DNA of 64,000 nucleotides from Roseivivax sp. THAF197b (lineage in GTDB: Bacteria; Pseudomonadota; Alphaproteobacteria; Rhodobacterales; Rhodobacteraceae), in the NCBI RefSeq assembly GCF_009363255.1, contig NZ_CP045318.1, forward strand, positions 2,159,501 through 2,223,500. Reading direction: 5' to 3'. Position numbers and translations under genes: made by a program. How positions within the stretch are numbered: the first letter of the stretch is position 1; each line of letters opens with the position of its first letter. Below, one piece after another: positions 1-64,000 of this stretch. Below the pieces are notes generated by a model, which saw only the letters and a list, made by a program, of their open reading frames with translations, was not told the origin of the DNA and ran no database searches.

Positions 1-975
1 GCGGTTGCCGAGCTGGCCCAGGATGTCCTCGGGCACATCGTCGGGGTTCTGGGTGATGAAATAGACGCCCACGCCCTTCGAGCGGATGAGCCGCGCCACC
101 TGTTCGACCTTGTCCACCAGCGCCTTGGGCGCGTCGTCGAACAGCAGATGCGCCTCGTCGAAGAAGAAGACGAGCTTCGGCTTGTCGGGATTGCCCACCT
201 CGGGCAGCTCCTCGAAGAGCTCGGACAGGAGCCACAGAAGGAAGGTCGCGTATAGCCGGGGCGAGGCCATCAGCGTATCGGCGGCGAGGATGTTGATCTG
301 CCCGCGCCCGCCTTCGCGCAGGCGCATGATGTCCGACAGGTCGAGCGCGGGTTCGCCGAAGAGCTTCGCCCCGCCCTGGTTCTCGAGCACCAGTAGACGC
401 CGCTGGATCGCACCCACCGATTGGGTGGCGATATTGCCGTAGCGCAGCGACAGCGTCTCGCGGTTCTCGCCCACCCAGACCAGGAGCGCCTGCAGATCCT
501 TGAGATCGAGAAGCGGCAGGCCTTCTTCGTCAGCGACACGGAACGCGATGTTGAGGATGCCCTCCTGCGCCTCTGAAAGTTCCAGCAGGCGAGAGATCAG
601 CAGCGGCCCCATCTCGGCCACGGTGGTGCGGATCGGATGGCCCTGATCGCCGAAAAGGTCCCAGAAGGTGGTCGGAAAGGCCTCGTAGATGTAGTCCGAG
701 AAACCGATCGTCGCCGCGCGCTCGGTGAAGGGGCCATGCAGTTTGAACTCCGCCGATCCGCTCGCCGCAAGACCCGAAAGATCACCCTTCACGTCCGACA
801 GGAAGACCGGCACACCCGCATTCGAAAAGCCTTCGGCGAGGATCTGCAACGTCACCGTTTTGCCCGTACCGGTCGCGCCCGCGATCAGCCCGTGGCGGTT
901 GGCATAGGCCAGATCGAGCCATTGCTTGTCGCCGTAGCCTTCGCCGCCACCACCCACGAAGATGCCGTTATCCAT
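1..975 (-). CDS. HerA-like helicase / DUF853 ATPase (3' end cut by window)
   Basis: This is a P-loop ATPase of the HerA/DUF853 (YjgR-like) type, a cytoplasmic DNA-translocase-like family whose exact role is poorly defined. The product starts [16 protein letters not shown] and shows a Walker A motif GATGTGKT near residue 35. It has a Walker B-like run, [15 protein letters not shown], near residue 290, followed by a sensor-like stretch ending [18 protein letters not shown] at the window edge. The reading frame is open through base 1, so about a third of the protein is missing. The ATG at 975 precedes the conserved glycine-rich N-terminus. Family assignment is from motifs and is fairly safe; the biological role is not. 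Confidence 0.85.
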
Positions 976-1034
976 GCCGCCTGCCCCGTTCCTGATTTGT
1001 GCGATTGGCAACATACTTACTTAACCAATTGCTG

Positions 1035-1130
1035 TCAGTGTGAATTTTGTCCGGCTCACGTGTTCTCTTTGAGTGCGGATTGACTTCCTCCCTGTCAGAC
1101 TGGCCGCGTCTTCGGACGCGGTCTTTTTTG
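1035..1130 (+). ncRNA. Candidate small RNA 1
   Basis: This is inferred only from the orphan terminator at 1104-1130. The stretch ahead of it carries a pyrimidine-rich TTCCTCCC segment around 1086-1093. That could act as an anti-Shine-Dalgarno seed, and seeds of that kind are known in Rhodobacter stress small RNAs. The 5' end is a guess, because no clear promoter could be placed. Confidence 0.22.
1104..1130 (+). terminator. Rho-independent terminator, plus strand
   Basis: A 7-bp GC-rich stem, CCGCGTC/GACGCGG, is closed by a UUCG tetraloop and followed by TCTTTTTT. It points rightwards. No plus-strand gene lies upstream of it inside the window, so it most likely ends a short non-coding transcript. 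Confidence 0.75.
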
Positions 1131-1179
1131 CGGCAACATTACAAGTGGGGCCTGTGTGGAAAACTGTTGATATTGCCTG

Positions 1180-1208
1180 TTGACGGGTCATCGATCCCAT
1201 CGTAGCGT
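1180..1208 (+). promoter_or_regulatory. Possible sigma-70 promoter ahead of candidate small RNA 2
   Basis: A good -35 element TTGACG (1180-1185) is followed, after a 17-base spacer, by a weak -10 element TAGCGT (1203-1208). Transcription would begin near 1215 and run into the terminator at 1253-1286. Weak -10 boxes are common in alphaproteobacteria. Confidence 0.35.
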
Positions 1209-1214
1209 CCCAAC

Positions 1215-1286
1215 CAATGACAAAGTCGGCCAGTCCGACGGGGAGAGAATGGAAAAGAGAGCTTTCGAGCTCTCTTTTCTTTTTTG
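1215..1286 (+). ncRNA. Candidate small RNA 2 (about 70 nt)
   Basis: It is bounded by the promoter-like pair at 1180-1208 and a perfect 11-bp terminator at 1253-1286. It contains an internal hairpin GTCGG/CCGAC around 1225-1239 and a GGGGAGAG segment. No open reading frame of note is present. The call rests on structure alone and resembles no family I can name. Confidence 0.28.
1253..1286 (+). terminator. Strong rho-independent terminator, plus strand
   Basis: A perfect 11-bp stem, AAAAGAGAGCT/AGCTCTCTTTT, has a TTCG loop and is followed by CTTTTTTG. The leading A-run also gives it terminator character on the minus strand. It lies about 140 bases ahead of the ialB-like gene and has no coding sequence upstream on the plus strand. 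Confidence 0.8.
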
Positions 1287-1355
1287 TCTTGGGATCAAAT
1301 CCTTGCGGGGCGAAGCTGACGCACATTTTGGTGCATTGCAGCGCTGCAATCCCCC

Positions 1356-1383
1356 CTGACACCGGGGCGAGAGCGTGCTAGAG
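1356..1383 (+). promoter_or_regulatory. Possible promoter of the ialB-like gene
   Basis: CTGACA (1356-1361) and CTAGAG (1378-1383) are separated by 16 bases, which would place the transcript start about 35 bases before the ATG at 1426. It is a moderate match only. Confidence 0.3.
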
Positions 1384-1425
1384 GAGACGTCGAATTCGAT
1401 CAAGCTGCCCTGAGGAGCGCTGTAG

Positions 1426-2088
1426 ATGAAGACGACGCTGACCCACCTTTCCCTCATTGCCCTTCTGTCCGCAGCGCCCGCGCTGGCCCAGGACGAAAGC
1501 GCGGCCCCCGAAACCGAAGATGCGGCGCCTGCACAAAGTGAGCCTGCGCAAAGCGAAAGCGACGCCCCCGCAAGCCCGCCGATCTTCGACACGGGCGAGC
1601 CTGTGGGCGATGCCACGGCCGAAGGCGGCGCAGAGGGCGAAAGCACAAGCTACGTGCGCGAGACCATCGGCGACTGGTCGATCCAGTGCCTGCGCAATCC
1701 AGACGGCGACGATCCCTGCCAGCTCTACCAGCTTCTGAATGACGCCGACGGCAATTCCGTGGCCGAGGTCAGCCTGTTCAAGGTTGAGGGCCAGGGCCAG
1801 GCGGTGGCGGGTGCCAATTTCATCGTGCCGCTCGAGACGCTGCTGACCCAGAAGCTGACGGTCGCGGTCGATGGCGGTCAGGCCAAGCGCTACGACTTCG
1901 CCTTCTGCGCGCAGCTGGGCTGCGTGGCGCGGGTGGGCTTCACCGAGGCGGATATCAACCAGTTCAAGCGGGGCGCCACGGCCAACGTGACCATCGTGCC
2001 CGCAGCGGCACCGGATCAGACCGTGACGGTGGGCATGTCGCTCACGGGCTTCACCGACAGCTACGATTCGGTGGCCGTGTCGCAGTAG
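1426..2088 (+). CDS. Invasion-associated locus B (IalB) family exported protein
   Basis: A 220-residue exported protein. Residues 1-21 form a signal peptide ending PALAQ. An acidic, Ala/Pro/Ser-rich linker runs to about residue 70. The IalB domain follows: it opens with a VRETIGDWSIQC-type motif, has the DPCQLYQLL segment, and the paired-cysteine motif FCAQLGCVARVGF lies near residue 160. IalB-like proteins are periplasmic or outer-membrane-associated beta proteins, common in Rhizobiales and Rhodobacterales; their function outside Bartonella invasion is unclear. A GAGG ribosome-binding site lies about 9 bases before the ATG. The gene converges on lpxB across a bidirectional terminator. Confidence 0.88.
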   Translation: MKTTLTHLSLIALLSAAPALAQDESAAPETEDAAPAQSEPAQSESDAPASPPIFDTGEPVGDATAEGGAEGESTSYVRETIGDWSIQCLRNPDGDDPCQLYQLLNDADGNSVAEVSLFKVEGQGQAVAGANFIVPLETLLTQKLTVAVDGGQAKRYDFAFCAQLGCVARVGFTEADINQFKRGATANVTIVPAAAPDQTVTVGMSLTGFTDSYDSVAVSQ

Positions 2089-2115
2089 GACGCGCTGAGC
2101 GCCGGTTCAGACGCA

Positions 2116-2150
2116 AAAGGCCCGGAGCACATCGCTTCGGGCCTTTTTCT
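2116..2150. terminator. Bidirectional terminator between ialB-like gene and lpxB
   Basis: The stem AAAGGCCCG/CGGGCCTTT is followed by a T-run on the plus strand, and is preceded by AAAA, which becomes a T-run on the minus strand. It sits between two convergent genes and can end both transcripts. Confidence 0.85.
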
Positions 2151-2207
2151 TGTGCCGGATTAAGGGGCAGCGACCGCTTTCTGCGCTCTCTCAGCCCCGT
2201 TCCGCCG

Positions 2208-3377
2208 CTATTGATAGGGCTTTCCCAAGCCGTCCAGAACCGCCCGTGCTGCGCGCTCGCCGGGCGGCGGGCCATCAAGACCGAGCCGGACCATCGTTTC
2301 CATCATGGCCCGGGTCTGCGCCTCTGGCGCGTCCAGAACCTGCAAGACCGCATCCGCGATGGGTCCGGGCTTGCAGTCCTTGCCGATGAATTCGGGTACG
2401 ACCCGCGTCTCGGAGACGAGATTGACCAGCGTGACCGTATCGGTGATGAGCATGCGCCCGATGATCTGCCGCGACAGCCAGCTCATGTCATAGGCGATGA
2501 CCATGGGGGTGGCCGCGGCCGCCAGTTCCAGCGACACGGTGCCCGAGGCGGCAAGGGCGACATCGGCCGCCCCGAAGGCTGCGCGCTTGGCCGTGACCAT
2601 ATCGAGCCGCTCCGGGTCGCGCGGATCGAGCACGATGGGGTTTCCGGGCCAGTCGCGCACCGTCTCCTGCACGGCCCCCGCGACCGAGTGCGCCGCAGGC
2701 ACCACAACGCGCAAATCGGGCCGGGCCGCGTGCAAGCGCGCCACCACATCGCCCATGACCGGGCCGAGTCGGGCCACCTCCGAGCGGCGCGAGCCCGGCA
2801 GGATGAGGCAGAGCGGGGCCTCGCCCAGACCATGGGTCAGCCGGAAGGCGGCCATCTCGGCATGGCTCGCCTGCGGGTCGGTCACGACCGGATGCCCCAC
2901 GAAGTCGCAGCGCATGCCCGCGGCTTCCATATAGGGCGGCTCGAACGGCAGGAGCGCCAGAACCTGATCCACATGGGCGGCCATCTTCTGGGCGCGTTTC
3001 GGACGCCAAGCCCAGACCGTTGGGGCCACGTAGTGCACGACGCGGATATCGCTTTTGGCTTTCACGAGCTCGGCCACGCGCAGGCAAAACTCCGGCAGGT
3101 CGATGGTGACCAGAACGTCGGGTTTGGCGGCGATGATCGCATCGGCCGTTTGCCGGATCCGGGCCTTCAGGCTGCGATATTCGCGCAGGATCTCGAAAAT
3201 GCCCATGATCGAGATCTCGTCCATGGGAAAGAGGCTCGACAGGCCCTCTTCGATCATGCGCTCGCCGCCGATCCCCTCGAAGGTGACAGGTTCGAGCGCC
3301 GTGCGCCTGAAACCCCGCATGAGCGCTGCACCCAGTCGGTCCCCCGAAGGCTCGCCTGCGATGACGAAGACATGCAT
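2208..3377 (-). CDS. lpxB: Lipid-A-disaccharide synthase LpxB
   Basis: LpxB is a GT19 glycosyltransferase that joins UDP-2,3-diacylglucosamine and lipid X into the lipid A disaccharide on the inner face of the cytoplasmic membrane. The 389-residue product is the usual family length and opens MHVFVIAGEPSGDRLGAALM, the typical family N-terminus. The sugar-nucleotide motif LPGSRRSEV lies near residue 195, and ASGTVSLELA near residue 285. It is the last gene of the envelope cluster. Its start overlaps the stop of lpxI by one base, implying translational coupling with the enzyme that makes lipid X. Confidence 0.97.
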   Translation of the reverse strand: MHVFVIAGEPSGDRLGAALMRGFRRTALEPVTFEGIGGERMIEEGLSSLFPMDEISIMGIFEILREYRSLKARIRQTADAIIAAKPDVLVTIDLPEFCLRVAELVKAKSDIRVVHYVAPTVWAWRPKRAQKMAAHVDQVLALLPFEPPYMEAAGMRCDFVGHPVVTDPQASHAEMAAFRLTHGLGEAPLCLILPGSRRSEVARLGPVMGDVVARLHAARPDLRVVVPAAHSVAGAVQETVRDWPGNPIVLDPRDPERLDMVTAKRAAFGAADVALAASGTVSLELAAAATPMVIAYDMSWLSRQIIGRMLITDTVTLVNLVSETRVVPEFIGKDCKPGPIADAVLQVLDAPEAQTRAMMETMVRLGLDGPPPGERAARAVLDGLGKPYQ

Positions 3378-4285
3378 CAGCGGGGCCTTTCGCGGGACCA
3401 GAGGAAAAGGCCCAGCTCATCCGCTCTTGCGAGCGTCTTCGCGCGGTCGAGCACCAGCACTCCGTTTGCCTCGATCACGATGCCCGCAAGGCCCGCAGCC
3501 GCCGCCCCGGTCACGGTATCGGGGCCAATCGCCGGCAGATCGGCACGGCGGTCCTGGCTGGGCTTCGGCCCCTTGTAGAGGCAGCCTGCGCGCGCGGGCG
3601 CCCCGCCCGACAGCCAATCCGCCGCCTCGCCCAGAATGTCGAAGGTCGAGTCCATCAACGTGTCGGCGGGATCGCCAAGCCCCGCGCCTTGCGCCGCACC
3701 GCCCGTGGCGCCTGCCCCTCGTGCCAGATCGGCCAGCATGGCATCGGTGCCGCGCGCATCTTCGCGCGCAAGCACTTCCGTGCCGCGCAGAATGCAGGCC
3801 TGGCCGCGATCCTCCGCGCCCATCTGCGCGAGCACGCGGTCGCCCGTGCGTGCCTCCGTGCTGGCGATGGCAGGCGGCTGCGCCCGTGTCGGAATGCCCG
3901 GCGGCAGGAGAAGATCGGGGGCGGCTTCATGCGCGGCCAGGATGGCGAACCCCGCCTCCTCGAAAAGCGCCATGACCACGCGGAGCGCCCCGTCATCGCC
4001 CTGCGCCAGCGCTGCCGTGAGCCGGGGCACCAAAGGCTCGGTCGCGGCATCAATGGCTGACGGGTCGATCTGCGGGCGGTCGATCCCACCGCAGAGGCAA
4101 AGCTGCGTCACACCGCGCGCTTTCAGCTCCGAGATCAGGCTGCCCAGCGTTTCGATCCGGAAGGTCAGGTCGGGTGCGAGGCTGTCCGGCGGATTGCCCG
4201 CAAGCGCGCAGATCAGCGGCACCTCGATCCGCGTCGCGGCCACGGCTCCGGGCAGCGCCCCCCGGCCTGCGATGAGCGCGAGCAT
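3377..4285 (-). CDS. lpxI: UDP-2,3-diacylglucosamine pyrophosphatase LpxI (DUF1009)
   Basis: LpxI hydrolyses UDP-2,3-diacylglucosamine to lipid X and UMP. It replaces the unrelated LpxH of enterobacteria in most alphaproteobacteria. The 302-residue product has the N-terminal nucleotide-binding start LALIAGRGALPGAVA and a C-terminal DUF1009 domain. The latter carries the motifs FDILGEAADWLSGG, CLYKGPKPSQDRRADLP and the ending GIVIEANGVLVLDRA. It lies directly between lpxA and lpxB, so three successive lipid A steps (with lpxD and lpxC elsewhere) are co-transcribed. Assignment is firm from motifs and position. Confidence 0.95.
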   Translation of the reverse strand: MLALIAGRGALPGAVAATRIEVPLICALAGNPPDSLAPDLTFRIETLGSLISELKARGVTQLCLCGGIDRPQIDPSAIDAATEPLVPRLTAALAQGDDGALRVVMALFEEAGFAILAAHEAAPDLLLPPGIPTRAQPPAIASTEARTGDRVLAQMGAEDRGQACILRGTEVLAREDARGTDAMLADLARGAGATGGAAQGAGLGDPADTLMDSTFDILGEAADWLSGGAPARAGCLYKGPKPSQDRRADLPAIGPDTVTGAAAAGLAGIVIEANGVLVLDRAKTLARADELGLFLWSRERPR

Positions 4286-4291
4286 GCCGCC

Positions 4292-5086
4292 TCAGCCCGG
4301 GGTCAGGAAGTGCCGGTCGGTGGCGCCGGTCACGAAGTCGACGATTTCGCGCACGTAATCGCTTTCGGTTTCCTCACCGAGGCGGCGCGCGCGATCGGCA
4401 AAGGCGCCCTCCCCCTGGGCCAGCATCTGGAAGGCCGCGCGCAAGGCGGTGATGTCCCGCCGGGCCACGCCACGCCGTTTCAGACCCACGAGGTTCAGCC
4501 CGTCGAGCACCCCGCGCGGCGCCTGCACGAGACCGTAGGGAATGACATCGTTCGTCACCATTGTGACCGCGCCGATGATCGCGCCGCGCCCGATGCGGAC
4601 GAACTGGTGAACGCCGGAAAGGCCACCGACGATCACGTCGTCATGGATCACGCAATGGCCCGCCAGCGCGGAATTGTTCACGAGGATCACGTTATTGCCG
4701 ACCACAACGTCATGGGCCACATGGGCCCCCGCCATGATCAGGCAATCGTTGCCCACGCGCGTGACGCCGCCACCCCCCTCGGTGCCTGCATTGATCGTGA
4801 CGTGTTCGCGGATGCGGTTGCGGTCGCCGATCTCGAGGCGGGTCTTTTCACCCTTGAACTTCTTGTCCTGCGGGATCTCTCCGATCACGCCGAAGGAGAA
4901 GAAGGTGTTGCCCGTGCCGATCACGGTATCACCGGTCAGCACGACATGGCTTTTCAGCACGTTGTCGGGACCGAGGCGCACATCGGGGCCGATATGGCAG
5001 AAGGGGCCGATCTCGCAGCCGGGGCCGATCTCGGCGCCCTCTTCGACATAGGCGGAGGGATGGATGCGGGGGGCGGTGTCGCTCAC
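4292..5086 (-). CDS. lpxA: Acyl-ACP--UDP-N-acetylglucosamine O-acyltransferase LpxA
   Basis: LpxA transfers a 3-hydroxyacyl chain from ACP to UDP-GlcNAc, the first step of lipid A synthesis. The 264-residue protein is a left-handed beta helix with hexapeptide repeats. The catalytic His lies in [13 protein letters not shown] near residue 120, and the family motif [15 protein letters not shown] follows near residue 165. The C-terminal helical part starts at [12 protein letters not shown]. The start codon is GTG and overlaps the fabZ stop as GTGA, so lpxA is probably translated by coupling to fabZ. Confidence 0.96.
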
Positions 5087-5544
5087 TTCGGCATGTCCAT
5101 CATCGCGGTGAACTCGGCCTCGGCGGCCATCTCGCCATCGACGGTGGCCGTGCCCTTGAACTTCCAGACCTTGCCGCCGGGCTTGCCGCGCAGCGTCTCG
5201 AGCCGCATCTGCAACTGGTCGCCGGGGATCACCTTGCGGCGGAACTTGCAGCCGTCGATCCCCATGAAATAGATCAGCATGTCCTTGTCGGCGAGATCGA
5301 GCGCGACGCCCACCATCACACCTGCCGTCTGGGCCATCGCCTCGACGATGGTGACACCGGGCATGATCGGCGTGCCGGGGAAATGCCCCTGGAAATGCGG
5401 CTCGTTCATGGTGACGTTCTTGATGCCGAGCGCCGAGGCGGTGCCGTCGATCTCCTCGACCCGGTCCACCAGCAGGAACGGATAGCGATGCGGCAGGATG
5501 CGCTGGATGAGCTGGATATCGGCGCGTTTCAGATCACTGGACAT
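5083..5544 (-). CDS. fabZ: (3R)-hydroxyacyl-ACP dehydratase FabZ
   Basis: FabZ dehydrates 3-hydroxyacyl-ACP in fatty-acid elongation and competes with LpxA for the same substrate, which explains the coupling of the two genes. The 153-residue hot-dog-fold protein has the catalytic His in [18 protein letters not shown] near residue 55. The catalytic Glu is in [13 protein letters not shown] near residue 70. The frame stays open further upstream, but the ATG at 5544 ([20 protein letters not shown]) gives the normal family length and N-terminus. No lpxD lies between this gene and skp, unlike in enterobacteria. Confidence 0.96.
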
Positions 5545-5647
5545 GGTCTTCCTCTCGGCTGGCCCAAATGCGCCGGGGCGCGACGGGGGCTGGGGCAGTT
5601 CCCGGTGGGTAGCAATCGGCGCCGCACGGTGCAAGCGCGACCGGTCC

Positions 5648-6400
5648 CTACTCGGTCCCGGCGGGCGACGCGTCGGGGTCACCCATGTCGAACAAAGCGC
5701 CACCTTCCGACCTGTCGGACTGCGCGCCGGACGGGTTCGGCGCCGCGTTTTCGGGGGCCGCGGCCGGATCGGGCAGCGATATGCCTTCGCCGTTCCCGAT
5801 ACGGGCATCGACGCGCGCAATCGCGAGATCGGTGATGTCGATCGCATTGGCCGACAGGAGCACATTCGCCCGCTCTATGATCAGCGCACCGCCCGCCTCG
5901 CGCAGGATATCGGTCAGAACGGGCTGCACGGCGTTGAAGAAGACGCGCCGCACGCGGTCGCCGCGATTGGCCAGATCGCGGGCCTTGGCATCCTGCCGCT
6001 GGCGCAATTCCTGCACGCGGGCATCGAAGGCATCGGCCAGTGCGCGAAACTGGGCCGCATCGGTCTCGGCGCGAAGATCTGTCAGGCGCCGCTCTTCCTG
6101 CGACAGCTCGGCCTCGATCTCGCGGTTCTCCGCGGCAAGCGCCTGCCCCGCAGCCTCGACATCGCCGATGAGACGCTGGCCAAGTGCGCTATCGGTGAAA
6201 AGCCGCTCGGATTCGAGCGTCAGGATCGGCGAGCGGACGATCTGCCGATCCGTATCATTTTCCTGCTGGGACGCCTCCGCGCGCGCAACGGGGGCCTGAT
6301 CGGCCGTCTGCGCGAGGGCCGGTGCGGAAAAGGCCGCCCATGCCCCAAGCGCCAGCAGCGCCGCGGCGAGGCTGGTGCGTATCGCCGCGGATCCGGTCAT
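5648..6400 (-). CDS. skp: OmpH/Skp family periplasmic chaperone
   Basis: A Skp-like trimeric chaperone that escorts outer-membrane proteins to the BAM complex. The 250-residue product has a signal peptide (residues 1-31, ending APALAQ) and a central, strongly charged coiled-coil region of about 110 residues ([21 protein letters not shown] and on). The conserved OmpH end, [20 protein letters not shown], lies near residue 185. A further 50-residue Pro/Ala/Asp-rich tail is longer than in E. coli Skp and may be unstructured. Its start overlaps the bamA stop as ATGA. Confidence 0.9.
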
Positions 6401-8754
6401 CAGAAATCGGTCGAGATCGTCAGCTCGAAGTTCTGCTCGCGATCCTCGTCTTCTTTCTGCAAGGCCTCGGAGAAGTTGAACCGCAAGGGACCGAGCGGTG
6501 TGGTCCAGAAGAGCGACAGGCCAATGACCTGACGGACAGCGCCGTCCTCATAGAGGACCTCGCCCGTGGCCGCGTCGGTATCATCGAGCCCCCAGAGCGA
6601 GCCCACATCGTAGAAGACACCGCCCGCGATGCCGTATTCCTCGGGCAGGCCAAGGGGGAATTCCGCCTCGAAGCGGGCGACGGCGTAGTAATTGCCGCCA
6701 AGCGCGTCGTCGAAGCCCGCCCCCTTTTCGCGCGGGCCGATGCCGCCCGGCTCAAAGCCGCGCATCCGGCTGGAACCCAGGAAGAAACGGTCGGTCACCC
6801 GGCTGCCCTGATCGCCGGTGTAATTCAGCGCGCCACCTTCGAAGATCGCGCGCAGCGTGACCTCTTCGGAGAAGGCCAGCCGCTGCGCCACCGCGCGCAC
6901 ATCGGTTTTCACGAAGGTCGTATCTCCGCCCACGCCGCCGAAATCCTGCCCGAACTCGAGCAGAACACCCGCATTCGGATCAAGTCCGGTGCGGCGCGTG
7001 TCATAGCTGAACCGGTACCCGATCGAACTTTGATAAAGCGCGCCCGCCTCGGCTTCCGAGGTCACGATGCCACCGACATCGGATTCGTCGGGCAGCGTCA
7101 GATCGGTATATTCGAGCGTGTAGCGCAGTTGCAGCCGCCCATTATCGGAAATCGGGAAGGTCAGCGACGGCGAGAAAGTGCCCGTTTCGGTGTTGTAATC
7201 CGCGTTCTGCCGTTCGGTGTTCGAATAGCTGAGCCCGATCCCGAAGGCGAGATCGCGGCCCAGAAGCGCCGGTTCGACGAAGCTGAACGAGTAACGGTTG
7301 CTGTCGGAGCTGGAGGTCAGGCCGAGGCTGAGTTGCTGGCCGCGACCGATGAAGTTCCGCTCCGCGAAGGACAGGTTCAGACCGAAGCCCGAGGAGGTCG
7401 AGTAGCTGCCCCCGATGGAGATCGAGCCGGTCGGCTGTTCCTCGACATCGACATCGACGATGACCTGCTGCGGGGTCGAGCCTTCACGCGCCTGCACCTC
7501 GGCATCCGCGAAGAAGCCAAGCGCGCGGATACGTTCGGCGGCATTGCGGATCTCGCGCGGATTGAAGGGATCGCCCTCGACGGTCTCGAACTGGCGGCGC
7601 ACGACCCGGTCGAGCGTGGTGGTGTTGCCCTCGATATCGATCCGCTCGACGAAGATGCGCGGGCCGCGGGTCAGGACATATTCGATATCCAGCGACAGAT
7701 CGCGGTCGTTGCGGGTCACGCGCGGCTCCACCCGCACGAAGTCGAGGCCTTCCTCGACCGCGCGACGCTCCAGCCGTTCGATGTCGCGATCCACAAGCTG
7801 CGGCGCGTAGACCTTGCCCGGACGTACGGCGACCGCACGCTGGAACGCGTCGATGTCGACCTCGGCCAGATCGGAGGTCACGGTGATCTCACCGAAGCGG
7901 AATTGCTGCCCTTCCTCGACATTGAAGGTGACGAAATATCCGTCCCGTTCCGCGGCAAGTTCGGCATTGGTGCCGGTGATGCGGAAATCGACATAGCCGC
8001 GCGAGGAATAGAAATCCTCAAGAAGCTGGCGGTCGAACTCGATCCGGTCGGCGATGAACGTGTCGCGCGTGATGATCGCGCGCAGAAGCCCCGCCTGCTT
8101 CGTCTCGAGGACGCGGCGCAGACGGCGGTCTGAGAATTGCTGGTTGCCGACAAAGGCGATCCGCTCCACCTCGGCGACGCCGCCTTCGAACACCTCGAAG
8201 ACCAGATCGACGCGATTGTCGGAGCGGCGAATCAAGCGCGGCTGCACGCGGGCGGCGATCCGGCCCTGGGCCACGTAAGCCTCGGCGATCAGGTTGGCAT
8301 CGGCCTCCGCCGTGGACGGGCTGTAGACGCGACGGGACTGGGATTGCAGAAGCGGCTGAAGGTCCTCGTCATCTATACGGCGATTGCCCTCGATCGCGAT
8401 GCGGTTGATCGTCGGATATTCGACCACGCGGATGAGCAGCGTGTTGCCTTGCGGCACGATCTCGACCTCCTCGAAAAGGCCGGAATTCTGAATGTTCTGG
8501 AAGGCGTCGTTCAGCTGCGATGCGGAGACCGGCTGACCGCGCGCGATGCCCGCGTAAGACAGGATCGTGCCCGGCTCGATGCGCTGTGCGCCCTCGATCT
8601 CGACATTCGTGAAGACGAAGCTTTGCGCCACGACCGGCGTTGGTACGGTGACCAATACTGCAGCGGTTGAAAGCGAGAAAGCGGCGATGGCGCTTATTTT
8701 CGCGAACCCGTTGAGCGCCGACATACCAGGGCGCGCGACAGCCGTTTTCGACAT
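6400..8754 (-). CDS. bamA: Outer-membrane protein assembly factor BamA
   Basis: BamA is the Omp85 insertase of the outer membrane. The 784-residue product has a cleavable signal ending VVAQ near residue 43 and five POTRA domains (about residues 48-420), beginning FVFTNVEIEGAQRIEPGTI. A 16-strand barrel follows, with the conserved lid loop motif GSSRMRGFEPGGIGPRE. The C-terminal beta-signal ends in phenylalanine (ELTISTDF). It is followed immediately by skp, then fabZ and the lpx genes, the usual arrangement for outer-membrane biogenesis. Confidence 0.97.
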   Translation of the reverse strand: MSKTAVARPGMSALNGFAKISAIAAFSLSTAAVLVTVPTPVVAQSFVFTNVEIEGAQRIEPGTILSYAGIARGQPVSASQLNDAFQNIQNSGLFEEVEIVPQGNTLLIRVVEYPTINRIAIEGNRRIDDEDLQPLLQSQSRRVYSPSTAEADANLIAEAYVAQGRIAARVQPRLIRRSDNRVDLVFEVFEGGVAEVERIAFVGNQQFSDRRLRRVLETKQAGLLRAIITRDTFIADRIEFDRQLLEDFYSSRGYVDFRITGTNAELAAERDGYFVTFNVEEGQQFRFGEITVTSDLAEVDIDAFQRAVAVRPGKVYAPQLVDRDIERLERRAVEEGLDFVRVEPRVTRNDRDLSLDIEYVLTRGPRIFVERIDIEGNTTTLDRVVRRQFETVEGDPFNPREIRNAAERIRALGFFADAEVQAREGSTPQQVIVDVDVEEQPTGSISIGGSYSTSSGFGLNLSFAERNFIGRGQQLSLGLTSSSDSNRYSFSFVEPALLGRDLAFGIGLSYSNTERQNADYNTETGTFSPSLTFPISDNGRLQLRYTLEYTDLTLPDESDVGGIVTSEAEAGALYQSSIGYRFSYDTRRTGLDPNAGVLLEFGQDFGGVGGDTTFVKTDVRAVAQRLAFSEEVTLRAIFEGGALNYTGDQGSRVTDRFFLGSSRMRGFEPGGIGPREKGAGFDDALGGNYYAVARFEAEFPLGLPEEYGIAGGVFYDVGSLWGLDDTDAATGEVLYEDGAVRQVIGLSLFWTTPLGPLRFNFSEALQKEDEDREQNFELTISTDF

Positions 8755-8814
8755 TCCGCCAATTCCTTCCGACTTCCCTCTGAGATGTCAGTATCGGGAT
8801 TGGAAGTCCTTGTC

Positions 8815-8834
8815 AAAAGGCGGAAACGCCTTTT
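8815..8834. terminator. Weak hairpin between the small ORF and bamA
   Basis: A perfect 8-bp stem, AAAAGGCG/CGCCTTTT, has a GAAA tetraloop. The T-runs on either strand are only four bases. It could be a partial terminator or attenuator between the rseP side and bamA. Confidence 0.4.
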
Positions 8835-8843
8835 CGGGCGGGT

Positions 8844-8969
8844 TTAAAGCGAGCCCAAAAACGCGCCGAAGCAGAGGGCGAAAATGATCGTGCAGACATA
8901 GAGCAGCCGGTCCCAGTTCAGGTTCCAGAGAAGCTCAAGTCCGCGGTAGCCTTGTTGAAGGGTCTGCAT
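8844..8969 (-). CDS. Small membrane protein, 41 residues, between rseP and bamA
   Basis: The ATG at 8969 opens a 41-codon frame ending TAA at 8844. The product begins MQTLQQGYRGLELLWNLNWD and continues with one hydrophobic segment (LLYVCTIIFALCFGAFLGSL), so a single membrane helix with a short cytosolic N-terminus is expected. A good AGGTGA ribosome-binding site lies 5-6 bases before the ATG. It sits between rseP and bamA on the same strand. I do not recognise a named family. A role in envelope quality control beside RseP and BamA is only a guess from position. Confidence 0.72.
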   Translation of the reverse strand: MQTLQQGYRGLELLWNLNWDRLLYVCTIIFALCFGAFLGSL

Positions 8970-9104
8970 AGCGTCACCTGTCGCGATAGAGATTGCGTCA
9001 GGGTCTTAGATAAGGGCGGATTGCGACGGAAATGCGGCAAGGCCGGGGCAAGTTGGCGGCACGCGCCCTGCCCCGGCCTGCTTCGGCCTGAAACGAGACC
9101 GAGC

Positions 9105-10448
9105 TTACGGACAGAAGATATCGTTCGTCAGACCCAGCACCATGATCGACAGGATCAGGACAAGCCCCGCCGACATCAGCACCCTGAGCGCCCGGTCGCT
9201 GGGCGGCTTACCGCGCACGGCCTCGTAGGCGTAGAAACACAGATGCCCGCCATCGAGGACAGGGATCGGAAAGAGGTTCAGAAGGCCCACGGCCGTCGAC
9301 AGAACCGCGATGAACCAGATGAAATTGGTGGTGCCCTGACTGGCCATCGAGCCCGAGGTTTCGGCAATGCCGATGGGCCCGGAGAGATTGCAGGTCGAAA
9401 TCGCGCCGGTGATCATGTGCCACATGCCGGAGATCGACCCCTCGATGATCGCGCCCGTCTGGCTGATCCCCGAGGTGAACGCGCCCCAGACACCGGGCGT
9501 CTCGGTGGCGGGCTCGAAGAACATGCCGCCCACGATGCCGATCCGGTAGACCGTGCGGAAGGAATTGTCGGGCTGCGGCTCATCGGTGCGGCGCGGCGTC
9601 AGCGTGGTCTCCACGATATCGCCATCGCGCCAGATCGTCAGGTCGAGTGCGGCCCCTTCGGAGCCCTCCACCCGTTCGCGCAGCTGATCGAAGGCGAAGA
9701 CCTCCTCGCCGTTGATGGTGCGGATCACATCACCGGGCCGGAAGCCCGCATCATCGGCGGCCGATCGCGGCACCACCTGCGTGGCAATCGGCGGATAGAC
9801 ATACGGCCCGGTCACGTCGATCTCGGAGCCGTCGCGCAGCACGGTATAGTCCAGTGCCTCCTGCTGGGGCAGCGCGTCGAGGAAGGCGGTGAAGGCCTCA
9901 TCCTCGTCGAAGCCCGGCGGTGCGGTGCCCTCGATCGCGACGATTTCGTCGCCGATGCGCAGCTCCTGGTTTGCGGGAAGCACGCGCAATTCGCCCACGG
10001 TAATGGGCTCCGACACGACGCCGCGCGCCATGAAGATCGCGGTGAAGACAAGGATCGACAGGACGAAATTGAAGATCGGACCCGCCGCGACCGTGGCCGC
10101 CCGCGCCCAGAGCGGCGCGCCGTTCATCGTGCGGCGTCGTTCCGCCTCCGAAAGGGCATCCATCGCGGCCTCGTCCTTGCCGCCGGAGGCATTGCTGTCG
10201 CCCTTGAACTTGACGTAGCCGCCCAGCGGAAACAGCGCGATCTGCCATTTCGTGCCGCGCTTGTCGTGGCGCGAATAGATGACCGGGCCGAAGCCCAGGC
10301 TGAAGACATCCGCATGGATGCCCGACCAGCGGCCCACGATGTAATGGCCGTATTCATGGATCGCGACGATGATCGACAGGGCGATGACAAAGGCCACGAG
10401 GGTCCACAAAAGCCCCCCGAACTGCGGAATCAAAGAAACGAAATCCAA
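9105..10448 (-). CDS. rseP: RseP-family site-2 zinc metalloprotease
   Basis: An intramembrane M50 protease that cuts membrane-anchored anti-sigma factors or remnant signal peptides. The 447-residue product has the zinc motif HEYGH near residue 30 within the first membrane helix. PDZ-like domains occupy about residues 125-290 (motif DAGFRPGDVIRTINGE). The second active-site motif is LFPIPVLDGGHL near residue 395, with C-terminal membrane helices after it. It follows dxr by 13 bases in the frr-uppS-cdsA-dxr-rseP-bamA order common in proteobacteria. Confidence 0.95.
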   Translation of the reverse strand: MDFVSLIPQFGGLLWTLVAFVIALSIIVAIHEYGHYIVGRWSGIHADVFSLGFGPVIYSRHDKRGTKWQIALFPLGGYVKFKGDSNASGGKDEAAMDALSEAERRRTMNGAPLWARAATVAAGPIFNFVLSILVFTAIFMARGVVSEPITVGELRVLPANQELRIGDEIVAIEGTAPPGFDEDEAFTAFLDALPQQEALDYTVLRDGSEIDVTGPYVYPPIATQVVPRSAADDAGFRPGDVIRTINGEEVFAFDQLRERVEGSEGAALDLTIWRDGDIVETTLTPRRTDEPQPDNSFRTVYRIGIVGGMFFEPATETPGVWGAFTSGISQTGAIIEGSISGMWHMITGAISTCNLSGPIGIAETSGSMASQGTTNFIWFIAVLSTAVGLLNLFPIPVLDGGHLCFYAYEAVRGKPPSDRALRVLMSAGLVLILSIMVLGLTNDIFCP

Positions 10449-10461
10449 ATGCCCTGCCCTT

Positions 10462-11634
10462 TTATTCTGTCATCACCGCGTCTGCGGTTTCTCTTGCGAG
10501 ATGGTCTGCCTCCCGGACCATATCAAGCGTAATCTCGTCGACATTAAGGACCGATTGCGCCGAAAGACGGTCGAGCACGGTCTCGACGACTTGTGCCATT
10601 TCCAGAAAGCCGATGCGTTTTTCGATGAAGGCATCGAGCGCGCGTTCCTTGGCGGCGTTGAAGACCGCACCCGAAAGACCACCCGTCTCCATGACGGCGC
10701 GCGCAAGCCGCAGCGCGGGCCAGCGCATCTCGCAGGCCGGGCGGAAGGTAAATTGACCAAGCGCCACGAGGTCGAGCCGCTCGACGGGAAGCGGCTTGCG
10801 CGCGGGATGATGCAGCGCAAAGCCGATGGCGTGGCGCATGTCCGCAGGCCCCACATGGGCCATCAGACCGCCATCGCGGAACCCGACAAGGGCATGGATC
10901 ATGGATTCGGGGTGCACCACGGTCTCGATCCGCTGAGGCTCGATGCCGAAGAATTCCCGCGTCTCGATGAGTTCCAGCGCCTTGTTGAACATCGACGCGG
11001 AGTCGATGGTGATCCGCTGGCCCATGTCCCAATTGGGATGGGTGGCGGCCTGTTCGGGCGTGGCACGGGCCAGATCCTCAAGCGGCCAGTCGCGGAACGC
11101 GCCGCCCGATGCGGTGATGATGACCCGCTCCACCGCCGCGATGTCTTCGCCAATGAGCGCCTGGAACACGGCGGAATGCTCACTGTCGACGGGCAGGATG
11201 GCCCCGCCATGCGCCTTCGCGGTCGCCATGACGAGCGGGCCCGCGCAGACCATGCTTTCCTTGTTGGCGAGCGCCAGCGTCGCCCCCGTCTCGAGCGCGG
11301 CAAGCCCCGGCGCGAGCCCGGCCGCGCCGACAATGGCGGACATGACCCAATCCGCAGGACGGCGCGCAGCCTCAGAGAGGGCGTTGGTGCCCGCCGCGGC
11401 CTCGACATCACTGCCTTTGAGGGCCGCGCGCAGATCCTCCAGCATATCCTCATGGGCGGTGACCGCGATTTCGGCCCCAAGCCGCTTCGCATCCGCGGCG
11501 AGCCGGGCCACATTGCGCCCGCCCGTGAGCGCCACCACCTGGTAGGCGTCAGGATCGCGCGCGATCAGGTCAATCGTGTTCTGCCCGATGGAGCCGGTCG
11601 CCCCGAGGATCGAGATCTGCCGCCGCCCGCTCAT
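10462..11634 (-). CDS. dxr: 1-deoxy-D-xylulose-5-phosphate reductoisomerase
   Basis: Dxr (IspC) converts DXP to 2-C-methyl-D-erythritol 4-phosphate with NADPH, the committed step of the MEP isoprenoid pathway. The 390-residue product begins with the NADPH-binding motif ILGATGSIGQNTIDL. It carries the metal/substrate motifs VDSEHSAVFQ near residue 150 and ASGGAF near residue 190, plus TIDSASMFNKALE near residue 225. It is of standard length and lies one base downstream of cdsA. Confidence 0.97.
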   Translation of the reverse strand: MSGRRQISILGATGSIGQNTIDLIARDPDAYQVVALTGGRNVARLAADAKRLGAEIAVTAHEDMLEDLRAALKGSDVEAAAGTNALSEAARRPADWVMSAIVGAAGLAPGLAALETGATLALANKESMVCAGPLVMATAKAHGGAILPVDSEHSAVFQALIGEDIAAVERVIITASGGAFRDWPLEDLARATPEQAATHPNWDMGQRITIDSASMFNKALELIETREFFGIEPQRIETVVHPESMIHALVGFRDGGLMAHVGPADMRHAIGFALHHPARKPLPVERLDLVALGQFTFRPACEMRWPALRLARAVMETGGLSGAVFNAAKERALDAFIEKRIGFLEMAQVVETVLDRLSAQSVLNVDEITLDMVREADHLARETADAVMTE

Positions 11635-11635
11635 C

Positions 11636-12427
11636 TCAGCTGATACCCGAGGGGAAACCCACCAGCGGCCCGACGATCAGGATGAACAAGGCCGCCCCGA
11701 GCATCCCGTCGAAGCGGTCGAAGAGACCGCCATGGCCGGGGATGAGGGTCGAGCTGTCCTTGACGCCCGCGCGCCGCTTGATCGCCGATTCCGCGATATC
11801 GCCGAGCTGGCTCGCCATAGAGATCGCGATGGAGAGGGGCACGAGGCTCATATCCGCGCCGGTCAGCCCGGCGAAGATCGCGCCAAGCCCGCCTGCGGCG
11901 ATCCAGCCCGCAACCGTGCCCGACCAGGTCTTCTTGGGGCTGACGCGCGGCCAGAACTTGGGTCCGCCGATCATGCGGCCTGCGAAGTATCCCGCCACAT
12001 CGGTCGCGACAACCACAAGGACGAGCCACAGCATCCAGATCAGACCGAAATCGTCGCGCACGCCCATCATGCCGTAGCCCGCGAGCAGGATCATCGCCGC
12101 GAAGGCCGCATAGGTCGGCCCGCCCCGGGTCATCTGCCCGAAGCCCAGCATCGACGGCGCGAGCAGCAGCGGCATCGCGTAGGCGGGGGGCAATTCGGCC
12201 GCGATCAACACCGCGCCCGCCGCCGCCACGCCCAGAACCTTGGGCGTGCGGATGCGATCGGAATCGATCATGCGCACGAGTTCCCAGACCATGAGCCCGG
12301 AGACCAGCGCGATGAGGATGTGGAAGGTCAGACCACCCGCCCAGACGCAGGCCATGCCCACCCCGACCATCACCAGGCCGGAGATCATGCGTTCGGACAG
12401 ATCCCCCCAATTGCCTTTTGGGCTCAT
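11636..12427 (-). CDS. cdsA: Phosphatidate cytidylyltransferase
   Basis: CdsA makes CDP-diacylglycerol from phosphatidic acid and CTP for phospholipid synthesis. The 263-residue integral membrane protein has about seven hydrophobic segments. The family signature is SSTLIPGHGGLFDRFDGML near the C-terminus, with the conserved GGPKFWPRVSPKKTWSGTV segment in the middle. Its ATG overlaps the uppS stop as ATGA, so the two are co-translated. Confidence 0.95.
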   Translation of the reverse strand: MSPKGNWGDLSERMISGLVMVGVGMACVWAGGLTFHILIALVSGLMVWELVRMIDSDRIRTPKVLGVAAAGAVLIAAELPPAYAMPLLLAPSMLGFGQMTRGGPTYAAFAAMILLAGYGMMGVRDDFGLIWMLWLVLVVVATDVAGYFAGRMIGGPKFWPRVSPKKTWSGTVAGWIAAGGLGAIFAGLTGADMSLVPLSIAISMASQLGDIAESAIKRRAGVKDSSTLIPGHGGLFDRFDGMLGAALFILIVGPLVGFPSGIS

Positions 12428-13146
12428 GCAGGCACGGCTCCGAAGCGGCGGTCGCGGCGTCCGAAGCCTTCGGTCAGGCGCATGAATTCACCGGCGGTGA
12501 AATCGGGCCAGAGCGTGTCGACGAACTCGTATTCGGCATAGGCGGATTGCCACAGCAGGAAGTTGGAGATGCGCGCCTCGCCGGAGGTGCGGATCACGAG
12601 GTCCGGATCTGGCAACAGGCAGGTATCGAGGTAACGCGGCAGCGTCTCCTCGCCCACATCCTCGGGCTTGAGCTTGCCATCGGCCACGTCCTGCGCCAGC
12701 CGCCGCGTCGCGCGGGCAACTTCGTCGCGGCCTCCGTAGTTCAGCGCGATCGTGAGGTTGGTACCGTCGCAATGCGCGGTCATCGCCTCGAGCTGGTCCA
12801 TGAGCTCGCGCAGCTTGCGGTCGAGCCCGGGCCGGTCACCGATGAAGCGCACGCGCACATTGTTCTCGCGCAGCGCGCGGGCCTCGCGGGTGATGTAGAG
12901 CCGAAAGAGGCTCATCAGCCCCGCCACCTCGTCCTGGGTGCGCTTCCAGTTCTCCGTCGAGAAGGCGAAGATGGTCAGGTATTCCACGCCGCAATCCGGG
13001 CAGGCCTCGACGATCTCGCGCACGCGGCGCGCGCCCGCCTGGTGACCGAAAAGCCGGGGACGGCCACGGCTTTGCGCCCATCGGCCATTGCCGTCCATGA
13101 TGACGGCGACGTGACGCGGGGCGTCTGCGTTTTTGGCCTTGGGCAT
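12424..13146 (-). CDS. uppS: Undecaprenyl diphosphate synthase
   Basis: A cis-prenyltransferase that makes the C55 lipid carrier for peptidoglycan and O-antigen. The 240-residue product has the catalytic Asp in VAVIMDGNGRWA-like sequence near residue 18, the substrate motif GHQAGARRVREIV, and FAFSTENWKR near residue 65. The C-terminal signature DLVIRTSGEARISNFLLWQ lies near residue 190. All are canonical. It lies 50 bases downstream of frr. Confidence 0.97.
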   Translation of the reverse strand: MPKAKNADAPRHVAVIMDGNGRWAQSRGRPRLFGHQAGARRVREIVEACPDCGVEYLTIFAFSTENWKRTQDEVAGLMSLFRLYITREARALRENNVRVRFIGDRPGLDRKLRELMDQLEAMTAHCDGTNLTIALNYGGRDEVARATRRLAQDVADGKLKPEDVGEETLPRYLDTCLLPDPDLVIRTSGEARISNFLLWQSAYAEYEFVDTLWPDFTAGEFMRLTEGFGRRDRRFGAVPA

Positions 13147-13196
13147 CGGGTCTCTCCTTTGGCGAGCTGGCGAACCTGTCGCGCGCGGTCCGTGTC

Positions 13197-13760
13197 TCAG
13201 ACCTGCATGATTTCCTGCTGCTTGGCTTCGAGCGCTTCGTCCACCTTCTTGATGTAGGTGTCGGTCAGCTCCTGCACCTCGGTCTCCCAGAACTTCTGAT
13301 CGTCCTCGGAGAGACCATCGGCCTTGGCCTTCTTGATCTGGTCCATGCCGTCGCGGCGCAGGTTGCGGATCGAGACGCGCGCATTCTCCGCGTAGGAGCC
13401 CGCGACCTTGGTCAGCTCGCGGCGGCGTTCCTCGTTCAGCTCGGGGATGGGCAGCATGATGATCGTGCCGTTGAGCTGGGGATTGATGCCCAGCCCGCTC
13501 TCGCGGATGGCCTTCTCGACCTTGTTCACGAGGCCCTTGTCCCAGACATTGATCGTGACCATGCGCGGCTCCGGCACGTTCACGGTGCCGACCTGGTTGA
13601 TCGGCGTCATCTGGCCATAGGCCTCGACCTGCACCGGCTCCAGCATGGAGGCCGATGCCCGGCCCGTCCGCAGCGACGCGAATTCGGTGCGCAGATTGGT
13701 CATGGCGCCATCCATACGGCGGGTGAGATCGTCTGTGTCTAGCTCGAAGTCGTCAGCCAT
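13197..13760 (-). CDS. frr: Ribosome recycling factor
   Basis: RRF splits post-termination ribosomes together with EF-G. The 187-residue length is typical, as are the motifs [19 protein letters not shown] and [23 protein letters not shown]. In most bacteria frr directly follows pyrH. Here the upstream side carries an opposite-strand Hint-domain gene instead, so frr needs its own promoter in the 13761-13991 interval. Confidence 0.97.
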
Positions 13761-13991
13761 AAGAGTTCCCGGTCGTTTTGGCAGGGCCTTGGGGCCCGCT
13801 CAGTCTGTCGTCGGTATAGAGCAAGGCGCGCCCTAAATGCCAGAGCCGACATAGATTTCGGCGCGATGTGGCTTTGATCCCGCAGCCCGGGAAGGGCCGG
13901 GTCAGAACGAGGCCCCCGCCCTGTGGCGTTATCGGGATTTTAAGCAGCTTTCCCTTAATGGAGCGGGGGAGACATCCCCACGCGCAGAGGA

Positions 13992-15224
13992 ATGATGGCC
14001 ACAAGCGTCGTAAACATGATCTTTCTCGGCAACTTCGCCGATGTGGATACCGACGAGACGGATGCCGATGCGGAATCGGCCAACACCCTGCTGGGCACCT
14101 ATGACGCGTTTTCCGATCTCCAGCTCGTCGAGGTCACCAACGAGGATGTCGACAATGACGGCGCGATCCGGGACGACGAATTCGGCACCGGCGATTTCGT
14201 AACCTACACGCGGGACGGCACGAATTACGTCGCCAAATCCGACACCACCATGGATATGTGGGTGCGGATCACCGATGAGCAGGGCAACGTGTCGGATATC
14301 GAGGTCGCAGGCATCCAGATGGATAACGGCGATTTCTTCATCACCGATCTTTTCAACGCGGGCACGCTCGACAATCTGACGATCAGATCGGTCGAGGTCT
14401 ATTCGATCCCGGACACGAATTTCGCGGGCTATACGAGCACTTACAACGTCTCGAACACGTCGGTCTGCTATTGCTCGGGCACGATGATCCGCACGGCTGA
14501 GGGCGATGTCGCGGTTGAGCAGCTGCGCCCCGACATGCGGCTTCTGACCTTCGATCAGGGCTTGGCACCCCTGCTCTGGATCGGCTCACAGCGGTATCAG
14601 CGTCCTGGGCCGTCAGCGCCGGTGACGATTGGGCCCGGCAGCCTTGGCCCCGGCCGGCCCGATCGCGCGCTTCATGTCTCGCCGCAGCACAGGCTTCTTG
14701 CCAGCGGGCCCGTCGTGCGGCGGATGTTCGGAACCGATCACGTGCTGCTTCCCGCCAAACGCCTGTTGCCGCTGCCCGGAATTGCGCGCGCAGATCCTTC
14801 GAAACCCGTGCGCTACTGGCACCTTCTCTGCGACGGGCACGAGGTCATTTTCGCGAACGGGATGCCGGCGGAGACGCTTTTTCTGGGTCCGATGGCCTGG
14901 CAATCGCTGTCAGGGAAAAAGCGCGCGGAGATCGCGAAAGCGTTGGTCATTTCGGGCGACGCCGCGCATCCACCGCCCCAGGCCAAGGCGCGATTCGAAC
15001 CGGGCGGCGCGCGCCAGCGGCGGCTGATCGAACGATTGCTCAAAAACCGAAAACCGTTATCGGATCTACCGGCGCTGCCGCAAACCACTGCGGATCAGGC
15101 GACCCCGCCCTTGCCGGGACGAACGCAGCTGCGCTGTGACGCCACGCCGACTGCGCCCGCAAACCGGCCGCTGACGGCGCATGAAGGGGCCGCGCGTGTG
15201 GGCCCTAGCCCTGCACCTTCGTGA
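13992..15224 (+). CDS. Hint-domain (hedgehog/intein-like) secreted protein
   Basis: A 410-residue protein with three parts. An acidic Asp/Thr-rich N-terminal region (about residues 1-155) has a predicted pI far below its neighbours. A Hint_2-type domain follows (about 158-300), starting [20 protein letters not shown] and containing [14 protein letters not shown] and [14 protein letters not shown]. The Pro/Arg-rich tail looks unstructured. No N-terminal signal is visible; such proteins in Rhodobacterales often carry RTX-like features for type I secretion, but none is seen here. An AGAGG site lies just before the two ATGs at 13992 and 13995. The 3' end overlaps the pyrH 3' end by 20 bases. A role in protein self-cleavage is inferred from the family only. 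Confidence 0.82.
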
Positions 15225-15948
15225 ACGTGCCGCGCCCCGCGAGGATGCCGTTGAAGCCCCCCGGTTCATCGAGCGAGAAGACAATGATCGGCAGGTTGTT
15301 GTCCCGCGCCAGCGCAATCGCCGACGCGTCCATCACCTTGAGGTTCTTGGCGAGGCAATCGTCATAGCTGACAACGTCGTAGCGCACGGCGTCGTCATGC
15401 TTCATCGGGTCCTTGTCATAGACCCCATCGACCTTCGTGCCCTTGAAGATCGCCTCGCAGGCCATTTCGTTGGCGCGAAGCGTCGCCGCCGTATCGGTGG
15501 TGAAATAGGGATTGCCGGTGCCCGCGGCGAAGATGCAGACGCGCTTCTTTTCAAGGTGGCGCACGGCGCGGCGGCGGATATAGGGCTCGGCGACCTCGTC
15601 CATTCGGATGGCGCTGATCACGCGGGTATAGACGCCGAGGCCCTCGAGCGCCGATTGCATCGCGAGCGCGTTCATCACCGTGGCCAGCATGCCCATGTAA
15701 TCGGCCGTGGTCCGCTCCATGCCCTGCGCGGATCCCGCAAGGCCCCGGAAGATGTTGCCGCCGCCGATCACCATGCAGATCTCGACACCCAGATCGTGCA
15801 CGGATTTGACCTCGCGGGCGATCCGCTCGACCGTGGGAGGATGCAGCCCGTAGCCCTGATCTCCCATCAGCGCCTCCCCGGATATCTTCAGCAAAACGCG
15901 ATTGAAGGTTGTCTCGGGAATGTCGGTCTCGGCCATGTTGCGCTCCAT
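15205..15948 (-). CDS. pyrH: Uridylate kinase
   Basis: PyrH phosphorylates UMP to UDP in pyrimidine synthesis. The 247-residue amino-acid-kinase-fold protein begins near [18 protein letters not shown]. It has the motifs [27 protein letters not shown] and [13 protein letters not shown], with [10 protein letters not shown] in the C-terminal half. Its usual downstream partner frr is separated by 1.4 kb and the opposite-strand Hint gene, so the pyrH-frr operon is split here. Confidence 0.97.
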
Positions 15949-16037
15949 CCGGCTGGCGGTCTAGGATCGTGGGCATAGATGTCCGAAAACCCGCGCGATG
16001 ACAATGCTGGGTGCGGATGAAACGCCGAAGGCGCCCG

Positions 16038-16922
16038 ATGCTCGATCCCGACACGCTCGATCCCGACCGCCCGGTGCTGATTGCCGGGCCGACCGCGTCC
16101 GGCAAATCGGGCCTCGCCCTCACGATCGCGGAGCGGCAAGGCGGCGTGATCGTCAATGCAGACGCCCTTCAGGTCTTCGAGGATTGGCGCGTGCTGACCG
16201 CCCGCCCTGCCCGTGCGGACGAAGCCCGCGCGCCGCATGTCCTTTACGGTCACATTCCCGGCGACACGGCCTATTCGGTGGGTCAATGGCTGCGCGATCT
16301 GGAACCGTATCTGGCCGGTCAGCGCCCCATCATCGTGGGCGGCACCGGACTGTACTTCACCGCATTGACCAAGGGGTTGGCCGAGATCCCCCCGACGCCG
16401 GAGCCTCTGCGCGTCGAGGCGATGGCCCGGATCGCCGACGAAGGGTTCGAGACGCTCCTGCCCGAGATCGATGCCGAGACCCGTGCGCGCATCGACACCC
16501 GCAACCCGATGCGGGTCCAACGGGCCTGGGAGGTGCAGCGCGCCACGGGTCGGGGCCTGGCTGCCTGGCAGGACGACACGCCTCCCCCGCGCCTGCCCCT
16601 TGCCGACAGCCAAGCCTTCGTGATCGGCGCGGAGAAGGACTGGCTCACGCCCCGGATCGCGCGTCGGTTCCGGCAAATGGTCGCCGAAGGGGCCCTCGAG
16701 GAGGCACAAAGACAGGCAGAGACGTTCACAACCGCGCGCCCGTCGGCAAAAGCCATTGGCGCGGCGGAGCTTGTGGCCCATGCTAGGGGCGAGATGTCCC
16801 TCAGCGATGCCATAGACCGCGCGGTGATCCAGACCCGCCAATACGCCAAGCGGCAACGCAGCTGGTTCCGTGCCAACATGCGTGACTGGCGCTGGCTCGA
16901 TCCCGCCCGCGCGGAGGTCTGA
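16038..16922 (+). CDS. miaA: tRNA dimethylallyltransferase MiaA
   Basis: MiaA adds a dimethylallyl group to A37 of tRNAs that read UNN codons. The 294-residue product has the P-loop [13 protein letters not shown] near residue 15, the substrate motif [18 protein letters not shown], and [11 protein letters not shown] near residue 100. It has the RNA-binding run [11 protein letters not shown] and the end motif [15 protein letters not shown]. The ATG at 16038 is preceded by GAAGG at good spacing; a GTG at 16011 in frame is an alternative. The second residue of the canonical DSMQ/DALQ motif is alanine, which is usual in this order. Confidence 0.94.
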
Positions 16923-16925
16923 GAG

Positions 16926-17783
16926 ATGCGCGGCCCCTCCTTCCTTCGCAAACCCGCCCGCATCCACGAGGCGACCGAGGCGGCGCGCCCGATCCTGTGC
17001 CAGAACGCGGCGCAGTTCACGCAAGGGGCGGCCTGGCGGTTGCGCGATCTGCATGACCGCGAGGACGATCTGGTGATCTGGATCACGCGCGGACAGGGGC
17101 TCGTGAATATCGCGGGCGTGCGGCGCGGTTTCGGCGCGCATAACGCTCTGATCCTGCCTGCGGGCACGCTCATGGCGCTGGAATTGGGACCGCAGGCGCT
17201 GGCGCAGGTCGTGCAGGCCCCGGCCGGGATGATCGCGCTCGACAAGCGAGAGGCGCTGCATCTGCGCTGCCGGGATGCCCTGTCCCAGGCGGAATTGACG
17301 GGCGAGATCGAGGCGATGCAGCGCGAGATGTCGCGCGACGGGCTGTACCTGCGCGACGCGCTCGAGGCGCATCTGGCCCTCATCTCGGTCTGGCTGCGGA
17401 GACAGGTGGCCGCCGGTGCCGCCGACCGTCCCAAGGAAGGCGCGAGCCAGCGGTTGGCCCATCGTTTTGCGGCCCTCGTCGTGCGCGACCACCGCAGCGA
17501 CCGGGTCATGGCCGATTATGCCAGCGCGCTCGACGTGACGCCGACGCATCTCACGCGGGTCTGCAAGGCCGTGTCGGGCATGACGGCGGCGGAAATGATC
17601 ACCGAACGCAAGCTCTATGCCGCGCGGCAGATGCTGTCCCGGAAGGAACCCAGCATCGCGCAGGTTGCCACCGATCTGGGGTTTCACTCGGCGGCCTATT
17701 TCACCCGGTTCGTGCAAAGCCATACCGGCCAGACCCCGTCGAGCCTGCGGCGCGCGGCGCAATTGGCAAAGGGCGCGGCATGA
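16926..17783 (+). CDS. AraC-family transcriptional regulator
   Basis: A 285-residue regulator. The N-terminal half (to about residue 100) has a cupin-like arm with the pattern VIWITRGQGLVNIAGVRRGF, a middle helical linker follows, and a C-terminal AraC double helix-turn-helix spans about residues 180-275. The HTH region has ALDVTPTHLTRVCKAVSG and the signature IAQVATDLGFHSAAYFTRFVQSH. It starts three bases after miaA and its stop overlaps the next gene start as ATGA. It is therefore co-translated with an extracytoplasmic solute-binding protein, and probably responds to the ligand that protein handles. Confidence 0.9.
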   Translation: MRGPSFLRKPARIHEATEAARPILCQNAAQFTQGAAWRLRDLHDREDDLVIWITRGQGLVNIAGVRRGFGAHNALILPAGTLMALELGPQALAQVVQAPAGMIALDKREALHLRCRDALSQAELTGEIEAMQREMSRDGLYLRDALEAHLALISVWLRRQVAAGAADRPKEGASQRLAHRFAALVVRDHRSDRVMADYASALDVTPTHLTRVCKAVSGMTAAEMITERKLYAARQMLSRKEPSIAQVATDLGFHSAAYFTRFVQSHTGQTPSSLRRAAQLAKGAA

Positions 17784-19471
17784 CGCGGGTCACCGATCCC
17801 GGAAAGACCGGGCATCCCGCCCTGCCCGGCCTTGGCGCGGAATACCGTGCGGGCCTCTTGTCCCGGCGGGAATTCCTGACGCGGGCGACGGCCCTCGGGG
17901 CAAGCGCCGCCCTTCTGGGCACGCTCGGCCTGCCCCGCCCGGCCAATGCGCAACCGGCCCGCGCCATGGGTGGCACCCTGCGCATCCAGCAGGATGTGCG
18001 GCCCCTGAAGGATCCGCGCACCTTCGACTGGCCCGAGATTGCCAATATCAGCCGCGGCTGGCTCGAATACCTCGTGGAACAGCGCCCCGATGGCAGTCTG
18101 CGCGGCATGCTTCTGGACCGCTGGGAGGTGAACGACGACGCCACTGCCTACACGCTTTTTGTCCGCGAGGGCGTGCGCTGGTCGGATGGCACCGACTTCA
18201 CCGCAGACGACGTGGCGCGCATGTTCGCCTACTGGTGCGATACCTCCGTCGAAGGCAACGTCATGGCCGCAGGGCTCGCCAGCCTCGGCGACCCCGAAAC
18301 CGGTCAATTGCGCGACGGCGCCGTGACCATCCGCGATCCGCTGACGGTCGAGGTGACCCTGCCGAAACCGGATGTGACGCTGATCGTGGCCCTGTCGGAC
18401 TATCCCGCCGCGGTGATCCCGCCCGGTTTCGACCCCGCGACCATGACGGATAACCCAGTGGGTACAGGGCCTTACAGGCCGGAGTTCATTCTTGAGGGCG
18501 ATCTGGCCGTCCTGGTGCGCCGCGACGATCACGACTGGTGGGGCGACGAGGTTGACGGGATCGGCCCCGCGACCCTCGACCGGATAGAGTTCATCGATCT
18601 CGGCACCGATCCGGCCTCCTGGGTCGCCGCCATCGAGGATGGACGCGTCGACATGCTCTATGAAAATGTCGGGCGCTTCATCGATGCCGCTGACGCGCTC
18701 GGTTGGGAGAAGTCGGACGTCGTCACCGCCGCGACGGTCGTCCTGCGTGCCAACCAGAACGCCGATGTCGGCGGCGAAAAGCTCTATGCGGACCGTCAGG
18801 TCCGGCGCGGCCTCAGCCTCGCCATCGACAACGCGATCTGCCTTGAGCTGGGCTATGGCGACCGGGGAGAGGTGGCCGCCAATCATCACGTGGCCCCAAT
18901 CCAGCCCGATTACGCCGATATCGGTCCGGCTGTTTACGATCCGGTTCAGGGCCGCGCGGCGCTGGTGCAGGCGGGCCGTATCGATGTGGAACATGCGGTC
19001 GTGACGCTTGATGACGGGGTGGCGCGCCGCACGGGCGAGGCCGTTGTGGCACTCCTCCTCGATGCCGGGATCAAGGCGCGGCAGGTGGTGCTGCCCGGCT
19101 CGCGGTTCTGGTCGAGCTGGAAGGACTTCCCGCTGTCGATCACCGAATGGAACCATCGCCCGCTCGGGGTGCAGACGATGGCGCTGGCCTATCGCACCGG
19201 CGCGGTCTGGAACGAAAGCGCCTATGCCAACCCCGAGTTCGACGCGACGCTCGACGAGGCGCTGGCGATTGCGGATGCCGGAACCCGCGCACAGGTCATG
19301 GCGCGGCTCGAGACCATGCTGCGGGAGGATTGGGTGGTCGTGCAGCCCTATTGGCGCGCGCTTTTCCGGCATTACCGGCCCGGACTTATCGGCGCGGAGA
19401 TGCACCCGTCCTTCGAGATCCATCTCTATCGTTTAGGCTGGGCCGAGGGCAGCGCCCCCACGGGCAACTGA
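17780..19471 (+). CDS. Peptide/nickel-type ABC solute-binding protein (SBP family 5), Tat-exported
   Basis: A 563-residue periplasmic binding protein of the DppA/OppA family. The N-terminus has a Tat motif, SRREFLTRATALG, followed by a hydrophobic stretch and ANAQPA. The family 5 body shows RWSDGTDFTADDVARMFAYW near residue 140 and NPVGTGPYRPEF near residue 230. No permease or ATPase genes follow: the next gene is convergent and begins at the very next base. The gene is thus an orphan binding protein coupled to an AraC regulator, and its ligand cannot be told from sequence. Confidence 0.9.
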   Translation: MTRVTDPGKTGHPALPGLGAEYRAGLLSRREFLTRATALGASAALLGTLGLPRPANAQPARAMGGTLRIQQDVRPLKDPRTFDWPEIANISRGWLEYLVEQRPDGSLRGMLLDRWEVNDDATAYTLFVREGVRWSDGTDFTADDVARMFAYWCDTSVEGNVMAAGLASLGDPETGQLRDGAVTIRDPLTVEVTLPKPDVTLIVALSDYPAAVIPPGFDPATMTDNPVGTGPYRPEFILEGDLAVLVRRDDHDWWGDEVDGIGPATLDRIEFIDLGTDPASWVAAIEDGRVDMLYENVGRFIDAADALGWEKSDVVTAATVVLRANQNADVGGEKLYADRQVRRGLSLAIDNAICLELGYGDRGEVAANHHVAPIQPDYADIGPAVYDPVQGRAALVQAGRIDVEHAVVTLDDGVARRTGEAVVALLLDAGIKARQVVLPGSRFWSSWKDFPLSITEWNHRPLGVQTMALAYRTGAVWNESAYANPEFDATLDEALAIADAGTRAQVMARLETMLREDWVVVQPYWRALFRHYRPGLIGAEMHPSFEIHLYRLGWAEGSAPTGN

Positions 19472-20065
19472 TCAGCTGCCCCAAATGATCTTCACGTAAT
19501 TCTTGGTTTCCTTGTAGGGCGGCACGCCGCCGTACTTCTCAACCGCGCCGGGCCCTGCATTATAGGCTGCAAGCGCCAGCCGCCAGGATTTGAAGCGCTT
19601 GTATTGCGCCGCGAGATAGCGCGCTCCTCCTTCGAGGTTCTGGCTCGGATCAGCGGGATCAACACCCAACAGGCGGGCGGTGCCCGGCATCAACTGTGCG
19701 AGGCCCATCGCGCCCTTGTGCGACACCGCACCGGGGTTCCAACCCGATTCCTGCTGCACGAGGCGCAGGAACAGATCCTCGGGGATGCCATGCCGCCGCG
19801 CCGCGGATTTCGCCACGTTCAGGTAGACCCCCTTGTAGCGCCCCGCATAGCGCGGCACCGCGTCGTCCCATTTCGTCGGCGTGTTCACCCGCGCGGGCTG
19901 CAGCCGCACGGAGGCGCGGTACTGCTCAGAGGCGCGCCGGTCGAGTACGCCGGTCTGGTTGCTGAAAAGCTTGGCCCGGCCTTGCGAGGACAGGACGTCC
20001 GCCTGTGCGGCCCCGGTTCCGAGGGCCAATGTGCCGACAATGGCAGCGGTAAACACTAAACGCAT
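19472..20065 (-). CDS. Lytic transglycosylase (SLT domain), exported
   Basis: A 197-residue peptidoglycan lytic transglycosylase of the Slt70-like family 1 type. It cleaves the MurNAc-GlcNAc bond to a 1,6-anhydro end. A signal peptide occupies residues 1-22 ([20 protein letters not shown]). The SLT domain has the catalytic Glu in [20 protein letters not shown] and continues [36 protein letters not shown]. The frame is open further upstream, but the ATG at 20065 directly precedes the signal peptide and has a GGAG site. Its stop abuts the convergent binding-protein gene with no gap. Confidence 0.93.
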
Positions 20066-20286
20066 GATTGCTCCGTTCCCTACGGACCGGCATGGCCGGA
20101 AATCCCTGCCGACTATACGGAAAACGGCGCGCTTGGCGAGTCCTTGCGTGCCCGCGCTCATGGGGTGTTAACCACTTTGCCATAGCCAAGAGGCGAGATC
20201 GAAGGTTTCGGGCGCCGCGGCACTGGTATACCGTCTCCTGCAACAAGGGCGAAGGCCCGGAATCAGGGAACAAGGAAAGGACCGAC

Positions 20287-20826
20287 ATGGCCGGATCCGT
20301 GAACAAGGTCATCATCGTGGGCAATCTCGGGCGCGATCCCGAAACGCGCACGTTCCAGAACGGCGGCAAGGTGTGCAACCTGCGCATCGCGACCTCCGAG
20401 AACTGGAAAGACAGGAACACCGGCGAGCGGCGCGAGAAGACGGAATGGCATTCTGTCGCCATCTTCTCCGAACCGCTGGCACGCATCGCGGAGCAATATC
20501 TCAAGAAGGGCTCCAAGGTGTATATCGAGGGCCAGCTCGAGACGCGCAAATGGCAGGATCAATCCGGCCAGGACCGCTATTCGACCGAGGTCGTGCTGCG
20601 CCCCTATCGCGGGGAGCTGACGCTGCTCGACAGCCGGTCCGATAGCGGCGGTGGCGGCGGCTATGGCGGCGGCGGCGGCGGAGGCGGCGGCTATTCCGAC
20701 GATTACGGCGGCGGCTATGGCGGTGGCGATCAGGGCGGCAGCTACGGCGGTGGCCAGGGCTCCGGCGGCGGCGGTGGCGGCTCCCGTGCACCGGCGCGGG
20801 ACATCGACGACGAGATCCCGTTCTGA
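20287..20826 (+). CDS. ssb: Single-stranded DNA-binding protein
   Basis: SSB protects single-stranded DNA in replication and repair. The 179-residue product has the OB fold (residues 1-115, beginning [19 protein letters not shown]). A very glycine-rich flexible linker of about 50 residues follows, and then the conserved acidic interaction tip DIDDEIPF. The start at 20287 is chosen because AAGGAAAGGA lies just before it and the OB fold begins there. A strong terminator follows. Confidence 0.97.
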
Positions 20827-20854
20827 TCGGCCTCTGCGGATGATCGAAACAAAT

Positions 20855-20892
20855 GGCCGCGCCCGGGAGATGCCCGGCGCGGCCTTTTTCTT
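20855..20892 (+). terminator. Rho-independent terminator after ssb
   Basis: The stem GGCCGCGC/GCGCGGCC, with a further inner CCGGG/CCCGG pairing, is followed by CTTTTTCTTT. It ends the ssb transcript. Confidence 0.88.
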
Positions 20893-21070
20893 TGCTCCGG
20901 TAGACGTGCCGTGTCCGGCTTCGCCGTATCAGCCCTGCCCGAACGGCACCATTCTTAACGAAACAGGCCCGAACGCCCCTTGGGTGTGACAACACCGCCC
21001 TGCCCCGGAACTGGTATCCGCGCGCCCCGTTCCCATCTATGAATGGAGAAACCGGAGACAGGCAGGCAAT

Positions 21071-22112
<1,042 letters not shown>

Positions 22113-22135
<23 letters not shown>

Positions 22136-23234
22136 GCGCATCCTGAAGAAGCGTGCGCACCGTCGCGTCCGGCACGTCGGAGGTCACGAAAGCATCGCCG
22201 ATGCCGCGCGCAAGGATGAAGCGCAACTTGCCCGCCACGACCTTCTTGTCCTGCGCCATCAACGCCAGAAGCGCGTCGGCATCCGGCAGATCGCCCGGAA
22301 TGTCTGCCAAATCCGCCTTCATTCCCATCTGGCGCAGATGGGCGCGGACGCGGCCCGGCTCTTCCTGCGCGCAGAGACCGAGGCGCGCGGACAACTCGAA
22401 GGCCAGCGCGCAGCCGATGGCCACGCCCTCGCCGTGCAGCAGCCGGTCCGAATAGCCCGTTGCCGCCTCCAGCGCATGACAGAAGGTGTGCCCGAGGTTC
22501 AAAAGCGCGCGGTCGCCCTGTTCGGTCTCGTCGCGCACCACGATCTCGGCCTTCATCTCGACGGAGCGTTTGACTGCGCGCATTCGGGCGGCCGCATCTC
22601 CTGATGCAATGGATGAGCCTTGCCCCTCAAGCCATTGAAAAAATGCGTAATCCCCCAAAAGGCCGTATTTGACTACCTCGCCGTACCCGGCCAGGAAATC
22701 GCGCGGGGTCAGCGTGCCCAGAACCGCGATATCGGCCAGCACCAGAGCGGGCTGATGGAAGGCGCCCACGAGGTTCTTGCCATGGGGCGAATTGATTCCG
22801 GTCTTGCCGCCCACGGAGCTGTCCACCTGCGCCAGAAGCGAGGTCGGCACCTGCACGAAGCGCACGCCCCGCCGCAGGATCGCCGCGGCAAAGCCCACCA
22901 GATCGCCGATCACGCCGCCACCCAGGGCGATGACCACGTCGCGCCGCTCCACCTTCTGGGCGAGAAGCCATTCGGTCGTCTCCTGCAGACGCGCCCAGCT
23001 TTTCGTGGCCTCGCCCGCGGGCAGAACAAGCGCCTCTGACGCGATGCCTTCGGCCTCGAGCGCGGTCTGGAGCGCGCTGAGATGCAACGCGCCCACGCGG
23101 TCGTCGGTCACGATGGTGCAGCGCTTGCGGTCCAGAAGCGGCGCGATCTCGGCGCCCGCGCGGTCCAAAAGACCGGGGCCGATACGCACGTCATAGGCAC
23201 GCGCGCCAAGGGGGACATGGACTGTGTCGATCAT
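22113..23234 (-). CDS. aroB: 3-dehydroquinate synthase
   Basis: AroB cyclises DAHP to 3-dehydroquinate, the second step of the shikimate pathway, with NAD and a divalent metal. The 373-residue product has the NAD-binding motif VIALGGGVIGDLVGF near residue 105 and VPTSLLAQVDSSVGGKTGIN near residue 135. The metal ligands are in NLGHTFCHALE and RLLHGEGVAIG. The ATG at 23234 overlaps the aroK stop as ATGA and fits the family N-terminus MIDTVHVPLGARAYDV. Confidence 0.97.
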
Positions 23235-23800
23235 GGGTTTGCTTCCAATACGTCGTCGCGGCTGCGCAGGGTTTCCAACACCGCGCGGGCGGTATCCTCG
23301 ATGGAGAATTGCGGCTCCGAGCGGACCGAAAGATCCGCCAGCCGGTAGATCGGCACCCGCGCCTCGTAAAGCTCGGTCAGGGTCTGGCGCGGATCGCTGG
23401 TGCGCAGCAAGGGCCGGGTGTTCTTGTGCCGCACGCGCTGCCACAGAAGATCGAGCCCAGCATCGATCCAGACCGACACACCCTTGTCGGAGATCATCGC
23501 GCGGTTTCGCTCCTGGAGAAACGCGCCCCCGCCCGTGGACAGGATCGCAGGACGGCCGGCAAGCAGCCGGGCGATGACCTCGCTCTCGCGGCGACGAAAG
23601 AACCGCTCCCCGTCGCGGGCAAAGATCTCGGCGATGGACATGGAGGCGGCGGTCTCGATCTCCGCATCGGAATCGAGAAAGGGCACGTGCAGCATCTGCG
23701 CCAGCGCCCGCCCCACAGCGGTCTTGCCCGCGCCCATCATGCCGACGAGCACCACGGATTTGCGCAATTTCAAAACTGTGCGAAGATCTGTCTCGGCCAT
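23231..23800 (-). CDS. aroK: Shikimate kinase
   Basis: AroK phosphorylates shikimate with ATP. The 189-residue product has the P-loop VVLVGMMGAGKTAVGRAL near residue 20, the substrate-binding motif FLDSDAEIE, and RRRESEVIARLL. It also has STGGGAFLQERNRA, and the lid ends NTRPLLRT. The ATG at 23800 (MAETDLRTVLKLRK) is preferred; a GTG at 23815 would add five residues. It is coupled to aroB. Confidence 0.96.
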   Translation of the reverse strand: MAETDLRTVLKLRKSVVLVGMMGAGKTAVGRALAQMLHVPFLDSDAEIETAASMSIAEIFARDGERFFRRRESEVIARLLAGRPAILSTGGGAFLQERNRAMISDKGVSVWIDAGLDLLWQRVRHKNTRPLLRTSDPRQTLTELYEARVPIYRLADLSVRSEPQFSIEDTARAVLETLRSRDDVLEANP

Positions 23801-23901
23801 CTGCCGCCCAATCACGAAGTTTTCGGCGTGAATGACGTGAACTCGCTCAGATTGCCAGTTATAAGTGCAAAAAAATGCCGAGGCAGAAGGCGAAGGTAAC
23901 G

Positions 23902-24051
23902 ATGGGGCGACTTCTCAAATGGCTGTTTTACCTGGTAATTCTCGCTGCAATTGCCTTGGTGGGCTATGCCTATCTGGGTGAGTTTTTCGGCGCGGACTTC
24001 TCCCCGCCACAGGCGGAGATTCGCCAGCCGGTCGACCTGGATGTCGATTAG
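23902..24051 (+). CDS. Small membrane protein, 49 residues
   Basis: The ATG at 23902 opens a 49-codon frame ending TAG at 24049-24051. The product starts MGRLLKWLFYLVILAAIALV, a single membrane helix flanked by positive charges on the cytoplasmic side. A short acidic, proline-containing tail ending RQPVDLDVD should lie in the periplasm. An AAGG ribosome-binding site precedes the ATG. The next gene starts inside it, 11 bases before its stop, so the two are probably co-translated. I do not recognise a named family; its position upstream of xerD may be conserved. Confidence 0.75.
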   Translation: MGRLLKWLFYLVILAAIALVGYAYLGEFFGADFSPPQAEIRQPVDLDVD

Positions 24052-25627
24052 AGCAGCGGCCTTTGCCTCGGTGATTGCAGGCCCTGCCCTGTCGCAGGAG
24101 CCACTTTCCGTCATCGATTGGCTGGATGGACGGAACGCGCCGCCCGTGGCCGCCCCGGTCACACCGCCCGTCGCGGCCCCCATTACCCCGCCCACCGCGC
24201 GGCCGAATGGCCTGACGGGCGAACCGCCGGTGGCGGACAGCGTGCAGGTGCCGGATGTCGAAGCGCGACCGCTCGACGCGCCCTCCATCGAGGCCGTGGG
24301 GCTATTGCCGACAAATCGCACAGGCCTGCCTGCAAGCCTGTGGTCATCAAGCGACGGCGCGCGGCTCGCGCGGCTTGTGCACAGGACCGAGGCGGACGTG
24401 CCCGCCATCGCGGCCCTTCTCAACACGCTCCTCTTGGCCGAGGCGCATCCGCCGCGGTATACGGGGCCAGAGGCGCGGTTTCTGGCCGCCCGGATCGCCC
24501 GCCTGATCGAAGGCGGTGCCATCGACCCCGCCTTGGCGCTTCTGGAGCGCGCGGGCCCTGCCCGGCCCGATCTCTTTCCGCTCTGGCTCGAAGCGGCACT
24601 CCTGCAGGGGAACCCCGCAGCCCCGTGCGAGGCGCTGACCGAAGATGCGTCCCTCAGCGAAGACCTCGCAACGACGATCTTCTGCGCCGCGCGGCAGGGT
24701 GACTGGCCCCGTGCGATGCTCACCTTCGAAAGCGCCCGCAGCCTCGATCTTCTGTCGGCGCGGGATACCGATCTGCTTTGGCGGTTCCTGGAGCCCGAGT
24801 TCAGCGAGGAATTGCCGTCTCTGCCGCCGCCCGTGCGTCCGAGCGTGCTGCAATTCCGCCTGTTCGAGGCGATCGGAGAGCCGCTGCCCACCACGCGCCT
24901 GCCGCGCGCCTTCGCGGCGACGGATCTGGGCGGCGACCAGGGCTGGAAGGCGCAGCTGACCGCGGCGGAGCGGCTCGCGCGGGCCGGCACGCTGTCGGAG
25001 AACCGCCTTCTTGGGATCTATTCGCTGCGCCAGCCCGCCGCGTCGGGGGGCATCTGGGACCGGGTCGAGGCGCTGCAACGCTTCGACATCGCCATGACCG
25101 CGCGCAATCCCACCTCTGTCGCGACGGCGCTGCTGCGCGTCTGGCCCCAGATGGAGGAGGCAGGCCTCCTCGTGCCGTTTGCCACGCTCTACGCCGAACG
25201 CCTTCTGGCGCTTCCCCTGTCGGGAGCGGCGCGCCGGTTGTCCGTGCGCGCAGGCTTCCTGTCGCCGGTCTATGAGAGTGCGGCTGCCATCACCGAATCC
25301 AACGATCCGGAAACCGCCTTCCTGTCCGCGATCGCGCGCGGCACCGCCCCTGCGGCGCAATCGGACCTGCCCCATGCCAGCGCCATCGCCGCGGCCTTCA
25401 GCGAAGGCGCCACCCCGCCCGCGATACTTCAGCGGATGTTGCAGGATGGCCAGCTTGGCGAGGCGATCCTGCGGGCGATCGCCCTCTTCTCGCAAGGGGC
25501 GGCCGGCAACGATCCGCAATTGACCGACGCGCTGGCGACCTTCCGGGCGGTCGGGCTCGAGGACACGGCGCGGCGTGCAGCACTGCAACTGGCGCTTCTG
25601 AGCGAGACGCGCGGAACGCGGCCATGA
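24041..25627 (+). CDS. Exported protein of unknown function, 528 residues, upstream of xerD
   Basis: I do not recognise this protein. The ATG at 24041 gives a short signal-like N-terminus (MSIRAAAFASVIAGPALSQ). A Pro/Ala-rich low-complexity stretch with repeated APVTPPVA-type units runs to about residue 60. After that comes a long helical region rich in Ala, Leu and Arg with alternating hydrophobic pattern, which suggests an alpha-solenoid of TPR-like repeats. It overlaps the small membrane-protein gene upstream and the xerD start downstream (ATGA), so all three form one translational unit. A link to cell division or envelope is only inferred from this placement. Confidence 0.78.
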   Translation: MSIRAAAFASVIAGPALSQEPLSVIDWLDGRNAPPVAAPVTPPVAAPITPPTARPNGLTGEPPVADSVQVPDVEARPLDAPSIEAVGLLPTNRTGLPASLWSSSDGARLARLVHRTEADVPAIAALLNTLLLAEAHPPRYTGPEARFLAARIARLIEGGAIDPALALLERAGPARPDLFPLWLEAALLQGNPAAPCEALTEDASLSEDLATTIFCAARQGDWPRAMLTFESARSLDLLSARDTDLLWRFLEPEFSEELPSLPPPVRPSVLQFRLFEAIGEPLPTTRLPRAFAATDLGGDQGWKAQLTAAERLARAGTLSENRLLGIYSLRQPAASGGIWDRVEALQRFDIAMTARNPTSVATALLRVWPQMEEAGLLVPFATLYAERLLALPLSGAARRLSVRAGFLSPVYESAAAITESNDPETAFLSAIARGTAPAAQSDLPHASAIAAAFSEGATPPAILQRMLQDGQLGEAILRAIALFSQGAAGNDPQLTDALATFRAVGLEDTARRAALQLALLSETRGTRP

Positions 25628-26550
25628 ACGATCAGCGGCTGATCTCCTCTTTCCTGGAGGCGCAGGCCGCGGAGCGGGGTGCTGCGGAAAACACGCTGCT
25701 GGCCTATGCGCGCGATCTGGGCGCCGTGGCCGAGTGGCTGGCGGCTCAGGGGCGCGATTTCGCCTCGGCCCAACGGCAGGATATCGAAGGGTACCTCGTG
25801 CATTGCGACGCGCAGGGCTTCGCCAAATCGACCCGCGCCCGCAGGCTCTCGGCGATCAAGCAGATCTATCGCTTCGCATTCGAGGAGGGGCTTCGCACCG
25901 ACAATCCCGCCGTCCAGATCGCAGGGCCCGGCCGCGACAAGCGCCTGCCGAAGACGTTGTCCGTCGCCGAGGTGGACCGCCTTCTCGATGCGGCCGAAAG
26001 CCATGGCCGCACGCCCACGGACCGGGTGCGCAACACCTGCCTGATGCAATTGCTCTATGCGACGGGCATGCGCGTCTCGGAACTGGTCACCCTGCCCCTC
26101 GCGGCGGCGAAGGGCGATCCGCGCATGCTGCTGATCCGGGGCAAGGGCGGCAAGGAGCGGATGGTGCCGCTTTCCGCGCCTGCCCGCACGGCGCTTGCCG
26201 AATGGCTGGCCTTACGAGACGCGGAGGAGGATCAGGCCCGCAGCGACGGCAAACGCGGATCGGCCTATCTCTTCGCCTCCCGGTCGAAAGCCGGGCATCT
26301 CACGCGGCACGGATTTTACGCGTTGATCAAGGATCTGGCCGTGGCGGCGGGCGTGTCGCCTGCAAAGGTCACGCCCCACACGCTGCGCCATGCCTTTGCC
26401 ACGCATCTTCTGGAAAACGGGGCCGATCTGCGCGCGATCCAGACCTTCCTCGGTCACGCGGACGTCGCGACGACCGAAATCTACACCCACGTTCTGGAAG
26501 AACGGCTGCGCGATCTGGTGCTTGAGCATCACCCGTTGGCGCGGGACTGA
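25624..26550 (+). CDS. xerD: Tyrosine recombinase XerD
   Basis: XerD resolves chromosome dimers at dif together with XerC. The 308-residue product has an N-terminal SAM-like core-binding domain (about 1-95). The catalytic domain has the Arg in YATGMRVSELVTLPL, the Lys in GKGGKERMVPLS, and the His-x-x-Arg in TPHTLRHAFATHLLENGADL. The final His and nucleophilic Tyr are in FLGHADVATTEIYTHV. A complete catalytic set and chromosomal core context argue for XerD rather than a phage integrase; XerC is an alternative by family only. Confidence 0.93.
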   Translation: MNDQRLISSFLEAQAAERGAAENTLLAYARDLGAVAEWLAAQGRDFASAQRQDIEGYLVHCDAQGFAKSTRARRLSAIKQIYRFAFEEGLRTDNPAVQIAGPGRDKRLPKTLSVAEVDRLLDAAESHGRTPTDRVRNTCLMQLLYATGMRVSELVTLPLAAAKGDPRMLLIRGKGGKERMVPLSAPARTALAEWLALRDAEEDQARSDGKRGSAYLFASRSKAGHLTRHGFYALIKDLAVAAGVSPAKVTPHTLRHAFATHLLENGADLRAIQTFLGHADVATTEIYTHVLEERLRDLVLEHHPLARD

Positions 26551-26624
26551 CGCCCTGCCCCTTGTCGCGGGCGCGTCTCGGCCACATAACATTCAACAGT
26601 TTCATCTAGCAGGAAAGCAATATC

Positions 26625-27941
26625 TTGGACGCGGCCTTTTTCATCACCACCGGCGCAATCATGGGGCTTCTGGTCCTGTCCGGTTTCTTTTCGGGATCCG
26701 AGACGGCGCTGACCGCGGCATCGCGCGGCAAGCTCCGGTCGGCCATGGACAAGGGCGACAAGGGGGCGGAACGCGCGCTGAAGATCACCGAGGACAACGA
26801 ACGGCTGATCGGCTCGGTCCTGCTCGGCAACAACCTGGTCAACATCCTGGCCACCTCGCTCGCCACGGCGCTGTTCACCAATCTCTTCGGGGAATCGGGC
26901 GTGGCGATGGCGACGCTGATCATGACGCTGCTGGTCCTGATCTTCGCCGAGGTGCTGCCCAAGACCTACGCGATCACCAATCCCGAAAGTGCCGCTGCCC
27001 GCGTCTCGCCGGTCATCGCGGTCGTCGTTCTGGTTTTTGCCCCCATGGTCAGCGCGGTGCGCATGCTGGTGCGCGGCATCCTGGGCCTTTTCGGCGTGAA
27101 GACGGATCCCGACAGCCAGGTTCTGGCCGTGCGCGAGGAAATCGCGGGCGCGATCAACCTCGGCCATTCCGAAGGCGTCGTCGAAAAGGAGGACCGTGAC
27201 CGCATCCTCGGCGCGCTCGATCTGTCGGACCGCACGGTCGAGGAGATCATGCTTCACCGCTCCGCGATCGAGATGATCGATGCCGACAGCGACCCCTCGG
27301 CCATCCTTCAGCAATGCCTCGACAGCCCGCATACGCGCCTGCCAATCTTCCGCGACGATCCAGAGAACATCATCGGCGTCATCCACGCCAAGGACCTGCT
27401 TCGCGCAATGTACAAGCTGATGGAGGGCGCCGAGGCGTCGATGGCGGCCTTGCAGGATTTCGAGATCACGCAGGTCGCGATGAAGCCCTACTTCATCCCG
27501 GACACCACGTCGCTCGATGACCAGATGCGCCAATTCCTGCGTCGTCGCACGCATTTCGCACTCGTCGTCGATGAATACGGCGCGCTACAGGGGCTGATCA
27601 CGCTTGAGGACATCCTCGAGGAAATCGTGGGCGAGATCACCGACGAATTCGATCCCGATGCCGATCACACGATCAAGATGGCCGAAGACGGGCATTACTG
27701 GATCGACGGCCTGATGACGATCCGCGACTTCAACCGCGCGACGGACTTCCAGCTGCCCGATGACGAGGCCAACACGGTGGCCGGCCTTGTCATTCACGAG
27801 GCGCAGATGATCCCCACCGTCGGGCAGGCCTTCGCGTTCCACGGCTTCCGGTTCGAAGTCGTGGCCCGCGAGAACAACCGGATCACTCGGCTGAAAGTAC
27901 GCCCGCTCGAAACGGTGCCTCTTCCGGCTCAGGATGGGTGA
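26625..27941 (+). CDS. CorC/HlyC-type (CNNM/DUF21) transporter with CBS pair
   Basis: A 438-residue membrane protein of the CNNM/CorC family, implicated in Mg2+ or Co2+ efflux. It has a DUF21 membrane domain (about 1-190) with LSGFFSGSETALTAASRGKL near the N-terminus and NNLVNILATSLAT. A CBS pair lies at about 210-330, and a C-terminal CorC_HlyC domain (about 345-430) ends near FHGFRFEVVARENNRITRL. The start codon is TTG at 26625, preceded by AGGAAAG. Its last 59 bases overlap the convergent histidine-kinase gene. Confidence 0.92.
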   Translation: MDAAFFITTGAIMGLLVLSGFFSGSETALTAASRGKLRSAMDKGDKGAERALKITEDNERLIGSVLLGNNLVNILATSLATALFTNLFGESGVAMATLIMTLLVLIFAEVLPKTYAITNPESAAARVSPVIAVVVLVFAPMVSAVRMLVRGILGLFGVKTDPDSQVLAVREEIAGAINLGHSEGVVEKEDRDRILGALDLSDRTVEEIMLHRSAIEMIDADSDPSAILQQCLDSPHTRLPIFRDDPENIIGVIHAKDLLRAMYKLMEGAEASMAALQDFEITQVAMKPYFIPDTTSLDDQMRQFLRRRTHFALVVDEYGALQGLITLEDILEEIVGEITDEFDPDADHTIKMAEDGHYWIDGLMTIRDFNRATDFQLPDDEANTVAGLVIHEAQMIPTVGQAFAFHGFRFEVVARENNRITRLKVRPLETVPLPAQDG

Positions 27942-29028
27942 CGAGTTCCAGCCGGTAGCCGCCCTTGTCTGCGCCCATCTCGATCTTGGCGCTGATCTGG
28001 TCGGCAGCACTTTCCATCAGGCGCATCCCGATCGAGGCAATCTCGTTCTCTTCGCTGGGTAGCGTCGTGGCCTGATCGCCGATGCCGTTGTCTTCGCAGA
28101 CAAGGCGGATCGTGCCTTCTTCGCCGGGCTCCAGCAGGATCGAGATGAAGCCGGGCCGCCCATCGGGGAAAGCGTGCTTGGAGGCGTTCGCCGCAAACTC
28201 GCTGACGATCATGGCGATCTGCGAGGCTTTGCGGCTTTCGGTCTTGATCGGGCGCAGGCTCGTGTTGATCGAGACATTCGCGGCCATTTGCGGGCGGAGA
28301 AGGTCGATCACGCGGGCCAGGTACTGATCGAGCCGGATCACGCTGAGCTCGTTGGTGTTGTAGAGCTCGGCATGCAGCTGTGCGATCGCATTGACCCGGC
28401 GCCCGATGGCCGACAGGGCCTCCTTTGTCTCGGGCGTCTGGCTGCGGGTCGCGTAGATGCGGATGAAGCTGGACACCGTCTGCAGCGAGTTCTTGACCCG
28501 GTGGTCGATCTCGTTGCGCAGAATTTCCTCGTTCTTCAGGCTCTTGCCCAATTCCAGGAGCTGCATCACCTGGCTTGCGAGCAAGCGCAGGGCCTCACGC
28601 TGACGATCGGTCAGCTTGCGCGGCTCGACATCAAGCACGCAGAGGGACCCCAGCGCGAAACCGCGCTGCGACACCAGCGGTGCGCCTGCATAGAACCGCA
28701 CGGGCTTGGTGTCTTCGATGAACAATTCGATATGCTTCGTGCGGTCATCCGCGGCGATATCATGAATCTCAAGCACGTCCTGCTGCAGGATCGTGTGCCC
28801 GCAGATCGCCGTCTCGAGCGGCGTCTCGTCGTAATCGAAACCGCAACTGGCCTTGAACCATTGCCGGTTCTCGTCCACGAACGAAATCAGGACGACGGGC
28901 ACATCGCAGATCGCTTTCACAAGCTGGACGATGTCCTGAAACGCCTCGTTCGGTTCTGTGTCTAGAATGTCGTAGTCGCGCAGCTCTTCGAGCCGTTCAA
29001 TTTGGTCGCTGGGCGTCGGTGCGCGCAT
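27883..29028 (-). CDS. GAF-domain HWE/HisKA_2-type sensor histidine kinase
   Basis: A 381-residue soluble sensor kinase. The N-terminal GAF domain (about 20-165) has AICGHTILQQDVLEIHDI and FYAGAPLVSQRGFALGSLCVLD, patterns typical of blue-light or redox-sensing bacterial GAFs. The phospho-acceptor His is in NEIDHRVKNSLQTVSSF, and the ATP-binding domain (about 270-365) has EFAANASKHAF and ENGIGD-like residues (CEDNGIGDQ). HWE kinases in alphaproteobacteria often feed PhyR or single-domain regulators of the general stress response. No partner regulator lies beside it. Its 3' end overlaps the transporter gene. Confidence 0.88.
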   Translation of the reverse strand: MRAPTPSDQIERLEELRDYDILDTEPNEAFQDIVQLVKAICDVPVVLISFVDENRQWFKASCGFDYDETPLETAICGHTILQQDVLEIHDIAADDRTKHIELFIEDTKPVRFYAGAPLVSQRGFALGSLCVLDVEPRKLTDRQREALRLLASQVMQLLELGKSLKNEEILRNEIDHRVKNSLQTVSSFIRIYATRSQTPETKEALSAIGRRVNAIAQLHAELYNTNELSVIRLDQYLARVIDLLRPQMAANVSINTSLRPIKTESRKASQIAMIVSEFAANASKHAFPDGRPGFISILLEPGEEGTIRLVCEDNGIGDQATTLPSEENEIASIGMRLMESAADQISAKIEMGADKGGYRLELVTHPEPEEAPFRAGVLSAE

Positions 29029-29214
29029 CCGCTAAACCTTCCTCCGGTCCGACTTTTGGACCGATGTACCGTGCCGCCGCAGAAGTATGATCTGCGGCAT
29101 TCTCACCCGGGACCCCCAAGCCTGGAATATCCCAACCTGCAAAAGGCGAACCGAGATCGCTGGCCCGTCAACTAACGTGGACAAATGCACCTGTCAATTT
29201 TTGGAGTCATTGAT

Positions 29215-29286
29215 ATGCACATTTGTAATATAGTTGGCGAAACCCGGCTATACGCACCCGACTTACCGTTTGAAAAGCTCAAATAG
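29215..29286 (+). CDS. Possible 23-residue leader peptide
   Basis: An ATG at 29215, preceded by GGAG at 8-base spacing, opens a 23-codon frame ending TAG at 29286. That is only five bases before the next gene. The product begins MHICNIVGETRLYAP. The local base composition is more AT-rich than the surroundings. It could be a leader peptide or chance; there is no independent support. Confidence 0.2.
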   Translation: MHICNIVGETRLYAPDLPFEKLK

Positions 29287-29291
29287 ACGAT

Positions 29292-29915
29292 ATGACGCAG
29301 TTGGCCAGCATTATTCCCGCAGCGGGTCTTGGAACGCGTATGCGGGGCGGTGACAAGCTGACCGAGCAGGTGGACGGCGTAGCGTTGCTGCGCCGGATCG
29401 CCCTTGCCGCAAGCAGTGTGAGCGCGCGGGTCATTGTCGCCCTGCCCGACCCGGCCGGTGCGCGGGGGGCTGCGCTCGACGGGCTCGATGTCCTGCGGAT
29501 TCCTGTGCCGGACGCGGCGGAGGGCATGGCCCGGTCCCTGGTCCGGGCGGCCCGCGCCGTGCCGGAAAATGCGCGGGGCATCCTGATCCTGCCCGCCGAC
29601 ATGCCCGAGATCACGGCCGCGGATCTGCGCCATCTCGCGCAGCACTTCGCGGAAGGCGACGGCCAGCGGATCCTGCGCGCAACGACGGAGAATGGCGCGC
29701 CCGGTCATCCGGTGATCTTTCCGTCCCACTTTCGCGCAGCGCTCACGCAATTGACCGGCGATGCAGGCGCGCGGGATATTCTGGCGGCTGAGGCGGAGGC
29801 CGGTTGCGTGGACCACGTGGCCCTGCCCGCCAATCGCGCGCGCGTCGATCTCGATACGCCGGAGGATTGGGCCCGTTGGCGCGCAGCCCAAGGTGCGGGG
29901 CGCATGGACGGGTGA
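29292..29915 (+). CDS. MobA-like NTP transferase (MocA/NTP_transf_3 family)
   Basis: A 207-residue nucleotidyltransferase of the molybdenum-cofactor cytidylyl/guanylyl type. The N-terminal nucleotide-binding motif is IIPAAGLGTRMRGGDKLTEQ, and the metal-binding motif is LILPADMPEITAADL near residue 100. The GAPGHPVIFPSHF segment lies near residue 140, and the C-terminal RVDLDTPEDWARW is typical. MocA-type enzymes make molybdopterin cytosine dinucleotide for the xanthine-oxidase family, but no such dehydrogenase lies nearby, so the substrate is open. The frame overlaps no neighbour. Confidence 0.85.
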   Translation: MTQLASIIPAAGLGTRMRGGDKLTEQVDGVALLRRIALAASSVSARVIVALPDPAGARGAALDGLDVLRIPVPDAAEGMARSLVRAARAVPENARGILILPADMPEITAADLRHLAQHFAEGDGQRILRATTENGAPGHPVIFPSHFRAALTQLTGDAGARDILAAEAEAGCVDHVALPANRARVDLDTPEDWARWRAAQGAGRMDG

Positions 29916-29969
29916 GCCCGCATCGCAGCGCCTCAACCTGAGCCGGGTGCGGTCAGCGGTGCCGCCCGC

Positions 29970-30004
29970 AAAACAAAACCGGGCGGAGCCCAAGCCCCGC
30001 CCGA
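29970..30004 (-). terminator. Rho-independent terminator of the cyanate operon
   Basis: Read on the minus strand, a CGGGCGG...CCGCCCG stem of about 9-10 bp with a TTGG-type loop is followed by TTTTGTTTT. It lies 40 bases after the cynS stop. Confidence 0.85.
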
Positions 30005-30044
30005 CATTCATTGACCGTGATCGGGCAGCAAGGCCCGGCGGCGC

Positions 30045-30515
30045 TTACCAGGAATTGTAGCCCAGATACTTGCCCGACATCTCGATCTTCACGCGGTCGC
30101 CCTTGGGGTGCTCCACGCGGGTGATCTGCATGTCGAAATCAATGGCGGACATGATGCCATCGCCGAATTTCTCGTGGATCAGCGCCTTGATGGTGGGGCC
30201 GTAGACGCCCACGATCTCGTAGAGGCGATAGATGCAGGGGTCGGTCGGAACTGTTTGTTCCCAGACCTTTGTGGGGCTTTCTTCAAGCACGGACGCCGCT
30301 TCCTGCGGCAGACCCATGACCGACACCAGCGCCTTGGCCTTCTCGGCGGGCATGGCGTTCATGCCCATGCAGGCCGAGTGGGTCCAGACGGGCGACATGT
30401 CGATCTTCGCGGCGATCTCCTCCCAAGTGAGGCCCGCCTGCTTCTTGGCCGACAGGATCATCGCGGTGACGTCTTCCTTGTCCATGGTCTCGGGCATCTC
30501 AAAACTATCCTTCAT
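30045..30515 (-). CDS. cynS: Cyanate hydratase (cyanase)
   Basis: CynS converts cyanate and bicarbonate to carbamate and CO2; carbamate then falls apart to ammonia. The 156-residue length equals that of E. coli CynS. The active-site Arg and Glu are in IYRLYEIVGVYG (about residues 96-99), and the Ser is in GIMSAIDFDMQI (about 122). The C-terminal dimer motif is SGKYLGYNSW. The N-terminal half is a lambda-repressor-like fold. A strong AGGAG site precedes the ATG. It is the last gene of a five-gene transport and degradation operon. Confidence 0.98.
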   Translation of the reverse strand: MKDSFEMPETMDKEDVTAMILSAKKQAGLTWEEIAAKIDMSPVWTHSACMGMNAMPAEKAKALVSVMGLPQEAASVLEESPTKVWEQTVPTDPCIYRLYEIVGVYGPTIKALIHEKFGDGIMSAIDFDMQITRVEHPKGDRVKIEMSGKYLGYNSW

Positions 30516-30550
30516 GGTTTTCTCCTCTCCAGTCGCGTTCGTTTGGTGGA

Positions 30551-31030
30551 TTACAGGCCGAGCTCGGTGAGCCCGGGGTGGTCGTCAGGCCGCTTGCCTT
30601 GCGGCCAGCGGAATTTGCGGTCCTCTTCCGAGATCGGCACATCGTTGATCGAGGCGTGGCGCTCGGCCATGAAGCCCTTCTCGTCGAAGGCCCAGTTCTC
30701 GTTGCCATGGGCGCGGAACCACTGGCCCTCCGCGTCGTGCCACTCGTAGACGAAGCGCACGGCGATGCGGTCCTCGCCATGGGCCCAGATCTCCTTGATC
30801 AGGCGATAGCCGTTTTCCTTCTCCCACTTGCGGGTCAGGAAGGCCCGCACCTCGTCGCGTCCCTGCAGGAACTCCGAGCGGTTCCGCCAGCGCGTGTCCG
30901 GCGTGTAGGCCAGCGCCACACGCTCAGGATCGCGGGTATTCCACGCATCTTCGGCCATGCGGACCTTCTTCACCGCATCCTCGAAGCTGAAGGGCGGCAG
31001 CGGCGGGCGCGGAGGTTCGGCGTCAGTCAC
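30551..31030 (-). CDS. NTF2-like protein, DUF1348
   Basis: A 159-residue protein of the nuclear transport factor 2 fold (DUF1348). It has the motifs [42 protein letters not shown] and [26 protein letters not shown]1348 proteins are small cupin-unlike alpha+beta barrels of unknown enzymatic role. The start is a GTG at 31030. It sits between the transporter ATPase gene and cynS, 16 and 35 bases from each, so it is part of the same transcript. A role in cyanate or carbamate handling is inferred only from position. Confidence 0.87.
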
Positions 31031-31046
31031 TGTGGCGAACCTTCGC

Positions 31047-31955
31047 TTACTCGTTCACGGCCCTGAGCCGCCGTGGCTCGCTTTCCGCGCCGTCCTCGGC
31101 CGCGCCGGTCTTGTCGATACGCACGGTCTCGGGCGACAGGTCGGCCTTGTCGGACTTCTGGCCCGACAGCTCTTTCGAGCGCTTGCCGAGGAACTGCACC
31201 AGATGGTTGCGGATCGCGTAATAGTTCGGATGCTCCACGATCTCGGTGCGGTTGCGCGGACGGGGAATGGTGATCTCCACCGCCTCCGCGACCTGGGCGT
31301 AGGGTCCGTTCGACATGAGCAGGATGCGGTCGGCGAGCAGGATCGCCTCGTCGATGTCGTGGGTGATCATAAAGACCGTCTGCTCGGTCCCGCCCCAGAT
31401 CTTCAGAAGCTCGTCCTGGATCGTGCCGCGGGTCAGCGCGTCGAGCGCGCCGAAGGGTTCATCCAGCAGCAGAAGCTTGGGATGGTTGGCGAAGGCCCGC
31501 GCGATCGACACGCGCTGCCGCATGCCGCCCGAAAGCTGGCTGGGCTTTCGGTGCACCACATCGCCCTCAAGCCCGACCATGGCCAGGTATTGCTTGGCAT
31601 GCTCGATCACCTTGGTCTTGGACCAGTCGGGATAGCGCGCCGCGACCCCGAAGGTGACGTTCTTCAGCGCCGAGAGCCAGGGCAGAAGCGAGTAGTTCTG
31701 GAACACCACGCCCCGGTCGAGGCTCGGCCCCGAGACCTCGAACCCGTCCATCTTCACGACGCCCGATGTGGGCTCCGCCAGACCGGCGAGGATGTTCATG
31801 ATGGTCGACTTGCCGCAGCCGGAATGGCCGAGGATACACACGAACTCGCCCTTCTCGATGCCGAAGGTGGCATTTTCGAAGACGGTCAGGGTGCCCCCCT
31901 GACCGTCGGGGAATTGTTGCGTCAGCCGTTCGATGGAAAGAAACGGTTTCGACAT
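31047..31955 (-). CDS. cynD: Cyanate/nitrate-type ABC transporter ATP-binding protein
   Basis: A 302-residue ATPase of the NrtD/CynD/TauB family that powers import across the inner membrane. It shows Walker [10 protein letters not shown] near residue 40, a Q-loop [12 protein letters not shown], the signature [16 protein letters not shown], Walker [12 protein letters not shown], and the H-loop ITHDIDEA. A charged C-terminal extension of about 50 residues follows. The frame is open upstream of the ATG at 31955, but a perfect AAGGAG site precedes that ATG. The neighbour cynS makes cyanate the likely substrate; nitrate or another oxyanion is the alternative. Confidence 0.92.
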
Positions 31956-31966
31956 TGGATCGCTCC

Positions 31967-32806
31967 TTACTCGGCATAGGCCACGGCGCGCTGCAGGACG
32001 GCAAAGGCCGAGTCCAGAAGCATGCCGACGACGCCGATCATGAGAATTGAGAAGATGACGGAGGTGAGATCGAGGTTGTTCCACTCGTTCCACACGTAGT
32101 AGCCGATCCCGGTACCGCCGACGAGCATCTCGGCCGCGACGATCACGAGCCAAGCGATCCCGATGGAGATCCGCATGCCGGTGATGATCGTGGGGGCAGC
32201 GGCGGGCAGGATGACCGTGAAGGCTGTCTTCAGGCTGCCCAGCTCATGCGTGCGGGCCACGTTCACCCAGTCCTGCCGAACGCCCGCCACCCCGAAGGCG
32301 GTATTGATGAGCATCGGCCATATGGAACAGATGAAGATCACGAAGATCGCCGAGGCCTCGCTGTCCTGGATGATGAACAGCGCAAGCGGCATCCATGCCA
32401 GCGGCGAGATCGGGCGCAGCACCTGGATATACGGGTTGAGCGCCTTGTAGGCGATGGGCGACATGCCAATGAGGAAGCCCAATGGGATCGCCACGAGCGC
32501 GGCCAGAAGGTAGCCCGTCAGGACCCGGTAGATCGAGTAGCCGATCTGGATGCCGATGCCCTTGTCGTTGGGGCCCGCATCGTAGAACGGATCCGACAGC
32601 TGCTCCCACGCCTTGGCGATCACGTCGGACGGGGGCGGCACCCCTGCCCGCTCCTCGCCGAGGCCCATGAGCCGTTCGTATTCGGTCAGTTCGGTCGCTG
32701 CCGTCTGCGCCGGTATGGCGGCCTCCCAGATCAGGAGGCCGACCACCAGCATGACGATGGACAGAAGCGCTGCGCGCTGGTTGAGGGTAAGCGTCACGCT
32801 GGGCAT
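31967..32806 (-). CDS. cynB: Cyanate/nitrate-type ABC transporter permease
   Basis: A 279-residue inner-membrane permease of the NrtB/CynB/SsuC family with about six membrane helices. The EAA loop, which contacts the ATPase, lies around [23 protein letters not shown] near residue 195. The N-terminal helix is followed by a periplasmic stretch of about 70 residues ([21 protein letters not shown]), typical of the nitrate/cyanate branch. It lies three bases after the binding-protein gene. Confidence 0.92.
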
Positions 32807-32809
32807 GGC

Positions 32810-34198
32810 TTAGCCTTTCCCGATCGGGAAGCTCGACACATAGGCCTCGGGCTCCGCCGGATCGAAGGTCTTGCCCATGATCGTGTGCGACTTGTAGGTG
32901 ACGTCAGGCGCCTCGTAGCCGAGATCCTCCATCACCTTCTTCGCATCGGCGGCGAGATAGACCTGCTCGGCCACGGCCTTGTAGTCGATATCGCCCTCGA
33001 TATAGCCCCAGCGCTTCATCTGCGTGAGGATCCAGACGCCCATGGAATGCCACGGGAACGGGTCGAAATCGATCCGGTCGGGCACGCGCTGCACCTCGCC
33101 CAGACCGTCCGCATAGGTGCCGGTCAGGACCTGCTCGATCACCGGGACCGGCTGGTTGAGGTAGTTGGTGGGCGCGATGGCCGCCGAGATTTCCTTCCGG
33201 TTGTCGGGGTTCGAGGCGTATTGCGTCGCATCGATGATGGACTTCAGCAGCGCGCCGTAGGTGTTGGGCAGTTCTTCGGCGAAAGACAGGGGGGCGGCGA
33301 AGGCGCAGCAGGGATGGCCTTCCCAGATCTCCTTCGTGAGAACGTGAATGAAGCCGATGCCTTCCCAGACCGCGCGCTGGTTGAACGGGTCCGGCGAGAG
33401 ATAGCCGTCGAGGTTGCCCGCGCGCAGGTTCGCGACCATCTCCGGCGGCGGCACCACGCGGATCTGGATGTCGACATCCGGGTCGAGGCCGAACTCGGCG
33501 ACGTAGTAGCGCAGAAGGAAGTTATGCATCGAATATTCGAACGGCACGCCGAAGGTGAAGCCCTTCCACTGCGCCGGATCACGCTTGTCGAGATGCTCGT
33601 TCGACAGAACGATCGCCTGACCGTTGATGTTCTCCACGGCGGGCATGATGTAGGGTTCAGCCACGGAGCCTGCGCCCAGCGTCATGGCAAGTGGCATGGG
33701 CGTCAGCATGTGCGAGGCGTCGTATTCGCCGGACAGCGACTTGTCGCGGGCCACGGCCCAGCCTGCGGTCTTGATGACCTGGGCGTTGAGGCCGTACCGC
33801 TCGTAGAAGCCCAGGGGCTGCGCCATGATGATCGGTGTGGCGCAGGTGATCGGCACGAAGCCGATATTGAGGTCGGTCTTTTCCGGGGGCCCGAGATTGT
33901 CGAGGATCGCGGCCTTGGCCTGATCCATCGGGAAGACGGAGGCGAGTGCGGCGGCAACGGTCGACCCGCCCAGCATGCCCATGAAGGACCGTCGGCCGAT
34001 ATCGCTGTGACCGAAGACGGAGCGGACAATCGCGCTTTCGACGGCGCGCTCCATCATCTCTTCGGAGTTCATCTGCGCCGGTTCGACGTGGTCCTTGTCA
34101 TGGCCGTGACCGGACAGACACCCGTCGCAGCCGCAATCCGCGCCGTGCCGCAGGTCGGTCTTTCCGGAGAATGGATTTCCCAAGCTCTTGATCGTCAT
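32810..34198 (-). CDS. cynA: NrtA/CynA-type ABC solute-binding protein, Tat-exported
   Basis: A 462-residue periplasmic binding protein of the CmpA/NrtA/CynA family. The N-terminus is unusual. A Cys/His-rich segment (residues about 17-35, HGADCGCDGCLSGHGHDKDH) precedes an acidic helix, and then a Tat motif DIGRRSFMGMLGG lies near residue 70. The NrtA fold begins LGPPEKTDLNIGFVPITCATPIIMA. AAGGGG lies 8 bases before the ATG. As first gene of the operon with cynB, cynD, DUF1348 and cynS, it is likely to capture cyanate. The pre-Tat cysteine cluster could bind a metal, but that is only inference. Confidence 0.9.
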   Translation of the reverse strand: MTIKSLGNPFSGKTDLRHGADCGCDGCLSGHGHDKDHVEPAQMNSEEMMERAVESAIVRSVFGHSDIGRRSFMGMLGGSTVAAALASVFPMDQAKAAILDNLGPPEKTDLNIGFVPITCATPIIMAQPLGFYERYGLNAQVIKTAGWAVARDKSLSGEYDASHMLTPMPLAMTLGAGSVAEPYIMPAVENINGQAIVLSNEHLDKRDPAQWKGFTFGVPFEYSMHNFLLRYYVAEFGLDPDVDIQIRVVPPPEMVANLRAGNLDGYLSPDPFNQRAVWEGIGFIHVLTKEIWEGHPCCAFAAPLSFAEELPNTYGALLKSIIDATQYASNPDNRKEISAAIAPTNYLNQPVPVIEQVLTGTYADGLGEVQRVPDRIDFDPFPWHSMGVWILTQMKRWGYIEGDIDYKAVAEQVYLAADAKKVMEDLGYEAPDVTYKSHTIMGKTFDPAEPEAYVSSFPIGKG

Positions 34199-34334
34199 GA
34201 TGCACCCCTTTGTTGGTCTGGAGCCATCATGCGGATCATGGACACGGACGGAAATTCACCTGCCCAACATTTCAGCACATAATAAAATATCGCAAAAACA
34301 TTGCCTTAACTAGACATGCGCCCATGAATGCATC

Positions 34335-34363
34335 ACGATATTTCGTAAATTGCGAATTATCGT
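34335..34363. promoter_or_regulatory. Palindrome in the cyn regulator intergenic region
   Basis: Inverted arms ACGATATTTCG (34335-34345) and CGAATTATCGT (34353-34363) match at 10 of 11 positions across a 7-base spacer. They lie 37 bases before the regulator start, in an AT-rich divergent promoter region. It is a good candidate for the operator of the Fis-type regulator. Confidence 0.5.
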
Positions 34364-34399
34364 AATGACCTCGCCGGGTCATGCGGTAGGCTCATCCGC

Positions 34400-36256
34400 A
34401 TGCGCGATGCTGCCTTCGATCCCGATTCCCTGATTGCCGCCCTGCCCGAGGCGGCCCTGATCCTCGACACCCGCGCGGACCGTATCGAGGCGATGAACGG
34501 CGCGGCCTCAGCCCTCCTCAAATGTGGCGATATCGACCGGCCGCGCTTTGCGCCGCATCTCGGGCCTGCCCTGTCGGACTTCATCGTCTTTCTCGAAGAG
34601 GTGGCCTATCGCGGCACCGGCTGGACCCGCGACGTGCGGCTCTGGACCCGCGACGGCACGGAGATCCGCTGCGAATTGCGGGCACGGTTCTTGGGGAACG
34701 CCCCCGATCTCGTGCTGCTTCTGCTGATCGACCTCGATCTTCTGGAAATGCGCGCCCGCATCGCCGAGACCACGGGCCTGCACCGCGCGGGCCTTGATGA
34801 ATGGAAGCGCGCCGAAAGCTTCTTTGCCGAGCTTGAGCGGCAAAACCAGCTGATCCTGAATGCTGCGGGTGAAGGCATCTACGGCGTCAATGCCGAGGGC
34901 AAGACCACATTCGTGAACCGCGCGGCGCAGGAAATGCTGGGATGGACCACGGAGGATCTGCTGGGCCGGGACATCCACTCGATGATCCACCATCACCACA
35001 TGGACGGGGATGCCTACCCGGCCCATGATTGCCCGATCTATCGCTCGTTCCGCTTCGAACAGGTCAACCGGATCGAGGATGAGGTGTTCTGGCGCAAGGA
35101 TGGCAAGCCGATCCGCGTCGAATATGTCTCGACCCCGATCTACGATCAGCGCGTTCTCGCGGGCGCGGTGGTAATCTTCCGCGACATCACGGAACGCAAG
35201 GAAGGCGAGCGCAAGCTGCGCGAGGCGCTGGACGAAGTGGCCGCGCTGCGCGACCGGCTGGAGCAGGAAAACGCCTATCTGCAGGAAGCCATCACCACCG
35301 AGCGGGCGCATCACGACATCATCGGCACCTCGCCCGCGATCCGGCAGGTGCTGAGCCGGATCGACCTCGTGGCGCAGACAGAGGCCACGGTGATGATCTC
35401 GGGCGAGACGGGCACGGGCAAGGCGCTGGTCGCCACGGCGATCCACAAGGCCAGCCCGCGGTCACGCCGTCCACTCATTCATTTCAAATGCGGCTCCGTC
35501 GCCCCCGAGGCCGTAGAGGCGGAACTCTTCGGCCAGATCAGAGGCGCGACACCGGGGGCCGTCCGGGACAAGCCGGGCAAGCTGGAGCTTGCCCATGGCG
35601 GAACGTTGTTTCTGGACGATGTGCAGGAACTGCCTGTCGAACATCAGGGCAAGCTTCTGCATTCGCTACAGTCGAAGACGGTCACGCGGATGGGCGACGT
35701 GCGCGCCAAGCCCGTGGATATCCGCGTCATCGCCGCGACCACCCTGCCGCCCGAAAAGGCCGTGTCGAGCGGACGACTGCGCGAAGACCTGCTGCTGCAT
35801 CTCAACGTCTTTCCCGTCACCTGCGCGCCCTTGCGCGACCGGATCGAGGATATCCCGCTCCTGGCGACGCATATCCTCGACATCGCCTCGCGCCGGCTGA
35901 ACCGCCCCGCGCCGGTCATCACCGAAGGCACGATGGCGCAGATGATGCGCTACGACTGGCCGGGCAACGTGAAGGAGCTGCGCAATGTGATCGACCGCGC
36001 GGCCATCGTCTCGAAGGGGCCGAAACTGGTGCTGGAACTTGGCGGGACTGCGGAAGACAGCGGTGCCAGCCACGCGACCATCCGCACCGAGGCCGAGATG
36101 CAGCGCATCCTGCGCGAAAACGTCGTGGCCTGCCTGCGGGAAACCGGGGGGCGGGTGTCGGGGGCGAATGGGGCGGCGGCCCTTCTTGGGGTGCGTCCCA
36201 CCACGCTTTATTCCCGCATCAAGTCGATGGAGATCACCGAGAACGATTGGCAGTAG
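34400..36256 (+). CDS. PAS-AAA-Fis regulator (enhancer-binding-like) divergent from cyn operon
   Basis: A 618-residue regulator built like a sigma-54 activator. Two PAS-type sensor regions lie at about 1-125 and 145-270, the second with [27 protein letters not shown] short coiled coil follows, then an AAA+ domain (about 305-535) and a C-terminal Fis-type HTH ([20 protein letters not shown]). The AAA part is unusual. Walker A is GETGTGKA, the sigma-54 contact loop GAFTGA is replaced by GATPGA near residue 382, and Walker B reads LFLDDV instead of LFLDEI. R. capsulatus NtrC also lacks GAFTGA and works with sigma-70, so this protein may too. It probably controls the divergent cyn operon. Confidence 0.88.
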
Positions 36257-36337
36257 CGCGTCCCAGCGGGCCCTCAAAACGGCACAGCCCGGAATAAATG
36301 CGGGGCGAAGCGCCCCACACGCTCCGCCCCGTATCCT

Positions 36338-36370
36338 GCCCGAAGCCTCCGATCGCACGGCGCTTCGGGC
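36338..36370. terminator. Hairpin between convergent regulator and RTX gene
   Basis: A 9-bp perfect stem, GCCCGAAGC/GCTTCGGGC, has a 15-base loop. It lies between the two convergent genes, next to a smaller GGGGCG/CGCCCC hairpin at about 36302-36316. Neither has a clear T-run, so termination efficiency is uncertain. Confidence 0.4.
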
Positions 36371-36386
36371 CGCTGCAATCGGTGGA

Positions 36387-39365
36387 TTATTTTGTCAGCA
36401 GACGCGCCTCGTGCTTCTTCAGCGAGCGGCGTGCCGCGGCATAGCCCTTGAGGCCCTCGGTCTCGGCAAGCTCCGGGAAGAGTTCCAGGATCTCGTTGCG
36501 CTGTGCATTGCCGATTCCCTTGAGGCTGTAATCGCCGGGCTGGAAGCTTTCGGTCCAGGCCCCGTTGGCGAGCACGACCTCGTGGCGGTCGAACATGAAG
36601 TGGATGTAGCTGACGCCCAGCGCGCGGACCTCGTCCACCCCTTCAAGCCCGGTGAGGTGCTTGGCCGCGGCCAGAACCTCCCGCTCCTCGAAGTAGAGCG
36701 CGGTCTTGTCGTTGTTGACCAGCATCCGGTGGTTGGGGCTGACCAGCATGTCATGCTCGGGCAGGTTGTTGCCAAGCGAGCCTGCGCGGATCAGGACCGG
36801 CTTCATGTGGGGCTTGCGCGCCAGCTCGAAGCCGCTCAGATCCTTGCGGCCGACCCAGCGGATCTCCTGCAGACCGTTGTCGCGAGTGATGATCTTGTCA
36901 CCCTCGCGCAGGTCCTCGACAAGACGCTCGCCCTGCGGCGTGGCCACCTTGGTCCCCGGCGTGAAGCAGGGCACGATTTCCTCGATATTGAAGAAATCCA
37001 TGGAGCCGGTGACTTCGCCCGCCGCGTTCAGGTACTCGATCGTGCCGTCGATGCCGTTCGATTCACGCGGGCCGTCATCGTCCGGACGCTCGTTCACGAG
37101 GCGCCAGTCGACATCCTTCTGGCCCACACCGGACAGGTCCAGCGTGTCGAAATCATCGCCTGCATTGCCGCCCTGAACGGTGTCGCCGAGGAACTCGCCG
37201 GGGTTTGCCAGGTCTTCAATCGACGCCTCGGCTGCCGCGGAGACGACGATCGTGTCGCGATCCGCACCACCGTCGATGAAGTCGAGCCCGCCATCGCCGT
37301 TCAGCGTGTCGTTGCCGTCGCCGCCAAGCAGCGTGTCGTTGTCATCGCCGCCACCGAGAAGGTCATCGTCGATACCGCCGTCGAGCTGGTCCTCACCGGA
37401 GCCACCTTCGAGCGTATCGTCGTCATCGCCGCCGATGAGCGTGTCGTTGCCCAGGAAGCCCTGCAGCAGGTCGCGGTCATTCTCGGGCTGCGGGTCGGTA
37501 TCGTCCGGGATCTCAAGCGAGGGCGGTGCCGAGCCGTCGATCAGATCGTCGTCCTGACCGCCATCGAGCGTGTCGGAGCCGTGACCGCCCAGCAGGATGT
37601 CATTGCCCTGCCCGCCCATCACGAGATCGTCGTCGATGCCGCCTGCAAGGGTGTCGTTGCCCTGCCCGCCATCCAGCGTATCGCGGTCATCTCCCGTGGA
37701 GATGAAATCGTTGCCCTGGTTGCCCTCGACATAGTCGCGGCCGTCTTCCGGGTTCGGATCGCTGTCGAAGGTGGTGCCGCCGATGGTGATCGGCAGGGTC
37801 GGATCGTCATTCTCGTAATCGGAGAAGGTGTCGACGCCCGCGATGATCGTGTCATCCCCCTGGCCGCCCCGGATCGTGTCGGAGCCCTGGATATCCTCGA
37901 TCAGGTCATTGCCGCCGCCGCCGCCGACCACGTCGTCGTCGATGCCCGGACGGATCGTGTCGTCGCCGCCATTGCCGGAAATCGTGTCGGCATCGTCGCC
38001 GGTCTCGATCAGTTCGCCCGCGCCGGTGCCCTCGACCACGTCGAGATCGTCATTCGGGTCGGGGTCCTGGTCGTTGCCGTTGAGCGGATCGAGCGGTTGA
38101 TCCGCAGGCGCCACGGGGAAGACATCCGTATCGATGCGTCCGCCCGCGGGCTCCGGCTCGGTCACGGTGACCACGAGTTCACCGGTATCGGTGCCGCCAT
38201 TGCCGTCATCGATCGTGTAGGTGACGGTATCGTCCCCGACAAAATCCGCGTTGGGCGTGTAGACAACATCGCCATCGCCATTGATCGTCGCGGTGCCGTT
38301 CGTGCCGTCGGTCACACCTGTCACCGTCAGCGGATCGCCGTCGGGATCGGAGTCGTTGTCAGCCACGTCCACGACGATGGGCGTCTCGTTGTCGGTCTCG
38401 GCGGTGTCGTCCACGGCGACCGGCGGAAGGTTCGGACCATCCGCAACGGTGATGACGAGGTTTGCGGTCGCGGTGCCGCCATTGCCGTCGTCGATCGTGT
38501 AGGTGACGGTGTCTTCACCCGTGAAACCGGCATTGGGTGTGTAGACAACTTCGCCCGCCGCATTGACCGTCGCGGTGCCATTGGCGCCATCCGTGACGGC
38601 CGTCACGGTCAGCGGATCGCCGTCCGGATCGCTGTCATTGCCCAGGACCGCGAAGGCAACAGCCTCGCCTGCCTCGGTATTCGTGGCGTCATCCACGGCC
38701 ACGGGCGGCTGGTTGCCGTCGCCGCCATCGGTCGTGGAGAAGTTGATGTTGGAGACGAGAACGGTCTGCTGCGCGGAGCCGCCATTGTCCTGGATGAGGG
38801 ACATCGACTGGATTGGCCCCTCGATCTCGATCAGGAGCGAACCGTTGGGATCGTCGAAATTGGTCAGCACCTGACCGATGGCCGTGCTGCCCGAGACGAT
38901 TGCCTCGCCCGAAGAGGTGATGGTGATCGTGGCCGGGTCGCCATTGGCGTCGACCGCCTCGATGGTGATCTGGTCCTCGAAGCCCGGGCCGGGGCCCGCG
39001 GCGAGGTCCTGGGGACCGGCATCGACGTCGTTCAGACGGAAGCTCACATTGGTGACGCTGTCGCCGTAAAGCGGGTCGGTCGACCGGAAGTCGAACGTGA
39101 CAGTCGAGGTCAGCTCCGGCGACGGGCTGCCCGTATCATTGCCCTCGGCGTAAAGCTTGAGGTGCGAGTTGGCATCGAAATCCTCGCCCGGAGCGACATA
39201 GCCCGGAATGTCGACGATATACGTGGTCGAGTTATCCGAGATGGAATCGTAGGTCACATCGACCGCGACGCCGCCCGTCTCGACAGTTACGGCACCATCC
39301 TGTCCGGGGCCGTCGCTGACCCTGTTCAACCCCGATGCTACCCAGTCCAGTGTAAGATCTGGCAT
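36387..39365 (-). CDS. RTX/cadherin-like repeat protein with C-terminal Hint domain
   Basis: A 992-residue, very acidic, calcium-binding protein likely exported by type I secretion. The N-terminal region (1-210) looks like a jelly-roll or hemolysin-associated module. Two near-identical cadherin/VCBS-like repeats follow (about 215-309 and 310-403, each starting N-x-PPVAVDD and ending VTYTIDDGNGGT). RTX nonapeptide-type repeats (GGxGND / GGxDDD) occupy about 440-705. A Hint domain (about 796-935) starts CFTPGTKVATPQG and contains HDMLVSPNHRMLV and HEVVLANGAWTESF. No N-terminal signal is present, as expected for type I export. A good AAGGG site precedes the ATG. The function (adhesion, surface layer or self-splicing release) is unknown. 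Confidence 0.9.
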   Translation of the reverse strand: MPDLTLDWVASGLNRVSDGPGQDGAVTVETGGVAVDVTYDSISDNSTTYIVDIPGYVAPGEDFDANSHLKLYAEGNDTGSPSPELTSTVTFDFRSTDPLYGDSVTNVSFRLNDVDAGPQDLAAGPGPGFEDQITIEAVDANGDPATITITSSGEAIVSGSTAIGQVLTNFDDPNGSLLIEIEGPIQSMSLIQDNGGSAQQTVLVSNINFSTTDGGDGNQPPVAVDDATNTEAGEAVAFAVLGNDSDPDGDPLTVTAVTDGANGTATVNAAGEVVYTPNAGFTGEDTVTYTIDDGNGGTATANLVITVADGPNLPPVAVDDTAETDNETPIVVDVADNDSDPDGDPLTVTGVTDGTNGTATINGDGDVVYTPNADFVGDDTVTYTIDDGNGGTDTGELVVTVTEPEPAGGRIDTDVFPVAPADQPLDPLNGNDQDPDPNDDLDVVEGTGAGELIETGDDADTISGNGGDDTIRPGIDDDVVGGGGGNDLIEDIQGSDTIRGGQGDDTIIAGVDTFSDYENDDPTLPITIGGTTFDSDPNPEDGRDYVEGNQGNDFISTGDDRDTLDGGQGNDTLAGGIDDDLVMGGQGNDILLGGHGSDTLDGGQDDDLIDGSAPPSLEIPDDTDPQPENDRDLLQGFLGNDTLIGGDDDDTLEGGSGEDQLDGGIDDDLLGGGDDNDTLLGGDGNDTLNGDGGLDFIDGGADRDTIVVSAAAEASIEDLANPGEFLGDTVQGGNAGDDFDTLDLSGVGQKDVDWRLVNERPDDDGPRESNGIDGTIEYLNAAGEVTGSMDFFNIEEIVPCFTPGTKVATPQGERLVEDLREGDKIITRDNGLQEIRWVGRKDLSGFELARKPHMKPVLIRAGSLGNNLPEHDMLVSPNHRMLVNNDKTALYFEEREVLAAAKHLTGLEGVDEVRALGVSYIHFMFDRHEVVLANGAWTESFQPGDYSLKGIGNAQRNEILELFPELAETEGLKGYAAARRSLKKHEARLLTK
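38150..38719 (-). repeat. Two tandem ~285-bp repeats encoding cadherin-like domains
   Basis: Within the RTX gene, the units at about 38435-38719 and 38150-38434 encode the two cadherin-like domains. They are close copies in DNA as well as in protein: the run coding DPDGDPLTVT and the run coding YTIDDGNGGT recur at the same spacing. This points to recent duplication or recombination. Confidence 0.75.
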
Positions 39366-40002
39366 CTTTTACCCTTCCACGATCCGGGGACTTCAGTCCC
39401 TCTTAGCGGCGGCGGCCCCGAAGGCTCGCCAAACACAATCCAGCACGGCATCCATGGTCAGAGATCGGGGCGTCTTGCGGCGCGATCGTCAGCGCGCAAG
39501 GACTCAGGCGGCCTCCCGGCATATGCCGGGCCACATGTTCCGATACATCCGTCAGGATGGTCGTTTTGGTGGCCGCCCCCGTGGCCAGCAGATGTCACCC
39601 CCCAGTGGGCTTGCACACAGAGATACGTGAACGCCGGGGCGGGACAAAGGGAAAATTGTTGGAAAAGTGTCCGAAATCGGCACGATCGCCTTTTTCCGGC
39701 CCCGGTTCGGACCGCTCCTGACCCGACCGACCCGCGCGATTGTTTCCGATTTTCGGGCGAAATCAGCCAAAACCGCAGAAAATCGGCCATTTCCCCGCGA
39801 AACCGTGCGTCATTGTTTCGAAAATCGCGCCAAACGAGCCGCAAAAGAGTGACGTAACGGAGCGCTGCCTCATTCGCGCCCTAGTCTATTCAGGGTTGTT
39901 CCGCGTTGAGAACCAATCGCGCGTGCTTTGCAGAATTATCGCGCAGCTCTGGGAGTAATGACCCGACCAGACCCCGAATCGTTGGAGGCACCGACGCCAT
40001 AT

Positions 40003-40020
40003 TTCGCCATAATCGGCGAA
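40003..40020 (+). promoter_or_regulatory. Perfect inverted repeat upstream of LysR gene
   Basis: TTCGCC and GGCGAA are separated by ATAATC, giving an 18-base palindrome about 105 bases before the LysR-type gene. The left part recurs at 40046-40060. It is a possible regulator-binding site. Confidence 0.4.
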
Positions 40021-40045
40021 GGGCGACGCTCGGGCTCTGCCCCAT

Positions 40046-40060
40046 TTTCGCCACAATCGG
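40046..40060 (+). repeat. Second copy of TTTCGCCAtAATCGG motif
   Basis: TTTCGCCACAATCGG here matches TTTCGCCATAATCGG at 40002-40016 in 14 of 15 bases, 44 bases apart (about four helical turns). Two helically phased copies fit cooperative binding of a dimeric or tetrameric LysR-type protein. Confidence 0.4.
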
Positions 40061-40125
40061 GATGCCCGCGCCCAGTCCATACAGACGCCCCTGTTCTCGG
40101 CGGATGCGGATGGCATGCTGACCCC

Positions 40126-41022
40126 ATGAGCAGAATCAATCTCGAACAGGTCAAAACCTTCCTTGGCGTCGTGCGACTGGGCGGCGTGCGCAAGGCGGCC
40201 ATCGGTCTGAACCTGACGCAGCCTGCGGTGACCGCGCGCATCAAGGCGCTGGAAGAGACCCTCTCGGCGCAGCTTTTTGACCGCAGCGGCGGCGGCATGC
40301 GGCTGACAAAGCGCGGCGAGCTGCTGGTCTCCTATGCCGAAAAGTTCGAACAGATTTCCGAAATGGTGGAGCGCGACGTGATCGATCCCGGCGGTGTCGA
40401 CAAGCGTCTGCGTCTCGGCGTCTCGGAGACCATCGCGCAATGCTGGCTGCCCGATCTCATCGCAGCGCTTCACGCGCATTATCCCAACCTGGAAATCGAG
40501 TTCGGCGTCGACATCTCCAATGATCTGCGGGAGGCGCTGCTGGCGCAGGAACTGGACATGGCGATCCTGCTCGGTCCGATCTCGGAATATTCCATCGACA
40601 ACGTAGCGCTGCCGGGCTTCGATCTGGCCTGGTATGTCTCCGCCAAGGCCCCGGCGGAGGAGGATCCCACGCATTATCTCAGGCGCCCCATCCTGACCTA
40701 TGCACGCAACACCCGGCCTTTCCGCGAATTGCGCGACCTTCTGTTCGAGCGGGTCGGGCCCGATGTGGCGATCTTTCCCTCGTCGTCGCTCTCGGCCTGC
40801 TTCCGTCTGGTGGAGGCCGATCTGGGCGTCGCCGCCCTGCCCAGCGCGCTTGGCCAGACCTATGTCGATGCGGGCACGATCCGCAGGTTCGATCCGGGCT
40901 GGACGCCGCAACCCCTGCGCTTCACCGCCTCCTATCGGGGCACACCGAAAAGCCATGTGGTCGAGACCGCGGCGCGCATGGCGCTGGAGGTCGCGCAGCT
41001 TTACGCCGATCAAAATTCCTGA
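40126..41022 (+). CDS. LysR-family transcriptional regulator
   Basis: A 298-residue LysR-type regulator. The N-terminal HTH reads LEQVKTFLGVVRLGGVRKAAIGLNLTQPAVTARIKALEE, and the effector-binding domain begins near RLRLGVSETIAQCW at residue 88. The ATG at 40126 (MSRINLEQVK) is the natural family start although no Shine-Dalgarno is obvious; the transcript may be leaderless or the site weak. It is followed, 77 bases later on the same strand, by the DUF1445-TRAP-pxpBC operon, and probably controls it. Confidence 0.93.
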   Translation: MSRINLEQVKTFLGVVRLGGVRKAAIGLNLTQPAVTARIKALEETLSAQLFDRSGGGMRLTKRGELLVSYAEKFEQISEMVERDVIDPGGVDKRLRLGVSETIAQCWLPDLIAALHAHYPNLEIEFGVDISNDLREALLAQELDMAILLGPISEYSIDNVALPGFDLAWYVSAKAPAEEDPTHYLRRPILTYARNTRPFRELRDLLFERVGPDVAIFPSSSLSACFRLVEADLGVAALPSALGQTYVDAGTIRRFDPGWTPQPLRFTASYRGTPKSHVVETAARMALEVAQLYADQNS

Positions 41023-41099
41023 TCACTACCGACAACTTTATTCGATTTGCTTTTATTGCAGCTTCCCGCCACGCTCATCCTGACCATGGGGGGCTTCAC

Positions 41100-41921
41100 A
41101 TGACTGCAACCTATCAAGAGCTGCGCCGCAGCGACCTGCCGAACCTCCGCCGCGAAATCCGCGCCGGACATTACGCCAAGCACACGGCGGGACTCGGGCC
41201 CGGATATCTGCAGACCAATCTCGCCATCATGCCCGAGGCCTTCGCGCTCGACTTCATGCGCTTCTGCCAGCGCAATCCGAAGCCATGCCCGCTCGTGGGC
41301 GTGTCCGATACCGGCAACCCGATGATGATGACGCTGGGCGCCGATATCGACATCCGCACCGACGTGCCCGCCTACAATATCTACGAGAACGGCAAGCTTA
41401 CGGGCAGCCGCGACGACATTACCGATATCTGGACGGATGATCTTGTGGCCTTCGCGCTGGGCTGCTCCTTCACCTTCGAGCGCGCGCTCGAAGAGGCGGG
41501 TATCCCGCAATGGCATATCGACCACGACACGACCGTGCCGATGTTCCGCTCCAACCTCGAGACAGTGCCTGCGGGGCCGTTTTCAGGCAAGACGGTCGTG
41601 TCGCTGCGCTTCATCGCGCCCGAACGGCTGGACGAGGTGATCGCCATCTCTCGACGCTTTCCGCTTGCCCATGGTGCGCCGGTGCATTGGGGCGATCCGG
41701 CAAAAATCGGCATCACCGACCTGTCGGCGCCGGAATGGGGCGATCCGTGCGAGATCGAGCCGGGCAAGATCCCCGTCTTCTGGGCCTGTGGCGTCACACC
41801 GCAAGTGGCCATCGAGCGCGCGGGCATCCCGCTTTGCATCACGCACAAGCCCGGTCACATGCTGATCACCGATATCGCCGAGGACGCCGAAGTCCCGGTG
41901 CGCAATCCCAAGGCCGCCTGA
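41100..41921 (+). CDS. DUF1445 / UPF0317 putative hydro-lyase (D-glutamate cyclase-like)
   Basis: A 273-residue protein of the YcsI/DUF1445 family. It begins with RREIRAGHYAKHTAGLGPGYLQTNLAIMP and has CPLVGVSDTGNPMM near residue 65. Other segments are FALGCSFTFERALEEAGIP and a C-terminal VFWACGVTPQVAI with THKPGHMLITD. Family members have been linked to D-glutamate cyclase activity, making 5-oxo-D-proline. The bacterial context here (TRAP transporter, pxpB, pxpC) fits lactam or oxoproline metabolism. Activity is inferred, not shown. Confidence 0.9.
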   Translation: MTATYQELRRSDLPNLRREIRAGHYAKHTAGLGPGYLQTNLAIMPEAFALDFMRFCQRNPKPCPLVGVSDTGNPMMMTLGADIDIRTDVPAYNIYENGKLTGSRDDITDIWTDDLVAFALGCSFTFERALEEAGIPQWHIDHDTTVPMFRSNLETVPAGPFSGKTVVSLRFIAPERLDEVIAISRRFPLAHGAPVHWGDPAKIGITDLSAPEWGDPCEIEPGKIPVFWACGVTPQVAIERAGIPLCITHKPGHMLITDIAEDAEVPVRNPKAA

Positions 41922-41983
41922 GCGGCCAGCGGGCAAGAGAAATAACACCAACAAGACCAACATCATCCAACAAGGAGACTGAC

Positions 41984-43021
41984 ATGAAACGCACTCTGAC
42001 CTTCCTCGCCGCCACGACGGCGCTTGCCTCCCCGGCTCTGGCCGAAGAGCTGTCGGTCGTGGGCTCCTGGTCTGGCCTGCCGCTGCACAAGGAATACGAG
42101 GCGCCCTTCTGGACCGAGACCGTGCCCGCCGCCTCCGATGGCGAGATCAACGTGGCGCTGACCACGCATGACCAGATGAACCTCGGCGTGGGAGATGTGT
42201 ACCGCCTTCTGGGCGACGGGGTCTACGACGTGGCGATGACCGTGGCCGATTACGCCGTGGCTGACGCGCCCGAACTGGAAGGACTGGACGTGCCGCTCGT
42301 GGCACTCACGGCGGATGAGGCGAAGGCCATGGTCGATGCGGCCCGCCCCATGGTCGAGGACATCTACAACGACCGCTTCAACGCGCATGTTCTGGCCATC
42401 GCGCCCTACCCGCCGCAGGTCGTCTTCTGCAACGCGGAGATCGCGGGGCTGTCGGATCTCGAAGGCAAGAAGGTCCGCGCATCGGGCCGGATGACCGCGA
42501 AATTCCTTGAGGCTCTCGGCGCCGAGGGCGTGAACGTGTCGTTCTCGGAAGTGCCGGGCGCTTTGCAGAAAGGCGTTGTCGATTGCGCCGTGACGGGGGC
42601 CGGTTCGGGCTATTCCGCAGGCTGGTGGGAAGTGTCCACGCATCTTCTGCCCATCCCGCTCGGCGGTTGGGACAGCGTCGTGACGGCGGTGAACCTTGAT
42701 AAGTGGAACAGCCTCTCGGACGAGCACAAGGCGCTTCTGACCGAGCAGGCGGCGTCCGAGTTCGAAGCCCCCGCCTGGGCCGTGGCGCAGGATGCGCTGG
42801 TCAACGACATCGCCTGCCTCACCGGCAATGGCGAGTGCCCCGCGGGCGATGCGCGCAACATGATGCTCGTCGAGGCCTCCGAGGCTGATTTCGAACGCGC
42901 GCGTGAGGTGCTTGTCGCCGAAGTGCTGCCCGAATGGGCCGAGCGCGCGGGCGGCGACTGGGCCACACGCTGGAATGACAGCGTCGGCGCGGCCGTCGGT
43001 GTGACTGTTCCGGTCAACTGA
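41984..43021 (+). CDS. dctP: TRAP transporter solute-binding protein (DctP-like)
   Basis: A 345-residue periplasmic binding protein of TRAP family 1. A signal peptide covers residues 1-20 (MKRTLTFLAATTALASPALA). The body contains DLEGKKVRASGRMTAKFLEALGAEGVNVSFSEVPGALQKGVVDCAVTG in pieces typical of the family; the R-A-S-G-R run near residue 165 supplies the carboxylate-binding Arg. AAGGAG lies eight bases before the ATG at 41984. It sits between a DUF1445 gene and the two membrane subunits, so the ligand is likely a small carboxylate such as 5-oxoproline or a related lactam. Confidence 0.93.
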   Translation: MKRTLTFLAATTALASPALAEELSVVGSWSGLPLHKEYEAPFWTETVPAASDGEINVALTTHDQMNLGVGDVYRLLGDGVYDVAMTVADYAVADAPELEGLDVPLVALTADEAKAMVDAARPMVEDIYNDRFNAHVLAIAPYPPQVVFCNAEIAGLSDLEGKKVRASGRMTAKFLEALGAEGVNVSFSEVPGALQKGVVDCAVTGAGSGYSAGWWEVSTHLLPIPLGGWDSVVTAVNLDKWNSLSDEHKALLTEQAASEFEAPAWAVAQDALVNDIACLTGNGECPAGDARNMMLVEASEADFERAREVLVAEVLPEWAERAGGDWATRWNDSVGAAVGVTVPVN

Positions 43022-43053
43022 ACCCTGACGTCCTGAAAGCGAGGCCCCATCCC

Positions 43054-43602
43054 ATGGCGGAGACACTTCTGCATCGGCTGCGCGCCGCGAACGGCATATT
43101 GGCGATCCTGATCGGGATTCTGCTCTTTGCCTGCGTGGCCTTCGTGCTGGCCGATATCGTGCTGCGCCGGATGGGGTCCACGCTGGGCGGGACCGACGAG
43201 GTCTCGGGCTACGTAATGGCCATCGCGACGGCCTGGGGCATGGCCTACACGCTCACAGAGCTCGGCCATGTCCGCATCGACCTGCTGCGCTCCCGGGTTC
43301 AGGCCCGGGGGCGTGCCCTCTTCGATCTCTTTTCCATGCTGGTCCTGTCGGCCACGATCAGCCTGATCGCGATCAAGGCCTGGCCGGTGCTGGAGCGCTC
43401 GCTCGCCAACGGATCGCGGGCCAATACCAATCTCGAAACGCCGCTCGCGCTTGTGCAATTCCCGTGGTTCCTGGGCTGGGTGTGGTTTGCGCTCGCCTCC
43501 TGGATCACCCTCATCGCCGCGGCCTCGCTCGTCCTCAAGGGCGATTACGCCGCCTCCGACGCGGCCATCGGTACTTTCGGCGAAGCGGATCAACTGAAAT
43601 GA
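43054..43602 (+). CDS. dctQ: TRAP transporter small permease (DctQ-like)
   Basis: A 182-residue four-helix membrane protein. The family pattern ILIGILLFACVAFVLADIVLRRMG is near residue 20, and WFLGWVWFALASWITLIAAA is near residue 135. It stabilises the large permease and contacts the binding protein. Its stop overlaps the dctM start as ATGA. Confidence 0.92.
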   Translation: MAETLLHRLRAANGILAILIGILLFACVAFVLADIVLRRMGSTLGGTDEVSGYVMAIATAWGMAYTLTELGHVRIDLLRSRVQARGRALFDLFSMLVLSATISLIAIKAWPVLERSLANGSRANTNLETPLALVQFPWFLGWVWFALASWITLIAAASLVLKGDYAASDAAIGTFGEADQLK

Positions 43603-44882
43603 TTACCTATATCTCCGCAGGCCTTCTGGGCCTTCTGTGCCTGTCGATCCCCGTCGGCATCGTGCTGTTCCTTCTGGGCTTCGGCATCGACCAGTTCTTC
43701 TCGCCCTTCCCGCTCATCCGGGGCTTGGGCAACCTCGTCTGGTCGACCTCGAACAACGCCACCCTGATCGCCATTCCGTTCTTCGTGCTGCTGGGCGAGA
43801 TCCTCGTGCGTTCGGGTCTTGCCACCCGCACCTATGCTGCGCTCGACCGCTGGGTGAGCTGGATGCCGGGCGGGCTTGTCCATGCCAATATCGCCACGGC
43901 GACCATGTTTTCGGCCACCTCCGGCTCGTCGGTGGCCACCGCCGCGACCGTGGCCACCGTGGCCATGCCGCAGGCCGAAAAGCTGGGCTACGATCCGAAG
44001 CTCTTCTCGGGCGCCATTGCCGCCGGCGGCACGCTCGGCATCATGATCCCGCCGTCCATCAACCTCATCGTCTACGGCTTCCTGACGCAGACCTCGATCC
44101 CGCGCCTCTTCCTTGCAGGCCTCGTCCCGGGCATCGCGCTGGCACTGGCCTTTGTCGTCATCACCATGATCCTGTGCATGATCCGTCCGGGCCTCGGCGG
44201 CGAACGCCGGTTTTTCCCCTTTGCGCAGATGCTGAAGGCGCTCTTGGAACTCATCCCGATCATCCTGCTCTTCACGGTCATCATCGGCACGATCTACAAG
44301 GGCTGGGCCACCCCCACCGAGGCCGCCGCCGTGGGCGTCGCAGGTGCCATCGTCATCGCCGCGGCCTTCGGGGGCGTGTCTTTGCAGATGTTCAAGGACT
44401 CGATCCTCGGCACGGTGAAGATCACCTCGATGATCATGCTCGTCGTGATCGGTGCCTCCTTCCTGAACTTCACGCTGGCCTCGGCCGGGATCGGACGCGA
44501 ATTGCAGGACTTCCTCGCGGGGCTCGGCCTCACGCCGCTGATGACGATCTTCGTGATCGTGCTGATCTACATCGTTCTGGGCTTCTTCATCGAGACGCTA
44601 TCGCTGATGGTCGTGACGATCCCGATCATCGTGCCGCTGGTGGTCGAGATGGGCTTCGATCCGATCTGGTTCGGTATCCTGATGATCGTGCTGATCGAGA
44701 TGGCGCTGATCACGCCGCCTGTGGGTCTGAACCTCTACGTGGTGCAGGGCGCGCGACGATCGGGGCCGATGTCGGACGTGATGCTGGGCACGATACCCTA
44801 CATCATCGCGATGCTGGCCATGGCGATGGCGCTGATTGCCTTCCCGTCGATTGCCCTGTGGCTGCCGGATGCACTGCAATGA
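43599..44882 (+). CDS. dctM: TRAP transporter large permease (DctM-like)
   Basis: A 427-residue sodium-coupled permease with about 12 membrane helices. Typical segments are FATMFSATSGSSVATAATVATV-like sequence (residue about 105), GGTLGIMIPPSINLIVYG near residue 145, and GWATPTEAAAVGVAGAIV near residue 235. The end contains LITPPVGLNLYVVQGA. It is co-translated with dctQ and with pxpB, whose ATG overlaps its stop. Confidence 0.95.
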   Translation: MITYISAGLLGLLCLSIPVGIVLFLLGFGIDQFFSPFPLIRGLGNLVWSTSNNATLIAIPFFVLLGEILVRSGLATRTYAALDRWVSWMPGGLVHANIATATMFSATSGSSVATAATVATVAMPQAEKLGYDPKLFSGAIAAGGTLGIMIPPSINLIVYGFLTQTSIPRLFLAGLVPGIALALAFVVITMILCMIRPGLGGERRFFPFAQMLKALLELIPIILLFTVIIGTIYKGWATPTEAAAVGVAGAIVIAAAFGGVSLQMFKDSILGTVKITSMIMLVVIGASFLNFTLASAGIGRELQDFLAGLGLTPLMTIFVIVLIYIVLGFFIETLSLMVVTIPIIVPLVVEMGFDPIWFGILMIVLIEMALITPPVGLNLYVVQGARRSGPMSDVMLGTIPYIIAMLAMAMALIAFPSIALWLPDALQ

Positions 44883-45625
44883 GTGAAGCAGGTGCGAACG
44901 ATTGGCCGAAGATCCGCACCGTCGGCGTCGACGGCCTGCTCGTGAGCTTCGGCGACAGGCTGAGCGAGGCGGCGAACCGCGCGGCGCTGGCCTTCCGTGG
45001 CGCGCTCGACCGTAATGGCCCCGAGGGGATCGAGGAGACCTCGACCTCCCTCGTCTCCACCTATCTGCGCTATGACCCTATCGCGGGCGATCCGGAGGCG
45101 ATCCGCGCAGGCGTGGCCGAGCTTCTGGGCGACAAGGATTGGTATGCCGAGGCCCTGCCCGAAGGCCGTCGCTTCTGGCGCATCCCGACGCTCTACGGCA
45201 CGGATCTGGCGCCGCAGCTCGAAGAAGCGGCCGAGGCGGCCGGCATGACGGCCAAGGAGGCGGTGCGCTCCATCTCGGAGGCCCGCGTGCGCGTGCAGAC
45301 CATCGGCTTCGCCCCGGGTCAGCCCTATCTCGGCGCCCTGCCCGAGGCCTGGAACATTCCCCGCCAGAGCCAGCTGACCGATCAGGTGCCCGTTGGCGCG
45401 CTCGTCGTCGCCGTGCGCCAGCTTGTGCTGTTTTCCGTCTCAACCCCCACGGGTTGGCGGCATATCGGCCAGACGGCGGTGAAGCTCTTCCGTCCTGACA
45501 GCGACACGCCCTTCGTGCTGCGTCCCGGCGACGAGGTGCAATTCGACCCGGTGGACCGCGCCACGTTCGAGAACCTGCAGCAAAGCGGCCCCGATGGCGG
45601 CGCCACGTCGGAGGCCGTCGCATGA
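44879..45625 (+). CDS. pxpB: 5-oxoprolinase subunit PxpB (KipI / allophanate hydrolase subunit 1)
   Basis: A 248-residue protein of the PxpB (KipI, DUF213) family, a subunit of the ATP-dependent 5-oxoprolinase PxpABC. It begins with VGVDGLLVSFGDRLSEAAN and contains ARVRVQTIGFAPGQPYLGALP near residue 140. It has PVGALVVAVRQLVLFSVSTPTGW and the ending LRPGDEVQFDPV. It overlaps dctM and pxpC at both ends by ATGA, so transport and lactam hydrolysis are translationally linked. The third subunit, pxpA (LamB/YcsF), is not in the window. Confidence 0.95.
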   Translation: MSEAGANDWPKIRTVGVDGLLVSFGDRLSEAANRAALAFRGALDRNGPEGIEETSTSLVSTYLRYDPIAGDPEAIRAGVAELLGDKDWYAEALPEGRRFWRIPTLYGTDLAPQLEEAAEAAGMTAKEAVRSISEARVRVQTIGFAPGQPYLGALPEAWNIPRQSQLTDQVPVGALVVAVRQLVLFSVSTPTGWRHIGQTAVKLFRPDSDTPFVLRPGDEVQFDPVDRATFENLQQSGPDGGATSEAVA

Positions 45626-46638
45626 GCCGCGCATTGATCGTTCACCAGGCGGGCCCCGGCCTCACGGTTCAGGATATGGGTCGGCACGGCTACCTTGCTT
45701 TCGGCCTGTCGCGCGGAGGGGCTGCGGACCGGCTCGCCCTTGAGGAAGGGGCCGCCCTTCTGGCCCAACCCGTCCTGCCCGCGCTGGAAATGGCAGGCAT
45801 GGGCGGCGAGTTCGAGGCGGGCGAGGATATCCGCATCGCGCTGACCGGCGCGCCCATGCGCGCCAGCATCGATGGCGCGCGGGTGGCGTGGAACGCGAGC
45901 CACCTTCTGCCCCGTGGCGCGCGGCTATCCATCGGTGCGGTGGAGCGCGGAAGCTACGGCTATCTGAGCGTCGGCGGCGGGCTCGCCTGCGAGGAGCGTC
46001 TCGGCGCGCAATCGGCACATCTGGCCGCGGGGCTCGGCGCGCGGATCGTCGCGGGCGACCGGCTGCCCGTTGGGCCCGACAAGGGCGACCGGGTGGGCAT
46101 GACGCTCGATGTGGGCGGACGGCTCGATGGCGGGGCCGTGCGCATCGTCGAAAGCCTGCAAACCGACTTCTTCGCCCCCGAAGAGCGCGCGCGCTTCGAG
46201 GCCACCCGGTTTACCCGCGATTCGCGCGGCAACCGCATGGGTGTGCGGATGGTGCCGGATGGCGCCGGTTTCGAAAGCGAGGCGGGCCTTTCCGTCCTGT
46301 CCGAGATCATCGTGCCGGGCGATATCCAGGTCACGGGCGACGGCACGCCCTTCGTGCTCCTGGCCGAAAGCCAGACCACCGGCGGCTATCCCCGGATCGG
46401 ATCGGTCCTGCCCACGGACCTGCCCCGCGTGGCGCAGGCGCCCGCCGGTGCAACGATCACCTTCAGCTTCGTGGACCTCGCCACCGCGCACGAGATCGAG
46501 CGGCGCGAGGCCACCCGCCGGAAGGGTCTGCGCGGGGCGGCCCGTCCTCTCGTACGCGCACCACAGGACATCCCGGATCTGCTGTCCTATCAGCTGATCA
46601 GCGGCGTGACGGCGGGCGACGACCTCGAAGAGGCCTGA
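45622..46638 (+). CDS. pxpC: 5-oxoprolinase subunit PxpC (biotin-dependent carboxyltransferase-like)
   Basis: A 338-residue protein of the PxpC (KipA, allophanate hydrolase subunit 2) family, the carboxyltransferase-like partner of PxpB. Motifs include PGLTVQDMGRHGYLAFGLSRGGAAD at the N-terminus and SYGYLSVGGGLACEERLGA near residue 110. FTRDSRGNRMGVRM and GYPRIGSVLPTDLPRVAQA follow in the C-terminal half. It is the last gene of the operon. PxpBC without PxpA is common in lactam-utilising operons, but the substrate is unproven. Confidence 0.94.
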   Translation: MSRALIVHQAGPGLTVQDMGRHGYLAFGLSRGGAADRLALEEGAALLAQPVLPALEMAGMGGEFEAGEDIRIALTGAPMRASIDGARVAWNASHLLPRGARLSIGAVERGSYGYLSVGGGLACEERLGAQSAHLAAGLGARIVAGDRLPVGPDKGDRVGMTLDVGGRLDGGAVRIVESLQTDFFAPEERARFEATRFTRDSRGNRMGVRMVPDGAGFESEAGLSVLSEIIVPGDIQVTGDGTPFVLLAESQTTGGYPRIGSVLPTDLPRVAQAPAGATITFSFVDLATAHEIERREATRRKGLRGAARPLVRAPQDIPDLLSYQLISGVTAGDDLEEA

Positions 46639-46876
46639 GCCGCTCCACGGCCCCTGCTCTTTTCGGGACAGCGCCCGAAGATCCAATAGAACGCTGATAT
46701 AGCGGCTTTTTCGCAAGACGGGCGTGCGACTTCCTGCATCGCCCACGCCGCCCGGTAGTGTGCAATCCCCGCAAAACAAGCGGCCCCCGATCACAAGATG
46801 AATTGGCCCTGCGGTGAAACCAAACCTGACGGCGCGTGTTGATCCCGCAACAATTCACACGAACACGGAGGCAGCC

Positions 46877-48253
46877 ATGGGCAGCCCGATCAAGACCGTC
46901 AATCCCGCCACCGAAGAAGAGATCGCAACCTACGATCTCATGTCCGACGACGAGGCCATGAAGGCCGTGGATGCCTGCCACGCAGCCTTCGACGAGTGGC
47001 GCCTCGTCGAGCCCGAAGACCGGGCTGCGACCATCAAGGCCATCGGTCAGGCCCTGCGCGACAACAAGGAAGAATTTGCCGCGCTCATGACCCGCGAAGT
47101 CGGCAAGCTGATCGGCGACAGCCGGGACGAGATCGACCTCTGCGCCGCGATCTGCGACTTCACCGCCGAGAACGGCCCGAGCGAGCTGTCGTCCGAAGAG
47201 CGTGACATCCCCGGCGGCACCGGCGTCGTGGCCTATGCGCCCATCGGTGTGGTCTACGGCATTCAGCCGTGGAACTTCCCGGCCTACCAGGTGGTGCGCT
47301 ATGCCATCGCCAACCTCATGGCCGGCAACGGCGTTCTGCTGAAGCACGCCGCGAACTGCACCGGCAGCGGGCTCTACCTGCGCGATCTCTTCGAAAAGGC
47401 GGGCCTGCCCAAGAACCTCTTCACCGTGCTGCTGATCGACCACGATCAATCCGACGACGTGATCGCCCATGACAAGGTGCGCGGCGTGACCCTGACAGGC
47501 AGCGATGGCGCGGGCCGGATCGTGGCGGAACAGGCCGCGAAGAACCTCAAGAAGACCGTGCTGGAGCTGGGCTCGAACGATGCCTATCTCGTCCTTGATG
47601 ATGCCGATCTCGACCTCGCAGTCGAAAGCTGCGTCGCCGGCCGTCTCTACAATAACGGCCAGACCTGCGTGGCCGCCAAGCGCTTCATCGTGACCGACGC
47701 CAATTACGATGCCTTCGTCGAGCGCTTCACCGAAAAGATGCGCGCGACCGAGCTGGGCGATCCGACGGATGAGGAAACCGCACTCGGCCCCATGTCCAAG
47801 ACCGATCTGCGCGACGAGCTGGCCGATCAGGTCAAGAAGAGCGTCGAGAAAGGCGCACGCATCCTCTGCGGTGGCGAAGTGCCGGACCGCAAGGGGGCCT
47901 ATTACCCGGCGACCGTTCTGGTCGATGTGGCACCGGGTCAGCCCGCCTATGACGACGAGCTCTTCGGCCCGGTCGCGGCCATCATCCGCGCCAAGGATGA
48001 CATGGACGCAATGCGCATCGCCAATGATAGCCGTTACGGCCTTGGCGGCGGGATCTTTTCGAAGGACACCAAGCGCGCCCGCGAACTGGCCGCCAAGCAC
48101 TTCGACACCGGCATGGTGTGTATCAACAAGTACAACCTCGCAATCCCGAACATGCCCTTCGGCGGCGTGAAGGATTCAGGCTATGGCCGCGAACATGGCG
48201 GCTTCGGCATGAAGGAATTCGTGAACGTCAAATCGCTCTACGTCGCAGCCTGA
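46877..48253 (+). CDS. NAD(P)-dependent succinate-semialdehyde-type dehydrogenase
   Basis: A 458-residue aldehyde dehydrogenase of the Sad/YneI branch. The N-terminal region carries the cofactor-binding motifs VAYAPIGVVYGIQPWNFPAYQ near residue 120 and LTGSDGAGRIVAEQAAKN near residue 210. The catalytic Glu is in KTVLELGSNDAYLVLDDADL and the Cys in YNNGQTCVAAKRFIV near residue 262. The ATG at 46877 with GGAGG six bases upstream is chosen over an in-frame GTG at 46814. The Ser-Asn in place of the usual Gly-x-Asp-Pro is typical for this branch. Succinate semialdehyde is likely, but other aldehydes are possible. Confidence 0.9.
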   Translation: MGSPIKTVNPATEEEIATYDLMSDDEAMKAVDACHAAFDEWRLVEPEDRAATIKAIGQALRDNKEEFAALMTREVGKLIGDSRDEIDLCAAICDFTAENGPSELSSEERDIPGGTGVVAYAPIGVVYGIQPWNFPAYQVVRYAIANLMAGNGVLLKHAANCTGSGLYLRDLFEKAGLPKNLFTVLLIDHDQSDDVIAHDKVRGVTLTGSDGAGRIVAEQAAKNLKKTVLELGSNDAYLVLDDADLDLAVESCVAGRLYNNGQTCVAAKRFIVTDANYDAFVERFTEKMRATELGDPTDEETALGPMSKTDLRDELADQVKKSVEKGARILCGGEVPDRKGAYYPATVLVDVAPGQPAYDDELFGPVAAIIRAKDDMDAMRIANDSRYGLGGGIFSKDTKRARELAAKHFDTGMVCINKYNLAIPNMPFGGVKDSGYGREHGGFGMKEFVNVKSLYVAA

Positions 48254-48304
48254 CCCGCGACCCCTGCCCGCCCGATCCTTCGGGATTGGTCGGTCTGACC
48301 AACG

Positions 48305-48338
48305 AACGCCCCCGCCTTATCGGTGGGGGCGTTTTTTT
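48305..48338 (+). terminator. Rho-independent terminator after the dehydrogenase gene
   Basis: The stem AACGCCCCCGCC/GGTGGGGGCGTT is followed by a T7 run. It ends the plus-strand transcript just ahead of a convergent gene. Confidence 0.92.
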
Positions 48339-48355
48339 GATCGCCTGAGCCCGTG

Positions 48356-48643
48356 TTACCGGGAGGTCAGGTAATCCGCAGCCACATACCCCGTGACGGA
48401 CGGCGCATCTGCAAGTGAGACCTTGCACCAGAGCTGGAAGGCCTCGGTCACGCAATCGCGCTGGATAAGGTTGGTGCCGTCGGGCAGCCCGAGGATCACA
48501 CGAAAGCCGAGCCCGGGCCCCGCCCGCAGCTTCAGCAAGTCATCGGGCCCCGTGCCCGTGACGGTCGTCCGGGTGCCGATCGGGCTGGCGCAGCCCGCGA
48601 TAAGCGTGAGCGCAAGAAAGGCTGGAAGAAGGGCGTGGCGCAT
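48356..48643 (-). CDS. SH3-domain-type lipoprotein, 95 residues
   Basis: A small lipoprotein. The ATG at 48643 gives a signal peptide MRHALLPAFLALTLIAGC with the lipobox LIAGC, so the mature N-terminal Cys is at residue 18. The rest is a bacterial SH3-like fold with LKLRAGPGLGFRVILGLPDG, CVTEAFQLWCKVSL and GYVAADYLTSR. Such modules often bind peptidoglycan. It is convergent with the dehydrogenase and divergent from the histidine kinase that follows. Confidence 0.85.
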   Translation of the reverse strand: MRHALLPAFLALTLIAGCASPIGTRTTVTGTGPDDLLKLRAGPGLGFRVILGLPDGTNLIQRDCVTEAFQLWCKVSLADAPSVTGYVAADYLTSR

Positions 48644-48953
48644 AAATCCTGTCGAATCCCGTTTGTTTGAGAAGGCCGGAGCCGAACCATACCTTGCGCC
48701 GCCCACGCCGCAACCATGCGCCGGGCTAAAGCGCCTGCGGGGCGCAGATTTCATCGCAGATCGCCCCCGTCCCGGCCGGGTTGAAAATTGTCATGTGACA
48801 TATCAGCCGACACCCCGTACCCTTTGTTTCGCGTATTGAGATCGGCTGTTAGGGGCGCGCCACGTAACCCATGCCGCAAATTGAATTGGTGATGATCTGA
48901 CGACGCTACACGACTTTCAGAACGATATCGACGCGATTGGCGCAATCGAGGCG

Positions 48954-50075
48954 GTGCCCACGATCCTCGAGACGGTCTGCCTTGCCACCGGAATGGGCTT
49001 TGCCGCAGTGGCGCGCGTGACCGATACACGCTGGGTCACCTGCCAGGTTGTCGACAATCTGCAATTCGGCCTCACGCCCGGTGACGAGCTCGATGTGGAA
49101 AGCACGCTCTGCCACGAAGTGCATCAGTCGATGCAGGAGATCGTGATCCCTGACGTGCAGGCGGATGCGCATTACTGCGACCATCACACGCCCGAACGCT
49201 ATGGCTTTCGAAGCTACGTCTCCGTGCCGATCCGGCGGTCGGATGGCCGCTTTTTCGGCACGCTCTGCGCCATCGACCCGCATCCTCGGCCTTTGAAAGA
49301 TAAGCGTGTCATCGAGATGTTCCGCCTGTTCGCCTCCACCATCGGCGCCAATCTCGAGACCCACGAGCGGCTTCATCTGGCGGAGCGGCGCCTGACCGAA
49401 GAGCTCGATCTGGGCAAGTTGCGCGAGGAATTCGTGGCCATCCTCGGACATGATCTGCGCAATCCCGTCGCCGCTCTCAGATCGGGGCTGAGGATGCTGA
49501 AGAAGCAGCCGCTCGACACCCACTCGATCGAGCTTGTCGAACATATGCGCGCCTCGGCGCATCGGATGTCGGGGCTGGTGGAGAACATCCTCGATCATGC
49601 GCGGGTGCGCCTTGGTGACGGGATCAGCGTGCGCAAGAAGCCCTGCGACGATCTTGGCCGCACGCTGGAGCATGTGATCGCCGAGGTTCAGGCCGTGTCA
49701 CCGAACCATCGGGTTGTCGCCGATATCGACATCGCGGGCAGCGTCCTGTGCGACAAGGACAGGCTCGGGCAGCTCCTGTCCAATCTGGTGACCAACGCGG
49801 TGCTGCATGGGGATCCGGCGATACCGGTCACGATCACCGCGCAGGCGCGCGACGGTGCCTTGACGATCTCGGTCGCGAATGGCGGCGTGCCCATTCCCGA
49901 GGACATGCAGAAAAAGCTCTTCGAGCCGTTCTCGAGGGGCAGCGCCCATTCTGCCGGAAGCGGGCTTGGCCTTGGGTTGCACATCGCGTCGCAGATCGCG
50001 CGCGGCCACGGAGGCGCGCTGACGGTCGCATCCGATGACGCGCGCACCGTTTTCACCTTTCATATGGACGGCTGA
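48954..50075 (+). CDS. GAF-domain sensor histidine kinase
   Basis: A 373-residue soluble kinase. The GAF domain (about 1-130) opens with ILETVCLATGMGFAAVARVTD and has the STLCHEVHQSMQEIVIPD and SYVSVPIRRSDGRFFGTLCAID motifs. HisKA has the phospho-acceptor His in FVAILGHDLRNPVAAL near residue 165. HATPase has LGQLLSNLVTNAVLHG and GSGLGLGLHIASQIARGHGG. The start is uncertain. The GTG at 48954 lies inside the apparent GAF region, while the frame stays open back to 48885 with a CTG at 48897 preceded by GGTGAT. Family members usually carry those extra residues (FQNDIDAIGAIEAV), so the real start may be the CTG. Confidence 0.85.
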   Translation: MPTILETVCLATGMGFAAVARVTDTRWVTCQVVDNLQFGLTPGDELDVESTLCHEVHQSMQEIVIPDVQADAHYCDHHTPERYGFRSYVSVPIRRSDGRFFGTLCAIDPHPRPLKDKRVIEMFRLFASTIGANLETHERLHLAERRLTEELDLGKLREEFVAILGHDLRNPVAALRSGLRMLKKQPLDTHSIELVEHMRASAHRMSGLVENILDHARVRLGDGISVRKKPCDDLGRTLEHVIAEVQAVSPNHRVVADIDIAGSVLCDKDRLGQLLSNLVTNAVLHGDPAIPVTITAQARDGALTISVANGGVPIPEDMQKKLFEPFSRGSAHSAGSGLGLGLHIASQIARGHGGALTVASDDARTVFTFHMDG

Positions 50076-50238
50076 CGGGGGCACCCGCCCGTGATCGCGA
50101 TACCGCGCGAGACGGCAAATCGGTGCAATGCCGCCCTGCCAATCGCGGATCTCTCCGCTACATGACGGATCAGACAGGCGCGCCGGTGAATCCGCTCGGG
50201 CGCGCTTCACAACTTATACCGACCCGGAGACGCTTCAC

Positions 50239-51453
50239 ATGCCAGGCCCCTTGCACGGATTTCGGGTCATCGACCTGACCACCATGATCTCCGGTCCGCT
50301 GGCCACGATGACGCTGGCCGATCAGGGGGCGGAGGTCATCAAGATCGAACATCCCGATGGCGGCGATCACAGCCGTCAGGTCACCGGGCGGCGGGGTGGC
50401 TTTGCCGCGTCCTTCCTCAACAACAACCGCGGCAAGAAATCGGTCACGCTCAACCTCAAGGATCCGCGCGGCGTCGAGGCGGCGCTGCGCCTTTGTGAAA
50501 CCGCGGATGTCATCGTGCAGAACTTCCGTCCGGGCGTCGCCGAACGGATCGGCTTGGGCGAAGAGGCGGTGCGCGCGGTGCGGCCCGATATCGTCTATAC
50601 CTCCATCGCGGGCTTCGGCTTTACCGGCGACTGGGCGCGCAAGCCGGTCTATGATCCGCTGATTCAGGCACTCTCGGGTCTGGCCAGCGTGCAAGGCGGC
50701 GCGGATGCCGCCCGCCCCCGGCTCGTGCGGACGATCCTGCCCGACAAGCTGACCGCGATCCAGACGGCGCAGGCGATCACCGCCGCCCTTCTGGCGCGCT
50801 CCCGCAGCGGAGAGGGCAGCCATGTGCAGGTCTCCATGCTCGACACGGTGCTGGCCTTCCTTTGGAGCTCCGACATGGCGGGCTATACCTTCGTGGGCGA
50901 TGAGATCGAGCCTGCGAAAAGCGGCGATGCGCAGACCTTCGTGGAACTGATCTACCAGACTGCCGATGGCTGGATGGCCGTCTCCGCGCATACCGACAGC
51001 ACCTGGGCAGGGCTGGCCGCCGCGGTTGGACGTCCCGACTGGCTCGACGATCCGCGTTTCGCGACCGTCGCCGCGCGTGAGGAAAACAAACCCGCCCGGC
51101 TCGAATTGACCCAAGAGGCGCTGCATACGGACACCACGGCAAACTGGATGGAGCGGCTGAGCGCGCATGACGTGCCTTGCGCGCCGGTCCTGACCCGCGA
51201 TCAGGTCTATACCCATCCCCAGGTGCAGGCCAACGGCACGGTGATCGAACAGGACCATCCGCAGGCAGGGCGCATCCGTCAGACGCGCACCCCCGCCCGC
51301 TTCTCGGCCACGCCGCCCGATATTCCGATACCGGCGCGCCAACTGGGCGCCGATACCCGCGCAGTTCTGGCCGAGGCGGGCTATGACAGCCAAACCATCA
51401 CCGACATGATCTCGCAGGGCATCGCGACGGACACACAAGGCAGCGCAGAATGA
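50239..51453 (+). CDS. CaiB/BaiF (class III) CoA-transferase
   Basis: A 404-residue CoA-transferase of the formyl-CoA/alpha-methylacyl-CoA type. The N-terminal CoA-binding motif is ADQGAEVIKIEHPDGGDHSRQ, and FLNNNRGKKSVTLNLKDPRG follows near residue 60. The likely catalytic Asp is in RKPVYDPLIQALSG near residue 140, with the family spacing. The ATG at 50239 follows a GGAG about eight bases upstream. It overlaps the GST gene as ATGA, suggesting a two-gene unit for modification of a carboxylic or glutathione-linked substrate. Confidence 0.92.
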   Translation: MPGPLHGFRVIDLTTMISGPLATMTLADQGAEVIKIEHPDGGDHSRQVTGRRGGFAASFLNNNRGKKSVTLNLKDPRGVEAALRLCETADVIVQNFRPGVAERIGLGEEAVRAVRPDIVYTSIAGFGFTGDWARKPVYDPLIQALSGLASVQGGADAARPRLVRTILPDKLTAIQTAQAITAALLARSRSGEGSHVQVSMLDTVLAFLWSSDMAGYTFVGDEIEPAKSGDAQTFVELIYQTADGWMAVSAHTDSTWAGLAAAVGRPDWLDDPRFATVAAREENKPARLELTQEALHTDTTANWMERLSAHDVPCAPVLTRDQVYTHPQVQANGTVIEQDHPQAGRIRQTRTPARFSATPPDIPIPARQLGADTRAVLAEAGYDSQTITDMISQGIATDTQGSAE

Positions 51454-52184
51454 TCGACCTCTATTTCGCCCCGACGCCCAATGGCTGGAAGGCCGCGATC
51501 ATGCTTGAAGAAGCGGGTTTCAACTACCGGCCCATCCTGATGCGGCTGAGCGAGGGTGATCAATTCTCGCCCGAGTTTCTGGCGATCAGCCCGAATGCGA
51601 AGATGCCCGCGATCGTGGACCACGCGCCCGGCGAGGGCTGGGGCGACGATCCCGTGACCGTCTTCGAATCCGGCGCGATCCTGCTCTATCTGGCCGACAA
51701 GGCGGGGCAATTCGCCCCCCACCCGAGCGATCTGCGCGGACGCAAGGAATTGATGGAGTGGCTCTTCTGGCAGGTGGGCAATCAAGGCCCGATGGGCGGC
51801 CAACTCAGCCATTTTCGCAATTACGCGCCCGAAGATGCGCGCGATTACGGCTTCAAGCGCTATCTCGGCGAATATGACCGCAATCTCGGTGTTTTGGAGA
51901 ACCGTCTCGAGGATCGCGACTATATCCTGGGCACCTATTCGATCGCCGATATGCTGGCTTTTCCGTGGGCCTTTATCGCCAAGCCATTGGGCGCGTCGCT
52001 TGATGAATTTCCCCGCGTGGCCGATTGGCGCGCGCGGATCAAGGCAAGACCGGCCGTGCAACGGGCCATCGATCTGCACAAGTCAGAGCAGAACCGGGGC
52101 CAGCACCGGGCTGATAACAACATGATTTTGTTCAATCAATCCGCAGCTTCCCTCCGACCGAAAGGGGGCGGTGCGGCGGGATGA
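51450..52184 (+). CDS. Glutathione S-transferase, YfcG/Ure2-like
   Basis: A 244-residue GST. The N-terminal thioredoxin-like domain opens IDLYFAPTPNGWKAAIMLEE, whose T-P-N-G motif marks the Nu-class (YfcG, YghU) group that uses Asn or Thr rather than Tyr near glutathione. ESGAILLYLADKAG holds the glutathione gamma-glutamyl contacts near residue 75. The C-terminal helical domain ends with ADWRARIKARPAVQRAID. Members act as disulfide-bond reductases or organohydroperoxidases. It is coupled to the upstream CoA-transferase. Confidence 0.92.
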   Translation: MIDLYFAPTPNGWKAAIMLEEAGFNYRPILMRLSEGDQFSPEFLAISPNAKMPAIVDHAPGEGWGDDPVTVFESGAILLYLADKAGQFAPHPSDLRGRKELMEWLFWQVGNQGPMGGQLSHFRNYAPEDARDYGFKRYLGEYDRNLGVLENRLEDRDYILGTYSIADMLAFPWAFIAKPLGASLDEFPRVADWRARIKARPAVQRAIDLHKSEQNRGQHRADNNMILFNQSAASLRPKGGGAAG

Positions 52185-52567
52185 TTGCGCTGATCTGACT
52201 TGCTTGGGTTTACCAACGTGGAATGATGCCAAGATCATCGGTTTTGCGTCGGACAAGATCACACGAGGAAAATTCCCGCGCCAAGGCGACCCAGTTCTTT
52301 CGGCATCAGAGAGAAATGAGGCGACGACATTTATAAGGGAGGAAATGCCGCCGCCATTAAGTCTGCAAGAGGCTCGGGAGGAGGAGTGAACCGCTTGCCC
52401 ATTGATTTAGAGCATGTCGATGCTGCAGGTGCAAAGTAAAAAACGCCGCAACGCAGCATAAACTTTTCCAAGCGTCGCAAGTGCCCATGAATTGAGCAGA
52501 GAGCACGGCGCGCCGCAGCACGATCCTCCGTGCCTGATACGCGGGGCTCGCAGCCCTACCCGCGCCG
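52185..52567. other. 383-base AT-richer gap with a doubtful 72-codon ORF
   Basis: The base composition drops here relative to both sides. A frame at 52171-52389 would encode 72 residues beginning MRRDDCADLTCLGLPTWN and ending LQEAREEE, but it overlaps the end of the GST gene and has no clear ribosome-binding site. It may be a decayed gene. A short hairpin AGCAT/ATGCT lies near 52411-52424. The stretch marks the left edge of an accessory block and may be an insertion scar. Confidence 0.4.
52438..52458 (-). terminator. Weak terminator downstream of the 327-residue gene
   Basis: On the minus strand a short GCTGC/GCGGC stem with a GTT loop is followed by GTTTTTT. It lies about 110 bases after the stop at 52568. 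The stem is short, so confidence is low. Confidence 0.35.
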
Positions 52568-53551
52568 TCAGAGCGTCTGATCGTTTCTGCGAATGGTGAG
52601 CAGCCGCCTCAGCCAGCCGAAGCCCGCGATGGCACCGAGGATCGTCACGACCAACTGGAAGGTCGGATCGAGGATCACCGCCTCGAAAAAGGATGGGCGG
52701 ATGATGATGATGTCGTCGAAAGAAGCACCAAAATAGCGCACCTCAAGATCGTTCACCCCATGATCCGAAATTGCAGTGACGCGCATCAGGGATGTGTCGG
52801 GATCGGCCAGCATGATAGCCAAATGGCCCGTCGCGGTGTCGCCCTTCCGGTCCACGAAGCGCAAAAGCGCACCGCCCAGAAGCGCACCGCCGCGCAGTTG
52901 GCGCATGTCGCCGCGCACCCATCCCGTGGGGGTATAGCCGCGGATCTGGTAGCCGCCGGAGGCGACCGACAGCCGGTCGGTTTCCGAAAATCCCGCGCCG
53001 ATCTTGAGTTTGCCGCTGAGCGGCAATGTTCCGAATGTCTCGAGGACCTCTTGCCCCATGAGCACAAGCGCCCCGCCTTCCAGCCTGGCAACGTCCGAGC
53101 CTTTGTACCTGTCGGGCAGCGATACGACATCGATCCGCACCACGCCCGGCAAGGACGAGATCTTCAGTTCTGCACCGGCGGGCAGAACCCGCGTCGATGA
53201 TATTTCAGGACCGATGATATGATGCGTCCGGGACGGGCAACCCATGGGTTTCGGCGGCGTCGGGCTCTTACTTTCGAGAACCTCATCGTCATCGCCGTCT
53301 TTGGGCTTTTCGCAGATCCAGACTTCGCGGAACGTCTTGCCACTCATCTCCGCTTCGAGCGTGATCTCCAGCGCGCCCGTCTCCGCATCCACAACGATGG
53401 TGCGCCCGAGGCAGAACGCGAAATAGAGCCAAAATGCGATGATACCGCTCAGCAAGAGCGCGAAGAGGATGCGCGCCGCGGTGAGCAAAGACGGACACCA
53501 GCGGAGCAGGCTCGCGCGGATGGACCGCGGACGCTCCGGCATGGCGGTCAT
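52568..53551 (-). CDS. Membrane protein of unknown function, two-helix, 327 residues
   Basis: I do not recognise it. The product has one N-terminal membrane helix (about 22-50, LTAARILFALLLSGIIAFWLYF) and one near the C-terminus (about 295-315, LVVTILGAIAGFGWL). The intervening 240-residue domain should lie outside the cytosol. That domain has cysteines at WICEKP and MGCPSR and several beta-rich segments such as GGALVLMGQEVLETFGTLPLSG. It starts one base before the stop of the next gene upstream on the minus strand, so the two are in one transcript unit. Confidence 0.72.
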   Translation of the reverse strand: MTAMPERPRSIRASLLRWCPSLLTAARILFALLLSGIIAFWLYFAFCLGRTIVVDAETGALEITLEAEMSGKTFREVWICEKPKDGDDDEVLESKSPTPPKPMGCPSRTHHIIGPEISSTRVLPAGAELKISSLPGVVRIDVVSLPDRYKGSDVARLEGGALVLMGQEVLETFGTLPLSGKLKIGAGFSETDRLSVASGGYQIRGYTPTGWVRGDMRQLRGGALLGGALLRFVDRKGDTATGHLAIMLADPDTSLMRVTAISDHGVNDLEVRYFGASFDDIIIIRPSFFEAVILDPTFQLVVTILGAIAGFGWLRRLLTIRRNDQTL

Positions 53552-53552
53552 G

Positions 53553-54425
53553 TCAGCGACCCTCGTCCGGCAGGATCACGGTGATGTCGTGCTCGTCTTC
53601 TCCCAGGCTGCGGGTGACGAAGAAGGTGAGTTTGACGCGGCCGTCCTCGGCTTGGGCCTTGAGATCGGGGAATGGCAGGATGCAGGAAGCCGTATATTTG
53701 AGCGTGTCGGTTTCGGCGACGTCCTCGCATGGAACGAACGCCTGGTCCGTTCCCACGATCACCCCCGTCGGGTTGCCCGCGGAATTGACGAAGACATGCA
53801 GCGCTTTTTCATCCGGGGTTGGGCCTCCGTACCAGACCGATGGCACCACCAGTTCCGTCCGGTCGCCGCAACGCCCGACTTTCACGAGCGAGACCGCAGC
53901 CGTCTTGGTCACGTCCTCTTCGTAGTCGCCGTCATAGAGAAACGGGTCTTCGGGAGCCGTGACTTCATTCGCGATGGAATAGGTGTTTTCAGCCTCGAAC
54001 CGACCGTCCTTGGAATTGATCCGCACGCAGACATGCCACCTCGCATCCTGCTGCTCGTCGCCGCTGGGCTGCCCTGCCCGCGCCTGCCCCTGGGGCAGAT
54101 ACTCCACCGCCACATGCGCAGTCGTGCGCTCGACACCGTCTGCCAACGGGGTGTCGCTTCTTTGTTCGGCGTCGCTGCCCTGCCCGGCGTCATCGCCCTG
54201 CCCCTCCTCATTGCTTTGCCGAGCAACGAGCGCGCCGATCATGACGCCCATGACGATATCGCCGCTGACGCGCCCGTGTTCGTCGAAGCGTTCGAAGAAT
54301 TCCCCGACCCGCTGGATGTCCCCCGCTTGCGAGCTGTCTGCGTTCTGGGCATGCGCGCCCCGGTCGGGTAAAACGAAGGCAAGACCCAAAAGGATTGCCA
54401 AGGCCCGTCGACGACACCCAAACAT
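53553..54425 (-). CDS. Exported protein of unknown function, 290 residues
   Basis: I do not recognise it. The ATG at 54425 (MFGCRRRALAILLGLAFVLP) has a GGGGG site and gives a signal peptide cleaved near GAHAQ. Two upstream ATGs (54440, 54461) are alternatives and would overlap the divergent gene start. A Gln/Asp/Gly-rich run (GQGDDAGQGSDAEQRSD) lies near residue 80, and the remaining domain has four cysteines (WHVCVRI, VGRCGDR, FVPCED, TASCIL), likely two disulfides. It is divergent from the trypsin-like gene by about 34 bases, suggesting shared regulation. Confidence 0.7.
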   Translation of the reverse strand: MFGCRRRALAILLGLAFVLPDRGAHAQNADSSQAGDIQRVGEFFERFDEHGRVSGDIVMGVMIGALVARQSNEEGQGDDAGQGSDAEQRSDTPLADGVERTTAHVAVEYLPQGQARAGQPSGDEQQDARWHVCVRINSKDGRFEAENTYSIANEVTAPEDPFLYDGDYEEDVTKTAAVSLVKVGRCGDRTELVVPSVWYGGPTPDEKALHVFVNSAGNPTGVIVGTDQAFVPCEDVAETDTLKYTASCILPFPDLKAQAEDGRVKLTFFVTRSLGEDEHDITVILPDEGR

Positions 54426-54459
54426 TTCGCCCCCCGTCATTCGCAAGAAAGACCCGTTC

Positions 54460-55602
54460 ATGTTATCTTCCGGTACGCATTTTACAACGATTTGGCGCAA
54501 GCGCGGGACGCTTTGGATGGCGGGCTGCCTTCTTTGTCTGCTCGGAATTGCTGCGCATGCGCGCGTCGTCACGGTCGAGGATGGCAGCGGCGCGGGGTTT
54601 CTCGTGCGTCAGGGCGGCAATTGCTACGTCATGCTGCCCACTCATCTTCACGGCCGAAGCATGGAGGGCATCCGCCTCGGCTCCGACCGCGCGGGCGGGC
54701 CGATCGGCACGGCGAAGATCGTCTATGTCGCCCCCGATGATGCGGATATCTCGCTCGGCATCGTGCGCGGCGGCCTTGAGCGGGATTGCGGCGAGGAATG
54801 GCGCAGGTTGCCGCGCGACCTCAGCGACCGACTGACGCCCGGTGCCGAATTGATGCTGCAGCGTCCGCGCCAGCAGGTCTTCGAGGGGCGGCGCCTGATC
54901 CTCCATTCCAGCGGCCCAGAGCTTGTCCGTCTTGTTCCGGCACCCGGTGAACGCGCGGACCTTTTCGGTGGTACGTCGGGCGCCGTGGCCTTTCAGGGAT
55001 CCACGCCGATTGCGATGGTGCTGCAGGCAAACGGGCGGAGTGAGGCCATCGCCATGCGCATGGACAAGGTGACGGGGCTCGTCGGTCAGATGCTGCAAAA
55101 CCCGGTGAGCCGCGCGGCACCCGCGCTCGGGGCGGCGCCCGCGACCGCAGAACCCGGAGCCGCGGATTTAGAGGCAGACAGTCCCGCCACGCTTCCGCCG
55201 GGCGATCCGCTGGAAGCGGTGGAATGGTCCGCGCACCCGGTCGACGGTGCGGTCGATCCGGGTGAAATGCTGCGCGGCGCAGGCCCATGGATCTTCGAAC
55301 TGGGGCCGAAACCCGTCTCGCTGACCCTGCGCCTGACCGACACGGACCGGCTGAGCCGCATTCGCCTGCGCGCCGCGACGGGCACGGCGGCGGCCATCCC
55401 GCGCGGCATCAGCATTGTCACGAACAGCGCCACCGATCCCGCCCGCCCGCGTCTGTCTTCCATTCCCGCGCCGGACATGTCGCCGGACGGGGAGTTCGAT
55501 CTGCGTATCGGCGAACGCTTCGCGCATACGGTGACGGTCACGATCCTGTCGAGCTGGGGCGGCGCGTCACCGGTCCGGCTGGACGCGGTCTCGATCGACT
55601 GA
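54460..55602 (+). CDS. Trypsin-fold serine protease-like exported protein
   Basis: A 380-residue exported protein. The signal segment WMAGCLLCLLGIAAHA lies near residues 19-34; an in-frame ATG at 54517 is an alternative start. The next 170 residues follow the S1 protease plan: GSGAGFLVR, then YVMLPTHLHG with the likely catalytic His (about residue 62-64), DDADISLGIV with the Asp (about 96), and DLFGGTSGAVAF with the Ser (about 173). The canonical GDSGGP is altered to GTSGAV, so activity is plausible but not certain. A C-terminal beta-rich domain (about 245-380, WSAHPVDGAVDPGEMLRG) may bind a ligand. It faces the exported-protein cluster. Confidence 0.75.
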   Translation: MLSSGTHFTTIWRKRGTLWMAGCLLCLLGIAAHARVVTVEDGSGAGFLVRQGGNCYVMLPTHLHGRSMEGIRLGSDRAGGPIGTAKIVYVAPDDADISLGIVRGGLERDCGEEWRRLPRDLSDRLTPGAELMLQRPRQQVFEGRRLILHSSGPELVRLVPAPGERADLFGGTSGAVAFQGSTPIAMVLQANGRSEAIAMRMDKVTGLVGQMLQNPVSRAAPALGAAPATAEPGAADLEADSPATLPPGDPLEAVEWSAHPVDGAVDPGEMLRGAGPWIFELGPKPVSLTLRLTDTDRLSRIRLRAATGTAAAIPRGISIVTNSATDPARPRLSSIPAPDMSPDGEFDLRIGERFAHTVTVTILSSWGGASPVRLDAVSID

Positions 55603-55609
55603 AACGGGC

Positions 55610-56215
55610 TTATTCGGAAAGGTCTATCGTGCCCCGCGCCAGGTTTCTCTGGATCGATTGTTCCCCCACGAGCTGGCCCGATCCGTTCAACTCATAGGCG
55701 CCCCAGCTGCCCCCGAAGGACAGGCTGACCGCATCGCCGCGCATGCGCACCAGGCAGTAATTGCTGCGCGTATAGGTCCAGCATTCGTTTTCGCCGTCAT
55801 AGCCGGTGATCTTGAAGGTCACCGAGCCGTTGCCATCGGCGTCGATCACGCCCCCTGCATTGTTCACGTCGCGGGCAAAATAGCCGTCGGGCTCCTCGCT
55901 GACCGGGTCGAAGACGATCCGCAGCGTGGGATCGGAATCGAAAATCGCGCGCAGGGTGGTTGCGCGGATCGCGCGGTCGGTGCTTTGCAGACCGTGCCTG
56001 ACCGCCATGCGCCGTTGATCCGCGTCGCCCTTGCTGACCAGAAGATGCAGCACCGCAAGCGCCCGGTCGGGATCGGGGTCGTTCAAACGCTTGCGAAACT
56101 CCTCCATCGCCGTGTCGGTCGCATCTGCGGCCGCGTCGAGTTCATCGAGGCTGACCTGCGCGGCGGCGGGAACGGCGATTGCGGCCCAAAGCGCCAATAT
56201 CATTGATCGAAACAT
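55610..56215 (-). CDS. Exported protein of unknown function, paralogue A, 201 residues
   Basis: I do not recognise it. The ATG at 56215 gives a signal peptide (MFRSMILALWAAIAVPAAAQ). A helical repeat-like segment follows (LNDPDPDRALAVLHLLVSKGDADQRRMAVRHG), as in the HEAT-like style, then a beta-rich C-terminal domain containing ENECWTYTRSNYCLVRM. It is a clear paralogue of the next gene on the same strand (same layout of signal, helical part, cysteine motif, GSW/GSF, and a GxLVGE ending). The frame is open upstream of the ATG, but the signal start fits. Confidence 0.7.
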   Translation of the reverse strand: MFRSMILALWAAIAVPAAAQVSLDELDAAADATDTAMEEFRKRLNDPDPDRALAVLHLLVSKGDADQRRMAVRHGLQSTDRAIRATTLRAIFDSDPTLRIVFDPVSEEPDGYFARDVNNAGGVIDADGNGSVTFKITGYDGENECWTYTRSNYCLVRMRGDAVSLSFGGSWGAYELNGSGQLVGEQSIQRNLARGTIDLSE

Positions 56216-56217
56216 GA

Positions 56218-56862
56218 TCACCTCATCTGGATTGTTGTCGGATAGACGGTCTTGCTTTTGGGATTCGTTACCTCGCCGACGAGGATACCCTCGGAGGTCA
56301 GCGCGAAGCTGCCATTGATGCGGCTTGTGTAGATCATGTCGACCGTCAGGCCCGAGACCGACAAGTGATACGCGATGTTGCAGTCGCCGGCGCCATTGAG
56401 GTTCAGGCATTGCGTCTCGGGATTGCGGGCCGTGATGGCCCAGGTGCTGACCGCCCCGACCCACCCGTCAAGCGCTTCCCGCGCATCGTCATCGAGGTCG
56501 TCCGTGTCAATCCGGAGCGTGAGCGAGTCCTTCAGCGCCAGTGTCTCCCATAGGGCGCGGGCGCGCAGCCGCTCATCCGTGGCGGTCATGGCCGCGGCAA
56601 TCGCCGTCTCGCGCATGGTCGGATCGCCGGTCTGGAGCATGACATCGAAGGCTGCCAGCGCGCGGGTCGAATCGGCGCCCTGCAGGATTTCGGTGAGTTG
56701 CCGGTACTGGCCCGAGCGTTGATCGATATCCGCGATCAGCGCCGCGACATCGAGATCCTGCGCGGCCGCAGGCAATACCGTGATGCAGAGCGCGGCACAG
56801 CCCGCCGCAACCCGTGCCCGGATTGCCCTGCTGCACCCCTGGCGGCTTTTCGTTCGTTTCAT
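56218..56862 (-). CDS. Exported protein of unknown function, paralogue B, 214 residues
   Basis: I do not recognise it. A signal peptide covers residues 1-35 (ending VLPAAAQD). The helical segment TRALAAFDVMLQTGDPTMRETAIAAAM parallels that of the neighbouring gene, and the C-terminal part (ARNPETQCLNLNGAGDCNIAYHL, GILVGEVTNPKSKTVYPTT) again has a cysteine pair. The stop lies two bases before the paralogue's start on the minus strand, so the pair is co-transcribed, most likely after a tandem duplication. Confidence 0.72.
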   Translation of the reverse strand: MKRTKSRQGCSRAIRARVAAGCAALCITVLPAAAQDLDVAALIADIDQRSGQYRQLTEILQGADSTRALAAFDVMLQTGDPTMRETAIAAAMTATDERLRARALWETLALKDSLTLRIDTDDLDDDAREALDGWVGAVSTWAITARNPETQCLNLNGAGDCNIAYHLSVSGLTVDMIYTSRINGSFALTSEGILVGEVTNPKSKTVYPTTIQMR

Positions 56863-57039
56863 TGCGTGTCCCTATCCTTCAGCGCGCCGGTCAAGGACGC
56901 GCCCCGAAGATCCTATCCCCAAAATCCGCCCACGGCTCAGCGAAATTGCCCGAATGCGGCGCAGAGTGTCTCGCCCATCTGAACGTCGGTTGGCCGCCCC
57001 AGTAAAGATCCCCCAGCACCCCCTCCCGCCTTGCATGGA

Positions 57040-60000
57040 TCAAAACTCGATCTCGAAATCGTCGGACGCCGTACCCTCCGGCGTCAAAGAGGATCGCGCG
57101 GCCTGCAACCGGTCGAAATCCATCAGCACCACGCTGAATCCCGACGGCCCGCGCGGGTTGTGCCGCTCCTCGATATAGCTGAGCACTTCGCCGCAATCGG
57201 CAAAGAGGCCCGCGAACTCCTCGGAGAAGTCCGGCATTCCAAGATGGTGGGCCGAGCCCTCCACCTGAAGAAACGGCGTGTCTCCGTCATCGGCGGGAAC
57301 GAGGCGCGGCAGCGCCTGCATGCTGAACGGCATGGCGAAGCAGTTTTCCTGCGCGGTTCCCCAGCCCCGGAAACCGACCTCGTCATAGACCATGTCGGGC
57401 GCGTCGTATTTCTCGTCGAGCGCGGCGACGATGCGGTCGAAGGGCAACATCCCGTCGGGCAGCACCATGCGGCGCATGATCCCCACGATCTCGCCATCCG
57501 GGGCCCAGGAGGCAATCGTCAGCGCCTCCGTGCCGCCGCGCCGCAGATAGACGCGCTGATAGCCCAGCGCGCGCTGGGCGGGGGTTGCGTCTTCCGGGAG
57601 GGCCGTCGCGGTCTCGAACACCGCCTCGATCCCGTCCTGCGCCTCGATGGCCGCCACGGCATCCGCCACCTTCTGACCCGGGGCGAGGCCGAGCAGATCC
57701 CGCTCTGCCTCTCCGGCCCCGTCGAGCGTAAGCTCGGGCCAGTCCGCCGGTGCCTCCTCGGCGGGCGTGGGCGCGCGCGGGATGACCGCCTGTGCGGCCG
57801 CGAGGCGATCCTGCTCCGTGGGTTGTGGGGCAGGATCGGTCTGAGGCGATGCCTGTGCCGACGGGTCAGGAACCGGCCCGCCCTCCGGCGCTGGCGTCAG
57901 CACGGGACCGATGCCGCCATCGGCATCCTCGATCCGGGTCGCCGTGGCCTTTCCTCTCACGATGAAACCGGGAAGATTTCCGGGGCCATCGACGCTCTCC
58001 ACGCCGGACAATGTGAACGCCACATGGGTCGCTGTGGCGTCCCGTGCCGCGCGGGCTTCATGCACGGCCTCCTCGAATACGAGGACCGTCATCGCGCTTG
58101 TGCAGCGATCCGCCTGCGCGGGATGGGGCCGGGTATTCGCGATCGCATAGCGGCGCGGCACCGCGACAGGCCCCTCGGCGGATTGTACGGCCCGGGCCAG
58201 CGCGTTCTGATCCTCGCGCAGGCGCGGCAAGGCGGCCATGATCTCCTGACCGAGATGGCCGTAAGCCTCGACCAATGTGCCACATGTCCGATCGGGCCTT
58301 GCGGAGATGCGAGCCGTGAACTCCGTCCCGAGTGCGGCGGCCTTGGCTTGCAGCCAGGACCGGATCATTGCCCGGTGCCGGGTCACCCATACGGAATCCG
58401 GCCGCGTCTGCGCCTCTTCGAACAGGGCCGGACCCGCATGCCCGGCATCCCGCGCCTCCCAGGCCGCGGCGACCATGGCCTCGAGCTCCGGGTTCGAGGG
58501 GGCATGCCCGCCCTTGAGGGCCATCAGATCGACGATATGCGGCGTGATGCGCAGCGGGGTCTGGTCGAGCCCTTCGAATTCCGCCGGAACGAACCGGCGC
58601 GAAATGCGCTCCTCTGCGGTGGCGTTGGCGGCATCAAAACCGCGCTCGGCGATGACCTGCGGCAGGTTGTTGTCGTCAAGCGTGTAGAACACCATCCGGT
58701 CGGGGCGCGCAAAAAGCGTGAACTGGTTGGCGCGTCCATTCAGCCGTTCGGCCGTCTCGGGCGTCAGGGCCGCGAGCACCATGATGTTGCGGCGGCGGCT
58801 CTCCGCGACAAAGCGCGCGGTCTCGCGGTCCATCGACAGGGGCGCGAAGGCGTCGGGGCCCACAAGACTGATCGTCGCCTGCAGATTGCCCTGCCGGACG
58901 CGGACATTCATGCCGCCTTCGCGGAAGGCAAAGGTGCCCTTCTCAAGATCATAGGTATCGAGCTGCAAACCGGTCCGGATCACCAGCGGCTGCTCGGCCC
59001 CGGCCCGCAGCGCCGCGATGGCGGTATCCACGGCGGCGGGCGCATCGAATTCGTTGGCCTGAACGACCTCGGGCATCAGCCGCGCGACCGCCTCGAAACC
59101 GTCTTCGCCCAGAAGCTTTGCCACATGACCGGCAATCGCCGTCTGATCCGATGTCTCAGCCTCCGCAACCTGCCGCGCAAGATCCGAAACGGTGGGTTCG
59201 GCAGGCGTTTCGGGCGCTTGCGGCGCGGGGATCATCACCGCCTCCACCGGCAGCGAGAGCACCTCCCAATCAAGGTTCGGACCTGCATAGATGCCGATGC
59301 GGCGCAGTGTGCCCTGCCCGGTGCGGATCGTGCTGTTGCGCCTTGTGCCGAAGGCCTGCTCTGTCGCGGAGGTGTCGACGGAATAGTCGAAATCCGCCCA
59401 CCAGACGAGCCGCACCTGCCGCTCCTGCGCAAGCTGGCGCAGTACGCGTGCTTCGTCGGGCGGGACCTGCAAGGCCTCGGGCAGGTTGCCGAACCGCGAC
59501 GCCGAGGCCAACCCCTCGTACCGCCCGTCTGCCGGCAGGTTCACGACCCGGAATTGCCCGTCCGGCAGGCCCGAATGCGACCGCTGGATCGGGAAGCTCT
59601 CGGTGTCGAAATCGTACTGCCCCAGCGACAACACCGTGCTGTGCCGGACCTTCACGGGCCAGCTTGGCGCGCGCGCAAGGATGGCGTCGTAATAGCGGTC
59701 GAAGAAGACGCGGCTCGCATCCCGGCGGGCGAACTCGTCGGGAAACGGATCTGAGACATTCTGACCGTTCGTGACCATCTGGACGATATACGGGTTGTTC
59801 CCCCGCGGTCGGCCGAAAAAGCTGCGATAATCAGCTTCGGACATCAAACCCTGCGCGACTCCGATGAAGGCGTTGCCTTCGCGCGGCGCGTCGGGGTTCT
59901 GACCCAACCACGAGAGCGCGGTGAACGTGCTCCATTCCGTGCGATTGGCATTGGACGTTGGCAGCGGTACGTCGAGCATATCATCGACGACCGGCAATCC

Positions 60001-61815
60001 GAGCGATCGGGCCAGCACAAGCGCGCTTTGCCCTGCCACCACCTCCGAGCCGCTCCGGCCCAGATCCCAGCGATGCAACGGCTCCGCCCCCGGCTCCAGC
60101 GGCAGGATAGCCCGGCGGAGATTGTTCATTGCGACAAGGTGCAATTCGGCCCGCGCGGGCTGGAAGGTGGCCGGGACGCCCCGATAGACCACCTGCCGGG
60201 CAAAGCTCTCGACGCTTTCATCGCGCCCGATCCGGGTGATCTGCCCCCAGATCACGTGGCGCAATTGCCGCCCCTGCGCGCTGGCCTCCGTCACGCGGTC
60301 GATGAAGGCCGCCGCTTCCGCGCGTTCCATCGGCACGGGGCTAAAAATCTCGGTCGGGAGCGTCAGGGTGATCTGCCCCACGGGATAGGGCCGCGCGGTC
60401 ACCACGACCTGAGGCGCGCCGCCCACGAGTTCCAGCCCTTGGCCATCGGCATAGGTGCCGGGCCGGGCGAAGGCATAGAGCGTGACGTCGAGCGGCTCTT
60501 CCGGCGTGACCGGGCGCACGGCGTTCGCCTCCGCGATCAACGCCGCACGCAGGGCCGCGCGCGCATCCTCTTTCTCGATCACGTTCAGGGCGTTGAACTG
60601 GCGGTCTGCGGGATCGGTCTCGGCATTGGCGAGCCTGCGGAAGGCGTCGACCGTGCTGGGATTATCCAGAACCGACGGGTCGGCCTGAATGGCGAGCATG
60701 GCAAGGCGGCGGGCGAAGCCCTCGGGCGCATCGACGATCTTTCCCTGGTCGATATGCGCGCGCGGACCTGCGGGGATTTGCGCGACGGGCGTGCTCTCCG
60801 CCCCAGAACCAAAGGCGTCCGCGCCGTCTGCGAAGGGCAGACCGGGTGCGTTCATTGGGGCCGCGCCTGGGACAGCGGCCAGCGATCCGCCCAGATTTTG
60901 GATCCGGCTCTGCATGCTTTGGCTGAGGCAGGCGGCATTTGCCCCGCAGGCATTGCGGGTCTGAAGCCAGGCGGATTGATCCGCGGGCCTGCCCCGCGCG
61001 TTCCAGGCATCGGCAAGCGCGCGGTCGAGCGCGGCCAGCGACGGGTTTGTGCAAATGGCGATTTCGGTGGGCGTTGCCGCACGCGCGCAATCGAAGCTTG
61101 GGCCCGCATTGGCCGGTGCCATGTTTCCGGGGGCCAGATTGCCACCGCCCGGAGTTCCCAACGCCAGCCCCCCTCCCCCGAGCGCGCCGAACCCCGAGGT
61201 CAGCGCGGCAAGCTCCGAGCGGGTCAGCACGCCGGTCGGCGCCTTACCGATGCTGCTTTGATAGGCGGCAATCGCCGCGCGTGTGCGCTGGCCCGGCTGG
61301 CCGTCCACGGGCCCCCCATTGAAACCGCGCGCATTGAGCGCCGATTGAATGGACCTCGCCTCTCGCGACAGCTCAGCCGGGCTCAATTGCGGATCGCCCG
61401 GCGCAAAGCCGGTGCTCGCGGCCCCGACCAGATCCGCCGTCACGCTGGAGGGGACCCCGTTCGACCCGAAGACCCGAACCTCGAGAATTGCAGGCGCACC
61501 GGAGCGCAGCGCCGCCTCCGCCGCAGGAGACAGACCACCGCGCGCAAGCAGCGACGGCATCTGCGCGCGCATGCCCCGGGACTGGAAGACGCGGTCCACG
61601 GTATCGCCCGGCTGGCTGCGACCGAACCGGTGCACGTTGGCCCGGTCCTGCACCATCATCGCGATCGGCCCGCGCAGAGGCGCACCGGAGGAGTTCTGCC
61701 GATCGACGGCGCCGATCTCGGCGCGGTAGGTTTCAATGACCGTCTGGGGCAGTGCCGAGGTTGCCAGGGCCGCGAAAGCCGCGGCGAGCGTCATCGTTCT
61801 CAAGCGCATGGTCAT
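57040..61815 (-). CDS. Giant exported protein with peptidoglycan-binding and LprI-like domains, 1591 residues
   Basis: A very large exported protein of unknown function. The ATG at 61815 (MTMRLRTMTLAAAFAALATS) overlaps the stop of the M15-peptidase gene as ATGA and has a GGAGGT site. After the signal comes an unassigned region, then a PG_binding_1 module (about 147-208, IQSALNARGFNGGPVDGQPG). A Cys-rich LprI/DUF1311-like module follows (about 243-310, FDCARAATPTEIAICTNPSL). A long central part (about 330-1200) has repeated beta-type blocks with no family I know. A Pro-rich linker lies near 1310, and a final domain (about 1350-1591) contains MLPFDRIVAALDEKYDAPDM. It probably acts at the cell wall. 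Confidence 0.82.
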   Translation of the reverse strand: MTMRLRTMTLAAAFAALATSALPQTVIETYRAEIGAVDRQNSSGAPLRGPIAMMVQDRANVHRFGRSQPGDTVDRVFQSRGMRAQMPSLLARGGLSPAAEAALRSGAPAILEVRVFGSNGVPSSVTADLVGAASTGFAPGDPQLSPAELSREARSIQSALNARGFNGGPVDGQPGQRTRAAIAAYQSSIGKAPTGVLTRSELAALTSGFGALGGGGLALGTPGGGNLAPGNMAPANAGPSFDCARAATPTEIAICTNPSLAALDRALADAWNARGRPADQSAWLQTRNACGANAACLSQSMQSRIQNLGGSLAAVPGAAPMNAPGLPFADGADAFGSGAESTPVAQIPAGPRAHIDQGKIVDAPEGFARRLAMLAIQADPSVLDNPSTVDAFRRLANAETDPADRQFNALNVIEKEDARAALRAALIAEANAVRPVTPEEPLDVTLYAFARPGTYADGQGLELVGGAPQVVVTARPYPVGQITLTLPTEIFSPVPMERAEAAAFIDRVTEASAQGRQLRHVIWGQITRIGRDESVESFARQVVYRGVPATFQPARAELHLVAMNNLRRAILPLEPGAEPLHRWDLGRSGSEVVAGQSALVLARSLGLPVVDDMLDVPLPTSNANRTEWSTFTALSWLGQNPDAPREGNAFIGVAQGLMSEADYRSFFGRPRGNNPYIVQMVTNGQNVSDPFPDEFARRDASRVFFDRYYDAILARAPSWPVKVRHSTVLSLGQYDFDTESFPIQRSHSGLPDGQFRVVNLPADGRYEGLASASRFGNLPEALQVPPDEARVLRQLAQERQVRLVWWADFDYSVDTSATEQAFGTRRNSTIRTGQGTLRRIGIYAGPNLDWEVLSLPVEAVMIPAPQAPETPAEPTVSDLARQVAEAETSDQTAIAGHVAKLLGEDGFEAVARLMPEVVQANEFDAPAAVDTAIAALRAGAEQPLVIRTGLQLDTYDLEKGTFAFREGGMNVRVRQGNLQATISLVGPDAFAPLSMDRETARFVAESRRRNIMVLAALTPETAERLNGRANQFTLFARPDRMVFYTLDDNNLPQVIAERGFDAANATAEERISRRFVPAEFEGLDQTPLRITPHIVDLMALKGGHAPSNPELEAMVAAAWEARDAGHAGPALFEEAQTRPDSVWVTRHRAMIRSWLQAKAAALGTEFTARISARPDRTCGTLVEAYGHLGQEIMAALPRLREDQNALARAVQSAEGPVAVPRRYAIANTRPHPAQADRCTSAMTVLVFEEAVHEARAARDATATHVAFTLSGVESVDGPGNLPGFIVRGKATATRIEDADGGIGPVLTPAPEGGPVPDPSAQASPQTDPAPQPTEQDRLAAAQAVIPRAPTPAEEAPADWPELTLDGAGEAERDLLGLAPGQKVADAVAAIEAQDGIEAVFETATALPEDATPAQRALGYQRVYLRRGGTEALTIASWAPDGEIVGIMRRMVLPDGMLPFDRIVAALDEKYDAPDMVYDEVGFRGWGTAQENCFAMPFSMQALPRLVPADDGDTPFLQVEGSAHHLGMPDFSEEFAGLFADCGEVLSYIEERHNPRGPSGFSVVLMDFDRLQAARSSLTPEGTASDDFEIEF

Positions 61816-62669
61816 TCGCCAACACCTCCGGTCAATCTGCTGAACAGGATCAATTCTGGTCGGTACTCGAAATGCATTCCGTCGAAATGGTGCCACTTGC
61901 CGCCCCAGATGAAGCCCCGGCGCTCCATCGCTTCCACGAGACGCCAGGGGATGCGGTTGTCATAAGCCCCGACCGCGCCCTCCTTGGCGCCCGACCAGCG
62001 CCAATAGCCGCCCAATGCGGCATTCACATCGACTGCAATCCCGTAGGAATGCGCGCTCAGCCGGTCGGTGCCCGCGATCCGACGCCAGGCATATCCACCG
62101 CCCACTTGCGTGAAGGCGGGCGCAATCTCATCCCAATGGGGCGCGAGGTCGGCAAAGGCCGATTTCAACTGGCAGGCAACGCCATGGGCGCCGGTGACCC
62201 GGAACCGCGCGGGGCCGAAGGTGACCGTCTCAAGCGCGCGCTCGACCGTGCCCGCGTCTGAGCCGAACAGAAGCCTGAGAAACGCGCCATTGCGCGCTCG
62301 ACCGGGATCCTGCGCGGGATCCATCCGGCGGTCGAGGTCTCGCGACAGCGGATAAGCAATGGCGAACTGGTCCTCGATCGTGGCCGCCGCAATGCGTTCA
62401 GGGGCGGGTCGCCCCGTGGGGGGCTGCGCGTCCACGGATCTGCCCGCAAAGGTCAGCCGCGCCCCACCCGGCTCGGCCTGCGACACGGTGACCGCCGGAT
62501 AGGCCAGCCGGATCGCCGCGATCCAGGCGGGATCGGCGGCCGCTGCAGGCAGAGCTTCGTTCAGGAAATCCCGCGCGATACAGCCTTGCGATGCGGCAGG
62601 GCCCGCCAGCATGCTCAGGGCAAGGATCAGAACGGCAAAAGCGCGCGTATGCGTAAGTCTTTGTTTCAA
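61812..62669 (-). CDS. M15-family (VanY/M15C-like) peptidase, exported
   Basis: A 285-residue exported peptidase of the M15 D-Ala-D-Ala carboxypeptidase / L-Ala-D-Glu endopeptidase family. The signal covers residues 1-28 (ending GPAASQ). The zinc site is visible: His in LSAHSYGIAVDVN (about residue 207), Asp at 214, and the C-terminal H-x-x in DGMHFEYRPEL (about 266). All ligands are intact, so it is probably active on peptidoglycan stem peptides. The frame is coupled by ATGA to the 1591-residue protein, so the two are made together. A perfect TATAAT -10 box lies in the AT-rich leader upstream. Confidence 0.88.
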   Translation of the reverse strand: MKQRLTHTRAFAVLILALSMLAGPAASQGCIARDFLNEALPAAAADPAWIAAIRLAYPAVTVSQAEPGGARLTFAGRSVDAQPPTGRPAPERIAAATIEDQFAIAYPLSRDLDRRMDPAQDPGRARNGAFLRLLFGSDAGTVERALETVTFGPARFRVTGAHGVACQLKSAFADLAPHWDEIAPAFTQVGGGYAWRRIAGTDRLSAHSYGIAVDVNAALGGYWRWSGAKEGAVGAYDNRIPWRLVEAMERRGFIWGGKWHHFDGMHFEYRPELILFSRLTGGVGE

Positions 62670-62747
62670 AGGAACGATCGCAAACGGAGAAGGAACACAA
62701 AGAGCGGCCGGAAGACCAAATACTTAAGAAAAGATTAATCTAACGAA

Positions 62748-62777
62748 ATTATATCTCAGAATTTTGGTAAAAAGTCA
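62748..62777 (-). promoter_or_regulatory. Sigma-70-type promoter of the M15 peptidase operon
   Basis: On the minus strand, a perfect TATAAT (62748-62753) and a TGACTT -35 (62772-62777) are 18 bases apart in an AT-rich stretch. They would start a transcript about 70 bases before the peptidase ATG. Confidence 0.55.
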
Positions 62778-62918
62778 TGGTTTTCTTGCCCGCGCGTTTT
62801 CCCGGACATGGGAGAGGCCTTTGTCAGTGCGCGGTCGGCCCAGGCCGCTGCGTGCCTGTCACAGTCTCACACGGGATCGAACGAGGCCGTGCAAACCGCG
62901 CGGCCCCCTGTCATCGCG

Positions 62919-63383
62919 CTACGCCTCGGCATCCGGCGGCGGCAGGAAATCAACCTCGTGCAAGGCGGACAGACGCATGAGTTCTGCCGGTTCCGTAACC
63001 CCATCGAGCGCACCAAAAAGATCAAAGAGCTTGCGCGTGGGCGAGACGCCGAAGAGGCAAGTCGCGTCAGCCCCGGAGCGATTGAACACCGCATGCAGGA
63101 CGCCTTTCGGCATGCGCACCATGTCCCCCGCTCCCGCCCGATGGGGCTGCACATTGCCCGCCTCGAAGCCGAAATCGACCTCCAGCGCGCCGCTCAGCAC
63201 GTAAATCCACTCATCCTGATGCGGATGGACATGCGGCGGCACGAATGTCTCCGCGGGGATTTCCGCGTGCCAGACAAAGGCATCCGCCGATACCAATTTG
63301 GGCCGGTAGATATGCCCGACGACATTCCACGCGATCCCGTCCAACCCTTCGTTGGAGGATGTAACTCCCGCTCCGTTATGCAT
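62919..63383 (-). CDS. Cupin-domain protein, 154 residues
   Basis: A single cupin domain. The conserved metal-binding motif is FVPPHVHPHQDEWIYVLSGALEV near residue 55, and the second motif is AGDMVRMPKGVLHAVFNRSG near residue 95. The ATG at 63383 has a GGAGG site six bases away; an in-frame ATG at 63398 is less likely. Cupins of this size bind a metal and a small ligand; the enzymatic role cannot be told. It is transcribed in the same direction as the M15 operon but separated by 249 bases. Confidence 0.88.
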   Translation of the reverse strand: MHNGAGVTSSNEGLDGIAWNVVGHIYRPKLVSADAFVWHAEIPAETFVPPHVHPHQDEWIYVLSGALEVDFGFEAGNVQPHRAGAGDMVRMPKGVLHAVFNRSGADATCLFGVSPTRKLFDLFGALDGVTEPAELMRLSALHEVDFLPPPDAEA

Positions 63384-63635
63384 TTTGTCCCTCCGCATTT
63401 TATTGCTTTCGGCAGGCTAAGCGCATTTCGGGATAAAAGGGTAAGGAAATATCTCGGACGCGCATCCCAGCGATGCTCGGCTTGATCCGCCCCGCGCACC
63501 ATGACCGACCGGGATCCTGGCCGCCTCAAATGCCCGCGAGACGGTATGTGCATCGCGCCGAAAGTTGCAGACGCATTTCGGCACGCAGGCCGCAACCGCT
63601 GCCCACTTTTCCAAACCAAACGTCATTGAAAGGAT

Positions 63636-63721
63636 TGGTACCCGAGGTCGGACTCGAACCGACAAGGTGTTGCCACCGGGGGATTTTGAATCCCCTGCGT
63701 CTACCATTCCGCCACTCGGGC
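63636..63721 (-). tRNA. tRNA-Leu (anticodon CAA)
   Basis: An 86-base tRNA on the minus strand. The acceptor arm GCCCGAG/CTCGGGT is followed by A and an encoded CCA. The anticodon loop TTCAAAA within the stem GGGGA/TCCCC gives anticodon CAA, reading UUG. The long variable arm GGTG/CACC is typical of leucine tRNAs, and the T-arm GTCGG-TTCGAGT-CCGAC is canonical. Confidence 0.95.
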
Positions 63722-63834
63722 ACGCGCCGCCGGGATAGCGGGACGGAGACACTTCGTCCAGATCAAAACCGGCTTTCTTGACGTGATCGCGGCACCATGC
63801 TCAGAGGGCGCAACAGGCGACAAGGACACCCGAC

Positions 63835-64000
63835 ATGCTGCGACCGATGTACGACAAGACGCTGAGGCTCGCCGATCATCCGCGCGCGCTTTGGGTGTTG
63901 GCCTTCATCTCCTTCATCGAGAGCTCGGTCTTTCCGATCCCGCCCGACGTGATGATGATTCCGATGATTCTCGCCGCACCCCGCCGGGCCTGGCTGATCG
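63835..64000 (+). CDS. YqaA/DedA-like membrane protein (3' end cut by window)
   Basis: The first 55 codons of an integral membrane protein. The ATG at 63835 has an AAGGA site eight bases upstream and opens MLRPMYDKTLRLADHPRALW. An amphipathic helix with FISFIESSVFPIPPDVMMIPMILA follows. The F-x-E-S-S-x-F-P-x-P-P-D motif is the signature of the YqaA / SNARE-associated (DedA-type) family of small membrane proteins implicated in membrane homeostasis. The rest lies outside the window. Confidence 0.85.
   Translation, partial: MLRPMYDKTLRLADHPRALWVLAFISFIESSVFPIPPDVMMIPMILAAPRRAWLI

Follow-up and report, generated by a model that had tools for sequence, protein, structure and literature searches.

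Relation to described systems

The described systems closest to the locus reported here are the HtrA/Deg proteases (DegP, DegS, HtrA1), the F5/8 type C or CBM32 domains (chitobiase C-terminal domain, CpGH89 CBM32), noncontiguous operons, M15_4 peptidases of the LAS type (L-alanyl-D-glutamate peptidase 2vo9) and proteins that combine an LprI lysozyme-inhibitor domain with PG_binding_1. The first three bear on a gene set that we call module 1 (genes A, B, C, D and E). The last two bear on module 2, in which an M15 peptidase gene is coupled to the gene of a giant protein.

The protein of gene C differs from HtrA/Deg proteases in having no recognised PDZ domain, with an F5/8 or CBM32-like tail in its place, in having constant partners (A, B and D) and in escaping the Pfam trypsin models. 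In the predicted model this tail has the same β-sandwich as F5/8 type C and CBM32 domains, but in C the domain is fused to an HtrA-like protease. The M15 protein shares the Peptidase_M15_4 family and the SxHxxGxAxD and DxxHFE motifs with the LAS type, but is predicted to be exported and is coupled to the giant or to small proteins carrying the giant's N domain. Several members of the giant family carry both LprI and PG_binding_1 near the N terminus; they differ from the described proteins with these domains in a length of about 1000–1700 residues, in the N domain added in some members, in a long middle region and, often, in a conserved C-terminal domain. The noncontiguous operon concept, exemplified by S. 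aureus menE-menC-MW1733-ytkD-MW1731 and phage 80alpha ith-1/tha-1, involves one antisense gene inside a co-oriented set, as in module 1, whereas here the layout alone is at hand, from genome comparison (PMC7154746, PMC11087260).

Organization of the locus

Seven open reading frames (A, B, C, D, E, giant and M15) were confirmed within positions 52568–62669 of the window, the 64,000-nucleotide stretch of Roseivivax sp. THAF197b DNA analysed here. Homologues of all seven are known from other genomes, so these are genuine genes and chance frames are excluded; together, the two results bear out the gene coordinates and lengths given in a preliminary description of this DNA. The features are listed below by position in the window.

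52568..53551, minus strand: gene A, predicted membrane protein of 327 aa
53553..54461, minus strand: gene B, 302 aa, probably exported
54459..54462, no strand: CATG overlap of the B and C starts, with predicted start codons head to head
54460..55602, plus strand: gene C, predicted exported serine protease of 380 aa, on the strand opposite to A, B, D and E
54550..55101, plus strand: C protease domain, residues 31–214, HtrA/Deg-like, triad H62, D96 and S173
55207..55599, plus strand: C tail, residues about 250–380, predicted F5/8 type C / CBM32 / APC10-like β-sandwich
55610..56215, minus strand: gene D, 201 aa, predicted exported, with a weak HEAT-like half
56218..56862, minus strand: gene E, 214 aa, tandem paralogue of D
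57040..62669, minus strand: module 2, M15 and giant genes joined by an ATGA overlap
57040..61815, minus strand: giant, multidomain protein of 1591 aa, probably exported
57043..57753, minus strand: conserved C-terminal domain of the giant, residues 1355–1591, from comparison with relatives
57826..60798, minus strand: middle of the giant, residues 340–1330, no family match
60892..61089, minus strand: LprI-like region of the giant, residues 243–308, 13.3 bits against a cut-off of 22
61201..61356, minus strand: PG_binding_1 of the giant, residues 154–205, E 1.7e-9, 38.2 bits against a cut-off of 23
61396..61758, minus strand: N domain of the giant, residues 20–140, also found in free-standing small exported proteins, some beside M15 genes
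61812..61815, minus strand: ATGA in the sequence, overlap of the M15 stop and the giant start
61812..62669, minus strand: M15_4 peptidase, 285 aa, predicted exported, with SxHxxGxAxD (H207, D214) and DxxH (D263, H266)

The NCBIfam scan of the seven proteins gave no match over cut-off, and in Pfam only PG_binding_1 (giant) and Peptidase_M15_4 (M15) exceeded it. Proteins A–E are blank over cut-off in both collections; the preliminary description had found five of the seven proteins to match nothing recognised. Hydropathy analysis places two hydrophobic segments in A and a single N-terminal one in each of C, D, E and M15; B and the giant fall below the threshold used, and both start with signal-like stretches. 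These features support the earlier view of the block as one of exported and membrane proteins.

Separate occurrence of the two modules

We are confident that the block consists of two independently inherited modules that are adjacent here by happenstance. Our best overall explanation, to which we give a probability of roughly 0.55, is that these are an envelope proteolysis cassette under antisense control and an M15–giant pair. The preliminary description had instead proposed a single seven-gene system for cell-wall remodelling or inter-bacterial envelope functions, with the protease, M15 and giant acting jointly. The seven genes are indeed adjacent and all encode exported or membrane proteins, and PG_binding_1 proteins are found near three other module 1 cassettes (L105, L108, L109), in a background of 2–11 such matches in each of the 15 genomes searched. 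The distribution of the modules in relatives tells against a single system. Primorskyibacter sedentarius has both modules on different contigs, of 184,550 bp (giant) and 163,216 bp (C); the second site (L141) carries A-B-C-D, with D in triplicate. Plasmid IV of Paracoccus aminovorans carries A-B-C-D-E, all annotated as hypothetical and flanked by unrelated genes, and neither a giant nor an M15 relative was found on this plasmid. Conversely, a P. seriniphilus plasmid carries the M15–giant pair (annotated as M15 family metallopeptidase and peptidoglycan-binding protein), with no A–D genes in the surrounding 18.8 kb and no C anywhere on the plasmid. Primorskyibacter sedentarius (L033) and Pelagivirga sediminicola (L034) have the pair as well, with none of A–E found in the retrieved flanks; the L034 contig stops just past the giant. 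A C profile run against the P. sedentarius, Pelagivirga and G066 genomes matched only in P. sedentarius; G066 has a giant homologue.

The same separation is seen within the genus. In a search of eight congeners and the source genome, genes A, B, C, D and E were found in one congener (G248, L104), with order and strands unchanged and no M15 or giant on its 7380-base contig. The giant was not found in any of the eight congeners, in which the matches were only to its widespread N-terminal domains. Gene order is conserved in relatives, as two separate sets and not as seven genes together. The single-system reading is already largely refuted by this separate occurrence, and we consider it very improbable. 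The idea of wall remodelling fits module 2; for module 1, the only possible link to peptidoglycan is through the PG_binding_1 proteins near the three other cassettes. Upstream of the block, a CoA-transferase III and GST gene pair (50235–52153) is 79–84% identical in DNA to two congeners. The match ends near the end of the GST gene, indicating that the seven-gene block is missing from that site in both.

The predicted module 1 protease and its putative partners

Gene C encodes the central protein of module 1. Its predicted structure contains a chymotrypsin-type protease fold, as foreseen in the early suggestion of a trypsin-fold protease, and this model matches DegP and DegS in a fold comparison that spanned residues 31–219 only. 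The triad H62, D96 and S173, with catalytic roles assigned by analogy, is present in 21 of 21 sequences, and C is likely to be an active protease. Among 14 C members, Pfam gave no match over cut-off to trypsin-type families and no PDZ family. In the model, the tail resembles 4ui9, 3ggl, 3f2z, 4a44 and 2kd7 by Foldseek (E 2.8e-6 to 2.7e-5); its limits were set from the strands of the model, as Foldseek gave no ranges. A sequence hint to an F5/8 protein is very weak (E 0.58).

Gene A has hydrophobic segments at residues 19–55 and 291–318 with a 235-residue domain in between. Its homologues are found at 14 other loci by HMM and additionally at L134 and L135, where the match is weak by HMM and clear by profile–profile comparison (hhalign). 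Cysteines are invariant in both B (C145, C198, C245 and C260 in nine sequences) and D (C145 and C154 in 12 sequences). Genes D and E, previously noted as a tandem paralogous pair, are 26–30% identical, and D copies number one to three per locus. D-like genes with no A–C nearby also occur (L083, L084).

Together, these proteins may form a recurrent envelope proteolysis cassette. In this scheme C would be exported and act as an endopeptidase with a chymotrypsin fold and an HtrA/Deg-like shape, its F5/8–CBM32-like tail probably keeping it at the target. The A protein would serve as an anchor in the inner membrane, with a large domain in the periplasm, and B and D/E would be exported partners of C, acting as adaptors, substrates or inhibitors.

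Distribution and layout of module 1

Seventeen loci with gene C were examined: the window, L081, L082, L104–L109, L130–L135, L141 and L142. Every one of the 17 has members of the A, B, C and D families, a count conditional on the choice of loci for having C or D. The profiles were built from the window, L081, L082 and L104–L109, with five database proteins added for C, so that detection is independent in the remaining eight loci (L130–L135, L141, L142). Some loci are near relatives: L130 and L131 come from one genus, as do the window and L104, and L105 and L108 are similar. The C profile matches at least 9 of 295 family genomes (one match, in G225, being partial) and at least 6 of 385 class genomes, both counts including the source genome; the latter span three further families. 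These are lower bounds, as the searches scored up to five or six candidates per genome for C.

Neighbour clustering at 15 loci (without L141 and L142) found no family other than A–D in more than five loci; L130 and L131 have four neighbours in common. At the more distant loci, proteins are 17–29% identical to those of the window and the flanking genes are mostly different. We regard A-B-C-D/E as very probably a functional unit. It is hard to credit that C instead serves general quality control as a protease of HtrA type and that A, B and D are incidental neighbours: its fold matches DegP and DegS, but the four genes stay together at all 17 examined loci, no PDZ is recognised, and few of the sampled genomes have the cassette, unlike a housekeeping protease.

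The cassette also has a characteristic layout. In 14 of the 17 loci A, B and D share one orientation and C is placed antisense between B and D; the exceptions are L107, where D is shifted beyond A, and L134 and L135, where B, A and C are co-oriented. C and D are convergent in 16 loci, and their stop codons are −7 to +19 bases apart in 15. The C–D gap of L081, 220 bases long, contains a partial copy of the end of C.

Several other genes were seen near individual cassettes. PG_binding_1 proteins are encoded at L105 12423–13790, L108 5826–7085 and L109 5712–7253, two of these three loci being similar; the C terminus of the L109 protein resembles the giant C-terminal domain by eye, with a weak profile match (E 0.07). 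An IS110-family transposase gene near the congener's cassette (L104 5805–6821) is a possible hint of mobility. A bacterial α-2-macroglobulin with PAN domains, a possible protease trap, adjoins the rearranged cassette of L107 (1431–6887), probably by coincidence, and a caspase-domain (Peptidase_C14) protein is encoded a few genes past gene A in L082 (14206–15657).

Possible control of module 1

The antisense position of C between D(E) and B–A suggests a noncontiguous operon as the likely form of control. One minus-strand transcript would run E–D–(antisense C)–B–A, and C would be expressed from the opposing plus strand. Such opposed transcripts would balance the protease against its partners by reciprocal control. 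We advance antisense control of module 1 tentatively. A scan of 52000–63700 limited to promoters of the sigma-70 type gave no promoter-like site, with 1.7 expected in shuffles, and the sequence thus supports neither a shared transcript nor a separate promoter for C.

Alternatively, module 1 may be inherited as a unit whose antisense layout has no regulatory meaning and follows from descent and compact packing. We regard this as possible, at somewhat less than even odds. Strand order is often inherited passively, and the three loci of altered layout (L107, L134, L135) still hold all four genes; the retention of the layout elsewhere, despite low protein identity and mostly different flanks, counts against this reading.

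Two further readings concern mobility and conflict. Module 1 could be an antagonism or defence device, in which the targets that C damages or processes are incoming proteins or those of neighbours, and the D/E proteins confer immunity or act as inhibitors. Its patchy distribution in the family, its occurrence on plasmids and the variable number of D genes would suit such a role. On the other hand, a PADLOC scan confined to the seven proteins gave a single match (to protein E, at an E-value of 0.029) and no credible anti-phage profile, and a pattern scan of viral contigs found no C relative; we consider this device quite unlikely. Also unlikely, if a little less so, is a reading of module 1 as a novel, mobile system for proteolysis in the envelope, with the gene for an HtrA-like protease, its tail of glycan-binding type, set antisense in its own anchor/adaptor operon. 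The layout would then be kept as a noncontiguous operon across several alphaproteobacterial families. Expression would alternate between protease and partners through RNA polymerase collision or through RNase III, and the D copies would be interchangeable adaptors or inhibitors.

The M15–giant pair

In module 2, the previously noted ATGA overlap of the M15 and giant genes is present at 61812–61815. M15 matches Peptidase_M15_4 with E 3.6e-19 (69.5 bits against a cut-off of 25). Residues H207, D214, D263 and H266 each align with an identical residue in 2vo9, in a match that is itself weak (E 0.05), and we take them to be the zinc ligands and the catalytic acid.

The giant had been described as carrying PG_binding_1 and LprI-like modules. 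The former stands, and the LprI-like region falls below the cut-off in this protein. LprI exceeds the cut-off in four of six other giant-like proteins (L036, L136, L138, L139) and is under it in L137 and L143, and also in P0014. A protein search returned ten giant relatives; in the family search about two giant candidates were scored per genome, so that its giant counts are lower bounds. Conservation in the P. seriniphilus giant extends to the N, PG_binding, LprI and C-terminal domains, with a middle that is barely recognisable. The G066 homologue (L035 6241–11093) is split over three overlapping reading frames, indicating a decayed gene or an assembly error, and has no M15 in the retrieved DNA.

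The N domain is the part of the giant that tracks the peptidase. M15 lies immediately upstream in five of five loci with N-domain giants (window, L033, L034, L036, L143), whereas within the retrieved DNA it is beside none of the five giants or giant-like PGB/LprI proteins that have no N domain (L035, L136–L139). L143 was located via its M15, and without it the association is 4/4 against 0/5. Free-standing or otherwise fused N-domain genes have an adjacent M15 gene in 5 of 19 loci; the two genes share a single base in L039 and L043 and are convergent in L040. In L039, L041, L042 and L043, small exported N-domain proteins directly precede M15 genes, a stand-alone version of the M15–giant pair, and two of these proteins contain two N-domain copies in one frame. 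One further protein family is represented among the neighbours of the N domain at four loci (L044 8963–9487, L047 9083–9565, L049 8841–9311, L053 9377–9964).

These associations suggest a model in which an exported M15-family cell-wall peptide hydrolase is translated together with a giant periplasmic protein, which would hold peptidoglycan via PG_binding_1 and associate with the peptidase via its N domain. We rate the chances that the N domain recruits M15 as about even.

Implications

Neither module was found described in a limited search of the open-access literature. The enzymes themselves are of known folds or families; the apparent novelty lies in the two conserved gene sets and in the antisense placement of C in module 1. 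Four protein families travel together, apparently unnoticed until now, around a predicted secreted protease whose catalytic triad is intact, in a compact, long-lived antisense arrangement that is directly testable. In module 2, an N domain that tracks M15 peptidases provides a bioinformatic handle on how a wall hydrolase may be linked to a giant protein that binds the wall.
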